DNA of 64,000 nucleotides from Porphyromonadaceae bacterium H1 (GTDB lineage Bacteria; Bacteroidota; Bacteroidia; Bacteroidales; Paludibacteraceae): NCBI GenBank assembly GCA_001653155.1, contig BDEJ01000047.1:1-64000 (forward strand), written 5' to 3'. The position numbers and the translations under genes are program-made. Numbering within the stretch: position 1 is the first letter of the stretch; the number at the start of each line of letters is the position of its first letter. Below, piece after piece: positions 1 to 64,000 of this stretch. A model generated the notes under the pieces. It searched no databases. It was given only the letters and a program-made list of their open reading frames with translations, and was not told the DNA's origin.

Positions 1-130
1 CAGTTAACTGGTTTTAGGGTTTCTATTATTTGATCTTTTCTTTTTATGTAAAATATATTTATAGGGTTTTTCTTTGTCTTTTGTTTTTTTTTGTTAAAAT
101 TCTTCTTGTAATATAAATTATAAGAAAAAT

Positions 131-883
131 CTATTTATCTAAAATAAGACTGATGTATTCGCGCAAAATAGACAAGGAATAGGCACCGGCGTATTTTTGC
201 AAAAAACCGACAGCCGCATTATGGGCATTTTCATCGGCAGCATCCGAAATGATTCTCACAACTACCAGAGGAATGTGATAGTCGTCACAAACTTGGGCTA
301 CAGCAGCGCCTTCCATCTCAACACAAACAACCGAAGGTAAATGGCGACTGAGCGAGATTTTATCTTCCTTTTTGGACACAAAAAGATCACCGCTGGCAAT
401 GTCACCGATAAGCATCTTCAAGTTTTTGATATCGTATTCGGCTAAGGCTTTTCGAAATTCTTTGTTGTTTCTCAGAAAGTTATGTATTGCCTGCGACATA
501 TCAAGGATATTTTGCTCCGAAGTCTCAAAGGACGTTTTTCCGGTCAAAGGGATTTCAAAACGCCTCATTAAGGGTCTGGCATCCATATCATGCTGAAAAA
601 AACGCTGTCCGATGACAATATCTCCAACATTCAATTCTGGAGAAATAGCGCCGGCCACTCCGGTAAAAACGATCTTATCTACAGCAAATTCCAGAATAAG
701 ATTGCTGGCCGTTGTAGCCGCAGCCACCTTGCCCCAGCGGGAAAAAACGGCAACAACCGGCTGCCCGTACAAATTGCCTCGATAATACAAGCGGCCGCCC
801 CGTTCCACAATTTCCTTATCCTCAATACAGGCAATCACTTGATCGACTTCTTCGGGCATAGCACCCATAATTCCTAAAAGCAT
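131..883 (-). CDS. mtnN: 5'-methylthioadenosine/S-adenosylhomocysteine nucleosidase
   Basis: This enzyme cleaves adenine from methylthioadenosine and S-adenosylhomocysteine, salvaging methionine and relieving inhibition of methyltransferases. The 250-residue protein begins with the family's GIMGAMPEEV segment, whose glutamates match the catalytic start of Pfs proteins. It carries VCVEMEGAAVAQV, which binds the nucleoside ribose, and ISDAADENA, which holds the catalytic aspartate. A central insertion (about residues 105-160) makes it a little longer than the roughly 230-residue E. coli enzyme. It stands downstream of the YggS-like gene on the same strand, but a good -7 box just upstream (909-916) suggests its own promoter. 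Confidence 0.93.
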   Translation of the reverse strand: MLLGIMGAMPEEVDQVIACIEDKEIVERGGRLYYRGNLYGQPVVAVFSRWGKVAAATTASNLILEFAVDKIVFTGVAGAISPELNVGDIVIGQRFFQHDMDARPLMRRFEIPLTGKTSFETSEQNILDMSQAIHNFLRNNKEFRKALAEYDIKNLKMLIGDIASGDLFVSKKEDKISLSRHLPSVVCVEMEGAAVAQVCDDYHIPLVVVRIISDAADENAHNAAVGFLQKYAGAYSLSILREYISLILDK

Positions 884-908
884 GGTTCTTAGATTTTTAG
901 TTGTTTTT

Positions 909-916
909 CAAATATA
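909..916 (-). promoter_or_regulatory. -7 box for mtnN
   Basis: Read on the minus strand the site is TATATTTG, an exact match to the Bacteroidetes TAnnTTTG box, 26 bases before the mtnN start. I see no clear TTTG partner at -33. Confidence 0.55.
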
Positions 917-942
917 GCAGAGTAAAAATTTGAGGTATTGTC

Positions 943-1611
943 TCAGTATTGCCGCTCTCCGAATATGGAGCTGCCGATTCGGATTATTGTGGCTCCTTCT
1001 TCTAAGGCTATCGGATAGTCATCCGACATCCCCATAGAAAGTTCCGAAAAATAATTCTTATCCTTGAAATACTCCGATTTTAGCGTATCAAAAAATTGCT
1101 TCAAAGCTCGCATTTCTTCACGTATCTGCCCGATGTCTTCCGTTAATGTGGCCATTCCCATCAATCCCCTTATTCGCAGATTTTCCATTACAAATATCTT
1201 ATTTTCAGCAAACAGGGCAAGTACTTCCTCCTGAGTGAAGCCAAATTTGCTCGTTTCCTGTGCAATATGCAGCTGAAGCAAACAATCGACACAGCGCCCC
1301 AGCTTTCTTCCCTGGTCATCGATCGCAAGCAACAAGCGCTCGCTATCAACAGCATGTATCAAGTGAACGAAAGGAAGTATATATTTTATCTTATTACTCT
1401 GCAAATGACCAATGAAATGCCATTTTATGTCCTTAGGAAGCGACTCGTACTTACGACACAGTTCCTGAACCCGGCTCTCCCCAAAATGCCGCTCGCCCGA
1501 CTGGTAGGCCTCCATTATAAGCTCCTCGGATTGGAATTTCGAGACACAAACCAACTGAACATGAGGAGGAATGCTGCTACGAAGTGATGCTATTCTCTGT
1601 GCTGTATTCAT
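943..1611 (-). CDS. YggS family pyridoxal-phosphate homeostasis protein
   Basis: Members of this family (YggS/PLPBP/Proc) bind pyridoxal 5'-phosphate and keep free PLP and amino-acid pools balanced; they have no established catalytic activity. The 222-residue protein is a single alanine-racemase-like barrel. Visible hallmarks are LVCVSKFQ with the PLP-binding lysine, FGESRVQE, WHFIGHLQSNK, and the C-terminal LSMGMSDDYPIALEEGAT with the G-S/T-S-x-F phosphate loop (IRIGSSIFG). The length and the order of motifs are normal for the family. It runs in the same direction as mtnN, 59 bases upstream of it. Confidence 0.93.
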   Translation of the reverse strand: MNTAQRIASLRSSIPPHVQLVCVSKFQSEELIMEAYQSGERHFGESRVQELCRKYESLPKDIKWHFIGHLQSNKIKYILPFVHLIHAVDSERLLLAIDDQGRKLGRCVDCLLQLHIAQETSKFGFTQEEVLALFAENKIFVMENLRIRGLMGMATLTEDIGQIREEMRALKQFFDTLKSEYFKDKNYFSELSMGMSDDYPIALEEGATIIRIGSSIFGERQY

Positions 1612-1735
1612 ATATTCAGCTCTTTCTTGTTAATAAACTCTCCCCTCTCCTATTTTTTTCTATTCAAAAATTGACTCGACAGGATCACAAGTAACATAAT
1701 CGGGATTCAAGTATATGCGTTCGGGATTTTTACCT

Positions 1736-1743
1736 TACTTTTG
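1736..1743 (+). promoter_or_regulatory. -7 box for tilS
   Basis: TACTTTTG matches TAnnTTTG exactly. It covers the TTG codon at 1741 that would otherwise be the first possible start of the tilS frame, so the real start must lie downstream at 1765 or 1771. Confidence 0.65.
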
Positions 1744-1764
1744 CAAAAGCAGAAAACTATACGG

Positions 1765-3132
1765 ATGAACATGCAAAGATACGCTAAAAAAGCAAGTAAA
1801 CTACACGAAAAAGTAGAATTATACATCAATAAGGAAGAACTTTTATCCCCCGGTGCAAAAGTAATTGTGGCTATCAGCGGTGGTGCGGATTCAGTTGCCC
1901 TCTTGCATATCCTGCTTGCCTTAGGCTACCGCTGCATAGCAGCTCATTGCAATTTCAATTTGCGAAGAGAGGAGTCCGAGAGAGACGAACAGTTCGTTCG
2001 CAACTTCTGCCTTTCGCTAAACGTAAAAACATATCATACTGATTTTAAAACAATTGAATATTCAAAAAATCGTGGAATATCCATAGAAATGGCAGCAAGA
2101 GAGCTTCGATATGCCTGGTTTGAACAGTTGGCCGAAAAAGAGCAGGCAGCAGCCATCGCCGTAGGACATCACGCGGATGACAATGCGGAAACACTGCTGA
2201 TGCACCTCGTCAGAGGAAGCGGCCTGAAAGGACTCACAGGCATCCCTCCGCGAAACAAAAAGATCGTTCGCCCGCTGTTGAGCTGTAGCCGGCAGGAAAT
2301 ACTGCATTATCTCAAAGAGCATAATCTGAACTTCGTTGTCGATTCGAGCAACCTGACATGCGACTATCAGCGCAACAAGCTCAGAAATTCAGTCATTCCT
2401 TTAATGCAGGAAATCAATCCTTCGCTTGGAGAAACTTTTCAACAATCGATAGCATATTTCCGGGGAGCCTATGCCCTATACGCAGAGGCCATTGAGCAAA
2501 TAAAAAAGAAAATCTGCACGGAGGAAAACAGACTTTTGAAAATAGACATCGCCTTGCTGAAACAGCAAAAGGCTATCCCTACGGTATTGTACGAGTTGCT
2601 TCATCCCTATGGCTTCAATCCGGCAACTGTAGCGAAGATAGCGGCAAGTATTGATAAGGAAACGGGCAAGCAGTTTTTTTCAACAACAGGCTACCGGCTG
2701 ACAAAAGACCGTTCGCAACTTATAATCGATGAGCCATCCGGTAAAACGGAAAGCAGATGGATTGACGAATCGGAGCACAGCGTTTGTGGAAGTCCGAACT
2801 TGCAAATCAAACGCATCAAGCGGACGGAGGATTTTCTATTCTCAAGAGAAAGTCACCGTGTGCACATCGATGCTTCTAAACTGCAATTCCCGCTGAAGCT
2901 AAGACCCTGGCAGGCCGGCGACTTTTTTTATCCCATCGGGATGAAGCAAAAAAAGAAGCTCAGCGATTTCCTGACCGACATAAAGCTGAGTCGGCCCGAA
3001 AAAGATGAGACGCAGGTTCTTGTTTCACAGGAAAATATCGTATGGGTTGTCGGGCATCGACTTGATGAGCGTTTCAAGATAAGCGACCGGACGGAAGAGA
3101 TCATAGAAATCACAGTTCAAACGGACATCTGA
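1765..3132 (+). CDS. tilS: tRNA(Ile)-lysidine synthase
   Basis: TilS attaches lysine to C34 of tRNA-Ile(CAU), changing both the decoding and the charging of that tRNA; it is essential in most bacteria. The PP-loop ATP-pyrophosphatase signature SGGADSVALL lies at residues 38-47, followed by the HCNFNLR segment and GHHADDNAET, which bind ATP and magnesium. The C-terminal third (about residues 280-455) is the TilS substrate-binding region, ending with the typical LRPWQAGDFFYPIGM segment. I chose ATG 1765 (455 residues) because the in-frame TTG at 1741 sits inside the -7 box; ATG 1771 is equally possible. The next gene follows after 9 bases, so the two are probably co-transcribed. Confidence 0.95.
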   Translation: MNMQRYAKKASKLHEKVELYINKEELLSPGAKVIVAISGGADSVALLHILLALGYRCIAAHCNFNLRREESERDEQFVRNFCLSLNVKTYHTDFKTIEYSKNRGISIEMAARELRYAWFEQLAEKEQAAAIAVGHHADDNAETLLMHLVRGSGLKGLTGIPPRNKKIVRPLLSCSRQEILHYLKEHNLNFVVDSSNLTCDYQRNKLRNSVIPLMQEINPSLGETFQQSIAYFRGAYALYAEAIEQIKKKICTEENRLLKIDIALLKQQKAIPTVLYELLHPYGFNPATVAKIAASIDKETGKQFFSTTGYRLTKDRSQLIIDEPSGKTESRWIDESEHSVCGSPNLQIKRIKRTEDFLFSRESHRVHIDASKLQFPLKLRPWQAGDFFYPIGMKQKKKLSDFLTDIKLSRPEKDETQVLVSQENIVWVVGHRLDERFKISDRTEEIIEITVQTDI

Positions 3133-3141
3133 GACCGGTTT

Positions 3142-4383
3142 ATGCTTCATTACTTTAATCCCGGGCACGAAGCGGCCGTCCTCTGCGGGAGCCCCTACTA
3201 CACGCCGCCTAAAAACGTGTTGCAACTGCAACGCGATCTGTCTTTCCTGCCGGCCTGGTATGCCGCCGATGGCGACTTCGTATGGGTCGAAGAACTCTTG
3301 CCGGCAGCTTTTGAACAGGAGCTTACAACAAGTTTCCAATTGAAGGTAAGCGCCGTAAACTCGACCAACATCGCATCTTACAAAGAGCTTTTATCGGGAA
3401 GTGAGTTGCAGCTTTGGGGAATATCGCCTGAAGCCATCCGGCGCTTTGAGATGCGGGAAGAAACAGATGGCTTAAAACTGACTTTGCCGGAATGGAATCC
3501 GGCTTTGGCGCTTTTCTGTCACCGGAAAAAAGCATCGGAATGGCTATCGCAAATATGTCAGAGCATACCGGAGATAAATCCGCAGCTCCTTCCGCGCTTC
3601 TTCGGGTCGCTAAACGAGGTGGAGCAGCTGCTGGAGGAGGAGAAAGAGGCTCTTTTTCTCGCCAAAGCGCCCTATTCCTCTTCGGGACGCGGCTTGCTCT
3701 GGCTCCCCAAGGAATCCTTAACACGCAGCGAAAGACAGATACTGCAAGGCATTATCAACAAACAGGAAACGGTGGCTTTGGAATATGTCCGCCGGAAAAA
3801 GTTGGACTTCGCCATGGAATTCATGTGTCGGGATGGAGCTTGCAGTTTCCTTGGCTACTCCCTCTTCGAAACCGACCAACGGGGAGCCTACCGGGCTAAC
3901 CGCATTGCGACGCAAAAAAACATAGAACAGGAAATAATCCGGACGGCCCAACTAAAGCAATTACTGGAAAAAACGAAAGATGTCCTGATTCGAGAAGCTA
4001 ACAAAGAATTACCATCCCTGTACAAAGGATTCTTCGGGGTGGATATGATGCTGTATGAAGATGAGGGGGAACTTCGGCTTCACCCCTGTGTGGAGCTTAA
4101 CCTCCGCTCCAATATGGGAATTCTGGCGCTCGGTCTGGAAAAATACATAGCAGCGGGCTCGCAAGGATGCTTCAGAATCGAATATCTGAAGTCCGGGGCT
4201 ATGCTCATGGAGCAGCATCGAAGCTACGAAAAGCGCTATCCACGCTGCCTCTCGGAGGGAAAAATCGTATCCGGCTACCTCCCACTCTGCCCGCCTCGAC
4301 CCACAGGGCAGTACTGGGCCTATGTCCTCGTTTCCGAAGGCGGCCCTGCAGTCGAAGCTGAACCGAGAGCCTGCGGGAGATAA
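3142..4383 (+). CDS. ATP-grasp-like protein of unknown function
   Basis: I do not recognise a named product. The 413-residue protein has features reminiscent of an ATP-grasp fold: FLAKAPYSSSGRGLLW at about 172-187 (like the glycine-rich lid with a conserved lysine), ALEYVRRKKLDFAMEF at about 212-227 (adenine-linker type glutamate), GFFGVDMMLY near 297, and VELNLRSNMG near 318-327, which resembles the metal-binding E-x-N-x-R element. The start of the protein (residues 1-20) is rich in Gly, Pro and Tyr. It probably forms an operon with tilS. It has no signal peptide. The substrate cannot be read from the sequence. The Pro/Gly-rich last 35 residues look less conserved in character. Confidence 0.72.
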   Translation: MLHYFNPGHEAAVLCGSPYYTPPKNVLQLQRDLSFLPAWYAADGDFVWVEELLPAAFEQELTTSFQLKVSAVNSTNIASYKELLSGSELQLWGISPEAIRRFEMREETDGLKLTLPEWNPALALFCHRKKASEWLSQICQSIPEINPQLLPRFFGSLNEVEQLLEEEKEALFLAKAPYSSSGRGLLWLPKESLTRSERQILQGIINKQETVALEYVRRKKLDFAMEFMCRDGACSFLGYSLFETDQRGAYRANRIATQKNIEQEIIRTAQLKQLLEKTKDVLIREANKELPSLYKGFFGVDMMLYEDEGELRLHPCVELNLRSNMGILALGLEKYIAAGSQGCFRIEYLKSGAMLMEQHRSYEKRYPRCLSEGKIVSGYLPLCPPRPTGQYWAYVLVSEGGPAVEAEPRACGR

Positions 4384-4386
4384 AAC

Positions 4387-4427
4387 GAGGAGGATTCGAC
4401 CGTTGATCATCAAGTCCAATCCTCCTC
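4387..4427 (+). terminator. Hairpin after the ATP-grasp-like gene
   Basis: GAGGAGGATT (4387-4396) pairs with AATCCTCCTC (4418-4427). Inside, GAC/GTC and TTGA/TCAA can extend the stem with single-base bulges. It starts three bases after the stop codon. There is no strong T-tract, so termination is likely but not certain. Confidence 0.6.
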
Positions 4428-4581
4428 TCAACATGTTGTTTAGAAGTGCATAAAAACTTAGACTTTTTGTGCAATTACAATCATCTCATCGCCAATTTCC
4501 AGAAAGGACAACAGTCTATAAAGAAAATTATGCCCTAATACAATGAGTCTTAACTGCCATTTCGGGCGTTTCGTAGTTTTA

Positions 4582-5379
4582 TTAAAATATTCTTGTCGCT
4601 GCAGTTTGCTTTATTGCTTCTTTATTTCTTTTCCTATCGTAAAACGAATACATTAGAAAAAGTTTTATTTCTATGGAACTTTTTATCCTTTTTACCTTAA
4701 AGCCTCGTGTTTCTAAAAGAGTCTTTGCCGTATCTTTAGATAGGTAATTCACGTGATCCAAGCCCATAGCCTGCCATTTTTCCTCTTGTTTTTTAGCTAT
4801 GTAGCTATCTATTTGAGGTACCTGAAAAATGAGGTATCCCCCTTCTTTCAACATTGAATGACATTTTTCGACAGCTTCGTCGCATCTGTCGATATGCTCC
4901 AGCACATCCCACATCGTGATTATATCATAATAATTTTCTTTCGGTTTGTAATCAAAAAAATCGATGCATTCTACCGGTAGTTTCAAATGCTCTTTTGCGT
5001 AACTAAAAGGCATCTTTGCCATTTCAATTCCTTCTACCTCGTACCCCAAAAGACGACCAGTATGTAGAAAATGCCCCCATCCGACCCCCAAATCAAAGAG
5101 TTTACCTCTTTTACAATATTTCCGTATGAGCGAATAGCGTAATTTATGTCGTTGAATCTTCAACCAATCGTTTCCTGCTATAACAGCTCGTAAAGAGTCC
5201 TCATTTTTATACTCAACGTAATTGATTTGGGAGCGATAAAAGGGAGGAATAAATACAAAACCACATTTTTGACATTGAACAATATCCGCGTTTTCTTTTC
5301 GGAATTTCTTTTTAAATGTGCCTTTGTCCACATTTTTACACACACGACAGCAAATATCTTTCAAGACTTCTTCTTTCAT
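4582..5379 (-). CDS. Class I SAM-dependent methyltransferase with N-terminal zinc ribbon
   Basis: The 265-residue protein starts with a zinc-ribbon-like pair of cysteine knuckles (C11-x2-C14 and C36-x2-C39). A Methyltransf_23-type Rossmann domain follows: LFDLGVGWGHFL near residue 96 is the SAM-binding glycine motif, and DIITMWDVLEHI is the post-motif segment usual in this group. Proteins with this layout often modify sugars in glycan or antigen clusters, but no such cluster adjoins it, so the substrate is unknown. It is flanked by a plus-strand gene on one side and a separately promoted lipoprotein gene on the other, and so probably stands alone. It is AT-richer than its neighbours, which could hint at transfer. 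Confidence 0.82.
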   Translation of the reverse strand: MKEEVLKDICCRVCKNVDKGTFKKKFRKENADIVQCQKCGFVFIPPFYRSQINYVEYKNEDSLRAVIAGNDWLKIQRHKLRYSLIRKYCKRGKLFDLGVGWGHFLHTGRLLGYEVEGIEMAKMPFSYAKEHLKLPVECIDFFDYKPKENYYDIITMWDVLEHIDRCDEAVEKCHSMLKEGGYLIFQVPQIDSYIAKKQEEKWQAMGLDHVNYLSKDTAKTLLETRGFKVKRIKSSIEIKLFLMYSFYDRKRNKEAIKQTAATRIF

Positions 5380-5452
5380 AAAATTTTGTATTCAGATAAA
5401 GATAATAGGAAAGATTTAATTGTAAATTCTTATCCTCATTATATTTGTTAGA

Positions 5453-5917
5453 CTATTTAACTCGAATCATTTTAATATCCTCAAAACCGGTAATACCATA
5501 ATCAACAGGACTGAAAGCCTTTATGACTATGCTGTCGGAGGATAAAAAACGGATTTGGTGACGGGTGACTTTTTTGTTTGCTTCTATATCCCAGAGTCTG
5601 GTAACTTCTATCGAATCCTTTCCGACTATTTTGTAGGATGCCAACAATTCTTCGGGATTGAATTTGTGTTTCTGTGCTATGCTGTTGTCTCCAAAGTGCA
5701 GCTCAGAACATCCTTTGCATGGCTCTACTTCGATCCAGATCCCCATAAGCCTGCTTTTCATTGTTTCCTCAACATGCTCTGCCCGGCAACTTGCACAAGC
5801 AATAAATACCATCAGATATAAAAACTTAGCTGTTTTGAGATATATCGGAATCGCTGCTTTCGGGTTTTGTACATAAACCATGCTTTTTTGCAGCCAGAAT
5901 TTGAAAAACTTTTTCAT
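5453..5917 (-). CDS. Small lipocalin-like lipoprotein
   Basis: A hydrophobic segment followed by IACASC looks like a lipoprotein signal with the modified cysteine at either Cys of that stretch. The mature part is about 110 residues of short beta-strand character with the phrase LMGIWIEVEPCKGC, typical of lipocalin-like proteins that begin with an L-x-G-x-W strand. The frame is open back to 5959, but a -7 box covers 5957-5964. I therefore chose the ATG at 5917 (154 residues), about 33 bases after the predicted transcript start. Function is unknown. Confidence 0.6.
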   Translation of the reverse strand: MKKFFKFWLQKSMVYVQNPKAAIPIYLKTAKFLYLMVFIACASCRAEHVEETMKSRLMGIWIEVEPCKGCSELHFGDNSIAQKHKFNPEELLASYKIVGKDSIEVTRLWDIEANKKVTRHQIRFLSSDSIVIKAFSPVDYGITGFEDIKMIRVK

Positions 5918-5956
5918 AAGGCTTGAGAATTTAGGTATAACGTGAAAATAACATTC

Positions 5957-5964
5957 CAAAGATA
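5957..5964 (-). promoter_or_regulatory. -7 box for the lipocalin-like gene
   Basis: On the minus strand the site reads TATCTTTG, an exact TAnnTTTG match. It overlaps the most upstream ATG of the frame and therefore argues for the internal start at 5917. Confidence 0.55.
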
Positions 5965-6020
5965 CAGTATTTTTTTAAGAAAAATACTCTTGTATAAAAA
6001 AAATTACAACTGAATATAAA

Positions 6021-6053
6021 AAACGGAGGCTGTTTTTTCAAACAGCCTCCCGT
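6021..6053 (-). terminator. Terminator of the hexosaminidase gene
   Basis: GGAGGCTGTTT (6025-6035) pairs with AAACAGCCTCC (6040-6050) around a four-base loop. On the minus strand the stem is followed by a run of T, as expected for intrinsic termination about 20 bases after the stop codon at 6075. Confidence 0.85.
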
Positions 6054-6074
6054 ATGTATATCGAAGTCGATAGT

Positions 6075-7790
6075 TTAATTGTTTTCTCCGGCAAATATAT
6101 GCTTGGCATAATTCACATTCATTTTGTCGAGAATGCCACGCATGGAAGCAATACGCATTTTAAATGCTTCGTAATCTTTCAGTTCGACCGGTGTCCATGC
6201 CACTTCGCTCAAGGCCGTCATACGGGGCAATGCCATGTATTCGGCCTGCTCGGTCAAGGGAATGTATTCGGTCCATAGGTTGGCCTGAACTCCCCAGATA
6301 AGTTGGGCCTGTTCGGGATTGAGCTCAGCCGGTACGGGATCGTAGGAATACACACGCTCTACCGTAGTCAGACAGCAAATACTGAAGTAAGGTTCCTGTG
6401 TTGCAGCATCGATGGAGTCCTGATAGTGGTCGAAATAGCAATATCCTCCGGGAGTCATGATGGCTTTATGTCCCAACTTCGCGGCAGCAATACCGCCTTC
6501 GGTACCGCGCCAGCTCATCACGGTAGCATTAGGCGCCAATCCTCCTTCGAGAATTTCATCCCATCCGATGATTTGTCTCCCTTTGCTGTTGACAAACTTT
6601 TCGATACGGCTTATAAAATAGCTTTGGAGTTTGTCCTCCTTGCTGTGTTTTCTTCCATCCACGGGGCTGGCTTCGATGTCGTCCTTCAGACCCAGTTGTT
6701 TGATCACAGCTTGTGCCTGAGCCGATTCCTTCCATTCTTTTTTAGGAGCTTCGTCGCCTCCGATGTGAATGTACTCACTGGGGAAAATATCCATAATTTC
6801 AGTAAGAACGTCTTCGAGGAAACGGAAAGTTTCTTCTTTCGGGGCTAAGATTTGATTGAATACTCCCCACCATTTACCCACTTCGTAAGGACCGGTTCCA
6901 TTGCCCAATTCCGGATAGGAGGCCAATGCCGCCAGCATGTGGCCGGGCATATCTATTTCCGGTATCACAATGATGTGTCGATCTGCAGCATACTGTACGA
7001 TTTCACGAGCTTCGTCCTGTGTGTAAAAGCCACCGTAACGCTTACCGTCGCCTTTGAATTCGGCATTTTCGCCCCCCGAATCCGGGAAGTGTTTACGGAT
7101 GGCCGTTTCGGCGCGCCAAGCCCCCACTTCCGTCAATTTCGGATATTTCTTAATTTCGATGCGCCAACCCTGATCTTCGGTCAGGTGCCAGTGGAAGCGG
7201 TTCATTTTATGCAAGGCTAACAAATCGATGTATTTCTTGATAAAATCCAATGGGAACATGTGCCGTCCTACATCCAAATGCATACCCCGGTAAGCAAAAC
7301 GAGGCGCATCGTTGATAAGGGCTGCCGGTATCACATAGTCCGTTTTCCCTGCCGAGTTTACAACTTCAAGAATCATTTGTCGGAGGGTTTGCAAGCCCAG
7401 GAAGACTCCCTGAGCAGTCCTCGCGCTCACCGAGATGCGTTCAACGCCTGCGTCGATGCGATAAGCCTCTTCACCCGTCAAGGTAGTGTCGAGCTCCAGT
7501 ACGATACATGCAGGAGTTTTAGCAGGAGCAGTTTCAAGCACATTCAAGCTCAATCCGCTTCCCAGTTCGATATATTCTTTCAGGAAGGCTGCCTCCTTAG
7601 CCAACTTAGCATCTGTAAGGATGCAGCTATTCTCAGTAAGCAACATCCGTCCCTTACGCACTTCCAGTTGTTGAGGAAGCGGTATCAATTTATAATCGGC
7701 CATTGTATTGGGACTCTCGGCATAGGGATTTTTTGAAACGCACGAGAGAGTTACAAGTGCCACAGCAAAAGCAAAAATACATTTTTTCAT
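6075..7790 (-). CDS. Beta-N-acetylhexosaminidase, GH20 family lipoprotein
   Basis: GH20 enzymes remove terminal N-acetylglucosamine or N-acetylgalactosamine from glycans by substrate-assisted catalysis. The 571-residue protein has an N-terminal hydrophobic segment ending at a cysteine (residue 17), consistent with an envelope lipoprotein. A GH20b domain (about 30-160) precedes the catalytic barrel, which begins at the RGMHLDVGRHMF motif near 168. The adjacent catalytic pair Asp346-Glu347 lies in HIGGDEAPKKEW, and the HWHLTEDQGWRIEI segment and a C-terminal WTEY-type segment line the sugar pocket. It fits scavenging of host glycoproteins or cell-wall sugars. The gene is divergent from buk, sharing a 142-base control region. 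Confidence 0.95.
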   Translation of the reverse strand: MKKCIFAFAVALVTLSCVSKNPYAESPNTMADYKLIPLPQQLEVRKGRMLLTENSCILTDAKLAKEAAFLKEYIELGSGLSLNVLETAPAKTPACIVLELDTTLTGEEAYRIDAGVERISVSARTAQGVFLGLQTLRQMILEVVNSAGKTDYVIPAALINDAPRFAYRGMHLDVGRHMFPLDFIKKYIDLLALHKMNRFHWHLTEDQGWRIEIKKYPKLTEVGAWRAETAIRKHFPDSGGENAEFKGDGKRYGGFYTQDEAREIVQYAADRHIIVIPEIDMPGHMLAALASYPELGNGTGPYEVGKWWGVFNQILAPKEETFRFLEDVLTEIMDIFPSEYIHIGGDEAPKKEWKESAQAQAVIKQLGLKDDIEASPVDGRKHSKEDKLQSYFISRIEKFVNSKGRQIIGWDEILEGGLAPNATVMSWRGTEGGIAAAKLGHKAIMTPGGYCYFDHYQDSIDAATQEPYFSICCLTTVERVYSYDPVPAELNPEQAQLIWGVQANLWTEYIPLTEQAEYMALPRMTALSEVAWTPVELKDYEAFKMRIASMRGILDKMNVNYAKHIFAGENN

Positions 7791-7865
7791 GTTTTTACAT
7801 TGTGTTTATTAGGTGAGTAATTGGATTAAATTTCCGGTAAAAATACAAATAATTTTGCAGTCCAA

Positions 7866-7873
7866 CAAAGATA
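7866..7873 (-). promoter_or_regulatory. -7 box for the GH20 gene
   Basis: On the minus strand it reads TATCTTTG (TAnnTTTG). It lies just outside the -33 element of the oppositely directed buk promoter, so the two promoters interleave. Confidence 0.5.
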
Positions 7874-7878
7874 CTCAT

Positions 7879-7909
7879 GTTGCCAAATCGGCTTTTTTGC
7901 GTAAGTTTG
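7879..7909 (+). promoter_or_regulatory. Promoter of buk
   Basis: A -33 element GTTG (7879-7882) is separated by 19 bases from TAAGTTTG (7902-7909), the consensus Bacteroidetes spacing. Transcription should start near 7916, leaving a short leader before the ATG at 7933. Confidence 0.7.
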
Positions 7910-7932
7910 CAGCTATTAAACACCATAATAAT

Positions 7933-9000
7933 ATGCACAGGATATTAGCCCTTAATCCCGGATCGACATCTACCAAAATAGCCGTTTACGAGGACAGAAA
8001 GCCTCTTTTCGAGCTCAGCATTACGCATACGGCTGACGAATTGAAAGCTTTTACATCCTTAAATGAACAGTATCCTTTCCGACGCGACTTAATCATACAG
8101 CAACTACAAGCCCATAGCGTATCGATATGCGAATTGTCGGCAGTAGTAGGACGCGGAGGCCTCTTGCGTCCGATTGCCTCGGGGGTTTATGAGGTAAACG
8201 ACAAGATGCTGCAAGATCTTCAGGAAGGACGTTACGGTCAGCATGCCAGCAACCTGGGAGCTCCCATCGCACGATCCATCGCCGATAGCGCCTCAAGCGC
8301 TTGCCGTGCCTTTATCGCCGACCCCGTAGTCGTTGACGAGATGCAGGAAGTAGCACGCATAAGCGGTCTGCCTCAATTGCCGCGGCGCTCCGTTTTTCAT
8401 GCCCTAAACCAAAAAGCCGTAGCTCGGAAATACGCCGATACTTGCGGCAGTCCTTACGAAAAGCTCAATCTGATTATCGCTCACTTGGGAGGAGGCATTT
8501 CCGTTTCCGCACATCAATTTGGAAAAGTTATAGATACCAATCAAGCCCTCGGTGGAGCCGGCCCTTTCTCGCCCGAACGAGCAGGAAGCATTGATGCGGA
8601 AGCCTTGCTGAGGATGTGCTTCAGCGGAACTTATACCGAATCCGAACTGAAAAAACTTCTCATTGGGCGGGGCGGTTTGGTAGCTCACTTGGGAACAAAC
8701 AACCTACAAGAAGCGCTTGCGAGATCGGAAGCCGGCGACCGCAAGGCCTCTCTCGTCATCGAAGCGATGGTATACAACATAGCCAAAGAAATCGGGAGTA
8801 TGGCCGTAGCACTCGGGCACAAAGCAGATGCCATCATTCTTACCGGAGGAATAGCGCACAATCAAGCGGTAACCCAACGCATCGAAGCGATGGTTTCTTT
8901 CCTGGCTCCTGTAGTCGTTTTTCCGGGAGAGGACGAACTCGAAGCGTTGGCCATGAGTGGATTGCGTGTGTTACAAGGCGAAGCGCCTCAAAAGTACTAA
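7933..9000 (+). CDS. buk: Butyrate kinase
   Basis: Buk converts butyryl phosphate and ADP to butyrate and ATP, the energy-yielding last step of one butyrate pathway. The 355-residue protein belongs to the acetate/butyrate kinase fold: ILALNPGSTSTKIAVY opens the first nucleotide-binding lobe, VGRGGLLRPI and IIAHLGGGISVSAH follow, and DAIILTGGIAHNQ closes the second lobe. An open frame extends 120 bases upstream, but the promoter falls inside that extension and family members start with MxRILxLNPGSTSTK, so ATG 7933 is the start. Its partner phosphate butyryltransferase lies 15 kb away on the other strand rather than next door. Confidence 0.95.
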   Translation: MHRILALNPGSTSTKIAVYEDRKPLFELSITHTADELKAFTSLNEQYPFRRDLIIQQLQAHSVSICELSAVVGRGGLLRPIASGVYEVNDKMLQDLQEGRYGQHASNLGAPIARSIADSASSACRAFIADPVVVDEMQEVARISGLPQLPRRSVFHALNQKAVARKYADTCGSPYEKLNLIIAHLGGGISVSAHQFGKVIDTNQALGGAGPFSPERAGSIDAEALLRMCFSGTYTESELKKLLIGRGGLVAHLGTNNLQEALARSEAGDRKASLVIEAMVYNIAKEIGSMAVALGHKADAIILTGGIAHNQAVTQRIEAMVSFLAPVVVFPGEDELEALAMSGLRVLQGEAPQKY

Positions 9001-9042
9001 GTCGACTTTCTGAAAAAACAAATAAGAAAAAGAGAAAAGGTT

Positions 9043-9072
9043 TTTGTCAAACAAAAAAAATGATTACTTTTG
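9043..9072 (+). promoter_or_regulatory. Promoter of tRNA-Pro
   Basis: TTTG (9043-9046) and TACTTTTG (9065-9072) are separated by 18 bases. Initiation near 9079 would leave only a short 5' leader for RNase P to remove. Confidence 0.65.
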
Positions 9073-9086
9073 CAGCCGCAAAGCAA

Positions 9087-9161
9087 CGGGATGTAGCTCA
9101 GCCCGGTTAGAGTACACGTCTGGGGGGCGTGTGGTCGCTGGTTCGAATCCAGTCATCCCGA
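9087..9161 (+). tRNA. tRNA-Pro, anticodon GGG
   Basis: The sequence folds as a full cloverleaf. The acceptor stem CGGGATG pairs with CATCCCG, the D stem is GCTC/GAGT, the anticodon stem CACGT/GCGTG holds a loop with GGG, and the T arm is GCTGG-TTCGAAT-CCAGT. The discriminator base is A, and CCA is not encoded (the next bases are CAAAG). Anticodon GGG reads CCC and CCU proline codons. It has its own promoter and is followed at once by a strong terminator, so it is an independent transcription unit. Confidence 0.96.
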
Positions 9162-9164
9162 CAA

Positions 9165-9201
9165 AGAGAAAGCTGATAATTCTTGATTATCAGCTTTCTC
9201 T
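9165..9201 (+). terminator. Terminator after tRNA-Pro
   Basis: A perfect 16-bp stem, AGAGAAAGCTGATAAT against ATTATCAGCTTTCTCT, closes a five-base loop three bases after the tRNA. It is followed by a weak TTG-TT tract. Confidence 0.8.
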
Positions 9202-9241
9202 TGTTAATCACGAGCCATTCTCTCAGGGCAGGAAGTAAAAC

Positions 9242-12220
9242 TCACTTCGATTCATTCGGTTTCATCACCACTCCTAAATTCTTCCTGCCATCCGTCTTTA
9301 CAACAATGGGATTTGTGAAGCGTACATGCCGCACGAACTCCGACTCGTAAACAGCAGCTAAGCCGTTAAGAAAATCGACATCGAAACTCCCATCTCCACA
9401 AAAAGGATTGATGGTAAAATAAGCTACCCCCAAGGAAGTCAGATTCTGAAAGAAGTGCGTGCCCTGACTGGGGTCGATGCGGTATTGCGAAAGCCCCGAC
9501 TCTACAATCACACGGGCAAAACTAATGTGAGGCCACTTTACCGGAATTCCCAACCAGGGATCGGAAGAGCCCCAGCGTCCGGGCCCAACCAACACATAAT
9601 GCCTGTTTTCATCACCCAATTGCCGGTTCAACTTTTCTATCTCATACATAATGAGCTGATTTTTAGAAGCATTAAAAGATTCGGGCTTTACATACACCAA
9701 GTCGTATAAATCGTTCGTAATGCCGTGTCCCAAAGCATTTTTACAAAAAATAATAGTATCATCACCGGCAATGGCCCCGATGTCCTCATTAACAAGTTGC
9801 TTGCTATCGACAATGGGGCGAATCTGTAGCATGTAAAAATTATGCTGCTTGCGAGGAGAATAATCCAGATTCACCGCAAACTCTATTTCGACCGGCCGCC
9901 CCATTTCACTTTGAGCTATATGCAAAATTGTTTTCAGAATATCGGCAAGAGGAAATACGTTGTGCTGTAAGATATTGGCAAAAGTCAGCACTTTACGGCC
10001 CTCTTCGTGGATGTTGTCGTAGATAGCCTGGTCGTAAGCGTTAAAAGTAGATGCAATATACTGCAAAGATCCGTCTTTTACGGCATCCTGAACTCGGACT
10101 TTCAACAAGTTAAAGCCATCATCAGTCTGAGGGATAAAGGTTTTCTGCTCCAAATCAAGGGCATAGAACTGAGTCTGAGTTTCACGCAAAGCCATATCGA
10201 GCGTACTGGTTTGCAGTACATTGCCGGGATATGCCGGTGAGAAGCGCAAGGTATTTCCACCATCCACAATATATTTTCCCAAGCCCATAGCTATGTTTGC
10301 AATACCGTCTTCCGATTTTTCTGCTCCTATGGGATAGTAGTTTAGCGAACGTACAACTCCGGAAAAAGATGGATAAAAACGACTCCCGTAAGCAATCCCA
10401 CAAGTTTCCTGCAATACTACAGCCATTTTCTCTTCATCTATCACATTTTGCGTAGCCGACATGTAAGATTTACTGGCACGGTAATACACTGAGGCATACA
10501 CAGCCTTTATCGCCTCGGTAACCATCATCAGCATGTAAGTACGACTTGCCGCATCGTAAGGCACCATGTAAGTAGAATAAATACCGGCAAAAGGCTGATA
10601 ATGAGAATCCTCGAGCATACTCGAAGAACGCACGGCCAAGGGGGCGCTCACCGTTGCCAAAAAGGCATGGAGGTCTGCAAGGAGAGATTTCGGTAAACGA
10701 GCTTTGAGAAAGTGCTGCAAGACGGCTTCATCATCCATATCGGACAAAGCAATGGAATACAACTGATTCATTTCCATAAACTCGGTAAATATATCAGTGG
10801 CTACCACCACCGTACGAGGAATAGTTATGTGCGTATTACCAAAATCCTCAAAAACATCATTCCGCTTAATCATGGCATCTATAAAGGCCAATCCCCGCCC
10901 CTTTCCGCCCAAAGAACCGTCTCCAATCCGGGCGAAATTCGAATAACGGTCAAAGCGATCGCGACGAAAAACGGCAACAATACCTCGGTTCTTCGTTTTC
11001 CGATAAGTGACGATAGCGTCGAATATCACTTGACGTACCTGGGTCAAATCATCGCTCTCATCACTCACCTGATCATCTTTCAAAGATTCGGCCAGAGGAA
11101 ACATAGCTCGTGAATACAGCCAACGGGAGATATTATTACGGGAAACGTGAAAGAATAAGGTTTTATCGCTAATCTCAAAAATACAATTCTGCAGGCCTCT
11201 CAAATTCTCTACGCGAGCCTCCTCTACTCCCGTTTCGGGATTCATAAAAACCAAATCTCCGAAACCGAACTTACTTGTTATATGTTCGCGAAGCTCCAAT
11301 AAGAAAGCTTTGGAATTTTTGTGCAAAAACGAAGCATTCAGCTCTTCGGCGCGCATCTTGTTTTCGACGTCGGTCGATTCGATAATCAAGGGAATATAAC
11401 GGTCCGAGTTGCGTATCTCCCGGCATAAATTGATACCAGCTAACTTATTTTTAACCCCTCCTTGTGTGTAACTTACATCCGTTATCACGCCCAGCATATT
11501 ATTTTTGTATTTTTGATAAATACGCATAGCCTCCTCGTACGAACGAGCCAAAAGGATCTTCGGACGCCCCCGCATACGCAACATCTGCTCATGTTCGTTA
11601 AGCGCCTCGGTCATAAAAGAGCGTGACTGCTTGAAAACGAACTTATACAAATGAGGTACAATGGAGGAATAAAAACGAATGGAATCCTCCACGAACATAA
11701 TAACCTGAACTCCAACGGAATTCACGTCCTCCTCGACGTTCATACTATCCTCGATCAGTTTGATGATAGCTAAAAGGATATCCGAGTTTCCCAACCAACT
11801 GAAAACGTAATCTATAGCACTTAAGTCTTCGTTGGAAATCCGGCTCGAAACAGCATGAGAGAAAGGCGTCAATACAACAATCGGAATGTTACTATAAATC
11901 TTTTTCACCTGCTTGGCCCATTCGAAGGGATTAATACTGTCTCCACTCGGCATGGAAATAATCAAATCGAACTGCTGCCTGCCTTGCAACTGCTCATTAG
12001 CCTCTTCTTCACTCGAAACCAAGGTAAAACGAGGAGGATAACGCAAGTTCAGCGCTGTATATTCGTTAAAAATCTGTTCATCGATACGACCATCTTCTTC
12101 GAGAGCAAACACATCGTACTTACTGGCATACAACAATACGTTATAAATCCGATGTTTCATCAAGCTTGCAAACGAAGTATCCTTGAAGTAAAATCTTTTT
12201 ACATTGGAAGTGTTAGGCAT
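9242..12220 (-). CDS. Receiver-like/PPDK_N (pyruvate, phosphate dikinase ATP-binding) protein without phospho-His domain
   Basis: The 992-residue protein joins two response-regulator-like domains to an ATP-grasp domain of the pyruvate-phosphate-dikinase type. The first receiver-like region (about 25-150) has a beta-3 end DLIISMPSGDS with no aspartate at the phosphorylation position, so it looks degenerate. The second (about 170-315) keeps FVEDS, Asp248 in VITDVS and Lys301, so it could be phosphorylated. The PPDK_N part begins near GSLGGKGRGLAF (435-446), has LAVRSSSMLEDS near 545, and ends with LQIRPIVDS. The TSHAA-type swivelling histidine domain and the PEP-binding barrel of true PEP synthase or PPDK are absent; a further 180-residue C-terminal region of unknown role follows. 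It is often labelled PEP synthase, but full activity is doubtful. Confidence 0.8.
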   Translation of the reverse strand: MPNTSNVKRFYFKDTSFASLMKHRIYNVLLYASKYDVFALEEDGRIDEQIFNEYTALNLRYPPRFTLVSSEEEANEQLQGRQQFDLIISMPSGDSINPFEWAKQVKKIYSNIPIVVLTPFSHAVSSRISNEDLSAIDYVFSWLGNSDILLAIIKLIEDSMNVEEDVNSVGVQVIMFVEDSIRFYSSIVPHLYKFVFKQSRSFMTEALNEHEQMLRMRGRPKILLARSYEEAMRIYQKYKNNMLGVITDVSYTQGGVKNKLAGINLCREIRNSDRYIPLIIESTDVENKMRAEELNASFLHKNSKAFLLELREHITSKFGFGDLVFMNPETGVEEARVENLRGLQNCIFEISDKTLFFHVSRNNISRWLYSRAMFPLAESLKDDQVSDESDDLTQVRQVIFDAIVTYRKTKNRGIVAVFRRDRFDRYSNFARIGDGSLGGKGRGLAFIDAMIKRNDVFEDFGNTHITIPRTVVVATDIFTEFMEMNQLYSIALSDMDDEAVLQHFLKARLPKSLLADLHAFLATVSAPLAVRSSSMLEDSHYQPFAGIYSTYMVPYDAASRTYMLMMVTEAIKAVYASVYYRASKSYMSATQNVIDEEKMAVVLQETCGIAYGSRFYPSFSGVVRSLNYYPIGAEKSEDGIANIAMGLGKYIVDGGNTLRFSPAYPGNVLQTSTLDMALRETQTQFYALDLEQKTFIPQTDDGFNLLKVRVQDAVKDGSLQYIASTFNAYDQAIYDNIHEEGRKVLTFANILQHNVFPLADILKTILHIAQSEMGRPVEIEFAVNLDYSPRKQHNFYMLQIRPIVDSKQLVNEDIGAIAGDDTIIFCKNALGHGITNDLYDLVYVKPESFNASKNQLIMYEIEKLNRQLGDENRHYVLVGPGRWGSSDPWLGIPVKWPHISFARVIVESGLSQYRIDPSQGTHFFQNLTSLGVAYFTINPFCGDGSFDVDFLNGLAAVYESEFVRHVRFTNPIVVKTDGRKNLGVVMKPNESK

Positions 12221-12456
12221 CTATACATCTATTTATTAGAAAATTATAAAACGTAGAATAAATACTAGCAATTAGGCAGGTAAAAATACATTAAAATATT
12301 TGATTATGACAAATAAAAAGCATAAACTTGCACAGCAAATTACTATTATTAAAGGTAGATAAAGAAAGAAAAAACAATCAACAAAAGCACACATAAATAT
12401 TTATTTTCATATTTATTCATCATCATTTCTTTTAATCTTACAAAATACCAAAACGT
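12221..12456. other. AT-rich divergent intergenic region
   Basis: This 236-base gap must hold the promoters of the PPDK_N protein (leftward) and gdhA (rightward). I find no exact TAnnTTTG on either strand; TAAACTTG at 12323-12330 is a one-mismatch candidate for gdhA. No gene is visible. Confidence 0.5.
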
Positions 12457-13794
12457 ATGAACATTGACAGTTTTATTCAGGCTTTAGAAGCCAAGCATCC
12501 CGGCGAACATGAGTATTTACAAGCTGTTCGAGAAGTATTATCTACAATTTCAGATGTTTACAATGAACATCCTGAGTTTGAAAAGGCCAAAATTGCCGAA
12601 CGCCTTGTAGAACCCGATCGTATCTTTACTTTCAAAGTACCTTGGGTTGACGACCGGGGCGAAGTACATGTAAACTTAGGTTACCGTGTACAATATAATA
12701 ATGCAATTGGCCCATATAAAGGCGGACTACGCTTTCACCCTTCGGTCAACTTATCCATCCTGAAATTCTTAGGATTCGAACAAATATTTAAAAATGCCCT
12801 CACAACCCTACCTATGGGAGGAGGTAAAGGCGGCTCGGATTTCAATCCCAAAGGAAAATCCGATGCAGAAGTTATGCGTTTCTGTCAGGCTTACATGCTC
12901 GAATTGTGGAGACACATAGGTCCGGACACAGACGTTCCGGCCGGCGATATTGGAGTCGGCGCACGCGAAATCGGATATTTATATGGCATGTACCGCAAAT
13001 TAGCCCAAGAAAACACCGGAGTGCTTACCGGAAAAAGCCTTGAATTCGGAGGCTCTCTTATCCGCCCCGAAGCTACAGGTTTTGGTGGCTTGTACTTCGT
13101 GAGGGAAATGCTCCAAACCGCCGGCATCGATATCAAGGGAAAAACTATTGCTATTTCCGGATTCGGAAACGTAGCTTGGGGAGCCGCAACCAAAGCAACC
13201 CAAATGGGTGCCAAAGTAGTTAGTATATCCGGCCCGGACGGTTATATTTACGATAAAAACGGAATATCCGGCGAAAAAATAGACTACATGCTTGAGCTCC
13301 GAGCCAGTTGTAATGATGTGGTAGCACCTTATGCCGAAAAATTTGATGCCGAATTTATCCCGAATCGTCGTCCTTGGGAGCTAAAAGTAGACATTGCACT
13401 ACCATGTGCCACGCAAAACGAACTAAACGAGCAGGATGCTCAAAACCTAATAAACAACGGCGTACTCTGCGTAGCCGAAATATCCAATATGGGATGTACT
13501 CCTGAAGCCATCGACTTATTCTTATCCAAGAAGATTATATATGGACCCGGAAAAGCCGTAAATGCAGGAGGTGTTGCCACTTCCGGTTTGGAAATGACGC
13601 AAAACGCCATGCATATATCCTGGTCGGCAGAAGAAGTAGAAACCCGCCTGCAGCAAATAATGAGCAATATTCATGCACAATGCGTGAAATATGGACGCAC
13701 AGAAGGCAGTTCCTATATCAACTATATGAAAGGTGCTAATGTGGCCGGCTTCTTGAAAGTAGCCAAATCCATGCTGGCACAAGGAGTCTTGTAG
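12457..13794 (+). CDS. gdhA: Glutamate dehydrogenase, hexameric
   Basis: This enzyme interconverts glutamate and 2-oxoglutarate plus ammonia with a nicotinamide cofactor. The 445-residue length is that of the hexameric bacterial class. GPYKGGLRFHPSVN and PMGGGKGGSDFNPKGKS carry the substrate and catalytic lysines, PAGDIGVGAREIGY holds the catalytic aspartate, and the C-terminal dinucleotide fold begins at ISGFGNVAWGAA. In amino-acid-fermenting Bacteroidales it serves catabolism as well as ammonia assimilation; which cofactor is used cannot be decided by eye. It is a single-gene unit closed by a strong terminator. Confidence 0.96.
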   Translation: MNIDSFIQALEAKHPGEHEYLQAVREVLSTISDVYNEHPEFEKAKIAERLVEPDRIFTFKVPWVDDRGEVHVNLGYRVQYNNAIGPYKGGLRFHPSVNLSILKFLGFEQIFKNALTTLPMGGGKGGSDFNPKGKSDAEVMRFCQAYMLELWRHIGPDTDVPAGDIGVGAREIGYLYGMYRKLAQENTGVLTGKSLEFGGSLIRPEATGFGGLYFVREMLQTAGIDIKGKTIAISGFGNVAWGAATKATQMGAKVVSISGPDGYIYDKNGISGEKIDYMLELRASCNDVVAPYAEKFDAEFIPNRRPWELKVDIALPCATQNELNEQDAQNLINNGVLCVAEISNMGCTPEAIDLFLSKKIIYGPGKAVNAGGVATSGLEMTQNAMHISWSAEEVETRLQQIMSNIHAQCVKYGRTEGSSYINYMKGANVAGFLKVAKSMLAQGVL

Positions 13795-13846
13795 AGTGCA
13801 TCCATAAGTAAAAACAAGACATAAGCCGAGCGCTTATTCTTTATAT

Positions 13847-13887
13847 AAAAGAGGCCGTCATCCTGAAGAGAGATGATGGCCTCTTTT
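13847..13887 (+). terminator. Terminator of gdhA
   Basis: AAAAGAGGCCGTCATC pairs with GATGATGGCCTCTTTT (one G-T pair) around a nine-base loop, ending in a T run. It lies about 50 bases after the gdhA stop. Confidence 0.88.
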
Positions 13888-14396
13888 ATGTTACAATCCG
13901 AACATTGATAGAAATGTAAAATACAAAATAATTTACATTTGGAAATCCACCTTAAAGCACAAATGTAACCTTAAGTTTCATGTAAAATAATAAACATGAT
14001 ATACAGATGAAAATGTGTGAATTTACAATTCTACCGAACATCTGTCCGTATCCTCAAAAATCAACCACAAAGACATGAAAACCAATCATTTACACTAAAA
14101 ATATGATTCTGTACTTTACAGCTACCGCATTTCTGCGTTTACAATAGTAAATACAGACAAAAATAATACAACAAACTATTGATAATCAGAATATTAAAAT
14201 CAAATATATAAACCTGAGATTTATACATCTGAGATCCGGTTGAATAATGCTTATAACTACATTGTATATAGATTATTAATACGAAACCGAGTCGTAGAAA
14301 CCGACATTTTACCGAATATATGTATGTCATCTCGGAAAATACATTTGTCCGATTCAAGAGCACATTTGTATATTTATTTTTGTCGTTTTTTTTGTT
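13888..14396. other. Long AT-rich intergenic region with TTTACA word cluster
   Basis: Over 500 bases lie between the gdhA terminator and the XRE regulator promoter with no convincing gene; short open frames here lack family features. Seven exact copies of TTTACA or its complement TGTAAA start at 13915, 13932, 13981, 14022, 14089, 14115 and 14138. The first two form a 9-bp inverted repeat, AAATGTAAA (13912-13920) and TTTACATTT (13932-13940). Further down, two ACATTTGT-like words lie at about 14341 and 14363. This could be an operator array, an unannotated RNA region or degenerate DNA. Confidence 0.55.
13912..13940. repeat. Inverted repeat AAATGTAAA/TTTACATTT
   Basis: Two perfect 9-base arms are separated by 11 bases. 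The arm centres are about two helical turns apart, as in operators bound by dimeric regulators, though an AT-rich hairpin is also possible. Confidence 0.6.
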
Positions 14397-14404
14397 TACT
14401 TTTG
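14397..14404 (+). promoter_or_regulatory. -7 box for the XRE regulator
   Basis: TACTTTTG is an exact TAnnTTTG match, 45 bases before the ATG at 14450. T-rich DNA upstream blurs the -33 element. Confidence 0.55.
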
Positions 14405-14449
14405 TGTCATCAAAAAATTCCTCTATTATTCATCTAAAAAATAATCCTG

Positions 14450-14935
14450 ATGACGGAAAGAAGCAGAATTGAGAAAGTAATGGAACATTTTGAAATGAAT
14501 GCACGCCAATTCGCAGCATCGATTGACCTAAATCCTTCAACTCTCTCTCATGTTTTAAGCGGTCGAAACAATGCGAGTTTGGACATCATGCAAAAAATTC
14601 TGAAAAAGTATCCCAACCTGAATCCTGCATGGCTTATTTTGGGGGAAGATAGCATGTTCCGAAAAAGAAGCGATTCTCATACGCTTAACTTATTCGATTT
14701 TGATGATTCAACTCGCTATATATCAGATCAAAAACAGACTCAAAAAGAGGAAATAAACAACACTCAGCAAGATCAGATCCGGACAATGCGAGAAACAACT
14801 CCTTATTCATCGGATCATAAAGCAGCGGAGCTGCCAACGAGAGAAAACGTATTCCCTCTTCAAACTCCTCCCAAAGCGATAAGCAAGATAATAGTTTATT
14901 ATAGCGACAATACTTTTGAGGAGTTACAGAAATAA
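14450..14935 (+). CDS. XRE-family helix-turn-helix transcriptional regulator
   Basis: The first 70 residues form a Cro/cI-type DNA-binding domain: RQFAASIDLNPSTLSHVLSG contains the two recognition helices, and NLNPAWLILGEDSMF is the closing segment common in Bacteroidetes members of this group. The remaining 90 residues are polar and probably disordered, with a short beta-rich end (IIVYYSDNTFEELQK). No ligand domain or protease-like partner is visible, so its signal is unknown. It follows the long gap rich in TTTACA words, which may include its own operators. It is not obviously co-transcribed with pyrK, which has its own -7 box. Confidence 0.88.
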   Translation: MTERSRIEKVMEHFEMNARQFAASIDLNPSTLSHVLSGRNNASLDIMQKILKKYPNLNPAWLILGEDSMFRKRSDSHTLNLFDFDDSTRYISDQKQTQKEEINNTQQDQIRTMRETTPYSSDHKAAELPTRENVFPLQTPPKAISKIIVYYSDNTFEELQK

Positions 14936-14985
14936 AGCGTATAATTAATCTGCGACAGAACTGCTGCAAGCAATAAATATTTCAT

Positions 14986-14993
14986 TATTTTTG
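14986..14993 (+). promoter_or_regulatory. -7 box for pyrK-pyrD
   Basis: TATTTTTG fits TAnnTTTG. The resulting leader of about 130 bases before pyrK is long enough for leader regulation, but I see no clear hairpin pair in it. Confidence 0.55.
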
Positions 14994-15131
14994 CAGTCTA
15001 AATAATCTGGAATCTCTAAAATCCCTACTTTAATAAAGAGTTCCTGAATTTGAGAAAATAAGTATTTCAAAAACATTAAAAAACGCATTAGAAGCACACC
15101 TGTAGCTAAAATAATACCCCAACAAGAAGAC

Positions 15132-15902
15132 ATGAAGAAGTTTATCCTTGATCTGGAATTAAAAGAAAATAGCATCTTAGACAAGAAACACTTTTTACTT
15201 AAACTTACTTCTCCTTCGCCTCTGCCTCCCATGCTTCCCGGACAATTTGTCCAGGTCTTAGTTAAGAATTCGCAAGAGGTTTTCCTACGCCGGCCTGTTT
15301 CCATCCACTATGTAGATAGAGAGCGAAATGAATTGTGGCTTTTAATACAGGTAGTAGGAAAAGGAAGTCAAAAACTGTCGGAATTATCGCCCGGAGCTAC
15401 TGTCAACTTATTACTCCCGCTTGGAAATACATTCACACTCGATCCAGTGCCTCAAAGCCGCCTCATACTTATCGGCGGAGGTGTAGGTATAGCCCCTCTT
15501 CTTTTTTTGGGGGCTTATTTAAAGAATAACAATCATCAGTGCAATTTCTTATTAGGAGCTCGCAGTAAAAAAGACTTGCTGCAGCTAACCGAATTCGAAA
15601 AGTACGGAACAGTCTATACCACAACCGAAGATGGTTCTCATGGAGAAAAAGGCTATGTTACGCAACACTCGATTCTGAAAAGCAAGAGTTTCGATATGAT
15701 TTACGCTTGCGGGCCTACTCCTATGATGAAAGCGCTAGCTGAATATGCATCTGAAACCGGTGTCTATTGCGAAGTTTCTTTAGAAAACACAATGGCTTGT
15801 GGTATTGGCGCCTGTTTATGCTGTGTTACGGACAGCCTTGACGGACATCTATGCGTATGCACCGAAGGCCCTGTTTTTAATTCAAAACGATTAAAATGGT
15901 AA
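15132..15902 (+). CDS. pyrK: Dihydroorotate dehydrogenase B, electron-transfer subunit
   Basis: PyrK passes electrons from the PyrD flavin to NAD+ through FAD and a 2Fe-2S cluster in pyrimidine synthesis. The 256-residue protein has the flavin-reductase layout: an FAD domain with [12 protein letters not shown], an NAD domain with [15 protein letters not shown], and a C-terminal cluster domain with cysteines in [13 protein letters not shown] and HLCVCTEGP. It overlaps the start of pyrD by 7 bases, as expected for a heteromeric enzyme translated together. Confidence 0.95.
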
Positions 15903-16801
15903 AATTAAGCGTAAATATCGGCGGAGTAGAGCTAAAGAATCCCGTGATGACAGCATCCGGAACTTTTGGCTATGGTTTAGAATACTCTGATTTCATCGAC
16001 ATATCGAGAATAGGGGGTATTATAGTGAAAGGAACTACCATTCGCGAGCGCCAGGGCAATCCCTACCCCCGTATGGCAGAAACTTCATCCGGTATGTTAA
16101 ATGCTGTGGGTCTGCAGAATAAAGGCGTCGACCACTTTGTAAGCGAAATATATCCCAAGATAAAAGACATTGATACGAATTTCTTTGTAAATGTCTCCGG
16201 TTCTACTATCGAAGATTACGTTGCGACTGCCGAAAAGCTGAACGATTTGGAGAAAATACCGGGAATAGAATTAAACATCTCCTGTCCCAATGTCAAGGAA
16301 GGGGGCATGGCATTTGGGACGAGCTGCGCTTCGGCCGCCGAAGTAACAAAAGCCGTCCGAAGAGTATACCATCGCTCCTTGATGGTGAAGCTATCCCCCA
16401 ATGTGAGCAACATATCCGACATAGCCCAAGCCGTTGAATACGAGGGAGCAGATTCGGTATCCCTTATCAACACCTTGTTGGGAATGGCTGTAGATGCAGA
16501 AAAACGAAAAGCAATTTTATCAACCGTAACAGGAGGACTTTCGGGGCCGGCAGTTAAACCCGTTGCTCTCCGAATGGTTTGGCAAGTATCCCAAGCGGTA
16601 AAAATACCCGTCATAGGATTAGGAGGGATTATGAGTGCTCAAGATGCTATTGAATTTATACTTGCCGGAGCCACTGCCGTTCAAGTAGGAACAGCAAACT
16701 TCATAGATCCATGTATTTCCACGAAAATCATCGATGGAATTGAAGATTACTTAGTCAGAAATAAGTTCAATAACATTTCGGATATCGTGGGAGTCATATA
16801 A
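15896..16801 (+). CDS. pyrD: Dihydroorotate dehydrogenase B, catalytic subunit
   Basis: This FMN enzyme oxidises dihydroorotate to orotate. The 301-residue length and its partner PyrK place it in class 1B, which uses NAD+. The barrel carries [11 protein letters not shown] at the start, [12 protein letters not shown] with the class-1 catalytic cysteine region, MVKLSPNV, and the FMN phosphate loops [13 protein letters not shown] and [12 protein letters not shown]. The gene overlaps pyrK by 7 bases. It is convergent with the UPF0316 gene 37 bases downstream, and no clear terminator separates them. Confidence 0.95.
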
Positions 16802-16838
16802 GTTAAAGGTTCCTTCTCCTTTTAGGGCAAAAAGGGGG

Positions 16839-17402
16839 TTATTTTCCCGGACGGCGATATGCAAAAAACGAGGGTGTTTTAGAAAAGATGCCACGCTGTT
16901 TGGTCCTTATATCTTCGACGATATAAAAAGCCTCGGGGTCGTAAGAAGAAATCAGCTCTTCTACAAATCTCATCAACTTTCTACTCACAACTGTTTCGAC
17001 TACATCAACCTTTCCCAAAGCTCCCTCTCCTTGCATGCAAGTAGATCCATGCCCTCGGGAATTTAACAAAACAGCCAATTCCTTTCCGCTCTTCTTCGTA
17101 AATACACGGATCAAAACAACGCCGAGCGCCATCCTGCGTTCAATGTACATCCCGACATAGGTTCCGCTGGCATATCCTCCCGCATAAGCCAAATAAGCAA
17201 CAATATCATTGGCGCGAGCCAAAACCTGAGATATAATTACAATCCAAATAAACACCTCGAAAAAGCCAACCAGCGGCGCTTTGTATCTTTCCCCCTTAGA
17301 GACAAAGATTATACGCAAAGTACCCAAGGTAACATCGCATATACGACCGAAAAAAATCATAAACGGCAATAGCCAAGGATAGGTATCAATAAACTCAAAC
17401 AT
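16839..17402 (-). CDS. UPF0316 (DUF5698/DUF2179) membrane protein
   Basis: The protein has three hydrophobic segments in the first 90 residues (LLPFMIFFGRICDVTLGTLRII, FEVFIWIVIISQVL, IVAYLAYAGGYASGTYVGMYI), followed by a soluble DUF2179 domain to the end. Proteins of this build are widespread and lack a known function. The frame is open back to 17429, but an AAAGGA stretch precedes the ATG at 17402 and the family starts at that point, so I chose it (187 residues). It is separated from the nadC unit by that operon's terminator. Confidence 0.82.
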   Translation of the reverse strand: MFEFIDTYPWLLPFMIFFGRICDVTLGTLRIIFVSKGERYKAPLVGFFEVFIWIVIISQVLARANDIVAYLAYAGGYASGTYVGMYIERRMALGVVLIRVFTKKSGKELAVLLNSRGHGSTCMQGEGALGKVDVVETVVSRKLMRFVEELISSYDPEAFYIVEDIRTKQRGIFSKTPSFFAYRRPGK

Positions 17403-17430
17403 CAGTATATTCCTTTCGTTATAACACAAA

Positions 17431-17475
17431 TAAAAATCAGCCCCTAAAAAATCACAGCGATTCTTTGGGCTGATT
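17431..17475 (-). terminator. Terminator of the DUF4783-nadC operon
   Basis: AATCAGCCC (17435-17443) pairs with GGGCTGATT (17467-17475), and AATC/GATT can pair inside. On the minus strand it ends in a T-rich tract. It lies 25 bases after the nadC stop. Confidence 0.78.
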
Positions 17476-17499
17476 CAATGTAAGGGAGCCAAGTAAGCT

Positions 17500-18348
17500 C
17501 TATACAGCTTTAAAACTCATATCCAAACTGTCTACAGAATGAGTCAAAGCTCCGACAGAGATATAATCCACACCACATTCGGCGTATTGCCTAAGGGTTT
17601 CAAAGGTAATGCCTCCGGAGGATTCTGTTTCGTAGCGCCCTCCTATCATATCGACAGCCTTACGCGTATCCTCCGGCGTGAAATTATCCAACATAATACG
17701 ATCAACTCCTCCCGTATCCAGAACCTGAAGGAGTTCATCAAAATTACGAACTTCTATTTCGATCTTCAGGTTTTTATTCTTTGTTCTGAGGTAGTCTTGT
17801 GTACGTAAAATTGCATTCCGTATGCCTCCTGCAAAATCGACATGATTGTCTTTTAAAAGAATCATGTCGAAAAGTCCGATTCGATGGTTGACCCCTCCTC
17901 CGATGCGTACCGCTTGTTTTTCCAGCAAACGCAAACCTGGTGTTGTCTTTCGGGTATCCAAAACCTTCGTTTTGGTTCCTTCAAGCAATTTTACATAATC
18001 CCGGGTACGGGTTGCTATACCGCTCATACGCTGCATGATGTTCAACATCAATCTTTCGGTCTGGAGTAAGGATTGTACCTTTCCTTCAACATCGAAAACG
18101 ACATCACCGGGTTTAACCTCCGAACCGTCTTGAATGTAGCGATTTACTTTTAAATCGGGATCGAAAGCGTGAAAAATTTCACAAGCTACCTCAACACCGG
18201 CTACAACACCTTTTTCTTTAATAAGAAGCTGCGATTTCCCGATTTCCTCGGATGGAATACAAGCTAAAGTTGTATGATCGCCATCACCAATATCCTCGGA
18301 AAACCATAACGGAATCATCTTCTTGTAATCTTCCCGGCTTTCAATCAT
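17500..18348 (-). CDS. nadC: Nicotinate-nucleotide pyrophosphorylase (quinolinate phosphoribosyltransferase)
   Basis: NadC joins quinolinate and PRPP to form nicotinate mononucleotide in NAD synthesis. The 282-residue protein matches the family throughout: EDIGDGDHTT near the start, the TRKTTPGLR substrate-binding motif followed by GGGVNHRIGLFD, LKDNHVD, and the phosphate-binding end with VDRIMLDNF and ESSGGIT. Its first four bases overlap the stop of the upstream DUF4783 gene, so the two are translationally coupled. nadA and nadB are not in the window. Confidence 0.96.
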   Translation of the reverse strand: MIESREDYKKMIPLWFSEDIGDGDHTTLACIPSEEIGKSQLLIKEKGVVAGVEVACEIFHAFDPDLKVNRYIQDGSEVKPGDVVFDVEGKVQSLLQTERLMLNIMQRMSGIATRTRDYVKLLEGTKTKVLDTRKTTPGLRLLEKQAVRIGGGVNHRIGLFDMILLKDNHVDFAGGIRNAILRTQDYLRTKNKNLKIEIEVRNFDELLQVLDTGGVDRIMLDNFTPEDTRKAVDMIGGRYETESSGGITFETLRQYAECGVDYISVGALTHSVDSLDMSFKAV

Positions 18349-18746
18349 CGCTCAATTCTTAGTTGTTGGATATTAGCACCATCCGCTCCCCGAACAAGAA
18401 CATAGACCCTGTATACGGCATTGCTCGTATTCAAGTTTCCAATGACAAAACTTGAAGCATCCTTTGTTCCGCTATGAACCACCTGAAAACCACGAGTAAC
18501 AGGATTTTCTTTAAAAAAGTCGGAAACAACCGAGGCTCCCTGCTGCTTACTGTAAATGTCACTTTTATCGGGTAAAACCAACTCAACCGTAGCATTAAAA
18601 AAATTGGATAATTGAACGGCATTCCCTTTATCCAAGGCGGCTATGATTTCGGGCGAGACTGCATTCGTCTGCCCTAAAGCCCCGGAAGCAAATGGATGCA
18701 GAGCTAAAACAACAAAAACGACAAAAAATAATTTAACTGATCTCAT
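18345..18746 (-). CDS. DUF4783 secreted protein
   Basis: A typical signal peptide (about residues 1-25, ending near ALGQ) precedes a single alpha+beta domain of about 105 residues that resembles the small NTF2-like fold assigned to DUF4783. The pairing with nadC by a 4-base ATGA overlap is notable, because one product is exported and the other works in the cytoplasm. Function is unknown. The likely promoter is the minus-strand -7 box at 18900-18907, giving a leader of about 150 bases. Confidence 0.75.
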   Translation of the reverse strand: MRSVKLFFVVFVVLALHPFASGALGQTNAVSPEIIAALDKGNAVQLSNFFNATVELVLPDKSDIYSKQQGASVVSDFFKENPVTRGFQVVHSGTKDASSFVIGNLNTSNAVYRVYVLVRGADGANIQQLRIER

Positions 18747-18888
18747 GTATACTTTTAATTAATTATTTTCCTATTTAAACTTTAACATTAAGGAGAGAAT
18801 AAAAAGACGCGCTCCATCTTCTCTCGATTTTCTGCCATAATTTCAGTTCGAGGATCATATTTCTATTCCTCGAATAAAAGATAATTAC

Positions 18889-18907
18889 TAATTTTGATGC
18901 AAAATTA
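18889..18907. promoter_or_regulatory. Palindrome of two facing -7 boxes (rlmH and DUF4783-nadC)
   Basis: TAATTTTG (18889-18896, plus strand) and CAAAATTA (18900-18907, TAATTTTG on the minus strand) form a perfect 8-bp inverted repeat with a 3-base spacer. Each half matches TAnnTTTG. If both work, the two transcripts would start within a few bases of each other and overlap at their 5' ends. Confidence 0.5.
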
Positions 18908-18982
18908 CATCATTTATTTCATTCATGCAGGATGCAATGAAGTAGTCTATGTAATACAAATAACGCGCCAAAATACAACGAA

Positions 18983-19456
18983 TTGAAAATAAGGATTATA
19001 TATATAGGCAAAACGAATGACCCTAATTTAATTCAGCTTGAAGAGATTTATAGGAATCGGCTAAAATTCTACATTCCGCTTGAAAGCATCGTTATCCCCG
19101 AATTGAAAAAGGTAAAAAATATATCGATTGCGGAACAAAAGGAAAAGGAAGGGGCCTTAGTCATGAAGAATCTACATAGCGACGATGAGGTAATACTCCT
19201 CGATGAGAGAGGAAAGGCATTCACATCCAAAGAGTTTTCTTCATTTATAGAGAAAAAACAAATCGCCAATCAAAAAAATCTGGTATTCATAGTAGGAGGC
19301 CCCTACGGATTTTCGGAAACAGTGTACAAGAGAGCCAACGCTTTACTTTCCCTGTCAAAAATGACATTTTCACACCAAATGGTGAGAGTTTTTTTTATTG
19401 AGCAACTCTACCGAGCCATGACAATTTTACGAGGAGAGCCCTATCATCATGAATAA
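18983..19456 (+). CDS. rlmH: 23S rRNA (pseudouridine-1915 N3)-methyltransferase
   Basis: RlmH methylates pseudouridine 1915 in helix 69 of 23S rRNA on the assembled ribosome. The 157-residue SPOUT protein has the typical start KIRIIYIGKT, the DERGKAFTSKEFS segment, and the knotted SAM site FIVGGPYGFSE, ending with EQLYRAMTILRGEPYHHE as in nearly all members. The start codon is TTG; no in-frame ATG or GTG gives a full-length family match. The next gene overlaps its last 8 bases. Confidence 0.95.
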   Translation: MKIRIIYIGKTNDPNLIQLEEIYRNRLKFYIPLESIVIPELKKVKNISIAEQKEKEGALVMKNLHSDDEVILLDERGKAFTSKEFSSFIEKKQIANQKNLVFIVGGPYGFSETVYKRANALLSLSKMTFSHQMVRVFFIEQLYRAMTILRGEPYHHE

Positions 19457-22400
19457 ACACTACCGGTCACAACTCAGATCGACCCTTTTTCAAACTCTGT
19501 ACATAGGAAAACGAGGAAAGATTGCACTTGCTATCTTATGTCTATGCCTTGTCTCAGGAGGAGTTTTCGACTGGCTTAACAACACCAGTCTAAACGACCG
19601 GTTGGACATTAAGCATTTTCAAGAAGAAGTATATCGTCAGGAAAGAAAGTCGTTGTTGAATCTCAAAAAAATGAAGCAACATGTGGCTTCAACGCAGATA
19701 AACTTCGCCTCTCTAATGAGTGATTTACATTCAGCAAAGAGTTATATCAGCTATTATATTTTTAAAAACGACAGCTTAATATTCTGGTCCAGCAACAAAC
19801 TCGATGTACGCGAAGAGCAGCTTCCTCTGATAAAGCAAAGCCGTTACATGAGTTTTTTAAACGCAGAGTGCATCGTACATTGGGAACACGAGAAGGGATA
19901 TGACTTGGTATCCGTAATTCCGATAAAACACAAATACTCTTTGGAAAGCAAATTATTAAAAAATGATTTCTACCCCAACTTTTCGAGTTACAATGGAGTT
20001 GTTAAAATAATAAATAACGCCGTCGGCGACCGCAATGCAATATTTTCAGAAGACGGGAGCTATTTATTTACATTGTCGGAAAACTTACCTTTGAGATCAA
20101 ATCGAGTTTGGGCGGACCTTTCTTTTGTTTCTTTCTTTATTTTCTTCATCATATTTTTCTTTTGTTACGCCAATTTTCCACTATTTATTTCCCGGTCTAA
20201 AACAATAAGTTTAAAACTTTACCTATTTATCAGCCTACTATCGGGAATAGCCCTACTCTTCTGCTTGAGATTTAACATCCCGAAGGGAGTTTTCAACAGT
20301 CGGCTGTTTTCTTCCGAATTGTATGCTTCCGGTAATTTTCTGTCTTCGTTATCACATCTTAGTATTCTTTCCTTCTATTTAATAGCTTCTGCAAATCTAT
20401 TTTTTCGATATGTAAGGATATTCAGAAGAAAAAGAACCTTATTCCAGGAAGTATGTCTTCAGACACTATTTGTAGCTTATTTTTGCATTACCTACTATCT
20501 TTTTCACTCCATCATTTTTCACTCTACTTTGCCGATAAGCATAGTAGCCCTTCCCGAATCGTATTATTCGATTTGGATACATTTCTTACTGCTAACATGG
20601 GTACTTGGAGGCATGCTGCTGCATGTAAAGATATACGGCAAGATGAAACAAAAAGCGAAAGCAGTAAATAGCGAGCTACAGGCTATTGTGATCAATTTCT
20701 GCTTTTCAGTCATTCTGTATGTGGCGGCACCAGCTTTATCCATAAATTTCGGTCTGCTTTTCTCCCTATCCTACTTCATGTTATGGACATTTTTATTCTT
20801 AGGAATAAAATATTTAGGGAATCAAACGGTAATTCTAAGAACTTCTTTTTATATGTTCGTATATACCCTGATCATCGTTATCAATTTATATATATATGAA
20901 CGAGAAAAAAGAGAAATACAGTACAAAACATTTATTGAAAATACAAGCATCTATCAAGCTATTGAAAACACGGGATTTGTAGAGACTCTTTTCAAAGCTA
21001 TTGATCACGAAATCAAGCAAGATGAAAACATATTGGCTTTACTAAAAGAAAGTAAGCAAAAAGAGCTTGAAACTTATCTGAATGAGACATATTTCAATGG
21101 TTTCAAGAACAATTATAACATAAAAATTTGTGCTACAAGTGCCGGATGCCGTACTTCAAAAGATTATGATGAACTCATAAGCAAAATAGGGCAACGCCTT
21201 GATAGTACCAACTTTTATGTTTTACCGCCAATTTCTGTGGATTTGTTGTATATCGGGCGTTTCACAATACCGGAACCATCTCGTTATAAATCACTTAACC
21301 TATACATTGAGTTTTTAGTAGAAAAACGCTTTAGCAGCTATAGCATAGCCAACTTGCTTATAGACAAGGAAACGACAACATCGGCACTAAGAAACGTGGA
21401 AACTGCCGTTTATATTGATAATGAACTGGTTGGATGGTCGGGAAAAAACAGATACCCGAATAATACAGGATGGATAACTCAAAACGCAAAAAAATGGTAT
21501 TCTTTTGATTATCAGAACAAAACACATTATGTGTATCGAACGGAGGAAAATATTATTTACATCATCACCGAATTGCGAGATTATTCATTCAGGAAGTACA
21601 TGACTTACTGGTTGTATATCTTTTTTATATACGTGTCATTGTGTTGGATGTTTTTATGGGTTTTTCCTATTTCGTCCAATAAGAAAAGATGGTATAGATT
21701 AAGCTTATCTTCCAAATTTCAATACGTATCTTTCAGCCTATTCATCATCAGCTTTATTTGTATATTCTTCATTTCATCGAACTTTCTGCGAAAGCACTAT
21801 GAAAGTATCGAGATACGAAACATAGAAAATAAAAGGAGTTATATTCAAAAAAGTTTACAAGATATCTATTACTGGAATACGGAACTGGAGGATAACATAA
21901 GTAAATCTCTAAACGCGAGCCTACAGGATCTATCCTATACATTTCAGACAGATATACACATATATGATAATAGAGGTATCCTCATAGCAAGCTCTCAGCC
22001 GATTATTTTCACACAAAGATTAACAAGCGACCGCATATCTCCTCTTCCTTTTTTTGAGAAGTTGAAAGAAAGTACTTTATACGAAAGCATAGGAAACTTA
22101 CGCTTTTTATCTTCGTATAGCCGATTTTATAATGGGGATTATTTGCCGATAGCTTACATATCAATCCACCGTTATTACAACGAGGATCAAATGACCTCTG
22201 AAATCGAAAATTTCTTGCGATTCATCGTGGAAATTTATATAATCATCATACTAATATCAATGGCTTTATGGCTCTTTTTAGGACAGCAGTTATCCGCCCC
22301 GCTCAATTTGCTTGAGAAAGAATTGAAAGAGATGAGTATCGGGCGAAAAAGCAAAAAAATAAGCTATAAATATAACGATGAAATCAGGCGATTGGTAGAT

Positions 22401-23138
22401 CAATACAACCAAACGGTAGATAAATTGGAAAAAAGCGCCGCCTTGTTAGCAAAATCCGAACGTGAGTCGGCTTGGAAAACAATGGCTCGGCAAGTAGCTC
22501 ATGAGATCAACAACCCTCTGACACCAATGAAGCTATCCATACAGCAACTCCAACGCAGCAAGAAATACAACAAAGAGCGCTTTGATGAGTATTTTGACAA
22601 GGCAACGAAGATACTGATTGAGCAAATAGACAGTTTGTCTTACATAGCAACATCCTTTTCTGCTTTCTCGCGCCAACCGATAGAAGTACAGCTGAGGCGA
22701 ATAGACATAGCCTATAAGCTGTATTCGGCATTTCAACTTCTCTTTGCAAACGAAAGGGAAATGGAAGCGGTGTATATCGGTGAACAAAGTGGGATATTCA
22801 TCGAAGGAAATCCAGAGGAATTATTACAAGTATTTAACAACTTATTCAAAAATGCGAAACAATCTTTGATCGATCAAGAGCATAAAAAAATAACCGTAAG
22901 CATCGAGAAAAAGATAAAGAATGTCATTATCAAGGTTTCTGATACCGGAATAGGCATATCTCCCGAAGTTGCCGCTAAGCTCTTTACTCCTAACTTTACA
23001 ACCAAAAGTTCTGGTATGGGCTTGGGATTAGCTATCTCGAAGAAAATTGTAGAAAATTCGAAAGGAAAAATAGCCTTCCGCAATAACGAAGATGAAGGTA
23101 CTACTTTCATCTTAAGCTTCCCTTTGTATAAAGATTAG
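19449..23138 (+). CDS. Large multi-pass membrane sensor histidine kinase
   Basis: At 1,229 residues this is unusually long. A first membrane segment (about 28-46) is followed by an extracytoplasmic region, then a block of about seven or eight membrane helices (roughly 220-480), a second extracytoplasmic region, two helices near 715-780, a third sensor region and a final helix near 935-955. HAMP-like sequence leads to the phospho-acceptor box with His1018 (VAHEINNPLTPMK), as in NtrY-type kinases. The ATPase domain has NNLFKNA, DTGIGI and GMGLGLAI. No response regulator adjoins it. It overlaps rlmH by 8 bases, suggesting joint expression. Its signal is unknown. Confidence 0.85.
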   Translation: MNKHYRSQLRSTLFQTLYIGKRGKIALAILCLCLVSGGVFDWLNNTSLNDRLDIKHFQEEVYRQERKSLLNLKKMKQHVASTQINFASLMSDLHSAKSYISYYIFKNDSLIFWSSNKLDVREEQLPLIKQSRYMSFLNAECIVHWEHEKGYDLVSVIPIKHKYSLESKLLKNDFYPNFSSYNGVVKIINNAVGDRNAIFSEDGSYLFTLSENLPLRSNRVWADLSFVSFFIFFIIFFFCYANFPLFISRSKTISLKLYLFISLLSGIALLFCLRFNIPKGVFNSRLFSSELYASGNFLSSLSHLSILSFYLIASANLFFRYVRIFRRKRTLFQEVCLQTLFVAYFCITYYLFHSIIFHSTLPISIVALPESYYSIWIHFLLLTWVLGGMLLHVKIYGKMKQKAKAVNSELQAIVINFCFSVILYVAAPALSINFGLLFSLSYFMLWTFLFLGIKYLGNQTVILRTSFYMFVYTLIIVINLYIYEREKREIQYKTFIENTSIYQAIENTGFVETLFKAIDHEIKQDENILALLKESKQKELETYLNETYFNGFKNNYNIKICATSAGCRTSKDYDELISKIGQRLDSTNFYVLPPISVDLLYIGRFTIPEPSRYKSLNLYIEFLVEKRFSSYSIANLLIDKETTTSALRNVETAVYIDNELVGWSGKNRYPNNTGWITQNAKKWYSFDYQNKTHYVYRTEENIIYIITELRDYSFRKYMTYWLYIFFIYVSLCWMFLWVFPISSNKKRWYRLSLSSKFQYVSFSLFIISFICIFFISSNFLRKHYESIEIRNIENKRSYIQKSLQDIYYWNTELEDNISKSLNASLQDLSYTFQTDIHIYDNRGILIASSQPIIFTQRLTSDRISPLPFFEKLKESTLYESIGNLRFLSSYSRFYNGDYLPIAYISIHRYYNEDQMTSEIENFLRFIVEIYIIIILISMALWLFLGQQLSAPLNLLEKELKEMSIGRKSKKISYKYNDEIRRLVDQYNQTVDKLEKSAALLAKSERESAWKTMARQVAHEINNPLTPMKLSIQQLQRSKKYNKERFDEYFDKATKILIEQIDSLSYIATSFSAFSRQPIEVQLRRIDIAYKLYSAFQLLFANEREMEAVYIGEQSGIFIEGNPEELLQVFNNLFKNAKQSLIDQEHKKITVSIEKKIKNVIIKVSDTGIGISPEVAAKLFTPNFTTKSSGMGLGLAISKKIVENSKGKIAFRNNEDEGTTFILSFPLYKD

Positions 23139-23166
23139 CAAAGGATAAAATTATGGACATTTGGGT

Positions 23167-24075
23167 TTAACTCAAAGCACAAGCCATTGCTATGCTGTAA
23201 AATTTAGAGTCGATACTTTCACTGCGCGAAGTCAACACCACCGGCTTAGAAGTTCCCTGAAGAATACCTCCCATCTCAGCTCCGGCAAAACACATCAATC
23301 CTTTGTAAAAAGGATTTGCCGATTCAAAACTTGGGAAAATTAATATGTCCGAGTCACCCAAAACAGGTGTTGCCACATTTTTTATACTTCCCCGCTCCTT
23401 ATCAACAGCCAGAAATATATCCAAAGGGCCATCTATAATCACATCGCCAAATTCACCCATTCGCCATTTTTTCATGATTTCAGCATAATCTTGCATATAC
23501 TGAATTTTAGGATTGGATTTCTCAGTAGCATGTATCAATGCAATCTTAGGCTGGGTAATTCCGAATTTCTGAGCAGTACGAATACTGTATTTAATCATCA
23601 TGATCCGTTGCTCGACCGAAGGGGAAGGTATTACTGCCGGATCGGAAAAAAATAAAAGCTTGTGATAGCGGGGAATCTCCAAAGCTCCACAAAAAGAAAG
23701 AATATTACCGGGAGGCAGTAGGCCGTTTTTTTTATCCAACACAGCTTTGAGCAAAACATCGGTATTAACCAGCCCTTTCATAAGGACGTCGGCTTCACCT
23801 TTTCTGACCATACGTACGGACTCGATTGCAGCATCACGCACGTCCGGTACATCAACGACATGAATGTGGGGAGAAGGACGGTTCTCGAACAGACGGGGGG
23901 ATTCGATGGACGCCACATCGCCGATAAGGTATGCCTCGGCAATGCCCATTTCAACTGCCCGTATAATGGCATCAAGCGTATGGGAATCTACAGCATTGGC
24001 AACCACAATACGTTTTCGACAATTGAGACTCTTGAGATGGTCGCTCAGCGCTGCAAAAGAAGCAATAGAATCCAT
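23167..24075 (-). CDS. ptb: Phosphate butyryltransferase
   Basis: Ptb exchanges CoA of butyryl-CoA for phosphate, feeding butyrate kinase. The 302-residue protein belongs to the PTA_PTB family: KRIVVANAVDSHTLDAI, MKGLVNTDVLLKAVL, LLFFSDPAVIPSPSVEQ and FPSFESANPFYKGL are family hallmarks, and the short length fits Ptb rather than phosphotransacetylase. It lies 34 bases after yidC and may be the last gene of a pyrG-yidC-ptb run. Its pathway partner buk is about 15 kb away on the other strand. A bcd/etf cluster is not in the window. Related phosphate acyltransferases with other short acyl chains are possible. Confidence 0.88.
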   Translation of the reverse strand: MDSIASFAALSDHLKSLNCRKRIVVANAVDSHTLDAIIRAVEMGIAEAYLIGDVASIESPRLFENRPSPHIHVVDVPDVRDAAIESVRMVRKGEADVLMKGLVNTDVLLKAVLDKKNGLLPPGNILSFCGALEIPRYHKLLFFSDPAVIPSPSVEQRIMMIKYSIRTAQKFGITQPKIALIHATEKSNPKIQYMQDYAEIMKKWRMGEFGDVIIDGPLDIFLAVDKERGSIKNVATPVLGDSDILIFPSFESANPFYKGLMCFAGAEMGGILQGTSKPVVLTSRSESIDSKFYSIAMACALS

Positions 24076-24109
24076 GAAGCAATCAAGAATATGTTGAAGT
24101 GTTGGGTTA

Positions 24110-26023
24110 CTACCGTTTTCTGTTTCTCATAGCCTTTTCTTGCTCCCGTTGCATTTTCTCAAGGCGTTCCATAAAGCTGCTTTTCTTTTTAGCAGTTTTA
24201 CTGTTCTTCTTAGCGTGTAATTCAGCCCGAAGCTTCTCTTCATTAATTGTTACACGGAAGAGGTAAGTTTGTCCGATCGAGAAAAGGGTCGATAGGAAAT
24301 AGTAATAAGTAAGACCGGCAGCATAATTATTGAAGATGAACATGAACATAATGGGCATAAGATACATCATCCACTTCATCATTCCCATACCGGGTTGATC
24401 CGCAGCTGTTGGTTGCAGTGCTGTGTTGAGCTTGTTATATAGCAGTGTAACGGCCGTCATCAACAAGCAGAACAGACTGATGTGATTGCCAAAATAAGGT
24501 GTAATAAGAGGTATGTAAACATCCCAGCTGAATATGGCATCGTAGGAAGATAAGTCCTTTACCCAAAGGAAATTTTCCTGACGTAGCTCGATGGAAGCAG
24601 GAAAAAAGTTAAACATGGCAATCAAAATAGGCATTTGCAGCAACATGGGCAGACAGCCGCTCATCGGACTAACCCCTACTTTAGAGTAGAGCTCCATAGT
24701 AGCCTTTTGTCTTTCCGTTGCTTTCTCCGCGGGTATCCGAGCATTTATTTCATCTATTTCGGGTTTTAATACACGCATCTTAGCACTTGACATATAGGAT
24801 TTATAGGTCATGGGAAAGATGATGAGCTTGATAATAATAGTCATCAATAAAATGATAACCCCAAAGTTGCCGATGAACAAACTTAAGACGTTAAATATCG
24901 GAATAATGAGAAAGCGGTTTAGCCATCCAAAAATCCCCCAACCCAGAGGCACTAACTTACGAAGCTGAAGTTTTTCGTCCGAAGGCAAATCTTTGTCGTA
25001 GTCATTAAGGATTTTATACTGATTGGGCCCTAAGTACATGCGGAAATTCGTGCGAGACTCTCCTTGAGGATCGAAAGCCACGGTCATATCGGAAGCATAG
25101 GACTTTAAATAAGAACTTGTTTCGGGCTCTACCGTACTGTTCAGGTTAGCAGAAGCGAAACCTTCCTCAGCAATAAATACGGAACTGAAGAACTGATCTT
25201 TGAAGGCAATCCAATGCAGGCGGTTAGGAACACGTTCTGCATCGTTTTTGGATTCGCTTAACTTCTCCACATCTCCCGTTGCAAATTTATACATCATTTG
25301 GGCATAACGGGCTTCGAACTGCCGTCCTTTCTCCTGTTGACGAACCTTCATCTTCCAAAGCATCTCGAGCGAGTTGGTTCCGAAGGGCATAATTTCATTC
25401 ATCTTCTCGGCCTTAATCTCAAATCCGAGCATGTAATCGTTGGGAGTAAGAGTATAGATAAAATCAATATAGGCATCCTTCGAGGTTTTCAAGCGAAAAC
25501 CAAGCTTCTGTTTGCCATCTGCGGCCGTTTTAGAGGATTCAATGGCTTCGAAGTATAAATCGGCGGAGGAAACAACCCGATTGTTACTGGTTACAAGCGT
25601 AAAAGCCATTTGACTCTCTTCGCCATTGAATAAAACCAAGGGCAAGGAATCATGGGTTCTGAAGTTCTTAAGTTCGGCTCCGTAGAGGCGCCCTCCCTTA
25701 TTTGTAAAGGTTAATTTTAGCAGGTTGTTTTCAAGGGTATAAAATTCTTCCTTACCAAGGGCCGAGACGGCAAAATCTCCGAATGCATCCTGCGATACAG
25801 CATTCATCGTGGTATCCGACGAAGTTGATGCCAAAACATCGTTGAGTTGGGTTTCCCTGTCTGTCGTTTCTGCAAGGTTACGAGCATGTTGCTCAACAAG
25901 TGCTACGGAATCGTTGTATTTTTTCTGACGCTCGATTTCCTCCTGAGAAGGACGATTGAGAATTGAAAAACCAGCGAAAATAAGGGCTATAAGGGAAAAT
26001 CCTATAATTGTATTTTTATCCAT
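24110..26023 (-). CDS. yidC: Membrane protein insertase YidC/OxaA
   Basis: YidC inserts and folds inner-membrane proteins, alone or with SecYEG. The 637-residue length fits the Gram-negative type. Residue 6 onward is the first membrane helix, a large periplasmic beta-domain follows (about 60-350), and the conserved insertase core begins at GWGIFGWLNRFLIIPIF. That core holds MTYKSYMSSAKMRVLKPEI with the hydrophilic-groove region, GCLPMLLQMPILIAMF, and a final helix pair ending at TYLFR. A basic tail (KKNSKTAKKKSS) could contact the ribosome. It sits between pyrG (48 bases upstream) and ptb. Confidence 0.96.
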   Translation of the reverse strand: MDKNTIIGFSLIALIFAGFSILNRPSQEEIERQKKYNDSVALVEQHARNLAETTDRETQLNDVLASTSSDTTMNAVSQDAFGDFAVSALGKEEFYTLENNLLKLTFTNKGGRLYGAELKNFRTHDSLPLVLFNGEESQMAFTLVTSNNRVVSSADLYFEAIESSKTAADGKQKLGFRLKTSKDAYIDFIYTLTPNDYMLGFEIKAEKMNEIMPFGTNSLEMLWKMKVRQQEKGRQFEARYAQMMYKFATGDVEKLSESKNDAERVPNRLHWIAFKDQFFSSVFIAEEGFASANLNSTVEPETSSYLKSYASDMTVAFDPQGESRTNFRMYLGPNQYKILNDYDKDLPSDEKLQLRKLVPLGWGIFGWLNRFLIIPIFNVLSLFIGNFGVIILLMTIIIKLIIFPMTYKSYMSSAKMRVLKPEIDEINARIPAEKATERQKATMELYSKVGVSPMSGCLPMLLQMPILIAMFNFFPASIELRQENFLWVKDLSSYDAIFSWDVYIPLITPYFGNHISLFCLLMTAVTLLYNKLNTALQPTAADQPGMGMMKWMMYLMPIMFMFIFNNYAAGLTYYYFLSTLFSIGQTYLFRVTINEEKLRAELHAKKNSKTAKKKSSFMERLEKMQREQEKAMRNRKR

Positions 26024-26071
26024 TACTGTATATTATATTCTCCGATGTTTATTATTTCCTTGTTTCTTTTC

Positions 26072-27676
26072 TTAAGATATGGCTGCTTTTATAAAATCAA
26101 CAAAAAGCGGGTGAGGCTGAACGACGGTGCTGCTATACTCCGGATGGAATTGCACTCCAATGTACCATTTATGGGATTTCAGCTCTATAATCTCAACTAA
26201 ATTAGCCTCTTCGTTATAACCACTGCACAGCATCCCGTGTTTCTCGAATTCATTTCTGTATTCGTTGTTAAATTCAAAACGATGCCGGTGGCGTTCGCTG
26301 ATATTCTCTTTCCCGTAAATGGCATATGCTTTACTGCCTTTTTTAAGTTTGCACTTATAGGCTCCCAAACGCATGCTGCCTCCAAGATTAAGGATATTTT
26401 TTTGCTCATCCATGATATCAACTACTTTATGCGAGCTGCTTGGGTCAATTTCGGTGCTGTTTGCATCGATATATCCCAAAACATTTCGGGCAAATTCGAT
26501 AGACATGCTTTGCATACCCATACAAATACCCAAACAGGGAATATCGTTTTCACGGGCATAGCGTAAGGCGACCAATTTTCCATCCATACCTCTCTGTCCG
26601 AAGCCGGGCGCTATCAGTATCCCATTTAAAGCAGAGAGCTTCTTTTGCACATTATCATCATTCAGTTTATCGGAAAGGATGTACTCGAGCTTCAACTGTC
26701 TGTTGTTGTAAGCACAAGCCTGAATGAGGGATTCGATTATTGACTTGTAAGCATCGGGGAGTTGCACGTACTTACCCACCAATCCGATGTGTACCTTCTC
26801 TTTGGCATTCTCGAGTTTTTCAACAAAGGAAATCCAGCGACTCATGTCCGCTTTTGGAGTTTTATTCAGGTCAAAGCCCATTTTTGTCAGGATAACTTCA
26901 TCGAGTTTTTCCTGCTGCATGTTCAAAGGTACACGATATATGGTAGGAACATCTATCGATTGCATAACAGCATTTTGATCGACGTTACAAAACAGGGCAA
27001 CTTTTTTCCGCATTTCCTGCGGAATATCATGTTCGGTTCGCAGCACCAGAACATCGGGCTGCACTCCCTGCTCTTGCAGCATCTTTACGGAGTGTTGCGT
27101 TGGTTTGGTTTTCAATTCTTTTGCCGCAGCCAGATAAGGGACGTAAGTAAGATGCACGATCAGACAGTTCTTACCAAGCTCCCAACGCAGTTGGCGTACA
27201 CTTTCGATATAAGGCAAGGATTCAATATCGCCCACCGTACCTCCAATTTCGGTGATAACAAAATCAAACTCGGATTTACTTCCAAGCGATTTGATGTTTC
27301 TCTTGATTTCATCGGTAATATGCGGTATCACCTGTACGGTTTTTCCTAAGAAATCGCCCCGCCGCTCTTTATTTATCACATTTTGATAAATACGACCGGT
27401 GGTAACATTATTCGCCTTATGGGTTTCAACGTTCAAAAAGCGCTCGTAATGCCCAAGATCCAAATCAGCCTCATGGCCGTCTACCGTAACGTAGCACTCA
27501 CCGTGCTCGTAAGGATTGAGCGTTCCGGGATCAATATTGATATAAGGGTCGAGCTTTTGATTCGTAACCTTAAAACCTCGAGCCTGAAGCAACTTGCCCA
27601 AGGATGCTGCAATAATTCCCTTTCCCAAGGAGGAAGCTACTCCGCCCGTAACGAAAATATACTTAGTTTCTTTCAC
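26072..27676 (-). CDS. pyrG: CTP synthase
   Basis: PyrG makes CTP from UTP, ATP and glutamine. The 534-residue protein has an N-terminal synthase domain with TGGVASSLGKGI (P-loop-like) and LDPYINIDPGTLNPYEHGE, and a C-terminal class I glutamine amidotransferase with the nucleophile cysteine in GICMGMQ and the His-Glu pair in GVQFHPEYSS. It is full length. It heads a likely transcription unit with yidC and ptb. The upstream region holds only a one-mismatch -7 candidate (27724-27731). Confidence 0.97.
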   Translation of the reverse strand: MKETKYIFVTGGVASSLGKGIIAASLGKLLQARGFKVTNQKLDPYINIDPGTLNPYEHGECYVTVDGHEADLDLGHYERFLNVETHKANNVTTGRIYQNVINKERRGDFLGKTVQVIPHITDEIKRNIKSLGSKSEFDFVITEIGGTVGDIESLPYIESVRQLRWELGKNCLIVHLTYVPYLAAAKELKTKPTQHSVKMLQEQGVQPDVLVLRTEHDIPQEMRKKVALFCNVDQNAVMQSIDVPTIYRVPLNMQQEKLDEVILTKMGFDLNKTPKADMSRWISFVEKLENAKEKVHIGLVGKYVQLPDAYKSIIESLIQACAYNNRQLKLEYILSDKLNDDNVQKKLSALNGILIAPGFGQRGMDGKLVALRYARENDIPCLGICMGMQSMSIEFARNVLGYIDANSTEIDPSSSHKVVDIMDEQKNILNLGGSMRLGAYKCKLKKGSKAYAIYGKENISERHRHRFEFNNEYRNEFEKHGMLCSGYNEEANLVEIIELKSHKWYIGVQFHPEYSSTVVQPHPLFVDFIKAAIS

Positions 27677-27892
27677 GTTAAACTGCTATTAATCTATCCT
27701 AAGAACATCATGACATTAAAGCCTGCAAAATTCGGAAAAAAAAATGAATTTTGAAAAAGGCGGGGAAAAATCCAATACAAGCAGCCGGTAATGGAAAAGC
27801 AAGTAACTCAACCATCAATCAGCCCATAAGCGAAACACAATGAAGTTCGTTAAATATCCATAAAATACACCTTTCTTCGAGGGGTATAAAAT

Positions 27893-28034
27893 ACCCTGAC
27901 TTTAGAAGCGGGTATCCCGATAGAGGAGATCGCTAAAATGATGGGACAGGCCTCAATTTCCAGCACGCAAAATTTATGCTCAAATCACCGACCTAAAGAT
28001 TGCAAGGGATATGGACAGACTTATGCAACAATAA
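27893..28034 (+). pseudogene. Remnant of a tyrosine recombinase C-terminus, frameshifted
   Basis: One frame reads TLTLEAGIPIEEIAKMMGQ (from 27893), which resembles the segment before the second catalytic histidine region in Bacteroidetes phage-type integrases. At about 27965-27972 the match moves to another frame, reading KIYAQITDLKIARDMDRL and stopping at 28034; the tyrosine of IYAQI would be the catalytic tyrosine. The upstream two-thirds of the gene, including the arginine box, is missing. It is a relic of an integrated element. Confidence 0.72.
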
Positions 28035-28143
28035 GAGGTATATAAATTATAAAAAGCTTGCTTGTATTAGTGAAGCAAGTTCTTTCTGAGTGTTTACGAA
28101 AAGACAAGAAAGTACCTGCAAATGCTTTATATTTAGTGCTATG

Positions 28144-28413
28144 TTAGTCCTTCCAAAACCACCAGTTCTGTTTTTCCTTTTCCCGATGCTCTGGTGGAGT
28201 CTGTGCAAAATATACGGCACATCTGAAAGCATACAACACGCAACGGTCTTGCACCACTCCGGCATAGTCATTGGACAAAGCAAAGAGTACTTCGGGGTCT
28301 TTGCCTTTCAAGTCGTCAATAGAGGATATTCCGATATTCCACAAATCAGTTGCAAGCGATTTGCCTATTCCCGGAATTAGCGTTAATTCTTTAATGATCT
28401 GCTCTTTGGTCAT
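28144..28413 (-). CDS. Cdd1-like helix-hairpin-helix protein
   Basis: The protein begins TKEQIIKELTLIPGIGKSLATDLWNIG, a helix-hairpin-helix of the pathogenicity-locus (Cdd1, PF11731) type, then FALSNDYAGVVQDRCVLYAFRCAVYFA and a tryptophan-rich end (QNWWFWKD). Members bind nucleic acid or another partner; the family name comes from its location, not from a proven function. The frame is open to 28437, but the ATG at 28413 (89 residues) avoids overlap with the VOC gene and matches the family start. It and the VOC gene are oriented alike and probably co-transcribed, next to the recombinase relic. Confidence 0.75.
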   Translation of the reverse strand: MTKEQIIKELTLIPGIGKSLATDLWNIGISSIDDLKGKDPEVLFALSNDYAGVVQDRCVLYAFRCAVYFAQTPPEHREKEKQNWWFWKD

Positions 28414-28426
28414 TGTGTCTAACGAA

Positions 28427-28846
28427 CTACATGACAAGGTTTCCCTCGTCGTTAATCTTCCAAAAAGGATTGTAGGCTACCTCGAAGACATAACCGTCCA
28501 AATCCTTGAAATAGCCGCTATAACCGCCCCAAAACGCTTTCTGAGCAGGTTTCACAATGGCTGCCCCGAGCCGTTCGGCTTCCTGCATCACGGCATCAAC
28601 TTCCTCCTCCGATGTGGCGTTATAACTGATTGTCATACCCGAAAAAACTGTCTGCTGATAACTCAACATGGTGTCTTTTTCCAATTCTTGCAAAGGATAT
28701 AACCCCAAAATTATCCCACCCAAAGGGAACAAGGCATAAGTTTCCTGACTTTGTTCCGACTTCTTCCATCCCAAGCCCTCATAGAAAGCCAATGCCTTTT
28801 GAAAGTCTTTTACTCCTAATGTGATTAAAGTGAATTTCTGTCTCAT
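28427..28846 (-). CDS. VOC-family (glyoxalase/bleomycin-resistance-like) protein
   Basis: The 139-residue protein has the paired beta-alpha-beta-beta-beta modules of the vicinal-oxygen-chelate fold: KFTLITLGVKDFQKALAFYE starts the first and the second ends with GGYSGYFKDLDGYVFEVAYNP, a segment shared by glyoxalase-like enzymes. One or two metal-ligand positions seem changed: the first strand has T where many have H. The substrate cannot be inferred. It lies in the small accessory patch with the Cdd1-like gene and the recombinase relic. Confidence 0.82.
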   Translation of the reverse strand: MRQKFTLITLGVKDFQKALAFYEGLGWKKSEQSQETYALFPLGGIILGLYPLQELEKDTMLSYQQTVFSGMTISYNATSEEEVDAVMQEAERLGAAIVKPAQKAFWGGYSGYFKDLDGYVFEVAYNPFWKINDEGNLVM

Positions 28847-28946
28847 AAGCTATACATTATAGAATTTGCCACTTGTAATAAACTCATTCGAGGCACTCTG
28901 CTGTATCCCAAGATTATATCTTAACAGACCTTAGCATCCAATCGAA

Positions 28947-29456
28947 CTACAGTCGCCTGCGTTTGTTTTTGCGAGTTGTTTCGGGTACGCTCTTACTGCG
29001 AAAGAGCAAAGCCGCTATCGAAATACCGATAGCAAGAGTAAAAAGCAAGGATAAAGTAAGCATCATATTATGCATTATCTCAGGGATGAGCTCGGCAGAT
29101 AATTGGGAAGCCGACATGTCGGTAAGTTTGATGCTACCAAGCATAGTCCGGTAAGCGTACAAACCGGGAATCATGGTGATACAAGCCGGCATAGTAAAAA
29201 CAACCGAAGGGTGATACACTTTATGCGAGCAAAAAATACCGATTACACCGACCGAAAGTGAAGCGATAAGTGTAGCGCTTATCAGACCGACATCGAATTG
29301 GAGAAGGACGAAGCGGAAAGCATGCGCCCAACCTCCCAACAAGCCTGCAATCCAAAGAATGCGGGCCGGAGTCCCGAAGAGAATTCCCCAACAGCATGCC
29401 ACAACAAAAGCCAAGGAGAAATCGAGCAAAATGTGAAATAAGAAGCCTATTTCCAT
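28947..29456 (-). CDS. Threonine/serine exporter subunit, ThrE_2 (DUF3815) type
   Basis: The 169-residue protein has five hydrophobic segments and matches the C-terminal half of ThrE-type exporters; ACITMIPGLYAYRTMLG near residue 95 is the family motif. It is encoded separately from the N-terminal half (DUF1212 type), which lies 4 bases upstream, as in many bacteria. Together they should export small amino acids such as threonine or serine; the substrate here is inference. The tail is basic (RKNKRRRL). Confidence 0.85.
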   Translation of the reverse strand: MEIGFLFHILLDFSLAFVVACCWGILFGTPARILWIAGLLGGWAHAFRFVLLQFDVGLISATLIASLSVGVIGIFCSHKVYHPSVVFTMPACITMIPGLYAYRTMLGSIKLTDMSASQLSAELIPEIMHNMMLTLSLLFTLAIGISIAALLFRSKSVPETTRKNKRRRL

Positions 29457-29459
29457 CGT

Positions 29460-30230
29460 TCAAAAATTATCAATTCCAAGTAAGGCAATGCTCAAAGCCA
29501 TGCCAACAGCGATACACAACAATATAAAAGCAGCAAAAAGCGCCCGATTCCAAGCAGAGGTTAGATAGCCTTCGATCAGATCGATGATGGAGTTCACAAG
29601 AGGCACTCCAGGAACCAAATAAAGCACAGCGGTTGCGAGTGTGGCCTCAGGAGAGCTTCCTATACCGAATAAAGTATCCATCCCGGCAATTAAACTGGTA
29701 ACAAAGGAAGCCACCACAAAGGAAATCATGGGGTTAAATTTCCATTTAACGATGTGTACGCGAACGAGCGAACCCAAGGAAGCCGCTAAAAAAGCAATAC
29801 ATCCATTCAGAAAAGACCCTCCAGCCAACAAACAAAGACAGGCACATGAAAATCCTACGGCAACAGCAACCAGCCAATCGTTGTAGTTCGGACTTTGTGC
29901 AATGCGTCGCGCTTCTTGCTGAGCTTCATCAAAAGAAAGCTCTCCATCGGCGACCTTCCAGGTCATGCGGCTGTATTCGGTAAGTCGCTCCAGATGTACG
30001 CTGTGCGGAGGAGTGTTCTTATAGCGCGTCAAGGTATTCCCGGAGGCATCTCTTACGGTTATCAACGCAGCATTGAAGGTGAGGTTAAGCTCTATGCCGA
30101 ATCCCCATTTCTGAGCCAAGCGTTTCAGGTTCGTATGTACACGTCCGGAATGCGCTCCGGCAGCTATCAAAGCAGTAGCGACATCCAAAGCTAAATCGGT
30201 AAAAGCATCGATGGAAACGTCCGTATTCAT
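29460..30230 (-). CDS. Threonine/serine exporter subunit, ThrE_1 (DUF1212) type
   Basis: The 256-residue protein begins with a soluble part of about 110 residues (GAHSGRVHTNLKRLAQKWG is the DUF1212 signature), followed by five hydrophobic helices including VALPG-type LYLVPGVPLVNSIIDLI. It pairs with the ThrE_2 gene 4 bases downstream. It follows pyrB by 26 bases, and the three genes probably share the pyrB promoter. Confidence 0.87.
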   Translation of the reverse strand: MNTDVSIDAFTDLALDVATALIAAGAHSGRVHTNLKRLAQKWGFGIELNLTFNAALITVRDASGNTLTRYKNTPPHSVHLERLTEYSRMTWKVADGELSFDEAQQEARRIAQSPNYNDWLVAVAVGFSCACLCLLAGGSFLNGCIAFLAASLGSLVRVHIVKWKFNPMISFVVASFVTSLIAGMDTLFGIGSSPEATLATAVLYLVPGVPLVNSIIDLIEGYLTSAWNRALFAAFILLCIAVGMALSIALLGIDNF

Positions 30231-30256
30231 GTATATATCCCAAGCTAAGGAGAAAA

Positions 30257-31165
30257 TTAATATCCGAGCACTTTACTCAGAATGGCTTGACGAATGTAAA
30301 GGCCGTTCTGTGCCTGTTGGAAATAATAGGCCTTAGGATTACTGTCCACATCGGGATTTATCTCGTTCACTCTCGGAAGAGGATGTAGTATGCGCAGGTT
30401 CGGTTTTGTATTTTCGAGCATATTGTCGTGCAAAGTATAGATGTTTTTTACACGCTCGTATTCCATCAAATCTTGAAAACGTTCACGCTGAACACGGGTC
30501 ATATACAGGATATCGGCATCGTTAAAACTATCGGTCAATTCGGCTGTTTCAACAAAAGGAATATCGTTCTTCCGGCAAAAATCTTTGTATTCTTCGGGCA
30601 TTTTCAGCTCATCGGGGGCGATAAACTTAAAGCGCGGTTTGAAATGAGACATGGCGATAATGAGCGAGTGAACGGTACGCCCGTATTTTAAATCGCCGAC
30701 CAAAGAAATATTCAGATTCTCAAGGCCTCCTTGTGTTTTGCGTATGGAATACAAGTCAAGCAAGGTTTGTGAAGGGTGCTGATTGGCCCCATCTCCGGCA
30801 TTGATAATCGGTATGGGTGATATTTCGGAAGCATAGCGCGCAGCACCTTCGAGGGGATGGCGCATCACGATGGCATCGGCGTATGAGCTAACCATGCGGA
30901 TGGTGTCGTTGAGGCTTTCTCCCTTGGAAGAGCTGCTGGTAGCAGCATCTGAAAAACCGATAACCGAACCGCCTAAACGCACTACTGCTGTTTCGAAGCT
31001 GAGACGGGTACGGGTGGAGGGTTCAAAAAAGAGAGTAGCAACAACTTTTCCCTGAAGGATTTTACGATTGGGATTGGCCTCAAAACCTGCTGCCGATTCG
31101 AGGATTTCGAGAATTTCGTCCTTGCTGTAGTCGGCAATAGTAACCAGACTTTTGGTATCGCGCAT
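30257..31165 (-). CDS. pyrB: Aspartate carbamoyltransferase catalytic subunit
   Basis: PyrB condenses carbamoyl phosphate with aspartate, the first committed pyrimidine step. The 302-residue protein shows [13 protein letters not shown] (carbamoyl-phosphate loop), [41 protein letters not shown] and [10 protein letters not shown], all diagnostic. Many Bacteroidales carry a regulatory pyrI right after pyrB; here the next gene is a ThrE exporter subunit, so allosteric control by a neighbour-encoded PyrI is not evident. Confidence 0.96.
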
Positions 31166-31225
31166 AAATCAATATGTATGTTAGCTGTGAATAATCAAGC
31201 TGAATCCCCATACCGGAGGAGCACA

Positions 31226-31233
31226 CAAAGATA
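31226..31233 (-). promoter_or_regulatory. -7 box for pyrB
   Basis: On the minus strand it reads TATCTTTG, an exact TAnnTTTG match about 60 bases before the pyrB start. A CAA (TTG) at 31258-31260 lies slightly too far for a standard -33. Confidence 0.5.
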
Positions 31234-31277
31234 CAAGTTTTTTTTCGTTCTCTCACACAAAGCCGGAAGAAACAAAA

Positions 31278-31317
31278 AAGGGCTGCTCCTTGTTTTCACA
31301 ACTGAGAAGCAGCCCTT
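31278..31317 (-). terminator. Terminator of enolase
   Basis: AAGGGCTGCT pairs with AGCAGCCCTT, with CTC/GAG and TTGT/ACAA pairing inside. On the minus strand it ends with TTTTTTG. It follows the eno stop by about 20 bases. Confidence 0.88.
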
Positions 31318-31339
31318 AAAACTTTGTTGTTATACCGTT

Positions 31340-32701
<1,362 letters not shown>

Positions 32702-32820
32702 TTAAAATGATTTTCAAAAATTACAGGAAGCTTACCGAAACTTGAGCAAGCCAAGCTACTGCTGCAAGGATTCACAGAAATAGGCTCTTAACCTACAAAG
32801 CGGCAGGAGGAAAAGCAAAC

Positions 32821-32846
32821 GGCCCGCAAGCTGATGCTTGCAGGCC
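32821..32846 (-). terminator. Probable terminator of panE
   Basis: GCAAGC-TGAT-GCTTGC forms a 6-bp stem extended by GGCC/GGCC across a mismatch, with a modest T-rich stretch after it on the minus strand. It lies 25 bases downstream of the panE stop. Confidence 0.5.
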
Positions 32847-32870
32847 CTTGTCTTAACAACAAAGAGAGTG

Positions 32871-33791
32871 TCATTTTTTTTTCAAAGCGGCGTACACTTT
32901 CTCGTAAACGGGAAGATGAAGTCCATGTTTTTCAGCCATCTGCAATACTACTCCGGCAAGAGAATCGACTTCGGTACGCTTTTGAGCTTTGAAGTCGCTG
33001 TGCATGGACGAGGTAGTAGTAGCGGGCAAAACTTCAAGACGACGCAAAATGCTGCTTTTAAGTAGCTCCGCATCGATTTCTACAGCCTCCGCTTCGGCTA
33101 CTTTCAGCAGCTCGTCCAATAAGGCAAGGAGCTGCTCCCGATGCCCTTCCTCAAGCAACTCGACAAAACTGCAATCGAAATACGAAGTGAGCGATGCCGT
33201 AACGGAAATAAAGGCAAACTTTTGCCAAATCTCCGTCAGTATTTTATCGGATAGTGTGGCGTTTATCCCCGATGACTTCAGGAGTTTTTCGAAATATTGC
33301 TGCTTATCGTTTATCTTCGTATTACCGAAGATAAGTGCATCTTTCGTTCCGCTTATTTTAATGACACCATCTTCAACAATGCGTCCCACAACGTACACGC
33401 AACCGTACCATACTTCATTCTCAGGCAATAGTTTCCGGATGCGAGGAGTGATATCAATGCCGTTCAACAAGGGAAGAATAACGGTATTTTTCGACAAGCA
33501 AGGTTTAATTTGCTCGATGCTCTCTTCCAGGTCGTAGCTTTTGGTTGCCAAAACGACGTAATCGACCACGCCGATTTTTTTCGCATTGTCGGTACACAAC
33601 TTGGGTTGCGCCGTGAAAGTACCTCGCTCAGTTTTCACCGTCAAACCAATTTGTTGCATGGTTTTCAAGTGTTTGCCTCGAGCAAAGAAGCATATTTCCG
33701 TTTCGGGGTTGTAAATATTGTTCTTGGCCAGCAGGCCTCCGTAGTAACCTCCTACCCCTCCGATTCCGACTATCAAAATTCGTGTTGCCAT
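32871..33791 (-). CDS. panE: 2-dehydropantoate 2-reductase (ketopantoate reductase family)
   Basis: PanE reduces ketopantoate to pantoate with NADPH for coenzyme A synthesis. The 306-residue protein starts with a dinucleotide-binding ILIVGIGGVGGYYG, has DYVVLATKSYDL, the catalytic-lysine helix region ILTEIWQKFAFISVTASL, and SMHSDFKAQKRTEVDSLAG near the C-terminus, as in ketopantoate reductases. The family also includes ketoacid reductases of other specificity. It lies downstream of rfbACD on the same strand, 81 bases after rfbD. Confidence 0.85.
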   Translation of the reverse strand: MATRILIVGIGGVGGYYGGLLAKNNIYNPETEICFFARGKHLKTMQQIGLTVKTERGTFTAQPKLCTDNAKKIGVVDYVVLATKSYDLEESIEQIKPCLSKNTVILPLLNGIDITPRIRKLLPENEVWYGCVYVVGRIVEDGVIKISGTKDALIFGNTKINDKQQYFEKLLKSSGINATLSDKILTEIWQKFAFISVTASLTSYFDCSFVELLEEGHREQLLALLDELLKVAEAEAVEIDAELLKSSILRRLEVLPATTTSSMHSDFKAQKRTEVDSLAGVVLQMAEKHGLHLPVYEKVYAALKKK

Positions 33792-33872
33792 TGTTTCTGT
33801 GTTTTTCTGTTTTCCTTCCGCTTGAGGGAAAGAGCATCATTCAACAATTTATTTAACGCATGTTCTGCCTCT

Positions 33873-34733
33873 TTATTTTTCCTGCATCAATCTAATGCAA
33901 CGTTCAAGGGCATCCTCCCAATGAGGGATACGAATGCCGTAAGTCGATTTTATTTTCTCTTTATTCAAAACGCTGTAATGCGGGCGCAATGCTCGCGTTG
34001 GGTAATCCTTAGTTTCAATGGGAATCACAAGACAAGTATTCCCGACCAAACGCTGTACGCGACAAGCTAAATCGTACCAGCTGGCAACGCCTTCGTTCGC
34101 ATAATGATAGAGACCCGGCAAAAATTTTCCGGAATCTATTATGTGGAGAATCACTTCCGCCAGATCGGCAGCATAGGTGGGGCTGGCTATTTGGTCGAAA
34201 ACTACGTTCAGCCGGTCACGCTCCCGCCCCAAACTCATCATTGTCTTCACAAAATTGGCAGCGAAGGAAGAATAGAGCCACGAAGTACGTAAAATCATCG
34301 ACTGCGGACATACCTGCATCAATAAATTCTCTCCGTCGAGCTTCGATCGGCCGTAAACATTTTGAGGATCAGGCAAGATATCTTCTGTGTAAGGCCGGTG
34401 ATTTTTCCCATCAAAAACATAGTCGGTCGAGATATGAATCATTTTTGCATTACTCTTACAGGCTTCGGAAGCCAATAGAGCAACGGCATCCCGATTGACA
34501 CGAAAACACAGCTCGGGTTCATCTTCCGCTTTATCTACAGCGGTGTATGCAGCACAATTTACGATGTAATCCGGATTGAGATCGGAGAAAAAGCTCCGGA
34601 CAGCTCCTTCGTCCGTAATATTCAGCTCGTCCAAATCGGTAAAAAAGATATCGAGATCGGAATAGCGAGCTGAAGCACAACGTATTTCGCACCCCAGCTG
34701 TCCACGGCTTCCGGTAAGCAGTATTTTTTTCAT
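33873..34733 (-). CDS. rfbD: dTDP-4-dehydrorhamnose reductase
   Basis: RfbD performs the last step of dTDP-L-rhamnose synthesis, reducing the 4-keto intermediate with NADPH. The 286-residue SDR protein has LLTGSRGQLGCEI for the cofactor, NCAAYTAVDKAEDE, the catalytic ISTDYVFDG with YGRSKLDGE, and the ILRTSWLYS segment. It is the third gene of an rfbA-rfbC-rfbD run; only 11 bases separate it from rfbC. Confidence 0.95.
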   Translation of the reverse strand: MKKILLTGSRGQLGCEIRCASARYSDLDIFFTDLDELNITDEGAVRSFFSDLNPDYIVNCAAYTAVDKAEDEPELCFRVNRDAVALLASEACKSNAKMIHISTDYVFDGKNHRPYTEDILPDPQNVYGRSKLDGENLLMQVCPQSMILRTSWLYSSFAANFVKTMMSLGRERDRLNVVFDQIASPTYAADLAEVILHIIDSGKFLPGLYHYANEGVASWYDLACRVQRLVGNTCLVIPIETKDYPTRALRPHYSVLNKEKIKSTYGIRIPHWEDALERCIRLMQEK

Positions 34734-34744
34734 TCCTAACTCTA

Positions 34745-35293
34745 CTAAAAATTCATCTCAGCTTCGACAAAAAGAGGGTGTTTGCTGTCTTTAGGCGAGA
34801 CAGAAACCGCTTCGGCTGGGATCCGCCAGTCAATATTCAGATGCGGATCGTTGTACATAATGCCGCGTTCGGCAGCAGGATGATACAAGGCATCGCATTT
34901 GTAACTAAAAAGAGCTGTTTCGCTCAATACGGCAAAACCATGAGCAAAACCCTTAGGGATAAGCAGCTGTAAGTGATTTTCAGCTGAAAGCTCTACGGCA
35001 AAGTGTTGCCCGAAACTGGGAGATGCATTGCGTAAATCCACAGCAACATCCCAAACCCGTCCTTGGAGGACGGATACAAGCTTGGCCTGACTGTGAGGGG
35101 CAAGCTGATAGTGTAAACCCCGTATCACTCCGTAGGAAGACTTCGATTGATTGTCTTGACAAAAGCGGATGTTGAGCCCTAAGTCTTGAAACGTTTTTTC
35201 GTTGTAGGTTTCGCAAAAGAAGCCCCGAGCATCTTCGAACACACGGGGTTTTAAGATGTAAAGATCTTGAATAGGGGTTTTTATAAGTTCCAT
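34745..35293 (-). CDS. rfbC: dTDP-4-dehydrorhamnose 3,5-epimerase
   Basis: RfbC epimerises C3 and C5 of the dTDP-4-keto-6-deoxyglucose intermediate. The 182-residue cupin has PRVFEDARGFFCETYN, RFCQDNQSKSSYGVIRGLHYQ with the catalytic histidine, and FAVELSAENHLQLLIPKGFAHGFAVLSE, all diagnostic. It lies 37 bases after rfbA and 11 before rfbD. Confidence 0.96.
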   Translation of the reverse strand: MELIKTPIQDLYILKPRVFEDARGFFCETYNEKTFQDLGLNIRFCQDNQSKSSYGVIRGLHYQLAPHSQAKLVSVLQGRVWDVAVDLRNASPSFGQHFAVELSAENHLQLLIPKGFAHGFAVLSETALFSYKCDALYHPAAERGIMYNDPHLNIDWRIPAEAVSVSPKDSKHPLFVEAEMNF

Positions 35294-35330
35294 GAAGTAA
35301 AGCCTTTTCCCGAAAAAATCGTTTGTCTGT

Positions 35331-36200
35331 TTATTTCTCCTGAGCTATCTTGCTGAGATAAGTTCCGTAGTGATTCTTCTTCAACGGTTCGGCAAGACGG
35401 AGCAATTGCTCACGGCTGATGTAGCCGGAGCGGAAGGCTATTTCTTCGAGACAGGCGACCTTGAGACCTTGCCGATTTTCAATAGTAGAAATGAAAACGG
35501 ATGCTTCGAGCAAACTGTCGTGGGTTCCGGTATCAAGCCAAGCCATCCCCCTACCCATGATTTTCAGATTTAAACGGCCTTCTTCCAAGTAAAGACGGTT
35601 GAGATCCGTTATTTCCAGTTCTCCGCGCTTAGAGGGTTTTAGGCTCTTGGCCTTCCCTACTACATCGTTGCTGTAAAAATATAAGCCTGTTACGGCATAG
35701 TTAGATTTGGGTTCAAGGGGTTTCTCTTCGATACTGAGCACCTTGCCGTTCCCGTCAAATTCGGCTACTCCGTAACGTTCAGGATCGTTTACATAATATC
35801 CAAAAACAAGTGCACCGTCTTCCAAGCGAGCTGCTTCCCTCAAGGTACGAGAAAAATCGAAACCATAGAATATGTTATCACCCAAAATCATGCAGACGGA
35901 ATCGTCGGCGATAAAGGACTCTCCAATAATAAAAGCCTGTGCCAATCCGTCGGGCGAGGGTTGGATAGCATATTCAAACCGAAGCCCCAAATTACGACCG
36001 TCACCCAACAGGTTTTGATAAAGATGAATGTCCTCAGGTGTCGATATAATCAGTATTTCGCGAATTCCGGCCAACATCAGAACCGAGATGGGATAATAAA
36101 TCATCGGTTTGTCGTAAACAGGTATAATTTGCTTCGAAATGCTTTTGGTAATCGGATAAAGCCGTGTACCCGACCCTCCTGCGAGAACAATTCCTTTCAT
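35331..36200 (-). CDS. rfbA: Glucose-1-phosphate thymidylyltransferase
   Basis: RfbA makes dTDP-glucose, the first step of the rhamnose route. The 289-residue protein begins [19 protein letters not shown], the nucleotidyltransferase signature, with [18 protein letters not shown] and [16 protein letters not shown] after it. The frame is open to 36248, but that would place the start 9 bases from a -7 box; the ATG at 36200 matches the family. The second enzyme, RfbB (dTDP-glucose 4,6-dehydratase), is not found anywhere in the window, so the pathway must use an rfbB elsewhere. Confidence 0.96.
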
Positions 36201-36256
36201 GTTTGTATTTTGTATTACGATGTAAGTTAAACGAGGTACTTTCTGCAATTGATTTC

Positions 36257-36264
36257 CAAAATTA
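36257..36264 (-). promoter_or_regulatory. -7 box for rfbACD-panE
   Basis: On the minus strand it reads TAATTTTG. The predicted transcript start near 36250 fits the ATG at 36200. Confidence 0.5.
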
Positions 36265-36417
36265 CTGATTTTTTCCGGGCTTCAAAAGTTTTATTCAAGA
36301 ATTCTCTTTCCGGTTCCGACCGTATTCAACTCCGAAGCCTTAATTATGAAGCAAAAAATTACGGACGAATCTTCGTGTTTCGGCTCAGACTCCCACACTT
36401 TATTTCCAACTCGTAAT

Positions 36418-37851
36418 TCAGGCAGGATTTCTTTCCAGATTCTTTTTATGATACAGGAAAGCGAAAAAGCAAAACAGTGTCAGTAGTCCCGAAAGGCTGT
36501 AAGCCCAAGTTTTGGATAAGCTGAAACCTTCGGGAGCAAGCAGTATGTAGCTCGACACAACGGCCGTCATGAAAAGTGCAGGCAAAAGGGTTATTGCATA
36601 GTTTTTTCGCATCCGAAGTTGATATACGGTTATAGTCCAGAGTGTAACAGCCGCCAAGGTTTGATTAGCCCAAGCGAAATAACGCCATACCACATCGAAA
36701 TTAACCAGAGTAAGGGCATATCCTATAGCAAAAAGCGGCAGGGTTATTAATAGGCGGTTGACAATAGGCTCTTGCTTGATTTTTAAAAAGTCGGCCACAA
36801 TAAGCCGGGCGCTCCGAAAGGCGGTATCTCCCGATGTAATAGGTGCTGCCACCACTCCCAACAGAGCCAATACTGCTCCCAATTTACCCAGAAGCGAAAC
36901 GGATATTTCGTTCACCACCCAGGCGGCATTACCTTGGTGTGCAGTCATTGTATCGTTCAGCTCGCGCACGCCTCCGAAAAAGCTCATTCCGATGGCTGCC
37001 CAAATGAGGGCTACCACACCTTCGACAACCATCGCACCGTAAAACACCTTACGCCCCTCCTTTTCGTTCTTCATACAACGGGCCATCAAGGGAGACTGCG
37101 TAGCATGAAAACCCGAAATAGCACCACAGGCTATGGTAACAAACAACATCGGAAAAACAGGGAAATGCTCGGAATCGTGGTGAAAGTTCTGCCAGTTATC
37201 CCAAGATAACTCCGGTATCCGGTAACCTTGCCACAATAAAGCCACAATCAAGCTTAAAGCCATAAACAACAAAGCCGCACCGAAAAGCGGATAAATACGC
37301 CCGATAACTTTGTCGATCGGCAACAAGGTAGCCAATACATAATAAATAAAGATAGCCCAAAGCCAAAATTGCATTCCGAAAGCCTCGGGAGTAATGCTGC
37401 TCAGAATCTTAGCCGGCCCCATGATAAATACCGCTCCCACCAAAATCATCAATACCACCGTAAAGAGGCGCATCACCTGTTTGGCCGTGAGGCCAAGATA
37501 AATACCAATAATTTCGGTAATACTCAAACCTTTATGCCGAATAGAGAGCATACCGGAGAAATAGTCATGTACGGCTCCGGCGAAAATCGTCCCCAGCACA
37601 ATCCACAAAAAAGCAACAGGCCCCCACATAGCTCCTGCCACAGCTCCGAAAATAGGGCCCAGACCGGCAATATTCAAAAATTGAATCAGAAAAACCCGCC
37701 ACCAAGGCATCGGAATGTAATCCACTCCATCTTTCATGGCAAAGGCCGGAGTCTGGCGTGCAGCATCTGTTCCGAAATCACGCTCTATAAAACGCGAATA
37801 AAACACAAAACCTAAAACAAGAGCCAGCAGGCAAATCAATAGCGTAATCAT
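36418..37851 (-). CDS. cstA: CstA family peptide/pyruvate transporter
   Basis: CstA-type proteins are multi-pass inner-membrane carriers linked to uptake of peptides or pyruvate under carbon limitation. The 477-residue form chosen here has about 13 hydrophobic segments; GVDYIPMPWWRVFLIQFLN and FGAVAGAMWGPVAFLWIVLG are family signatures. The frame is open to 37962, but the extra N-terminus is not typical and a -7 box (37875-37882) falls within it, so the ATG at 37851 is preferred. It belongs to the shorter CstA group found in Bacteroidetes. It stands alone. No clear terminator follows. Confidence 0.88.
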   Translation of the reverse strand: MITLLICLLALVLGFVFYSRFIERDFGTDAARQTPAFAMKDGVDYIPMPWWRVFLIQFLNIAGLGPIFGAVAGAMWGPVAFLWIVLGTIFAGAVHDYFSGMLSIRHKGLSITEIIGIYLGLTAKQVMRLFTVVLMILVGAVFIMGPAKILSSITPEAFGMQFWLWAIFIYYVLATLLPIDKVIGRIYPLFGAALLFMALSLIVALLWQGYRIPELSWDNWQNFHHDSEHFPVFPMLFVTIACGAISGFHATQSPLMARCMKNEKEGRKVFYGAMVVEGVVALIWAAIGMSFFGGVRELNDTMTAHQGNAAWVVNEISVSLLGKLGAVLALLGVVAAPITSGDTAFRSARLIVADFLKIKQEPIVNRLLITLPLFAIGYALTLVNFDVVWRYFAWANQTLAAVTLWTITVYQLRMRKNYAITLLPALFMTAVVSSYILLAPEGFSLSKTWAYSLSGLLTLFCFFAFLYHKKNLERNPA

Positions 37852-37874
37852 GATAATCTTAATTTTTTCGGGGT

Positions 37875-37882
37875 CAAATTTA
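37875..37882 (-). promoter_or_regulatory. -7 box for cstA
   Basis: On the minus strand it reads TAAATTTG (TAnnTTTG), 24 bases before the preferred cstA start. It supports the shorter protein. Confidence 0.5.
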
Positions 37883-38001
37883 GTAATTTTACTCCATCCG
37901 GACACAGCCATGCCAAGCGCCCCGAAAGTAAGGAAGGACAAAAAAAGAGCAAGCGCACTCAAAGACAGTCTGTAAGCTGCAAACTATGAGGAGGAAAAAA
38001 T

Positions 38002-38032
38002 TTTGTGAAACAAGAAAAAAAGATTACCTTTG
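38002..38032 (+). promoter_or_regulatory. Promoter of the rplY operon
   Basis: TTTG (38002-38005), 19 bases, then TACCTTTG (38025-38032): a full-consensus Bacteroidetes promoter. The leader to rplY is about 98 bases long. Confidence 0.75.
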
Positions 38033-38136
38033 CACCGCTTTTTTGAGAAAGAAAGTGTGATGGGAAAATAAGCGTCGAATCACTTAAAACAACACAACGC
38101 TTATATTTTGAGTAACACAAAAAATAACAAAAAGAG

Positions 38137-38715
38137 ATGAAAGTATTCGAATTAAAAGGAATCGAAAGAAAAGAATTGGGCAAAAAAGCCAGTAAAACAG
38201 AACGTTCTTCCGAACAGATACCTTGCGTATTGTACGGTGGAGGAAACAACTTGCACTTCACCGCATCCATGAGCGATTTGCGCAAACTGATTTATTCTCC
38301 CGAAGTTTTCGTGGTAAACTTAGATATCGACGGAAAAAAAACAAAAGCCATTCTGAAAGATATGCAGTTTCATCCGGTAAGCGACAATGTACTGCACCTT
38401 GACTTTTTAGAGGTGTTTGAAAATAAGCCTGTGGTTGTAGAGCTTCCTGTTAAACTCACCGGATTGGCCGAAGGAGTGAAAGCCGGGGGTAAACTCAGCC
38501 TCGAAATGCGTAAACTCCGAGTAAAAGGCATCTACACCCAACTCCCCGAAAATATTACATTGGACGTTACGTCCCTCGGACTGGGTAAAACCATTCAGGT
38601 TGGAAAAATTTCCGTAGAAGGTCTGGAAATCATGAACGCAAAGAACGCTGTAGTAGCTCAAGTAAAACTCACCCGTGCAGCTCGTGGTGCAGCGGCAGCA
38701 GCGAAACAATCATAA
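38137..38715 (+). CDS. rplY: 50S ribosomal protein L25/general stress protein Ctc
   Basis: L25 binds 5S rRNA in the large subunit. The 192-residue protein is the two-domain Ctc type: an N-terminal L25 barrel (about 1-90, with the typical GKKASKTERSSEQIPCVLYGG segment split by a loop) and a C-terminal TL5-like domain beginning at VVELPVKLTGLAEGVKAGG. It ends in an Ala-rich basic tail. It leads a four-gene set (rplY, pth, S4-domain protein, DUF4924). Confidence 0.95.
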   Translation: MKVFELKGIERKELGKKASKTERSSEQIPCVLYGGGNNLHFTASMSDLRKLIYSPEVFVVNLDIDGKKTKAILKDMQFHPVSDNVLHLDFLEVFENKPVVVELPVKLTGLAEGVKAGGKLSLEMRKLRVKGIYTQLPENITLDVTSLGLGKTIQVGKISVEGLEIMNAKNAVVAQVKLTRAARGAAAAAKQS

Positions 38716-38718
38716 CAG

Positions 38719-39282
38719 ATGAAATATCTAATTGTCGGGCTGGGCAATATCGGTTCGGAATACCACAACACCCGCCACAACATTGGATTTACGATATTGG
38801 ACGCTTTTGCCGAAGCGTCCAATGTTTTTTTTGAAGAAAACAGATACGGCTCCCTCGCCACCGTAAAGCTGAAGGGAAGGAATCTGCTTTTACTCAAACC
38901 CTCAACATTTATGAATCTAAGTGGAAATGCTTTGCGCTACTGGATGCAGAAAGAGCACATCCCCATAGAAAACATACTGGTGTTGGTGGACGACCTTTCG
39001 CTGCCCTTCGGCAGTCTGCGCCTCAAACCCAAGGGATCGGATGCAGGACACAACGGCCTTAAGAACATACAGGAAATACTCGGTCATAGCAATTATGCTC
39101 GCCTGCGTTTCGGTATCGGCAACAATTTTCCTACGGGCCGACAGATCGAGTACGTATTGGGCTCTTTCACTCCCGAAGAACAAGCAGCCCTGCCCGAACG
39201 CGTAAAACGTGCAGCCGAAATCATCAAAAGTTTCTGTCTTGCCGGCCTCAGCCATACGATGAACGCTTATAACAACAAGTAA
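38719..39282 (+). CDS. pth: Peptidyl-tRNA hydrolase
   Basis: Pth recycles peptidyl-tRNA released prematurely from ribosomes. The 187-residue protein has all key elements: [20 protein letters not shown] with the catalytic histidine, [23 protein letters not shown], and [13 protein letters not shown]. It starts 3 bases after rplY, a common pairing. Confidence 0.97.
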
Positions 39283-39293
39283 GAGTCGAAGCC

Positions 39294-39725
39294 ATGAAAT
39301 CGGAGGTACGAATCGACAAATGGCTTTGGGCTGTGCGTTTGTTTAAAACACGCTCACAAGCAGCCGAAGCTTGTAAAAAAGGAAAAATCCTGATAAAGAA
39401 CAGCGCGGTAAAACCATCGCGTATGATAAAGATTGGGGACGTCATCTGCATCAAACGAAATCCGGTATTATTTTCTTTCGAAGTCTTGGCTTTAAGTGAA
39501 AACCGCATGAACGCCAAACTCGTACCCAACTTCATGCGCAACGTAACAACTCCCGACCAGCTGGAACTGGCCGAATTCGGCCGGCTGGCAGCCGCCTCCG
39601 GACGCGAACGAGGGAGCGGACGACCCACCAAGAAAGAGCGTCGTGACCTCGACTCCTTCTTCGAGCCCGTATTTGTAGACGAAAATGGCGATTGGGATTT
39701 CGAAGATGAAGAGCCGGATATTTAA
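39294..39725 (+). CDS. S4-domain RNA-binding protein (Hsp15/HslR-like)
   Basis: The N-terminal 60 residues form an S4 RNA-binding domain (VRIDKWLWAVRLFKTRSQA, then CKKGKILIKNSAVKPS), as in Hsp15, which in E. coli binds free 50S subunits that carry a stalled nascent chain. The C-terminal part has a Gly/Arg-rich GRERGSGRPTKKERR stretch and an acidic tail, both usual in Bacteroidetes members. It starts 11 bases after pth, fitting a ribosome-rescue theme. Confidence 0.9.
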   Translation: MKSEVRIDKWLWAVRLFKTRSQAAEACKKGKILIKNSAVKPSRMIKIGDVICIKRNPVLFSFEVLALSENRMNAKLVPNFMRNVTTPDQLELAEFGRLAAASGRERGSGRPTKKERRDLDSFFEPVFVDENGDWDFEDEEPDI

Positions 39726-39755
39726 GCAAGAAATGTCTCAGTTAAGCTTAGTTCT

Positions 39756-40310
39756 ATGTACATAGCCCAAAAATTAAAAAAAGAAAATATCGGTGAATAC
39801 TTGCTCTACATGTGGCAAATAGAAGATTTGCTACGAGCCTTTCAGCTGGATATGAAGCAAGTAGAAAAACACATCATCCAACCTTATGCCTTAGCTCCCG
39901 AAAAAAGCCAGACTCTGTATGCATGGTACGAAAGTCTGATAGACATGATGCGCAGGGAAGATGTGCAGCAAAAAGGACATTTGCAGTTGAACAAAAACAT
40001 CATGCTCGAGCTGAACGAGCTACACAACGAACTGCTCCGCACAGGAATAAAGCCGGACTATAACGCCAAGTTTTATCACATACTCCCGGCTATCCTTCAT
40101 CTGCGTACACAACAAAACGACAGCTCAATCAGCGATATTGAGGTCTGCTTCAACTTCCTCTACGGAATCATGACTCTAAAGATGAAAAAGCAGGCGATAA
40201 GCCCAGAAACCCAACGTGCTCAAAACGAAATATCCAAATTCGTAGTACTCCTATCGCAAAACTACCAAGGCTTCAAATCCGGAATACTTAACTTTGACCA
40301 AGCAGAATAA
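39756..40310 (+). CDS. DUF4924 family protein
   Basis: The 184-residue cytoplasmic protein is predicted to be almost all helical and has KKENIGEYLLYMWQIEDLLRA at its start, a recognisable DUF4924 beginning. No catalytic motif can be seen. Its position as the fourth gene after rplY-pth-S4 recurs in Bacteroidales as far as I recall, suggesting a translation-linked role, but that is inference. It converges with rsmD with only 10 bases between stops. Confidence 0.75.
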   Translation: MYIAQKLKKENIGEYLLYMWQIEDLLRAFQLDMKQVEKHIIQPYALAPEKSQTLYAWYESLIDMMRREDVQQKGHLQLNKNIMLELNELHNELLRTGIKPDYNAKFYHILPAILHLRTQQNDSSISDIEVCFNFLYGIMTLKMKKQAISPETQRAQNEISKFVVLLSQNYQGFKSGILNFDQAE

Positions 40311-40320
40311 AGCTTCAAAA

Positions 40321-40854
40321 TCAGGCTTCAAAAAAACTGAAATTTACATTCCCATAGCGACGTTGTTCGCTGCAGTTGAGATGCTTTTGAAAGTCGTATT
40401 TAGCAGGATGTTCCAAAACGAAAAGGCCTCCATCGGCAAGCAAATTTTTCGAAAAAATCCAATCGGGCAGCTCCGGTAAAGCAGGTAAATCGTAAGGCGG
40501 ATCGGCAAAAATGACATCAAAACGCCTGCGGCAGGAAGCCAAAAATTTGAAAACATCCGTCTTTATCACCGACAGGTTCTGAATATTCAAATCAACACAG
40601 AGTTTCCGAATGAATGCAGCCTGACGCTCCTGCTGTTCCACAGAGACCACACTGCGGCAGCCACGTGAAACAAACTCAACTCCAATACTTCCCGTACCGG
40701 CAAATAAGTCCAAGACATCGATTCCTTCGAAATCGATGCGGTTATTGAACAGGTTAAACAAACCCTCCTTTGCAAAGTCAGTCGTAGGACGAGCGCTGAT
40801 ATGGCTCGGAGCGGAAATCCTGCGTCCTTTAAATTTTCCGCTGATAATTCGCAT
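40321..40854 (-). CDS. rsmD: 16S rRNA (guanine-966 N2)-methyltransferase
   Basis: RsmD methylates G966 of 16S rRNA. The chosen 177-residue protein starts MRIISGKFKGRRI, the family beginning, then VLDLFAGTGSIGVEFVSRG for SAM and the catalytic ADPPYDLP. The frame is open to 40950, but that extension has no family match. It follows the DUF3822 gene by 11 bases, an arrangement common in Bacteroidetes. Confidence 0.95.
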   Translation of the reverse strand: MRIISGKFKGRRISAPSHISARPTTDFAKEGLFNLFNNRIDFEGIDVLDLFAGTGSIGVEFVSRGCRSVVSVEQQERQAAFIRKLCVDLNIQNLSVIKTDVFKFLASCRRRFDVIFADPPYDLPALPELPDWIFSKNLLADGGLFVLEHPAKYDFQKHLNCSEQRRYGNVNFSFFEA

Positions 40855-40865
40855 GCTATATAATT

Positions 40866-41564
40866 TTATCTTCGATGTACGTTCACGAAACGAGCAGCCA
40901 GGGTAAGTACTTCCTGGTGCTTTTCGGCATGATGAAAATGCACGGAACACTTCTCAATATCCATATTCAGTTGCTCGAAAATGTTCAGAATGTGGTAGAC
41001 ACAATCTTCGGAACTACGGAATTCGTAAGTATTCATTATCTCGACCTGCCCTCTGTTCTGAACAAATACATCTATGCGCTCTTTTCGAAAAACCAGGTGC
41101 ATTTCCTGTGATTTGGAACGTTCAAGCGATTCGGAAAGGAATACGGCAATATGATGTTCGATATGATCCGCAGCAAAACGTTGCAAGGCTTTTTTTAAGG
41201 CAAGCGGCCACTCAAAAATCAAAACAACCCCCCAGTCCTTCAAGGAGTTATAGGAAACAGTAGCATTTTTTTCGAGTCCTGCATGAAAACCAAGTAAATC
41301 GACAGCTTCATGCGGAGAAAACACAACATCAGGTATAAGCGAGTAATTATCAGACTCATACACCCAACGCATATGCTTGTAAGAAGCCTGCATTTCAGGT
41401 TCTACGGCCAGGCAGCGGACTATTTCATTCTCCGAAAGATCGGCTAAACGGAGTTCAATGCTTCTTGAAGCAAGTATCCGGTTTGTATCGTGCTCAAAGG
41501 TTGAAAAACAGCACTCGTTTTTCCGAATCCAAACCGTCAGATCTTGTTTAATCACCGGGATCAT
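40866..41564 (-). CDS. DUF3822 family protein
   Basis: The 232-residue protein looks like two repeats of an actin/FtsA-like beta-sheet unit, as in DUF3822: VYESDNYSLIPDVVFSPHEAVDLLGFH near residue 70 is the motif I rely on. No active site is apparent. It lies between the M6 protease (11 bases upstream) and rsmD (11 downstream), so all three may be transcribed together. Its role is unknown. Confidence 0.75.
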   Translation of the reverse strand: MIPVIKQDLTVWIRKNECCFSTFEHDTNRILASRSIELRLADLSENEIVRCLAVEPEMQASYKHMRWVYESDNYSLIPDVVFSPHEAVDLLGFHAGLEKNATVSYNSLKDWGVVLIFEWPLALKKALQRFAADHIEHHIAVFLSESLERSKSQEMHLVFRKERIDVFVQNRGQVEIMNTYEFRSSEDCVYHILNIFEQLNMDIEKCSVHFHHAEKHQEVLTLAARFVNVHRR

Positions 41565-41575
41565 CTATTCTCAAG

Positions 41576-43654
41576 TTAATAAAAAGCAAGTTTCGTTCTT
41601 CTATCCCCCGATTTCAAAATATAAATCCGATTTCGAGGCAGGTCGTCTATCCTTATCACATTATTTTTCGTGTGTATCTCGCGGATAAGTTGTCCGTTGA
41701 GATCATAAATATACAACGGAATATTGGTAAAGGGAATATAGCAGGTAACGCTTCCGTCCGTATTGCGAATCGACCAAAGCTTTTTGTCTACAAGAGGCGG
41801 TAAATCGGGAAGCTTTACTTTGATTTCGTTGGAGTATTCCGAAACAGTCTCGGTATCTTGAGACTTGTCGCGCCAAAAAGCCTTTACCTTATAGGCATAG
41901 AGCTGTTTTTCAGACAAATCAGAAACAAAAAACAGCGTATCCCGGAGCGGTAAATCCTTCAAGACAAAAACGGTATCGGAGCTTGCCGGTATTCGATAGA
42001 CCGAAAGATAAAAACCCGAAACATCGGAACTTGAAGTCCAAGAAGCTGTAAAGCTATAGGCTGTTACGTCACGGGCAGGCAGGGCTTCCGGCCTTTTTTG
42101 GGGTTTAAAAGAGAAATAAATCTTTCCTGCACGTTCTTCGATGTCTCCCAGTGTTTTTTGGATGGGAGTGCCATCTCGAAGCTTCAAAGAGCAGCTTGTA
42201 ATCCCTCTCATACCGGGGAAAGGATCTCCGGACAGGTTTCTATTCGAAGCTTTTCCGTCCGCCTCCAAAAGATCGACTCCCATACTCAAAGGATTGTTAT
42301 TTACGGTGTTATCACTCCAATCCTTTTCGTTATAATGTATCCGGGTCAACAGCATACCGTGTCCGGGTAGGAAGCGATCCCAGGCTCTAGCCTGTCTGTT
42401 CTCAAGGAGGAAAAATTGCTCAGGCTTAGGATCCCGACCATCCATATTATGCTTTCCGGAGCGGCTTATGAGGTAAGTCGTATTAGTAGTTGTGAGGGTA
42501 TCGAGTACGAAAGTCGCAGCATTATCTATCGTTAGAGGAGCAATCCAATTCAAATAAAAGCGCTCATAGGCCGAATACGAAGGAGGAGTATGGGTATTAT
42601 TCAACGAGTAGCCCAAATCCATCACGCTCCAGTATGAAAGCGTATGATGGATTGTGTTGATGTCTGTTGAATAAAAATCGGGCAAACCCAAGACATGTCC
42701 GAATTCGTGAACGAAGGTACCGATTCCGCAAAGCGTCCATTCCGCTGTTTCATTCTTCATCATCAATTCGGAGCTACAGGCATAATCGTAAACACTAAGT
42801 CCGGCATAATGCGACTCCGAAGACAGTTCCGATTTGTGAGGCCAAATTGCATCTGAAGCGCCACCATCCGCCTCATTCTCACCGGCATAAATAACAAACA
42901 CATTATCAACAAAAGCATCGCCGTTACCATCGTAGTTCGAGAAGTTAACTCCATTCGAAAAAGCCAGATTGCAGGCATCTACGACCATTTGCTCCGGATT
43001 TGCATCGGCACCATCAACATTTTTTCCGTAAAAAGCCCTGTTCTTTGGAAGGGTATAAGGCCCAAAGACATCGAATTCCGGCAGAAAAGCACCCATAGAA
43101 GCATCCCGAAAGTAATCACGTACCGAGCCGGTCGCTCCATTTGCGGCATAAGCCTTCTCGTTCAACATACGCTCAAAAACCTGTTTGGGAGCGGCTGTAG
43201 TAAAAAATTTATCGGAAAAATTAACCAGAATAACCAAGGATCGGATCGCTCCCCGCGAGGGATGAGCTTTGAAGTTTTTTCGCTGCTTCCCTGAAACGGA
43301 TTTAGGGAACAGACCTTGCTTCCGCCGCAGCATTCCGAGCGACTTTGTCGTAACGGCATGCTTTAAATCCTCTTTGGAGAATTCTCGAGCCCGAGAAAGC
43401 CTCAAGTCGGAAGCAATCAAATTTCCGTCCTGATCCATTTGAGCGTAGGTCCAGTACCCTTCCGCATCGTTTTCCAGAACATGACCATCAAGTGTCTGAA
43501 CATAATGGAAACGCTCGTCTCCCTGCATCCGAATCCAAACCACCGATCCGTCCGGCTGAATACTCCGCATCGGCGTCGGTCTGGCCGGAACGGCACAAAG
43601 CCTTGTGGACCACAACAGCAGCAAAGCAAAAAGCAAGATAGAGCTTCGAAACAT
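41576..43654 (-). CDS. M6-family metalloprotease with probable T9SS sorting tail
   Basis: A clear signal peptide (about 1-21, ending RLCA) precedes a 670-residue secreted protease. The zinc site HEFGHVLGLPD has His316, Glu317, His320 and Asp326, as in immune-inhibitor-A-like M6 peptidases; a downstream MDLGYS gives the Met turn. A Fn3-like region (about 515-620) follows, and the last 60 residues (PLYIYDLNGQLIREI, then IYILKSGDRRTKLAFY) resemble type A sorting domains of the type IX secretion system, which anchors such proteins on the surface. It leads a possible three-gene unit with DUF3822 and rsmD. Confidence 0.9.
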   Translation of the reverse strand: MFRSSILLFALLLLWSTRLCAVPARPTPMRSIQPDGSVVWIRMQGDERFHYVQTLDGHVLENDAEGYWTYAQMDQDGNLIASDLRLSRAREFSKEDLKHAVTTKSLGMLRRKQGLFPKSVSGKQRKNFKAHPSRGAIRSLVILVNFSDKFFTTAAPKQVFERMLNEKAYAANGATGSVRDYFRDASMGAFLPEFDVFGPYTLPKNRAFYGKNVDGADANPEQMVVDACNLAFSNGVNFSNYDGNGDAFVDNVFVIYAGENEADGGASDAIWPHKSELSSESHYAGLSVYDYACSSELMMKNETAEWTLCGIGTFVHEFGHVLGLPDFYSTDINTIHHTLSYWSVMDLGYSLNNTHTPPSYSAYERFYLNWIAPLTIDNAATFVLDTLTTTNTTYLISRSGKHNMDGRDPKPEQFFLLENRQARAWDRFLPGHGMLLTRIHYNEKDWSDNTVNNNPLSMGVDLLEADGKASNRNLSGDPFPGMRGITSCSLKLRDGTPIQKTLGDIEERAGKIYFSFKPQKRPEALPARDVTAYSFTASWTSSSDVSGFYLSVYRIPASSDTVFVLKDLPLRDTLFFVSDLSEKQLYAYKVKAFWRDKSQDTETVSEYSNEIKVKLPDLPPLVDKKLWSIRNTDGSVTCYIPFTNIPLYIYDLNGQLIREIHTKNNVIRIDDLPRNRIYILKSGDRRTKLAFY

Positions 43655-43717
43655 GCGTTCTATGTCTTAAATAAATAAAATTTTGATAAAAGTGCCCCCA
43701 AGGGCTTCGTCAAAAAC

Positions 43718-44668
43718 TTACAGCCATTTCTTCCGTTTGAAGTAGAAAATAACGAATCCGGAAGATGCCAGCATCAAAACCAGAGCCAAGAGGTAACCGT
43801 ATTTAAAATTCAATTCCGGCATGACACTAAAATTCATACCGTAAATGGAAGCAATCAAAGTAGGTGGCATGAAAATAACCGAAACCACGGTAAATATCTT
43901 GATGATACGGTTCTGTTGTATGTTTACCATACCCAAGAAGGTATCCTGCAAATAGTCCAAACGATCGAAGCCAAAACGGGTGTATTCGAAAAGAGAGTTA
44001 ACATCCTTAATAACCATGGTAAGTCTGGAAACCAAATCTTTAGGAAAGAAGTCGCTCTTGAGCATGTTGGAAACAACCCGCTGCTTATCGATGATATTCT
44101 GGCGAATGATGGTTATCTTTTCTTGCAGATCCTTGATTTCGAGAAGAATATCCTCATCCATTTTGTCATCGTTGGTATTCATCGATTTACTCAAAGTAGT
44201 AATCTGGTCGGTTACGTCTTCAATCATATCCGCATCGTATTCGACTCGGGTTTCGAGGAGGGTAAGCAGTACGTGGAGCCCGGACGGAAAGTTCCGGGTG
44301 TTGGCATAAATCTTACGAACGGTTTCGTTAAAGGATTTCAGTTCGACATTGCGCACGGAAACCAGAATACCGTTCTTAAGGATAAAAGACACCGGTTCAA
44401 GCTGATAGTCGAGCGTCAAGAAATTGGAGTTGGCCACAATGCTATCGTCGGTCTGTATGTAGCGCGAGCTCATTTCAATTTCCTCAATTTCTTCGTCTTC
44501 CTGTATGTATATCTTGAGGAATTGTTCCAGTTCGTTTTCGATAGCCTCCGAGGCATCGTTCAGGTCGATCCAGATGAGATCGGTAAGTGATACTTTCTTG
44601 AGGATATCAATGGTTTTGGAGATTTTCAACCTCCCGTCTTCGTGGTAAAACAATCTTACTTCCGACAT
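43718..44668 (-). CDS. corA: CorA-family magnesium/cobalt transporter
   Basis: CorA is a pentameric channel for Mg2+. The protein (316 residues from the chosen start) has a large cytoplasmic N-terminal domain, a long coiled helix (about 150-260) and two C-terminal membrane helices; the first ends in the diagnostic YGMNFSVMPE loop, and a basic KRKKWL finishes the protein. The ATG at 44668 has an AAAGGAG stretch just before it and fits the family better than the more upstream ATG at 44701. It lies downstream of rsmA by 70 bases. Confidence 0.95.
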   Translation of the reverse strand: MSEVRLFYHEDGRLKISKTIDILKKVSLTDLIWIDLNDASEAIENELEQFLKIYIQEDEEIEEIEMSSRYIQTDDSIVANSNFLTLDYQLEPVSFILKNGILVSVRNVELKSFNETVRKIYANTRNFPSGLHVLLTLLETRVEYDADMIEDVTDQITTLSKSMNTNDDKMDEDILLEIKDLQEKITIIRQNIIDKQRVVSNMLKSDFFPKDLVSRLTMVIKDVNSLFEYTRFGFDRLDYLQDTFLGMVNIQQNRIIKIFTVVSVIFMPPTLIASIYGMNFSVMPELNFKYGYLLALVLMLASSGFVIFYFKRKKWL

Positions 44669-44738
44669 ATTTTCTTCTCCTTTCCTGTTTTTAAGGGGCA
44701 TTCAGGAGAAAACAAACAGTATTCCCGGATGCCTCCGA

Positions 44739-45518
44739 TTAATGATTTAGTTGTTCCGCTACGCGCTTGGTTAAATCTACGAATGCCGGCACATCCAATT
44801 GTTCGGGGCGCTTATCAAAAAGCGAATCGGCATACATGGAGTTTTCTTTCGGTACCAAGGTTTTGAGCGAATTGCGCAAGGTCTTGCGCCGCTGGTTGAA
44901 GGCTGTTTTCACCACTGTTTTAAACAGTTTTTCATCGCATCCGATATCGTGAACATCATTGCGTGTCAGGCGAACAACAGCCGATTTGACCTTAGGCGGA
45001 GGGTCAAAAACATCTTCGTGAACAGTAAAAAGATAGTCCACCGTATAAAAAGCCTGCAGCAAGACACTTAAAATACCGTAGGTACGGCTTCCTGCAGGAG
45101 CAGCGATGCGTTCGGCAAGCTCTTTTTGCAGCATCCCGACCAAACAGGGGACGGAATCTCTGTATTCCAGCAATTTAAAAAATATTTGACTGGAAATATT
45201 ATAAGGAAAATTACCAATTATATAAAAAGTATCGGGGAAAAGGGACTTTAAATCCAAGCCTAAAAAATCGGCATGAAGAAGTTTTAGTTGAGGATAGTTT
45301 TTTCTGAGATAATGAACGGATTCGACATCAAGTTCAACAGCCGTAAGTTCTGCAAGAGGATTTTGAAGCAGAAATTGCGTCAACACACCCGTTCCGGGCC
45401 CCACTTCGAGTACGGAGGAAGGTCTGTCGAGTGGCAGGCATCCGGCAATCCGGCTGGCTATTTCCATATCTTTGAGGAAATGCTGCCCCAAGTGCTTTTT
45501 GGCTTTTACTGATGTCAT
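44739..45518 (-). CDS. rsmA: 16S rRNA (adenine-1518/1519 N6)-dimethyltransferase
   Basis: RsmA (KsgA) dimethylates two adjacent adenines near the 3' end of 16S rRNA and acts as an assembly checkpoint. The chosen protein of 259 residues starts MTSVKAKKHLGQHFL, the family's beginning, with VLEVGPGTGVLTQFLL for SAM and the catalytic NFPYNIS. The ATG at 45545 is nine codons further upstream and less likely. It seems to be first in a rsmA-corA unit. Confidence 0.95.
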   Translation of the reverse strand: MTSVKAKKHLGQHFLKDMEIASRIAGCLPLDRPSSVLEVGPGTGVLTQFLLQNPLAELTAVELDVESVHYLRKNYPQLKLLHADFLGLDLKSLFPDTFYIIGNFPYNISSQIFFKLLEYRDSVPCLVGMLQKELAERIAAPAGSRTYGILSVLLQAFYTVDYLFTVHEDVFDPPPKVKSAVVRLTRNDVHDIGCDEKLFKTVVKTAFNQRRKTLRNSLKTLVPKENSMYADSLFDKRPEQLDVPAFVDLTKRVAEQLNH

Positions 45519-45594
45519 GCTGGTGGTCGTCGGGCATAAAAGCAAATAATTCAGATATTTTCCTTTCCGATTCGATAAAATAAAATATAGGTCG

Positions 45595-45602
45595 TATCTT
45601 TG
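45595..45602 (+). promoter_or_regulatory. -7 box upstream of gtrA-like gene
   Basis: TATCTTTG fits TAnnTTTG, with a predicted leader of about 110 bases before the ATG at 45719. Confidence 0.5.
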
Positions 45603-45718
45603 CGAATTGAAAGTGGCCTCCTCCCTTTGCGAAGGAGCACAAAAGTATATAAATTTGTTCGAATGTACAAAATAAACTGCAAAAACAATCGGAGGCGAAA
45701 CCGAGCTTAAGGAAACTC

Positions 45719-46216
45719 ATGAAGCGAATGTTTATTTACATAGGCTGCGGTGTGCGCAAGGTAATTGACTTTTTTTATCCTCCTTTCGAGCGTTACGTAT
45801 CCTTGCAGTTTTTTCGTTATGCGGTGTGCGGAGTGAGTAACCTCCTATTCGACTGGATTTTATACTATTTCATTTTCAATTTCGTTTTGCGGCAACAGAT
45901 GCTTTCCCTGGGTTTCGTAACCCTCAGTTCACACATCGCCACTTTCGTTTTGAAGTTTCCGATCACTCTTCTCTCCGGCTTCCTGCTTCAAAAGTACGTT
46001 ACCTTCTCGACTTCCGGAATACGAGGACGGATACAGCTATTTCGCTACCTCTTGGTTGTCACGGCCAACATCTTGCTGAACTATGCCGGACTGAAATTGC
46101 TGGTAAATCAACTCGGCGTCTTCCCTTCGATAGCCAATGCAAGCATTTCTGTTTTTACAGCGGCTCTCAGTTACGTACTGCAAAAATCCTTTACCTTCAA
46201 GCAAATTCAACACTGA
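45719..46216 (+). CDS. GtrA-family membrane protein
   Basis: The 165-residue protein has four membrane helices and the GtrA signature FFRYAVCGVSNLLFDWILYY near the start. GtrA proteins are thought to help move undecaprenyl-linked sugars across the membrane for glycan modification. It is followed after 14 bases by another membrane protein of the flippase-like UPF0104 type, suggesting a joint envelope role. No glycosyltransferase adjoins the pair. Confidence 0.88.
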   Translation: MKRMFIYIGCGVRKVIDFFYPPFERYVSLQFFRYAVCGVSNLLFDWILYYFIFNFVLRQQMLSLGFVTLSSHIATFVLKFPITLLSGFLLQKYVTFSTSGIRGRIQLFRYLLVVTANILLNYAGLKLLVNQLGVFPSIANASISVFTAALSYVLQKSFTFKQIQH

Positions 46217-46230
46217 ATCCGGCAAAAGCG

Positions 46231-47184
46231 ATGTTAAGTCGAGAAAACATATATGCAGCTGTAAAATGGTCTTTTGCGATAGCGGCTTACGCTTACTTGG
46301 GCTATAAACTCATCAGCCTCGATAATTATGGCGAAATACTGGAGGCTTGGAGGGCAGTATCGGCCGAAGGGTATGCCTATCTTTTTCCGGTGCTACTGCT
46401 GCTACCGGTCAACCTCTACCTGGAGGCTTGGAAATGGAAAAAAATTGTGCAAAACGCCGCAAAAATTTCTATATGGGAAGCTCAAAAGGCTGTTCTGGCA
46501 GGTATTTGCAGCGGATTTTTCACCCCCTACCGAATCGGTAATTTTGTGGGACGAATCCGTTATTTGCCACCGGATATGCACAGCCAAGGTTTTAGTTTCA
46601 GTGTCGTGAATGCCTTGACGCAAAATCTGGCAATTTTGCTTTGCGGTATCCCGGCTTGTGTGATTTTTTTCCCTTTTTTCCGAAATCAAGGCAGGGAAAT
46701 CGACACGGAAAGTTATCTGCTGGCTTGCATCTTCAGTTTCTTCTTTTTTACAGCCCTATACCTCTTGATGCCTTACTTAGCCCGAAAAGTCTCGCATCCT
46801 AAATTGGAGCGTTTCACCGCTTGTCTGTCGGCTTACACTGTGCAACAGCAAGGTCTTTTTCTGGTGATTTCCCTATTGAGGTATGCGGTATTTTGCCTCC
46901 AGTTCTTGTGTATGCTCTACTTTTTCGATGTACGGCTTAGCTCCGGCGAATCGCTTCTGGCTATTCCCAGCAATTATCTTTTCGTAACAATTACCCCCTC
47001 TTTTGCTTTTTCGGAAGCTGCCTTGCGCGCCTCCTATGCAGTTGCGACTATCGGAGTATTCTCGGAAAACACCTTGGGAATTGCCATAGCTGGAATTTCC
47101 ATTTGGTTTATCAACACCGTGCTACCGATGCTTCCGGGAAGCTACTTTTTAACTCAAAAAAGAGCAGAGAACGCTCATAATTAA
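46231..47184 (+). CDS. UPF0104 (flippase-like / LPG synthase TM region) membrane protein
   Basis: The 317-residue protein has about eight membrane helices and the segments LYLEAWKWKKIV near residue 62 and ICSGFFTPYRIGNFVGRIRYL near 91, typical of the UPF0104/MprF-flippase family. A family member in MprF moves aminoacyl-lipids between leaflets; stand-alone members like this one have no settled function. The gene lies 14 bases after the GtrA gene and 14 before the DUF3109 gene, so the three are likely one operon. Confidence 0.85.
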   Translation: MLSRENIYAAVKWSFAIAAYAYLGYKLISLDNYGEILEAWRAVSAEGYAYLFPVLLLLPVNLYLEAWKWKKIVQNAAKISIWEAQKAVLAGICSGFFTPYRIGNFVGRIRYLPPDMHSQGFSFSVVNALTQNLAILLCGIPACVIFFPFFRNQGREIDTESYLLACIFSFFFFTALYLLMPYLARKVSHPKLERFTACLSAYTVQQQGLFLVISLLRYAVFCLQFLCMLYFFDVRLSSGESLLAIPSNYLFVTITPSFAFSEAALRASYAVATIGVFSENTLGIAIAGISIWFINTVLPMLPGSYFLTQKRAENAHN

Positions 47185-47198
47185 AGAAATAAAATCTT

Positions 47199-47774
47199 AT
47201 GTTACAGATAGACGATACGATTATCAGCCTTGATTTGCTGGACGAGTGCTTTGTGTGCGACCTGCTGCATTGCAAAGGAGCCTGTTGCATCGAAGGAGAT
47301 GCCGGTGCTCCGCTCGAGGAAGCGGAAGTAAAGCTACTGGAAGAGCTGCTTCCTGTATTGTGGGACGACTTATCGGAAGCATCCAGGCAGGTTATTGAAA
47401 AACAAGGAGTTTCATATACGGACGAAGATGGCGATGCCGTAACTTCCATCGTGGATGGCCGCGAATGCGTTTTCAGCTATACCGACGAACAAGGCATATG
47501 CAAATGTGCTATTGAGAAAGCTTTCCGCGAAGGAAAGACCGACTTCTACAAACCCATATCCTGTCATCTCTATCCCGTTCGCTTGCAGCAGTACAAGGGC
47601 TTTACGGCAGTAAACTACCACCGCTGGTCGCTCTGCCGTTGTGCCGAGCATCTCGGACAGAAACTGCAAATGCCGGTCTTCCGTTTTTTGAAAGAGCCTC
47701 TCCTCCGCCGTTTTGGGAGCGAATGGTACGAACAGCTGGAAATAGCCGCCCTCGAACTGAAGAAAAAGAACTAA
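47199..47774 (+). CDS. DUF3109 cysteine-rich protein
   Basis: The 191-residue soluble protein has three cysteine groups: CDLLHCKGACCIEGDAG near residue 22, CKCAIEKAFREG near 101 with SCHLYPVRL after it, and LCRCAEH near 146. The pattern resembles zinc- or iron-sulfur-binding proteins related to YkgJ. DUF3109 proteins are common in Bacteroidetes and lack a proven function. It is the third gene of the GtrA/UPF0104 run. Confidence 0.85.
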   Translation: MLQIDDTIISLDLLDECFVCDLLHCKGACCIEGDAGAPLEEAEVKLLEELLPVLWDDLSEASRQVIEKQGVSYTDEDGDAVTSIVDGRECVFSYTDEQGICKCAIEKAFREGKTDFYKPISCHLYPVRLQQYKGFTAVNYHRWSLCRCAEHLGQKLQMPVFRFLKEPLLRRFGSEWYEQLEIAALELKKKN

Positions 47775-47812
47775 GCCCCTCCCTCTGCTCTTGCTTCGGC
47801 ATGCGAAGCTGT

Positions 47813-47843
47813 TTTGTCCGTTGCTAATTTTAAACTATCTTTG
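47813..47843 (+). promoter_or_regulatory. Promoter of the M3 peptidase gene
   Basis: TTTG (47813-47816), 19 bases, then TATCTTTG (47836-47843), a consensus promoter giving a leader of about 40 bases. Confidence 0.72.
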
Positions 47844-47887
47844 GGCTCGGAAAAACCGTAATAACATAATTTATACGACATCAAACA

Positions 47888-49984
47888 ATGAAAAAAATCT
47901 TTTTATTTCTTATGACCACAGGATGCTTACTTTCGTCTTGTTGCCAGGACGAAAATCCGTTCTTAAAAGCCTACGATACGGCTTTCGGCGTACCCCCTTT
48001 CGACCGGATACGTAACGAACACTACCTGCCCGCTTTCCGCGAAGGTATCAAACAACATCAAGCCGAAATACAGGCCATTGCTGAGAATACGGCTAGCCCC
48101 GACTTTGCAAATACCATCGAAGCCCTTGAGTATAGCGGAGCGGTATTGGGTCGTGTCTCCAACGTCTTCTCGGCTTTATATTCCTCGGACTCGAACCCCG
48201 AACTCGATTCGATAGCCGAAACGGTATCGCCTCTGATCTCAGAACATAACGATAACATCTACCTCAACAAAGCTCTTTTCGAACGGGTAAAGACACTCTA
48301 CGACAGTGAGGATAAAAACAAGCTTACGGCAGAACAACAACGCACGCTGGAGAAACACTATAAAAACTTCATCCGCAGCGGAGCAGCTCTCGATGAAGCA
48401 CAACAAAAGCGTCTGCGGGAGATCAACCGCGAACTGGGGCTGCTCGAACTAGCATTCGGAAAGAACGTGTTAGCTGCCAACAACGCTTATCAGAAGTGGG
48501 TTGACAAAGAAGAAGATCTTGCCGGTCTTCCTGAAAACTTCCGGCAAAGTGCCGCTGAAGCAGCCAAAAAAGCCGGTCAGGAAGGGAAATGGCTTTTCAC
48601 AACGCAAAAAGCAAGCTTCATTCCCGTACTTCAATACGCACAAAACCGCGAATTGCGCAAAGAGCTTCTCACGGCCTATAACAACTTGGCTAACAACGAC
48701 GATGCAAACGACAACAAGGAAAACATCAACAAGATTATGAAGTTACGTGTGGAGAAAGCCCAGCTACTCGGCTACTCTACTCCGGCGGCTTTCATTTTGG
48801 AACCCACCATGGCCAAAACTCCGGAAGCCGTGATGAACTTCCTTAAAGAGCTCTGGACTCCCTCCTTGGCAAAAGCTCAAGCCGAAGCCAAAGAACTGCA
48901 AGCTCTGATGGATCAAGATGTGAAAGGCCAGCAATTGGAGGCTTGGGACTGGTGGTACTATGCCGAAAAACTTCGTGCAGCGAAGTACGACCTCGACGAA
49001 GAAGCCCTCCGTCCCTACTTCAAAATGGAACAGGTGCGTCAAGGTGCTTTTGATCTGGCCGGCAAGCTCTGGGGCCTCAAGTTCGAAGCAAACAATACCC
49101 TTCCCCGCTACAATCAGGAAGCCGAGGCCTTCGAGGTTAAAGACGCCGACGGAAGTCTCCTCGGGATTCTCTACACCGACTACTTTCCTCGCGGAGGAAA
49201 ACGCGCCGGAGCCTGGATGACCAATTTCACCGAACAATACAAAAAGGACGGTGTAAACTATCGCCCTATAATCGTAAACGTCGGTAACTTCAGTAAGCCT
49301 ACGGCAGACAAACCTTCGCTCCTGAGCATGGACGAAGTAGAAACCCTCTTCCACGAGTTCGGGCATGCACTTCACGGCCTGCTTTCCCAATGCAACTATC
49401 CCGGTATATCCGGCACAAGCGTTCCGCGTGACTTTGTGGAATTGCCCTCTCAGTTGATGGAGAACTGGTGCTTCGAACCCGAAGTGATGAAAACTTACGC
49501 CTTCCACTACCAAACGGGCGAAGTAATCCCCGAAGAACTGATAAATAAAATCCAAAAGACATCCACCTTCAACCAAGGATTTACCCAAGTGGAATACCTA
49601 TCGGCAGCTCTGCTCGACATGGATTACCACTTGATAGACCGAGTACAAGACATCGATGTTAGCAGTTTCGAAGCACAATCGATGAGAAATATCGGGATGA
49701 TGCCACAAATCGTGGTACGCTACCGCAGTACTTATTTCAACCACATCTTCCGTGGAGGCTATTCGGCCGGATATTACAGCTACAAATGGTCGGAAGTTCT
49801 CGACTCGGATGCCTTCCAGGCTTTCAAAGAGACGGGCGACATCTACAATCCGGCAGTAGCCAAGGCCTATCGAAAAAATATACTTGAAAAAGGAGGCAGT
49901 GAAGATCCGATGAAGCTTTACATCGATTTTCGAGGTGCTGAACCCAACAGCGATGCCTTGCTGAAAAAAATAGGCTTAAAATAA
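47888..49984 (+). CDS. dcp: M3-family peptidyl-dipeptidase (Dcp-like), lipoprotein
   Basis: Dcp-type enzymes remove dipeptides from peptide C-termini. The 698-residue protein has the zinc site FHEFGHALHGLLS with His489, Glu490 and His493, and the third ligand region near 515-525 (VELPSQLMENW). The GYSAGYYSYKWSEVLDSDAF segment near 620 is the substrate-binding motif of this family. An N-terminal hydrophobic stretch ends at LLSSC, which looks like a lipobox, so the enzyme is probably in the periplasm or on the envelope, consistent with peptide use as a nutrient. It has its own promoter and terminator. Confidence 0.93.
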   Translation: MKKIFLFLMTTGCLLSSCCQDENPFLKAYDTAFGVPPFDRIRNEHYLPAFREGIKQHQAEIQAIAENTASPDFANTIEALEYSGAVLGRVSNVFSALYSSDSNPELDSIAETVSPLISEHNDNIYLNKALFERVKTLYDSEDKNKLTAEQQRTLEKHYKNFIRSGAALDEAQQKRLREINRELGLLELAFGKNVLAANNAYQKWVDKEEDLAGLPENFRQSAAEAAKKAGQEGKWLFTTQKASFIPVLQYAQNRELRKELLTAYNNLANNDDANDNKENINKIMKLRVEKAQLLGYSTPAAFILEPTMAKTPEAVMNFLKELWTPSLAKAQAEAKELQALMDQDVKGQQLEAWDWWYYAEKLRAAKYDLDEEALRPYFKMEQVRQGAFDLAGKLWGLKFEANNTLPRYNQEAEAFEVKDADGSLLGILYTDYFPRGGKRAGAWMTNFTEQYKKDGVNYRPIIVNVGNFSKPTADKPSLLSMDEVETLFHEFGHALHGLLSQCNYPGISGTSVPRDFVELPSQLMENWCFEPEVMKTYAFHYQTGEVIPEELINKIQKTSTFNQGFTQVEYLSAALLDMDYHLIDRVQDIDVSSFEAQSMRNIGMMPQIVVRYRSTYFNHIFRGGYSAGYYSYKWSEVLDSDAFQAFKETGDIYNPAVAKAYRKNILEKGGSEDPMKLYIDFRGAEPNSDALLKKIGLK

Positions 49985-49993
49985 TCAAGAAAC

Positions 49994-50034
49994 AAAAGGC
50001 AGGAGCAATCGGATGAAAACAGCTCCTGCCTTTT
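49994..50034 (+). terminator. Terminator of the M3 peptidase gene
   Basis: AAAAGGCAGGAGC pairs with GCTCCTGCCTTTT, a 13-bp stem ending in a T-tract, 10 bases after the stop codon. Confidence 0.9.
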
Positions 50035-50056
50035 ACGCATGCACCAGTAACAAAGA

Positions 50057-51061
50057 ATGAAACAACAAGGCATAATCCGACACTTGACGGCACCGGGGGT
50101 TCCTGTTATTTTTTTATTCACTTCGCTGTGCACCGCTCTCTGGTTCCTCCTGTTCAGACCGGACACAAGCCTTATGCTTTCCGCCAAGGAAATCTCGCCT
50201 TTGGCCGGCCTGTTGACAGCTCCCCTACTCGAATCACCTCTTGTTGCAAGCCTGATAAGCCTCGCCCTCTGCCTGCTCAACAGCTTCCTGCTATCGCTAC
50301 TCAATACGAGCTACGGTCTGATACGCATCCGCAGCTTTCTGCCGGTTTTCTGTTTTCTGCTTTTGATGTCCGTAGCCCAGCAAACACAACTTTTATATGT
50401 TGCTCATCTGGCGCTTACTTTGCTTATTCTAACTTTATTCATCTTTCTGAGCACCTTTCGCGACCCACGTTCTGTTGAGCAAAACTATCTGGCAGGCTTC
50501 CTGTTAGCCTGTTCGGGTATTATATTGCCCTGTTACTTTCTGCTCAGCATCATCTTCTGGATGGCATCTTTCAACAATCAATCCTTCTCCCTGCGCAACT
50601 TTCTTGCCTCTCTTTGCGGTCTACTGACCGTATGCGCTCTGTATTGCGGAGTTATCTTCCTGCTGAACAATGGCAACACAGATCTTACCGCTCAGTTGGA
50701 GTTTTTCCGTTTTCGTCCCTTCTACATAGCCGAAGAAACTTTGTTTTACGAAAAGCTATACTATTTCTTCATGATCGCTCTAAGTATCTTGAGTATCGTA
50801 CAGCTGTATGCCGATTTTAGCAAAAACAGTTCTCAAACTCGCAAGAGTCTCAATCTCATCGTAGTGCTGTTACTGGCCTCGATAGCTCTACGCCTACTCT
50901 ACGGCAGCTGTTTTGCTTCGCTAACGCCACTCAGCAATCTGAGTATAGCCATATTGCTGGCTTACGGATTCACGCTGAAGAGCGGAAAATTTCAACAAGT
51001 ATTGTTTGTTCTTTTTTGTATCGCTAACCTCCTCTTTGCAGCAGGCGCACATTACCTATAA
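50057..51061 (+). CDS. Polytopic membrane protein, unrecognised
   Basis: I do not recognise this 334-residue protein. It has about ten hydrophobic segments, for example TAPGVPVIFLFTSLCTALWF at the start and LIVVLLLASIALRLLYG late. Charged residues are few and lie mostly in loops. No family motif or catalytic residue can be named; it may be one of the Bacteroidetes-specific membrane families with no described role (DUF6427-like is a guess). It is 5 bases from the YqaA-like gene and probably co-expressed. It starts only 22 bases after the upstream terminator, and no -7 box is visible. Confidence 0.6.
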   Translation: MKQQGIIRHLTAPGVPVIFLFTSLCTALWFLLFRPDTSLMLSAKEISPLAGLLTAPLLESPLVASLISLALCLLNSFLLSLLNTSYGLIRIRSFLPVFCFLLLMSVAQQTQLLYVAHLALTLLILTLFIFLSTFRDPRSVEQNYLAGFLLACSGIILPCYFLLSIIFWMASFNNQSFSLRNFLASLCGLLTVCALYCGVIFLLNNGNTDLTAQLEFFRFRPFYIAEETLFYEKLYYFFMIALSILSIVQLYADFSKNSSQTRKSLNLIVVLLLASIALRLLYGSCFASLTPLSNLSIAILLAYGFTLKSGKFQQVLFVLFCIANLLFAAGAHYL

Positions 51062-51066
51062 AAACC

Positions 51067-51504
51067 ATGGGGCTCTTCGAACTCGGATACGCAGGATTGT
51101 TTTTAGCTTCCTTTCTGGCAGCTACGGTGCTTCCTTTTAGCTCCGAAATCATCTTTTCGGCCATGGTATTCGGCGGTTTCGACCCTTGGACCTGCGTATT
51201 GGTTGCTACCCTTGGGAACTGGTTAGGAGGTATGACTTGCTATGGCTTGGGCAAACTCGGTAAACTGGAATGGATCGAGAAATACCTTCGCGTAAAGAAA
51301 GAAAAAATCGATGCTTTTATGCTGAAGATACACAAGTACGGCGACTGGTTCGCTTTTTTTTCCTTTCTACCGGGTATAGGCGATATCATCGCAGTAGCAG
51401 CCGGCTTCTTTCGCTGCCGCTGGTGGATTGTTGCCCTTTCGATGGGGTTGGGAAAATTTCTGCGCTACATCGTATGGATGTATATCAATGGAATTTTTAT
51501 CTGA
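51067..51504 (+). CDS. YqaA/DedA family membrane protein
   Basis: The 145-residue protein begins GYAGLFLASFLAATVLPFSSEI and has LGNWLGGMTCYGLGKLGKLE, both typical of YqaA-type members of the DedA/SNARE-associated family. FLPGIGDIIAVAAGFFRCRWW later marks the second re-entrant region. DedA relatives help recycle the polyprenyl carrier or phospholipids; stand-alone short members are not well studied. The genes before it (5 bases) and after it suggest a two-gene unit. Confidence 0.85.
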   Translation: MGLFELGYAGLFLASFLAATVLPFSSEIIFSAMVFGGFDPWTCVLVATLGNWLGGMTCYGLGKLGKLEWIEKYLRVKKEKIDAFMLKIHKYGDWFAFFSFLPGIGDIIAVAAGFFRCRWWIVALSMGLGKFLRYIVWMYINGIFI

Positions 51505-51835
51505 TCAGGTAAGATGCCCAATTTCTTGTCGTTGAATAAGTCCTTTAAAATTAACACCATAACTGAAGCTTCCCTGCGACAGCTTACATCATAAGCGGAT
51601 TTTTTGTCAATCTGCTATTACTGATTTTGATATGGGATGGCCATTGCGTGAATTTTCATTCAATACCATCAGTCAAAAGACTGCGCAAAGAGAAATAGTG
51701 CCCACTACGCCCTCAGAGCTTAGGCCCTCTCAAGTAAGATTCTAACATCAGTATTATAGTTTGTCTAAAAGCACTTTGAGGCGTCCTGTTCATATCATTT
51801 TGAAAAGTTCTTCTCGCCGGCTACAAAATCTTTTG
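51505..51835. other. Intergenic stretch without visible gene
   Basis: About 330 bases between the YqaA gene and the dnaB promoter hold no convincing frame, hairpin-plus-T terminator or repeat. It has somewhat higher coding-like complexity than other gaps, and could be an old decayed gene. Confidence 0.4.
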
Positions 51836-51843
51836 TAACTTTG
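51836..51843 (+). promoter_or_regulatory. -7 box for dnaB
   Basis: TAACTTTG fits TAnnTTTG. It covers a TTG codon (51841) in the dnaB frame, so the ATG at 51874 is the likely start. Confidence 0.6.
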
Positions 51844-51873
51844 AAGCCCTTTTTCAAAAATACAGAGAACGAT

Positions 51874-53406
51874 ATGGCCGAACGCACAAACAGCACGAGA
51901 AAAAAAACCGGTATCCCCGCTCCCATCCCGGCAAACGAATACGGGAAACTACCTCCGCAAGCCCCCGAACTCGAAGAATCGGTATTGGGAGCCTTGATGA
52001 TTGAAAAGGATGCCTATTCACTGGTTTCGGAGCTCTTGAAACCCGAATGTTTCTACAAGCCGGCCAATCAGAAAGTCTACGAGGCCATCATGACCCTCGC
52101 CTTGCATCAAGAGCCTATCGACATGCATACCGTAACCGAGCAACTGCGCCGCAACGGGACAATAGACGATGCGGGAGGCCCTTATTACATCGCCTTGCTC
52201 ACTTCGCGCGTTTCTTCGGCGGCACACCTCGAATACCACGCCCGCATCATCCTGCAAAAACACATGGCACGCGAACTGATTCGCATATCCTCCGAAATAC
52301 AAAACAAAGCCTTCGACGATAAAACCGATGTGGACGACCTGATGCAGGAGGCCGAAGGAAAAATTTTCGAAGTATCCCAGCAAAACCTCAAAAAAGATGC
52401 TATACAGATAAACCCCGTGATCGAAGACGCCATCAAACGGATGCAGCTGGCCGCCACCCGGCAGGGTGCGAGCGGAATCCAAAGCGGCTTTCACAGCCTC
52501 GACAAGATAACTTCCGGCTGGCAACGCTCCGATCTGGTAATCATAGCCGCACGACCGGCTATGGGAAAAACGGCCTTCGTACTGTCTATGGCCAAAAATA
52601 TGGCAGTGGACTACAACACGCCTGTAGCCGTATTCTCTCTCGAAATGTCGAACGTACAGCTCGTAAACCGTCTCATTATGAACGTATGCCAACTCGAAGG
52701 CGAAAAAATAAAAAACGGACAGCTGAGCGAGTACGAATGGAACAAACTCGACAAAGACATCACAACTTTACTGGATGCCCCCATCTACATCGACGACACC
52801 CCCAGCTTGTCGGTATTCGAGCTACGCAGTAAAGCCCGCCGTCTTGTCAAAGAACATCATGTAGAATGTATCATTATCGATTACCTTCAGCTGATGAACG
52901 CCAGCGGTATGAACTTCGGCAGTCGCGAACAGGAAGTAAGCATGATCTCGCGCTCGCTCAAAGGCCTGGCCAAAGAACTGGACATACCCATCATCGCACT
53001 TTCTCAGCTCAATCGTGGGGTCGAAGGGCGCAGTGGAATAGAAGGGAAACGCCCTCAACTGTCCGACTTGCGTGAATCGGGAGCCATCGAACAGGATGCC
53101 GACATGGTGTGCTTCATACACCGCCCGGAATACTATAAAATAACCGAAGACGCTCAAGGCAACTCCCTTATCGGAATAGCAGAAATTATCATTGCCAAGC
53201 ACCGGAATGGAGCCGTAGGCGACATACAACTCCGCTTCCGCGGACAATACGCTAAATTTACAAATCGCGAAGACGACGAAGACGAAAGCCCCTTCCAACA
53301 CTACCGCAGTATCCCCTCGAAGCTCAACGACGAGCCTCCTACCGGCTACCCGGAAAGTATGCCTTTGGGGCTCGATAACAAGGGATTTCCTCCTTCTCCC
53401 TTCTAA
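51874..53406 (+). CDS. dnaB: Replicative DNA helicase DnaB
   Basis: DnaB is the hexameric helicase that unwinds the replication fork and recruits primase. The 510-residue protein has the N-terminal domain (about 20-150, PPQAPELEESVLGALMIEKD), a linker, and the RecA-type ATPase from about 180: GFHSLDKITSGWQRSDLVII, Walker A ARPAMGKTAF, the Walker B segment IIIDYLQLM, and QLNRGVEGR/KRPQLSDLRESGAIEQDAD. No intein is present. The TTG at 51841 lies in the -7 box, so I chose ATG 51874. Confidence 0.96.
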   Translation: MAERTNSTRKKTGIPAPIPANEYGKLPPQAPELEESVLGALMIEKDAYSLVSELLKPECFYKPANQKVYEAIMTLALHQEPIDMHTVTEQLRRNGTIDDAGGPYYIALLTSRVSSAAHLEYHARIILQKHMARELIRISSEIQNKAFDDKTDVDDLMQEAEGKIFEVSQQNLKKDAIQINPVIEDAIKRMQLAATRQGASGIQSGFHSLDKITSGWQRSDLVIIAARPAMGKTAFVLSMAKNMAVDYNTPVAVFSLEMSNVQLVNRLIMNVCQLEGEKIKNGQLSEYEWNKLDKDITTLLDAPIYIDDTPSLSVFELRSKARRLVKEHHVECIIIDYLQLMNASGMNFGSREQEVSMISRSLKGLAKELDIPIIALSQLNRGVEGRSGIEGKRPQLSDLRESGAIEQDADMVCFIHRPEYYKITEDAQGNSLIGIAEIIIAKHRNGAVGDIQLRFRGQYAKFTNREDDEDESPFQHYRSIPSKLNDEPPTGYPESMPLGLDNKGFPPSPF

Positions 53407-53536
53407 GAAGCAGGAGAGGTTTCGCTTTTCAAATCATTCCGGTGTTTTGGGGAAGGGGAAAAACCATTTACAAACTTGCAAAGAATTATTAGACTTTATT
53501 AAGTCAAGCAGAACAAGTGAGTTCGAACAATCGCTT

Positions 53537-53544
53537 TATCTTTG
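53537..53544 (+). promoter_or_regulatory. -7 box for the Cys/Lys-rich gene
   Basis: TATCTTTG matches TAnnTTTG, giving a leader of about 40 bases before the ATG at 53589. Confidence 0.55.
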
Positions 53545-53588
53545 TAATCGAATAATTTTTTATATCAAAACAAATTTAAGTAGTAAAA

Positions 53589-53855
53589 ATGAAAAAAGTA
53601 TTTGTAACGCTCATGGCTTTTGCCATGATATTGGGAAGCGCTAATCTGGTAGCTCAAGATAAAGAGAAAAAATGCTGCAAGGCGAAAACCGAAGCTTGCG
53701 CGGACAAAGAAAAGAAAGAATGTCCCAAAGAAGCTGAGAAAAAAGAGTGCAGCAAAGGCGAAAAAAAATGCTGTAAAAAAGGTGGTGATAAGAAAGAATG
53801 CAGCAAAGGTGAAAAGAAATGCTGCAAGAAGACACAAGAAGAAAACAAGAAATAA
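53589..53855 (+). CDS. Small secreted Cys/Lys-rich repeat protein
   Basis: This 88-residue protein has a clear signal peptide (1-23, ending LVAQ) and a mature part of about 65 residues made almost wholly of Lys, Glu and Cys. Ten cysteines (29, 30, 37, 45, 54, 61, 62, 71, 78, 79) include CC pairs at 29, 61 and 78. The 13-residue unit KECSKGEKKCCKK occurs twice (52-64 and 69-81). The two copies differ at six third codon positions and at no amino acid. I recognise no family; metal binding in the periplasm is a reasonable guess, as is a short intrinsically disordered structural role. It has its own promoter and terminator, so it is a real transcription unit. Confidence 0.85.
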   Translation: MKKVFVTLMAFAMILGSANLVAQDKEKKCCKAKTEACADKEKKECPKEAEKKECSKGEKKCCKKGGDKKECSKGEKKCCKKTQEENKK

Positions 53856-53878
53856 CACCTTTCTTGTGAGTTGAACTA

Positions 53879-53907
53879 AAAAAGAGTGTGCATAACACTC
53901 TTTTTTT
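53879..53907 (+). terminator. Terminator of the Cys/Lys-rich gene
   Basis: AAAAAAGAGTGT pairs with ACACTCTTTTTT around a five-base loop and runs into T's, 24 bases after the stop codon. Confidence 0.88.
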
Positions 53908-53949
53908 AGTAAGCATCGGATCAAAACACAAAATCAATCATTTATAATT

Positions 53950-55245
53950 ATGAAAACACAATTCTCCCTAATCAAATTATCTATTGTAGCTTTATTACTA
54001 CCGTTTTTTACAACGCTTCAAGCCCAACTGGTGAAAGTAAGCGTATCTCCCGAAAACAGCAACTGGCTCTACCGTCCCAATGAAAAAGTAAAATTCAGAA
54101 TTTCGGTAACCAAAAACAGCATCCCTTTAGAAAACGCCAAGGTTTACTACTCCGCCGGCCCGGAGATGATGCCGGCCAGCATCAAAGACAGCGTAATTCT
54201 CCGAAACGGATTGGGTCTGATAGATGGCGGGCGCCTGAAAGAAGCGGGTTTTCTGCGCTGTTGGGCTTCAACTTACTACGAAGGTAAAAAATACAGCGGC
54301 ATGGGTACAGCCGGCTTTGCTCCCGAAGAGATAAAACCCACCGTAAAACAACCGAATGATTTCAAGGAGTTTTGGGAGAATGCTAAAGCCGAAGCCGCTA
54401 AAATTCCGATGGATGCACGCATGAGGCTGCTACCCGAGCGTTGCACGGAGAAAAGCAACGTGTACGAAGTAAGCATCCAAAACTTCAGATACGGGTCTCG
54501 GGTCTACGGCATACTCTGTGTACCCAAAGCTCCCGGAAAATATCCGGCAGTACTTAAAGTTCCCGGAGCCGGTGTGCGCCCCTATAACGGCGAAATCGCT
54601 CAAGCCGACAAAGGAATAATCACGCTTGAAATAGGTATACACGGTATCCCCGTAACCATGGCGCCTTCGGTTTACGAAGACATTCGCAACGGCGCTCTGA
54701 AGCTTTATCCGACCTACGATTTGGACAATAAAGACCGTTATTACTACAAACGCGTCTATCTGGGTTGCGTACGCTCCGTAGATTTCCTCTTCAGTCTTCC
54801 TGAGTTCGATGGCGAGAATTTGGCTGTTACCGGAGGAAGCCAGGGAGGTGCCTTATCCATTGTTACCGCAGCGTTGGACAGTCGGGTAAAAAGCCTTGCC
54901 ATTTTCTTCCCCGCTATGTGCGACATGACCGGATACCTGCATAAACGTGCCGGAGGATGGCCTCATCTTTTTAGTGCAAGCAACTTAGCCATCAACAACA
55001 CAGCACAAAAAATCGAAACCAGTCAATACTACGATGTCGTAAACTTCGCACGCGAGCTGAAAGTACCCGGTTTCTACTCATGGGGATACAACGACGACAC
55101 CTGCCCTCCTACTTCAATGTATGCGGCATACAACGTCATAACAGCCCCTAAAACGCTTTTCATCGTAGAAGAGACGGGCCATTGGACTTACCCCGAACAA
55201 ATAACAAAAGCTTGGGATTTCCTATTTAAACAAATCGGGAAGTAA
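53950..55245 (+). CDS. Acetylxylan esterase / cephalosporin-C deacetylase-type (CE7) esterase, secreted
   Basis: A signal peptide (about 1-26, ending LQAQ) precedes a beta-sandwich-like N-terminal region (30-125), then the CE7 alpha/beta-hydrolase: PTVKQPNDFKEFWENAK starts it, SNVYEVSIQNFRYGSRVYGI follows, and Ser297 lies in VTGGSQGGALS, the nucleophile elbow. The catalytic histidine is in EETGHWTY at the end, with the acid in SWGYNDDTCPP. Such enzymes deacetylate plant or other polysaccharides. Its 3' end overlaps mutY by 24 bases on the opposite strand. Confidence 0.9.
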   Translation: MKTQFSLIKLSIVALLLPFFTTLQAQLVKVSVSPENSNWLYRPNEKVKFRISVTKNSIPLENAKVYYSAGPEMMPASIKDSVILRNGLGLIDGGRLKEAGFLRCWASTYYEGKKYSGMGTAGFAPEEIKPTVKQPNDFKEFWENAKAEAAKIPMDARMRLLPERCTEKSNVYEVSIQNFRYGSRVYGILCVPKAPGKYPAVLKVPGAGVRPYNGEIAQADKGIITLEIGIHGIPVTMAPSVYEDIRNGALKLYPTYDLDNKDRYYYKRVYLGCVRSVDFLFSLPEFDGENLAVTGGSQGGALSIVTAALDSRVKSLAIFFPAMCDMTGYLHKRAGGWPHLFSASNLAINNTAQKIETSQYYDVVNFARELKVPGFYSWGYNDDTCPPTSMYAAYNVITAPKTLFIVEETGHWTYPEQITKAWDFLFKQIGK

Positions 55246-56313
55246 GCGATTTTTTTCCAGTAACAGACTTATCAGCCGGGAAACAGGGTATTCCGACAGA
55301 CGGCTACAGGGAATACAAAGATAAGTCTTCAGCAAATCGGATTCGGACGCAATCCGGATGGATACAAGTTGAGCCTCGACAAGTCGATGGCTCAACTTAT
55401 GTTTTAAAGAACTTGATATTCGAACAAGCTCCACATCCAGATCTCCGAACAAATCACGGAATTCGCTATGTGTAAGCAATGCTTCGGGAGCAAGTAAAGC
55501 GCCTTCCGATTCGATAAGAGGAAACTCGTATAAGCCGGCCCAAATATCCCCTTCGCTCCGCTTACGAAGGTAAATATTATCCTCACATCTGATATACAAG
55601 TAATTAAAATAGCGATTGCTCACCTTCGTTTTATTTTCTTTTACCGGAAAACGTTCGGGAGATTTAGCTCGATAAGCCTCGCAGCCCGGCTGCAAAGGAC
55701 ATTCCCAACATCGAGGAGAAGCAGGCGTGCAGAACAGGGCTCCAAAATCCATGATAGCCTGATTGTAAAGCCCCGGCTGTTTTTTATCCAATAACTCCTG
55801 AGCCAAGGCTGCAAATTCCTTCTTCCCCAGAGCGCTGTAGATGGGTGTCGAAATTGCAAACAAACGAGACAAAACCCGGTACACATTACCGTCAACCACC
55901 GCATAAGGCTGGTTGTAAGCAAAAGAACAGATAGCGGCTGCGGTATAAGCTCCTACGCCCGAAAGGCTCAAGACATCGGAATAGTTTTCAGGAAAAACAC
56001 CTCCGAAGGCGCTCTCAATGTGTTTCGCTGCTTTATGCAGGTTACGCGCCCGTGAATAATAGCCCAGTCCCTGCCAATACTTGAGCACCTCATCCTCCGC
56101 AGCTTCAGCCAGTATTTTCACAGACGGGAAACGCTCCACAAAACGCAAGTAATACTCATACCCCTGATTCACACGAGTTTGCTGCAATATGATTTCAGAA
56201 ATCCAAATCCGGTAAGGATCGTTTATATCACGCCAAGGCAGCTCCCGCTTATGAGTGGCGTACCATTGTATCAAAGCATCCGCTATCCATGAATTGCAAT
56301 TTTGCTCCATCAT
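55222..56313 (-). CDS. mutY: A/G-specific adenine glycosylase
   Basis: MutY removes adenine mispaired with 8-oxoguanine. The 363-residue protein has RELPWRDINDPYRIWISEII, the helix-hairpin-helix LSGVGAYTAAAICSFAY followed by the catalytic aspartate in AVVDGNVYRVL, the 4Fe-4S cysteines in CTPASPRCWECPLQPGC, and a C-terminal NUDIX-like domain that reads 8-oxoG (WAGLYEFPLIE). Its last 24 bases overlap the convergent esterase gene. A full promoter lies upstream. Confidence 0.96.
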   Translation of the reverse strand: MMEQNCNSWIADALIQWYATHKRELPWRDINDPYRIWISEIILQQTRVNQGYEYYLRFVERFPSVKILAEAAEDEVLKYWQGLGYYSRARNLHKAAKHIESAFGGVFPENYSDVLSLSGVGAYTAAAICSFAYNQPYAVVDGNVYRVLSRLFAISTPIYSALGKKEFAALAQELLDKKQPGLYNQAIMDFGALFCTPASPRCWECPLQPGCEAYRAKSPERFPVKENKTKVSNRYFNYLYIRCEDNIYLRKRSEGDIWAGLYEFPLIESEGALLAPEALLTHSEFRDLFGDLDVELVRISSSLKHKLSHRLVEAQLVSIRIASESDLLKTYLCIPCSRLSEYPVSRLISLLLEKNRLLPDLFK

Positions 56314-56390
56314 TTTATATTCTTTTCATACATTGTGACCCTTAGGCCGATATACAAGCGAGCAAGCATGGGGCTGCATATACCGGGTTG

Positions 56391-56420
56391 CAAAAATAAC
56401 TCAAAAGAACAAATGCACAA
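56391..56420 (-). promoter_or_regulatory. Promoter of mutY
   Basis: On the minus strand, TTG (56420-56418), 19 bases, then TATTTTTG (56398-56391). The leader is about 70 bases. Confidence 0.62.
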
Positions 56421-56593
56421 GAAAGCCCATCAATCGTCTTAAAAGAGAGAGTGACACAAGGGCATGTGACAATAAGAAATGTACAGGAAACAGCTCGCGG
56501 AACACAAGCAGGGATTCACTTCACGACAAGAAATAAAAAGGAAGCTTTTTCAAAAAAGAATCTGCAATTGTTTTTTAATCAGAAGAAAAAGCG
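56421..56593. other. Intergenic spacer between mutY and hup promoters
   Basis: The whole mutY-hup gap is 360 bases and holds two divergent promoters. Between them is AT-rich DNA in which I see no gene, hairpin or repeat. Confidence 0.5.
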
Positions 56594-56601
56594 TATATTT
56601 G
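56594..56601 (+). promoter_or_regulatory. -7 box for the HU gene
   Basis: TATATTTG is an exact TAnnTTTG box, 73 bases upstream of the ATG. A TTG at 56568-56570 is slightly far for a -33. Confidence 0.6.
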
Positions 56602-56673
56602 CAGTCCGTTCTAAAAAAGGATATTTTCATAAAAAAACATATATAATTACTAACAAATTTAACAGATACCAAA

Positions 56674-56949
56674 ATGACTAAAGCGGATATCGTAAATGAA
56701 ATTGCCAAGAATACAGGCATTGATAAAGCTACGGTTTTGACGACTGTGGAAGCTTTTATTGAAACAGTAAAAGGATCCTTAGCAAAAAAGGAAAACGTTT
56801 ACCTCAGAGGATTCGGTAGTTTTATCATCAAGGAAAGAGCCCAAAAAACAGCTCGCAACATCTCTAAAAATGTGACGATCATCATTCCGGCTCACAAGAT
56901 TCCGGCATTTAAACCGTCGAAAGTTTTTCTGGGAATGGTAAAAAATTAA
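56674..56949 (+). CDS. HU family DNA-binding protein
   Basis: HU-type proteins bend and compact DNA. The 91-residue protein begins TKADIVNEIAKNTGIDKATV, has VKGSLAKKENVYLRGFGSFIIKERA across the dimer core and start of the arm, then RNISKNVTIIIPAHKIPAFKPSK in place of the usual GRNPxTGE arm, and ends with a short helix. It is one of several HU paralogues typical of Bacteroidetes. Two short genes (the COX24-like protein and then rng) follow closely. Confidence 0.95.
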   Translation: MTKADIVNEIAKNTGIDKATVLTTVEAFIETVKGSLAKKENVYLRGFGSFIIKERAQKTARNISKNVTIIIPAHKIPAFKPSKVFLGMVKN

Positions 56950-56982
56950 ATTCATTCATATTAAACCAATAAAAGATTAAAG

Positions 56983-57072
56983 ATGCCAAGCGGTAAAAAA
57001 AGAAAAAGACATAAAATGTCTACACACAAGAGAAAGAAAAGACTACGTAAAAATAGACATAAGAAAAAATAA
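56983..57072 (+). CDS. 29-residue COX24/AURKAIP1-like ribosomal mini-protein
   Basis: This very short gene encodes MPSGKKRKRHKMSTHKRKKR and nine more basic residues; 20 of the 29 residues are Lys, Arg or His. It matches the small Bacteroidetes protein carrying the AURKAIP1/COX24 C-terminal signature (KRKRHKM-x-THKRKKR), homologous to mitochondrial ribosomal protein mS38; I recall that a similar protein was seen in a Bacteroidetes ribosome structure, but cannot check this. It lies 33 bases after HU and ahead of rng, a conserved setting. It is easily missed because of its length. Confidence 0.85.
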   Translation: MPSGKKRKRHKMSTHKRKKRLRKNRHKKK

Positions 57073-57097
57073 GTCTGGTCTTTAAAAAACAGAAACA

Positions 57098-57148
57098 GCG
57101 AAGAACAAACTTTACAAGCTTTTACGCAGCCTGAAGTTTGTTCTTCGC
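57098..57148 (+). other. 15-bp hairpin upstream of rng
   Basis: GCGAAGAACAAACTT (57098-57112) pairs perfectly with AAGTTTGTTCTTCGC (57134-57148) around a 21-base loop. It ends 21 bases before the rng start codon and has no T-tract, so a leader or processing role is as likely as termination of the HU/mini-protein transcript. Confidence 0.72.
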
Positions 57149-57169
57149 ATAAAATCCCAATCAAAAAAA

Positions 57170-58744
57170 GTGAATAGCGAATTAGTAGTCGATGTCAAAG
57201 CATCGGAAATTTCAATTGCGCTGCTCGAAGACAAGCGTTTGGTGGAACTACAGCAAGAGGGACGTGAAGAACAGTTTGCTGTAGGGAACATCTACCTCGG
57301 GAAAGTAAAGAAAATAATGCCCGGTCTTAATGCAGCCTTTGTGGATGTCGGTTACGGAAAAGACGCTTTTTTACACTATCTTGATTTAGGATCCAATTTC
57401 AACACCCTTTCTAACTTTTGCGCGCAGGTACTGAAAGACCGGAAGAAAGCACCTGCCATACAAAAAACAAAACAATTTCCGGAAATAGAAAAAAACGGCG
57501 CCATCGTCGATTTATTAACGCCCGGTCAAGAGATTTTGGTTCAAATAGCCAAGGAGCCCATTTCGACAAAAGGCCCGCGCCTGACGGCTGAAGTCTCCAT
57601 TGCAGGACGTTTTTTAGTACTGATTCCTTTTTCCGACAAGGTATCGGTTTCGCAAAAGATAAAAACGGAAAAAGAACGTATCCGTTTAAAACAACTCGTT
57701 CAAAGCATTAAGCCTAAGGGCTTTGGCGTCATTATCCGTACAGTAGCCGAAGAAAAAAAAGTAGCCGAACTGGATAATGAACTCAGACTCTTAGTAAAGC
57801 GCTGGGATGAAACAGTAGCCAACATCCAACGCTCCAAAGGTGTTTCGCTTATTTTAGAAGAGATCAGCCGTACGGGAGGTATTATCAGAGATCTGTTCAA
57901 CTCGGATTTCAAACACATACACATCAACGACCCTGCGGTCTTTACAGAAGTGAGCGACTACGTCGAAATGATAGCTCCGGAGCGCAAAGACATCGTTAAG
58001 TTGTATAAAAAAGAACAACCGATATTCGATGCATTCAGAATAACCAAACAGATAAAGGCCGCTCTGGGTAAAGCCGTTTCGTTTAAAAACGGAGCCTATC
58101 TGATTATTGAGCAAACGGAAGCTCTACACGTTATAGACGTAAACAGCGGTAACCGCTCGAAAGCCGGAAACGGACAAGAGGAAAACGCCTTTGAAGTCAA
58201 TTTGGCTGCAGCCGACGAAATTGCACGGCAATTACGGCTTCGCGACATGGGCGGCATCATCGTGGTCGATTTTATCGACATGCACGAAGCCGAACATCGA
58301 CAAAAACTCTATGAGAGGATGCGCGAAGCCATGTCGCAGGACAGAGCCAGACACAACATCCTGCCCTTGAGTAAATTCGGACTCCTGCAAATTACACGCC
58401 AGCGCGTACGTCCGGCCGCTCATGCCGACATTGAAGAGACCTGCCCCACTTGCTTTGGGAAAGGGCATATACGGTCGTCGATACTTTTTACCGACCAACT
58501 GGAAAATAAAATCGACTACCTGGTAAACAAACTGAAAGTAACGGAATTTGTGTTGCACATACACCCTTATGTGGATGCCTATATTTCGAAAGGCCTGTTT
58601 TCCATCAAATGGAAGTGGAAACGGCGTTTCGGTAGGAATTGCAAGATAATCGCGTCGGAACGACTGGGCTTCCTGCAATACAAATTCCACGATAAGAAAG
58701 GAAATGAAATTGACCTTCAAGAAGAAGTAGAAAAGATTTCGTAA
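57170..58744 (+). CDS. rng: Ribonuclease G/E family endoribonuclease
   Basis: RNase G/E cuts single-stranded RNA in rRNA maturation and mRNA decay. The 524-residue protein has an N-terminal S1 domain (GNIYLGKVKKIMPGLNAAFVDVG), the DNase I-like core with the catalytic aspartates in HVIDVNSG and IVVDFIDMHE, and the zinc-link cysteines in EETCPTCFGKGH, with no long disordered RNase E tail. The start is GTG at 57170, matching the family's MNSELVVDV beginning. It follows a long hairpin and may regulate its own message. Confidence 0.95.
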   Translation: MNSELVVDVKASEISIALLEDKRLVELQQEGREEQFAVGNIYLGKVKKIMPGLNAAFVDVGYGKDAFLHYLDLGSNFNTLSNFCAQVLKDRKKAPAIQKTKQFPEIEKNGAIVDLLTPGQEILVQIAKEPISTKGPRLTAEVSIAGRFLVLIPFSDKVSVSQKIKTEKERIRLKQLVQSIKPKGFGVIIRTVAEEKKVAELDNELRLLVKRWDETVANIQRSKGVSLILEEISRTGGIIRDLFNSDFKHIHINDPAVFTEVSDYVEMIAPERKDIVKLYKKEQPIFDAFRITKQIKAALGKAVSFKNGAYLIIEQTEALHVIDVNSGNRSKAGNGQEENAFEVNLAAADEIARQLRLRDMGGIIVVDFIDMHEAEHRQKLYERMREAMSQDRARHNILPLSKFGLLQITRQRVRPAAHADIEETCPTCFGKGHIRSSILFTDQLENKIDYLVNKLKVTEFVLHIHPYVDAYISKGLFSIKWKWKRRFGRNCKIIASERLGFLQYKFHDKKGNEIDLQEEVEKIS

Positions 58745-58795
58745 CAAGAAAACTTACTCAAAACAATAAAAAATAATTGTTTTGGCCAAACGACG

Positions 58796-58829
58796 AAGGG
58801 CTGCCTGAATAAAATTCTCGGCAGCCCTT
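58796..58829 (+). terminator. Terminator between rng and the PspC gene
   Basis: AAGGGCTGCC pairs with GGCAGCCCTT around 14 bases, followed on the plus strand by TTGTTGT. A second small AAAACAAT/ATTGTTTT repeat at about 58760-58783 lies just before it, so the region may stop transcription from both sides. Confidence 0.68.
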
Positions 58830-58851
58830 GTTGTAAAACCCCGGAGCTCTT

Positions 58852-60576
58852 TCAATTCAACCGGAAAGAAGAGGCTGGCCCGGTATCTTGCTTGACATGG
58901 GCGGGATGTCCGTAACAGGTAATCTTGGAAACACCCTTGGCATCAGCCTCAATGCTATGCAAGGCATGCACATCCGCCTCTCCGGCTCCTTTGAGATTTA
59001 TATACACATGAGTAGCCCGAAGATCGCGTGCCTGTATTTTGGAAGCACCCGAAGATCTGATTTTCAAGGAGTCCGAACGGCCGGAGAGAGCAAGCTTCGA
59101 AGCTCCACGAATATCAATGTCAATACTTCCATCGACAGCAGCCTCCAAGTTGGCCTGAGAGGCGCCATGCAAAGCTAACAAGAGGGAGGAAGAAGTATGC
59201 AGGGGAGATTGACTCCTTATATCACAAGCCCCCCGAACGCTAATACTACTGATGGAATCCATATTAAGCTGCAAGCGCACTCGAAACGAGGAATGAAAAA
59301 CACCTGTAGAATAGACATGCAGTACTCCATTACGCACTTCGGTTTGCAGCTTCGGTAAATATGCTTCGTAAGTTGACAGCATCACCCGGGGAGCCGTATC
59401 TTGCCGAAGCTCCAATTCGATACTGCCTGAAGCGTCGATAGCATGGAAAGGCGGTAATTCCCGTATCTCATCGGTCATTATGAGATTTTCTTCTACCCGA
59501 GAAGTATTTCCGGTCGTGCAGTATCTCAGCCCGGGGAGTAGGCTGCTGCCCACTATCGCAACGCTAATAAGTCCTGCAAACCATAAAATGAGAAGCAGCC
59601 AAAGCGACTTCGAAACAGGTGTATCAGCTTGCTTGCGCCGAAGGAGGCGTACAATACCGTAAGCTATCAAACACATGGGGCAAGCCACAATCAAGAAAGT
59701 CCCCACAAGCAATAAGAGCAGTTGTCCGTTGGAAGCTTCCAAGCCTGAAGAAGAGATGAAGGGAAGAAAAGCTTGTATAAAATCGGGCTCGAAAATCAGG
59801 AAAGCCAATAAGGTAAAAAAGCATAACAGCAAAACAAAACCCAAGAGAGATAAGGCCACGGCCACAAAACTACCGATAATCTTAAGCAGCACTCCAAAAA
59901 TATTCACGAATCTTTTACCGATACTTTCCATGTTTTGATTGAAACCCTCGCTTTCGACGTAGGACTTCAGGTTTTGAAATTCGGCCTTGATATTTTCTAT
60001 CGTCACGGCCTCCCCCTGCATCTCAAGGCGTTGGGAAGTCGTTACGGCTTTAGGCGCTATTATCCAGAGCAAGAGGTAGGTACAGAGTATGAACCATCCT
60101 CCGCTGAAGATCGTAAAGAAAAAGAAAAGCAGCACGATAAGGATGCGTACGATGGTAGCATCCATATCGAAATAGGCGGCAAGGCCTCCGCCGACACCTC
60201 CTAAAATAGCATTTTCCGGATCGCGGTAAAAACGACGCGAGGATTTGCTTTTCTTCCGGCCCGACTCCTCTTCCGGAGAAGTATGTTTGTCACTATCTTC
60301 GCTCCCGCCGTCATCATCGACAAACTGACTGGGGTTTCCCATAACTTCCATAACCGTTCGTACATCCGAAAGGTTAATCACATGCTTGTTCTTATTCAAA
60401 CTTTCGCCGAATAGCTCTGCAATACGGGCTTCGATGTCGTTCATGATTTCCTCCTGCTCGGGATCGGAGGCGAAATGAGTAGCAATATCGCTCAAATAAC
60501 TTTGAAGCAAGTCGTAGGCATCATCGTCGATGGTAAAAGTGATGTTGTTCAGATTAATCGTGATTGTTTTCTTCAT
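58852..60576 (-). CDS. PspC-domain membrane protein with C-terminal DUF2807 domain
   Basis: The 574-residue protein joins an N-terminal cytoplasmic part (about 1-110; ITINLNNITFTIDDDAYDLLQSYL), a PspC domain (about 116-175; FYRDPENAILGGVGGGLAAYF), several membrane helices (about 220-345), and a C-terminal repetitive beta-helix of the DUF2807 (head-GIN) type, with ASGSIEL, GACDIRS and GASKLALSGRSDSLKI repeats. PspC proteins sense or answer membrane stress; DUF2807 is a surface/adhesin-like fold. It lies downstream of padR, with a set of pairing RNA segments between them. It is probably the last gene of the efflux operon. Confidence 0.9.
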   Translation of the reverse strand: MKKTITINLNNITFTIDDDAYDLLQSYLSDIATHFASDPEQEEIMNDIEARIAELFGESLNKNKHVINLSDVRTVMEVMGNPSQFVDDDGGSEDSDKHTSPEEESGRKKSKSSRRFYRDPENAILGGVGGGLAAYFDMDATIVRILIVLLFFFFTIFSGGWFILCTYLLLWIIAPKAVTTSQRLEMQGEAVTIENIKAEFQNLKSYVESEGFNQNMESIGKRFVNIFGVLLKIIGSFVAVALSLLGFVLLLCFFTLLAFLIFEPDFIQAFLPFISSSGLEASNGQLLLLLVGTFLIVACPMCLIAYGIVRLLRRKQADTPVSKSLWLLLILWFAGLISVAIVGSSLLPGLRYCTTGNTSRVEENLIMTDEIRELPPFHAIDASGSIELELRQDTAPRVMLSTYEAYLPKLQTEVRNGVLHVYSTGVFHSSFRVRLQLNMDSISSISVRGACDIRSQSPLHTSSSLLLALHGASQANLEAAVDGSIDIDIRGASKLALSGRSDSLKIRSSGASKIQARDLRATHVYINLKGAGEADVHALHSIEADAKGVSKITCYGHPAHVKQDTGPASSFRLN

Positions 60577-60611
60577 ATTTATCTCATTTTTTCTTTGTGT
60601 CTTTACCGGTC

Positions 60612-60657
60612 GGGCAAAAGCCCAATTCCTCTTTGGGAAAAGCCGGCGGGCTTTTGC
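60612..60657 (-). other. Alternative-hairpin region between padR and pspC
   Basis: GCAAAAGCCC (60614-60623) is the perfect complement of GGGCTTTTGC (60648-60657). AAAAGCC (60638-60644) can pair with the same right-hand segment (60649-60655), GGGC/GCCC (60612-60623) forms a hairpin alone, and CCCAA/TTGGG (60621-60637) gives yet another. The structures exclude one another, as in attenuators. They precede the pspC start by about 36 bases. Confidence 0.6.
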
Positions 60658-60687
60658 AGAAATCTCCTTTCTACCTCTCCCACTCCA

Positions 60688-61026
60688 TCAGTTACAAGGT
60701 TTTCTGCCCTTTATCTCGCAAAGAGCCGTCGATACTTCCTCCCAGGCCTTTTCTATCTCAGCCAAAGCCTCTCTGCCTTTGGAAGTCATTTCATAGTACT
60801 TGCGGGGAGGGCCCATGCTCGACTCCTCCCACTGATAGTTAAGCAGTCCGGCATTCTTCAACCGGGTAAGCAGCGGATAGAGCGTACCTTCGACAACAAT
60901 CAGCTTCACAGCTTTGAGTTCTGCAATGATGTCGGAAGCATAGGCGGGTTTCTTACTGATTATAAGCAGTATAAAATACTCCAGAAAGCCTTTGCGCATT
61001 TGAGATTTTATATTGTCTATATTCAT
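60688..61026 (-). CDS. PadR-family transcriptional regulator
   Basis: The 112-residue protein is a winged-helix PadR repressor: KGFLEYFILLIISKKPAYASDII starts the domain, VVEGTLYPLLTRLKNAGLL is the recognition helix region, and YYEMTSKGREALAEIEKAWEE the wing and C-terminal helix. PadR relatives next to efflux genes usually repress them and react to drugs or phenolic stress. It is located between the TolC gene (70 bases upstream) and the PspC gene (111 bases downstream). Confidence 0.95.
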   Translation of the reverse strand: MNIDNIKSQMRKGFLEYFILLIISKKPAYASDIIAELKAVKLIVVEGTLYPLLTRLKNAGLLNYQWEESSMGPPRKYYEMTSKGREALAEIEKAWEEVSTALCEIKGRKPCN

Positions 61027-61096
61027 AACATTCTGTTTGTGTATCGTTTCCCTTCGTGTAAATTCGGCTTTCCCCGGCTCTTTGACTGTACAGGGA

Positions 61097-62437
61097 CTAT
61101 CTGTTATAGCGTTCCAGTATCATTGTTCTGAAAATATATTCGTACTTAGCCTGTGTTTTTTCCAAAAGCACCTGAGAGAGGTTATTTTTAGCTTGAAAAA
61201 ATTCATATTGCGTAGCTCTTCCGGCATCGTACTTCCGCTGAGCGAAGCGAAAAGCTTCCTGTGCCGCTTTTTCGGATTCTCCGGCGGCCGTCCAACGGGC
61301 CTGTGCAGCCACTGCATTCTGGTAAGCCTGCTCTATAGTCTTTCGCAAAGCAAGTTTGACATTTTCCATCTCCAGCCTGTTGTTTTCCACACTGAGTTTG
61401 GCTGTACGAACCCGATTCCGGGTTTCAAACTTATTAAAAATGGGAATATTCAGACTCAGTCCGACACTGCTACCGAGATTGTTCGAAAGTTGTTTTTCGA
61501 AAGTAGATTGTGTGTTTTTATTGAGCGAGCTGTAAAAATAATCACTTCCGAGTGTCCCGTAGAAACTCAATGTGGGGTAATATCCCGAACGGGCTATGGC
61601 TACATTTTTTTCGGAACTCCTAAGTTTGTATTCCGAGCTTCTCACTTCGGGACGCTGCTGCAGAGCTTTGCTATAGACATCCTCCGGAAGGAGTAAGTCG
61701 GGTTTATTCTCAGTCAGGTGTTCGGGCATAAGCACGTCCATATTCCGGAAATCATCCAAATCAAGTATTTGAGCCAAGTCGAGCAAGGAGAGTTTCAGCG
61801 TATTTTCGGCACGCACCCGGCTCAACTCTTCCTTGGCTTCTTGTGCCTGCAGTTCGTATAGTTCGCCTTCTGCCATACGTCCGGTAGCTACAAGAGCTTT
61901 ACGCTGCAGAATAGCTTCCCGGGTAACAGCAAGCTGTTCTTCGGTAATACGAAGCAACTCCTTATTCATCAAGGCCTGCAAAAAAGCTGTAGATACACTC
62001 AATACGATGTCTTCTTTTATTTTTTCCAGATCGGCCTCCGAGGCTTGCAAGTCTGCTTTCTTTGCATCGATATTGTATTTCATACGCAAACCATCGAAGA
62101 GGGTAATCCCGGCTGAGAGTCGAAGGTTTGTATTCATCGAATTGGTATTTTCGGTCTGATTATAACCAACTTCCGTGCGTCCGAAACCAAAGTTCTGCCC
62201 CAAAGAAGCATTCAGATTAGGCAACAAATCCATACGTGCTTGTTCGTAAGCTATCCTGCGGTTTTCGCCGGTAAGTTGCTGCATCTTTATATTTCGGTTT
62301 TTGGCCAAAGCCGTATCGACGCACTGCTCCAAAGACCAGGGCCCCGTATGAGACGAGGCTGTAAGCGGTACAAATAGAAACACAACGAGCCAAACAGCTG
62401 TAAACAAACTCTTTTTTATATCTTGTAGTGTTTTCAT
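61097..62437 (-). CDS. TolC-family outer-membrane efflux channel
   Basis: The 446-residue protein has a signal peptide (about 1-28) and the repeated helical pattern of TolC-type channels: SLEQCVDTALAKNRNIKMQQL opens the first repeat and VYSKALQQRPEVRSSEYKL the second, with LSLNIPIFNKFETRNRV between barrel strands. It lies 36 bases after the membrane-fusion gene and forms with it and the ABC permease a tripartite exporter of the MacAB-TolC kind. The exported compound is unknown. Confidence 0.93.
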   Translation of the reverse strand: MKTLQDIKKSLFTAVWLVVFLFVPLTASSHTGPWSLEQCVDTALAKNRNIKMQQLTGENRRIAYEQARMDLLPNLNASLGQNFGFGRTEVGYNQTENTNSMNTNLRLSAGITLFDGLRMKYNIDAKKADLQASEADLEKIKEDIVLSVSTAFLQALMNKELLRITEEQLAVTREAILQRKALVATGRMAEGELYELQAQEAKEELSRVRAENTLKLSLLDLAQILDLDDFRNMDVLMPEHLTENKPDLLLPEDVYSKALQQRPEVRSSEYKLRSSEKNVAIARSGYYPTLSFYGTLGSDYFYSSLNKNTQSTFEKQLSNNLGSSVGLSLNIPIFNKFETRNRVRTAKLSVENNRLEMENVKLALRKTIEQAYQNAVAAQARWTAAGESEKAAQEAFRFAQRKYDAGRATQYEFFQAKNNLSQVLLEKTQAKYEYIFRTMILERYNR

Positions 62438-62473
62438 ATCTTGCTGTTTTTCATTTATTCAAAAAAGGAAAAA

Positions 62474-63577
62474 CTATTTTTTCTCTTCGGTTTTAAGACT
62501 TCCACGCACTTTTTCATCGGGCTTCAGTCCTTCCTTTATCTCTATTTTGAGACCATCCGACAGACCTATCCGGACTTGCTTTTTCTCGAAAGTCTGCGGT
62601 TCTTCTGCAGTAAGTAGATACACGAAAGCCGAGTCTTTCGAAAATTCGAGACAACTTTCCGGCAAAGTCCATACACTGTCTCTTTTATCGAGTATAATCT
62701 CGGCATTCGCACTGTATCCGGCCCGAATATAAAGACTATCGGGAGCTTCGAGGGCCGCCTTCATCTCAAACATCACCGCACCGGATTCCTCCACGCCTTT
62801 GGGAGATACATATTCGAGCGATGCCGGTATCTTCACGTCTTGCAAGGCTCCGATCGTAATGTATATACGAACTCCCGGTTTGATACGCCCTACCTCGGTT
62901 TCGTCGAGTTTACCGACAAAAAGCATGTCGTTCATGTTGGCTACACTGGCAATGGTGGTGCCATCGTTGAAGTTGTTCGACTGAATAACCGAATTTCCGA
63001 CCTTTACCGGGATATCGAGTATAGTTCCGTTCACAGTCGAGCGCACCAGCGTGTTACTGGATTTGGAGGTATCACTCAGAATTCCATCGCGGATGAGGCT
63101 CAGATTGTCCTGCGCAGCCTTGAGTTCCTCCTGGTCGTTGCTGTACTGCAAGGCTATCTTCTCAAAAGCCTCTTTAGAGCTTACGTTATCCGCAAACAGT
63201 TGCTTCTCGCGTTCGTAATTCTTCTTCGACTGCTCCAAAGAGAGTTTTGCACGCTTCAGACGCGATTCGGCGGCATTCAGGCTGATCATGTCGGGGATTA
63301 CTTTAATTTTGGCAATGACATCGCCGGCCTTAACTTTATCACCGGCCTCTTTCAATACTTCGGAAACAATACCGGAAATTTGAGGCTTAATCAAAATTTC
63401 ATTACGCGGCTCTATCTTTCCGGTAGCCAAACTACGTTTTTCCACATTATCCCGCTTGAGTACTTCCGTATTGTACAGCAGTTTTTTGGGGCGCGATTTC
63501 TGATACAAATACAACAAAGTGCCCAGCACCAATATGCCCAGCAAGGCCCACAAAACATATTTGAAAATCTTTTTCAT
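62474..63577 (-). CDS. Periplasmic membrane-fusion protein (MacA/HlyD type)
   Basis: The 367-residue protein has one N-terminal membrane helix (about 5-25), then the lipoyl/barrel-sandwich domain (VEKRSLATGKIEPRNEILIKPQISG), a coiled hairpin (about 100-165), and the beta-barrel end with IKPGVRIYITIGALQD. It bridges the ABC permease and TolC-like channel. It is 96 bases from the permease gene. Confidence 0.92.
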   Translation of the reverse strand: MKKIFKYVLWALLGILVLGTLLYLYQKSRPKKLLYNTEVLKRDNVEKRSLATGKIEPRNEILIKPQISGIVSEVLKEAGDKVKAGDVIAKIKVIPDMISLNAAESRLKRAKLSLEQSKKNYEREKQLFADNVSSKEAFEKIALQYSNDQEELKAAQDNLSLIRDGILSDTSKSSNTLVRSTVNGTILDIPVKVGNSVIQSNNFNDGTTIASVANMNDMLFVGKLDETEVGRIKPGVRIYITIGALQDVKIPASLEYVSPKGVEESGAVMFEMKAALEAPDSLYIRAGYSANAEIILDKRDSVWTLPESCLEFSKDSAFVYLLTAEEPQTFEKKQVRIGLSDGLKIEIKEGLKPDEKVRGSLKTEEKK

Positions 63578-63673
63578 AAAACTTGAAAATAAGGCTTCGA
63601 AAATTCTCTTCGCAATAAAACTTCCGAAAGCGTATAAAACATTTAACAGAAATTACAAGATTCGTAGCTCAAC

Positions 63674-64000
63674 TTATTCCTCGCGTATCGCCTCGATGGG
63701 CTTTATCTCCATGGCTCTGCGAGCCGGTAAATAGCCGGATATCGTAGCAATAATCAACAAGACAAACAGAGATAACATAGCCAGAGCGAAAGAGATTTGC
63801 GGTTCTTTAAAAAATTGCTCGCTCCGAGTCAGAATCGATTCCACAACACGAAGCAGCCCGACGCCTAACACCAAACCCAGCACTCCGGCAAGAAGTGTCA
63901 GCAGCATGCTTTCACTCATTATCTGAACAATAATATTGGCAGGCGTTGCCCCCAATGCACGCCGAATACCGATTTCCTTCGTACGCTCACGCACGGTTAC
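63674..64000 (-). CDS. ABC transporter permease, MacB/FtsX type (partial)
   Basis: The gene runs beyond the window end; only the last 108 codons are present. VRERTKEIGIRRALGATPANI is the FtsX-domain signature before the penultimate membrane helices, and the protein ends with PARRAMEIKPIEAIREE, the typical MacB C-terminus. It would energise the exporter if fused to or paired with an ATPase further upstream. It is first in reading order of the efflux operon within this window. Confidence 0.9.
   Translation of the reverse strand, partial: VTVRERTKEIGIRRALGATPANIIVQIMSESMLLTLLAGVLGLVLGVGLLRVVESILTRSEQFFKEPQISFALAMLSLFVLLIIATISGYLPARRAMEIKPIEAIREE

Follow-up and report, generated by a model that had tools for sequence, protein, structure and literature searches.

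The window, which is the whole 64-kb stretch of DNA analysed, contains a gene for a small secreted protein rich in lysine and cysteine (the K/C protein) which, on the evidence of its sequence, is one of a family of proteins, so far without a name, that occurs across Bacteroidota and is often encoded next to copper/heavy-metal or sulfide-handling genes. We see about an even chance that this protein acts as an exported, metallothionein-like thiol buffer for which soft metals are the putative ligands. A metal such as copper is the best-supported guess, by way of the gene context found in relatives. Since the window gene itself has no metal or sulfide genes as neighbors, its role is deduced from these relatives; we infer metal binding, the identity of the metal, the redox state of the thiols and that the window member acts in the same way as relatives encoded beside metal genes.

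The 88-aa ORF occupies positions 53589..53855 of the + strand, from an ATG at 53589 to a TAA at 53853-53855. Residues 1-23 (MKKVFVTLMAFAMILGSANLVAQ; 53589..53657, + strand) read MKK...LVAQ and form a predicted Sec signal peptide, whose probable cleavage site lies at an AQ/D boundary common to most relatives, and the mature chain begins DKEKK. Its 65 residues include 10 Cys (residues 29, 30, 37, 45, 54, 61, 62, 71, 78 and 79), 25 Lys, 12 Glu and 3 Asp, with a net charge of about +10; Lys makes up ~38% of the mature chain, Cys ~15% and hydrophobics 2%, and a composition count finds neither Met nor His. The protein contains no CXC or CXXC. The ORF reading bears out the ten cysteines in some 65 mature residues, the CC pairs and the signal peptide described in an earlier note on this DNA, and the chain that it called all-charged is nearly so, having almost no hydrophobics in its mature part. 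That note knew no family for the protein and, indeed, Pfam and NCBIfam searches returned nothing reaching the cut-off, the best Pfam match being only CD20 (E = 0.43). A sequence search of the PDB gave no relative, a paralogue search found no second copy in the same genome, and a plasmid search gave no match.

The gene is flanked by a promoter box and a strong hairpin, in agreement with the promoter and terminator noticed previously. A Bacteroidetes-type -7 promoter box (TAnnTTTG; TATCTTTG, 53537..53544, + strand) lies 44 nt before the ATG and is kept at the same distance in the orthologue of a congener, but this pattern has 38 matches on the + strand of the 64-kb window, so that the box is weak evidence alone; no clear -33 box is present upstream of the gene. 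The intrinsic terminator hairpin (GAGTGT-GCATA-ACACTC, with an A/T extension and a T run; 53875..53910, + strand) has a predicted energy of -15.0 kcal/mol (z = -5.6). It was not listed by a terminator pattern scan of the window, probably because its T run is base-paired to the A run. The upstream neighbor is dnaB, whereas in the congener the upstream genes are, as read from sequence, isocitrate-dehydrogenase-like and acetyltransferase-like. Downstream, in the window as in the congener, lies a gene for a secreted acetyl xylan esterase family protein (AXE1; 53950..55245, + strand in the window). As no clear TAnnTTTG box is seen between the terminator and the ATG of AXE1 (53907-53950), transcription of the esterase gene may rely on read-through out of the K/C gene. 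We do not call an operon with a shared function, since the six AXE1 relatives inspected, from five further genomes of the family, have no K/C gene beside them. The window gene's own neighbors, dnaB and the esterase gene, provide no metal-gene clue.

A search for homologues across Bacteroidales, which the earlier note had proposed, uncovered a family whose members keep most of the cysteines. Of 393 Bacteroidales genomes, 42 contain a match (E <= 1e-3) to profile A1, which was built from the window protein and five relatives. Hoylesella loescheii also encodes a K/C member (L007). The broader profile A2 matches 21 of the 175 good genomes of the window's family (E <= 1e-4) and, over the whole phylum, 13 of 392; in a genus that we label Flavobacterium-like, a label that is our own reading, 68 of 150 genomes have a match. 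The same architecture is seen at most of the loci inspected, and a minority of the profile matches are false. Several ExbB-like proteins (L011-L013, L029) and Cys-free proteins (L031, L039, L048, L065, L076), the latter including the Lys/Ala-rich L048 and L065, are false or doubtful matches and were excluded from the family counts. Two other kinds of Cys-rich protein also came to light. A 246-aa probable lipoprotein from a Prevotellaceae MAG (L006:2443-3183) carries a long KECC/CCKK tail on an uncharacterized N-terminal domain, and four phylum-level matches (L067, L068, L071, L077) are longer proteins that consist of a signal peptide and a Cys-rich segment followed by one or two YHS/TRASH-like domains, which score below the curated cut-off where checked (L067).

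That the likeness between members is not only compositional is argued by the scores of the mature sequence, together with a rigid Cys layout and a KAKTE motif. Against a mature-only profile built without the window genus, the window protein scores 12.3 bits and the congener 8.9, while the best of 1000 shuffles of the window mature sequence reaches 0.8 bits, and the window protein thus beats 1000 of 1000. KAKTE, which in the window protein spans residues 31-35 (53679..53693, + strand), is present in 24 of the 55 non-redundant members, no more than 24 residues from the signal peptide, where shuffles predict 0.17, a count inflated by the query itself having contained KAKTE, so that matches were partly selected for it. 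In 54 members, adjacent cysteines (CC) occur 89 times and a spacing of eight 65 times (30 and 13.5 expected, respectively), whereas CXC and CXXC occur once each (27 and 24 expected), and only two members have either. Adjacent pairs or a spacing of 7-9 residues are therefore the rule for neighboring cysteines. Between paired relatives, Cys is conserved at 93% and Lys at 89%, ahead of Glu (72%), Asp (61%) and Ser (58%), and purifying selection is apparent in five lineages, with a mature pN/pS that is mostly 0.15-0.32. The window protein displays all the traits by which we define the proposed unnamed K/C family of Bacteroidota: a signal peptide, a Lys-rich mature chain that lacks a core, CC pairs separated by 7-9 residues from a single Cys, the absence of CXC and CXXC, and a KAKTE-like motif after the signal.

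Within the mature chain, a 14-residue stretch, KKECSKGEKKCCKK, occurs twice, at residues 51-64 (53739..53780, + strand) and 68-81 (53790..53831, + strand), and the two copies show seven synonymous and no nonsynonymous differences. The earlier note had given 13 residues and six synonymous sites, figures that need this correction, and was right that no amino acid differs. Under neutrality, seven synonymous differences out of seven would have a probability that runs, with the transition bias assumed, from 1e-6 to 2e-4, a value biased by the stretch having been picked for its identity; the fairer test, on the whole 18-residue unit, gives 8.3 synonymous versus 6.7 nonsynonymous differences (P 0.0008 to 0.04). 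The idea that selection keeps the exact peptide is not supported, because the congener orthologue (genome G001, locus L005), which is 61% identical to the window protein, has KKECTGEKKEGCKK and KKECAKGEKKECCKK as its repeat units, with the Cys and Lys positions kept. As far as these sequences tell, the constraint on the repeat is real: the Cys/Lys pattern is kept, and the 13-mer as such is not fixed. The congener protein retains seven cysteines, and its alignment with the window protein yields a pN of 0.23 with a saturated pS (~0.84), the mature pN/pS being ~0.2. Neither a Cys-less homologue nor identical DNA copies, both of which had been named as findings that would count against the original reading, were seen in this pair.

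Among known systems, bacterial metallothioneins (SmtA/BmtA, Pfam Metallothio_Pro, and MymT of Mycobacterium tuberculosis) are similarly small and Cys-rich, with about 15% Cys and few hydrophobic or aromatic residues. Their ligands are of the CXC/CXXC type and His. In contrast, the K/C protein carries a Sec signal, spaces its CC pairs by 7-9 residues and has a lysine-rich mature chain; bacterial metallothioneins are drawn as cytosolic in PMC7558416. The window protein gives no Metallothio_Pro match above the curated cut-off and lacks CXC/CXXC metal-binding clusters of the metallothionein kind. It may work like a metallothionein, yet it lies outside that family by the tests made. Csp1 proteins, periplasmic Cys-rich proteins storing Cu(I) (PMC7558416), share with the K/C protein export and abundant cysteine, but are Tat-exported four-helix bundles with Cys lining the core, whereas the K/C protein is a short, charged, core-less chain. 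The window signal peptide has no twin Arg, 65 mature residues are too few for such a bundle, and no profile matched. CusF/SilF are small periplasmic partners encoded with CusA-type pumps, as are some K/C relatives. CusF is a β-barrel using Met, His and Trp, while the K/C protein offers only Cys; the window protein has no CusF profile match, and its mature chain has no Met/His copper site.

The genes around the relatives are what points to metals. At two loci of one genus (L081, L100), genes for CusA/CzcA (TIGR00914, 1162 and 1168 bits), an efflux adaptor (CusB) and YnfA are followed by the K/C gene, which in a third genome (L102) also comes after YnfA. At L110 and L112, the gene directly upstream encodes an exported HMA protein that resembles MerP and copper chaperones. 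This HMA gene is in turn preceded by genes for a TonB-dependent receptor and for a membrane-anchored protein rich in Cys. At the Flavobacterium-like L113 and L116, HMA genes are adjacent or nearly adjacent to the K/C gene. HMA genes lie within 2 kb of a K/C gene in 4 of 41 genomes against 0.20 expected (P = 5e-5) from a random-gene baseline over all 41 genomes (174 HMA matches, 154 Mb); with L110 and L112 taken as one case, the three independent cases give P = 1e-3. Other Flavobacterium-like loci have HMA (L121, L128), CusA/CzcA (L124) or outer-membrane efflux proteins (L122, L130, L131, L136, L139, L141, L142), the neighbors at L139 and L124 being identified by profile and the remainder of these efflux and HMA neighbors by sequence similarity. 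Metal genes are not neighbors of the window gene or of most Bacteroidales members. At five Bacteroidales loci (L083, L088, L090, L091, L097), the K/C gene is divergent from a sensor histidine kinase-response regulator pair, which suggests regulation by that pair; we considered RprXY as a candidate identity for it. Small membrane-anchored proteins with Cys clusters (e.g., HYCCTGC) are encoded upstream of TonB receptors or beside K/C genes (L110:3268-3732, L112:2945-3397, L121:1790-2125, L133:1101-1433, L136:1755-2090). Neither Pfam nor NCBIfam gave a match for those that were scanned, and these proteins are a possible copper-linked family.

We propose that an exported, largely core-less polycation with evenly spaced thiols, arranged as CC pairs and single cysteines 7-9 residues apart, would, in the periplasm or outside the cell, buffer soft metals through its thiolates with a high capacity. 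The bound ions, most likely Cu(I) or similar, would be held until CusA/CzcA-type efflux pumps or an HMA chaperone take over, and the lysines would ensure solubility and balance the negative charge that metal-thiolate clusters carry. In favor of this metal buffer we count a family that extends beyond composition, the non-random Cys layout, the conservation of Cys and Lys, purifying selection and the metal-gene neighbors. Against it we count the near-absence of the CXC/CXXC typical of metallothioneins, the Cys-free profile matches, the lack of metal genes near the window gene and most Bacteroidales members, the possibility that exported thiols may be oxidized, a sulfide/persulfide cluster around many Flavobacterium-like members and a structural model.

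The cluster underlies the main rival explanation, an unlikely one in our estimate, in which the protein would be an envelope thiol/persulfide buffer whose cysteines would take up sulfane sulfur or reactive oxidants and then be regenerated by persulfide enzymes and thioredoxin-like proteins, metals being incidental. Most of the 29 Flavobacterium-like loci read lie in a series of genes for an MBL-rhodanese, a small Cys-containing membrane protein, a thioredoxin, sometimes an HMA protein, DUF6132 and the K/C protein, ending with an outer-membrane efflux protein or CusA/CzcA. Thioredoxin and/or MBL-rhodanese (persulfide-dioxygenase-like) genes lie within 1.5 kb of the K/C gene at 14 of 29 Flavobacterium-like loci, often with DUF6132 in between, and sulfide:quinone-reductase-like genes are found at L135 and L140. 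However, the thioredoxin and MBL-rhodanese have no signal peptide whereas the K/C protein is exported, the Bacteroidales contexts have HMA and CusA genes and no sulfide genes, and the redox motif CXXC is absent. The metal and persulfide readings are not exclusive, because soft metals and sulfane sulfur are competitors for one set of thiols. The MBL-rhodanese/thioredoxin/HMA/DUF6132/efflux cluster recurs with the K/C gene at L119, L121-L124, L127-L129, L132, L134, L137 and L143-L145, and its small membrane protein carries GCGPNGC and has no Pfam match. In the open-licence literature, we found no description of such proteins or of the persulfide cluster, and no paper linking persulfide and metal genes in a cluster of this kind.

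Two further explanations are less likely than the metal or persulfide readings. It is rather improbable that the protein is a Lys-rich envelope protectant of the acid-shock (Asr) type or a cell-surface polycation in which cysteines only cross-link. Asr likewise has a signal peptide and a Lys-rich, repetitive, polar chain, and it is the best NCBIfam match (NF033636), at 17 bits far below the curated cut-off of 50; Lys is conserved almost as well as Cys, and Cys-free Lys/Ala-rich proteins match the profile. The strict spacing and conservation of Cys, and the metal-gene neighbors, speak against this, and we know of no Cys in Asr-like proteins. We consider it distinctly improbable that the protein is a helical-hairpin repeat stapled by disulfides (twin C-x6-CC), serving as a small structural or binding module. 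A single-sequence AlphaFold model, of low confidence overall (mean pLDDT 60.7) and with block means of 76-86 over residues 51-80, has two helices over the repeat and suggests a helical hairpin there rather than disorder, and members with even Cys counts outnumber those with odd counts (38 to 16). But related members with four Cys inflate the even counts, the congener has seven Cys, and hydrophobics at 2% are too few for packing. Finally, low-complexity drift of a short secreted ORF without specific function, to which the patchy distribution noted above in the window's family and the many lengths and repeat numbers might point, is very improbable given purifying selection in five lineages, the conserved promoter position and motif, and the recurring neighborhoods.

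What emerges is one definable family, named by no profile library, that recurs near CusA/CzcA pumps, HMA proteins and a thioredoxin-persulfide cluster in a phylum that dominates in the gut and is also common in soil and water. Characterized bacterial metallothioneins are, to our knowledge, mainly cytoplasmic, and our search of the open-licence literature found no described envelope metal buffer of such kind in Bacteroidota. It is possible, although we would put it on the doubtful side, that the family is a widespread exported metallothionein-like class whose cysteines follow a grammar of their own (C-x6/7-CC repeated along a lysine chain), which would act as the envelope metal buffer of Bacteroidota, linking copper efflux with persulfide handling.
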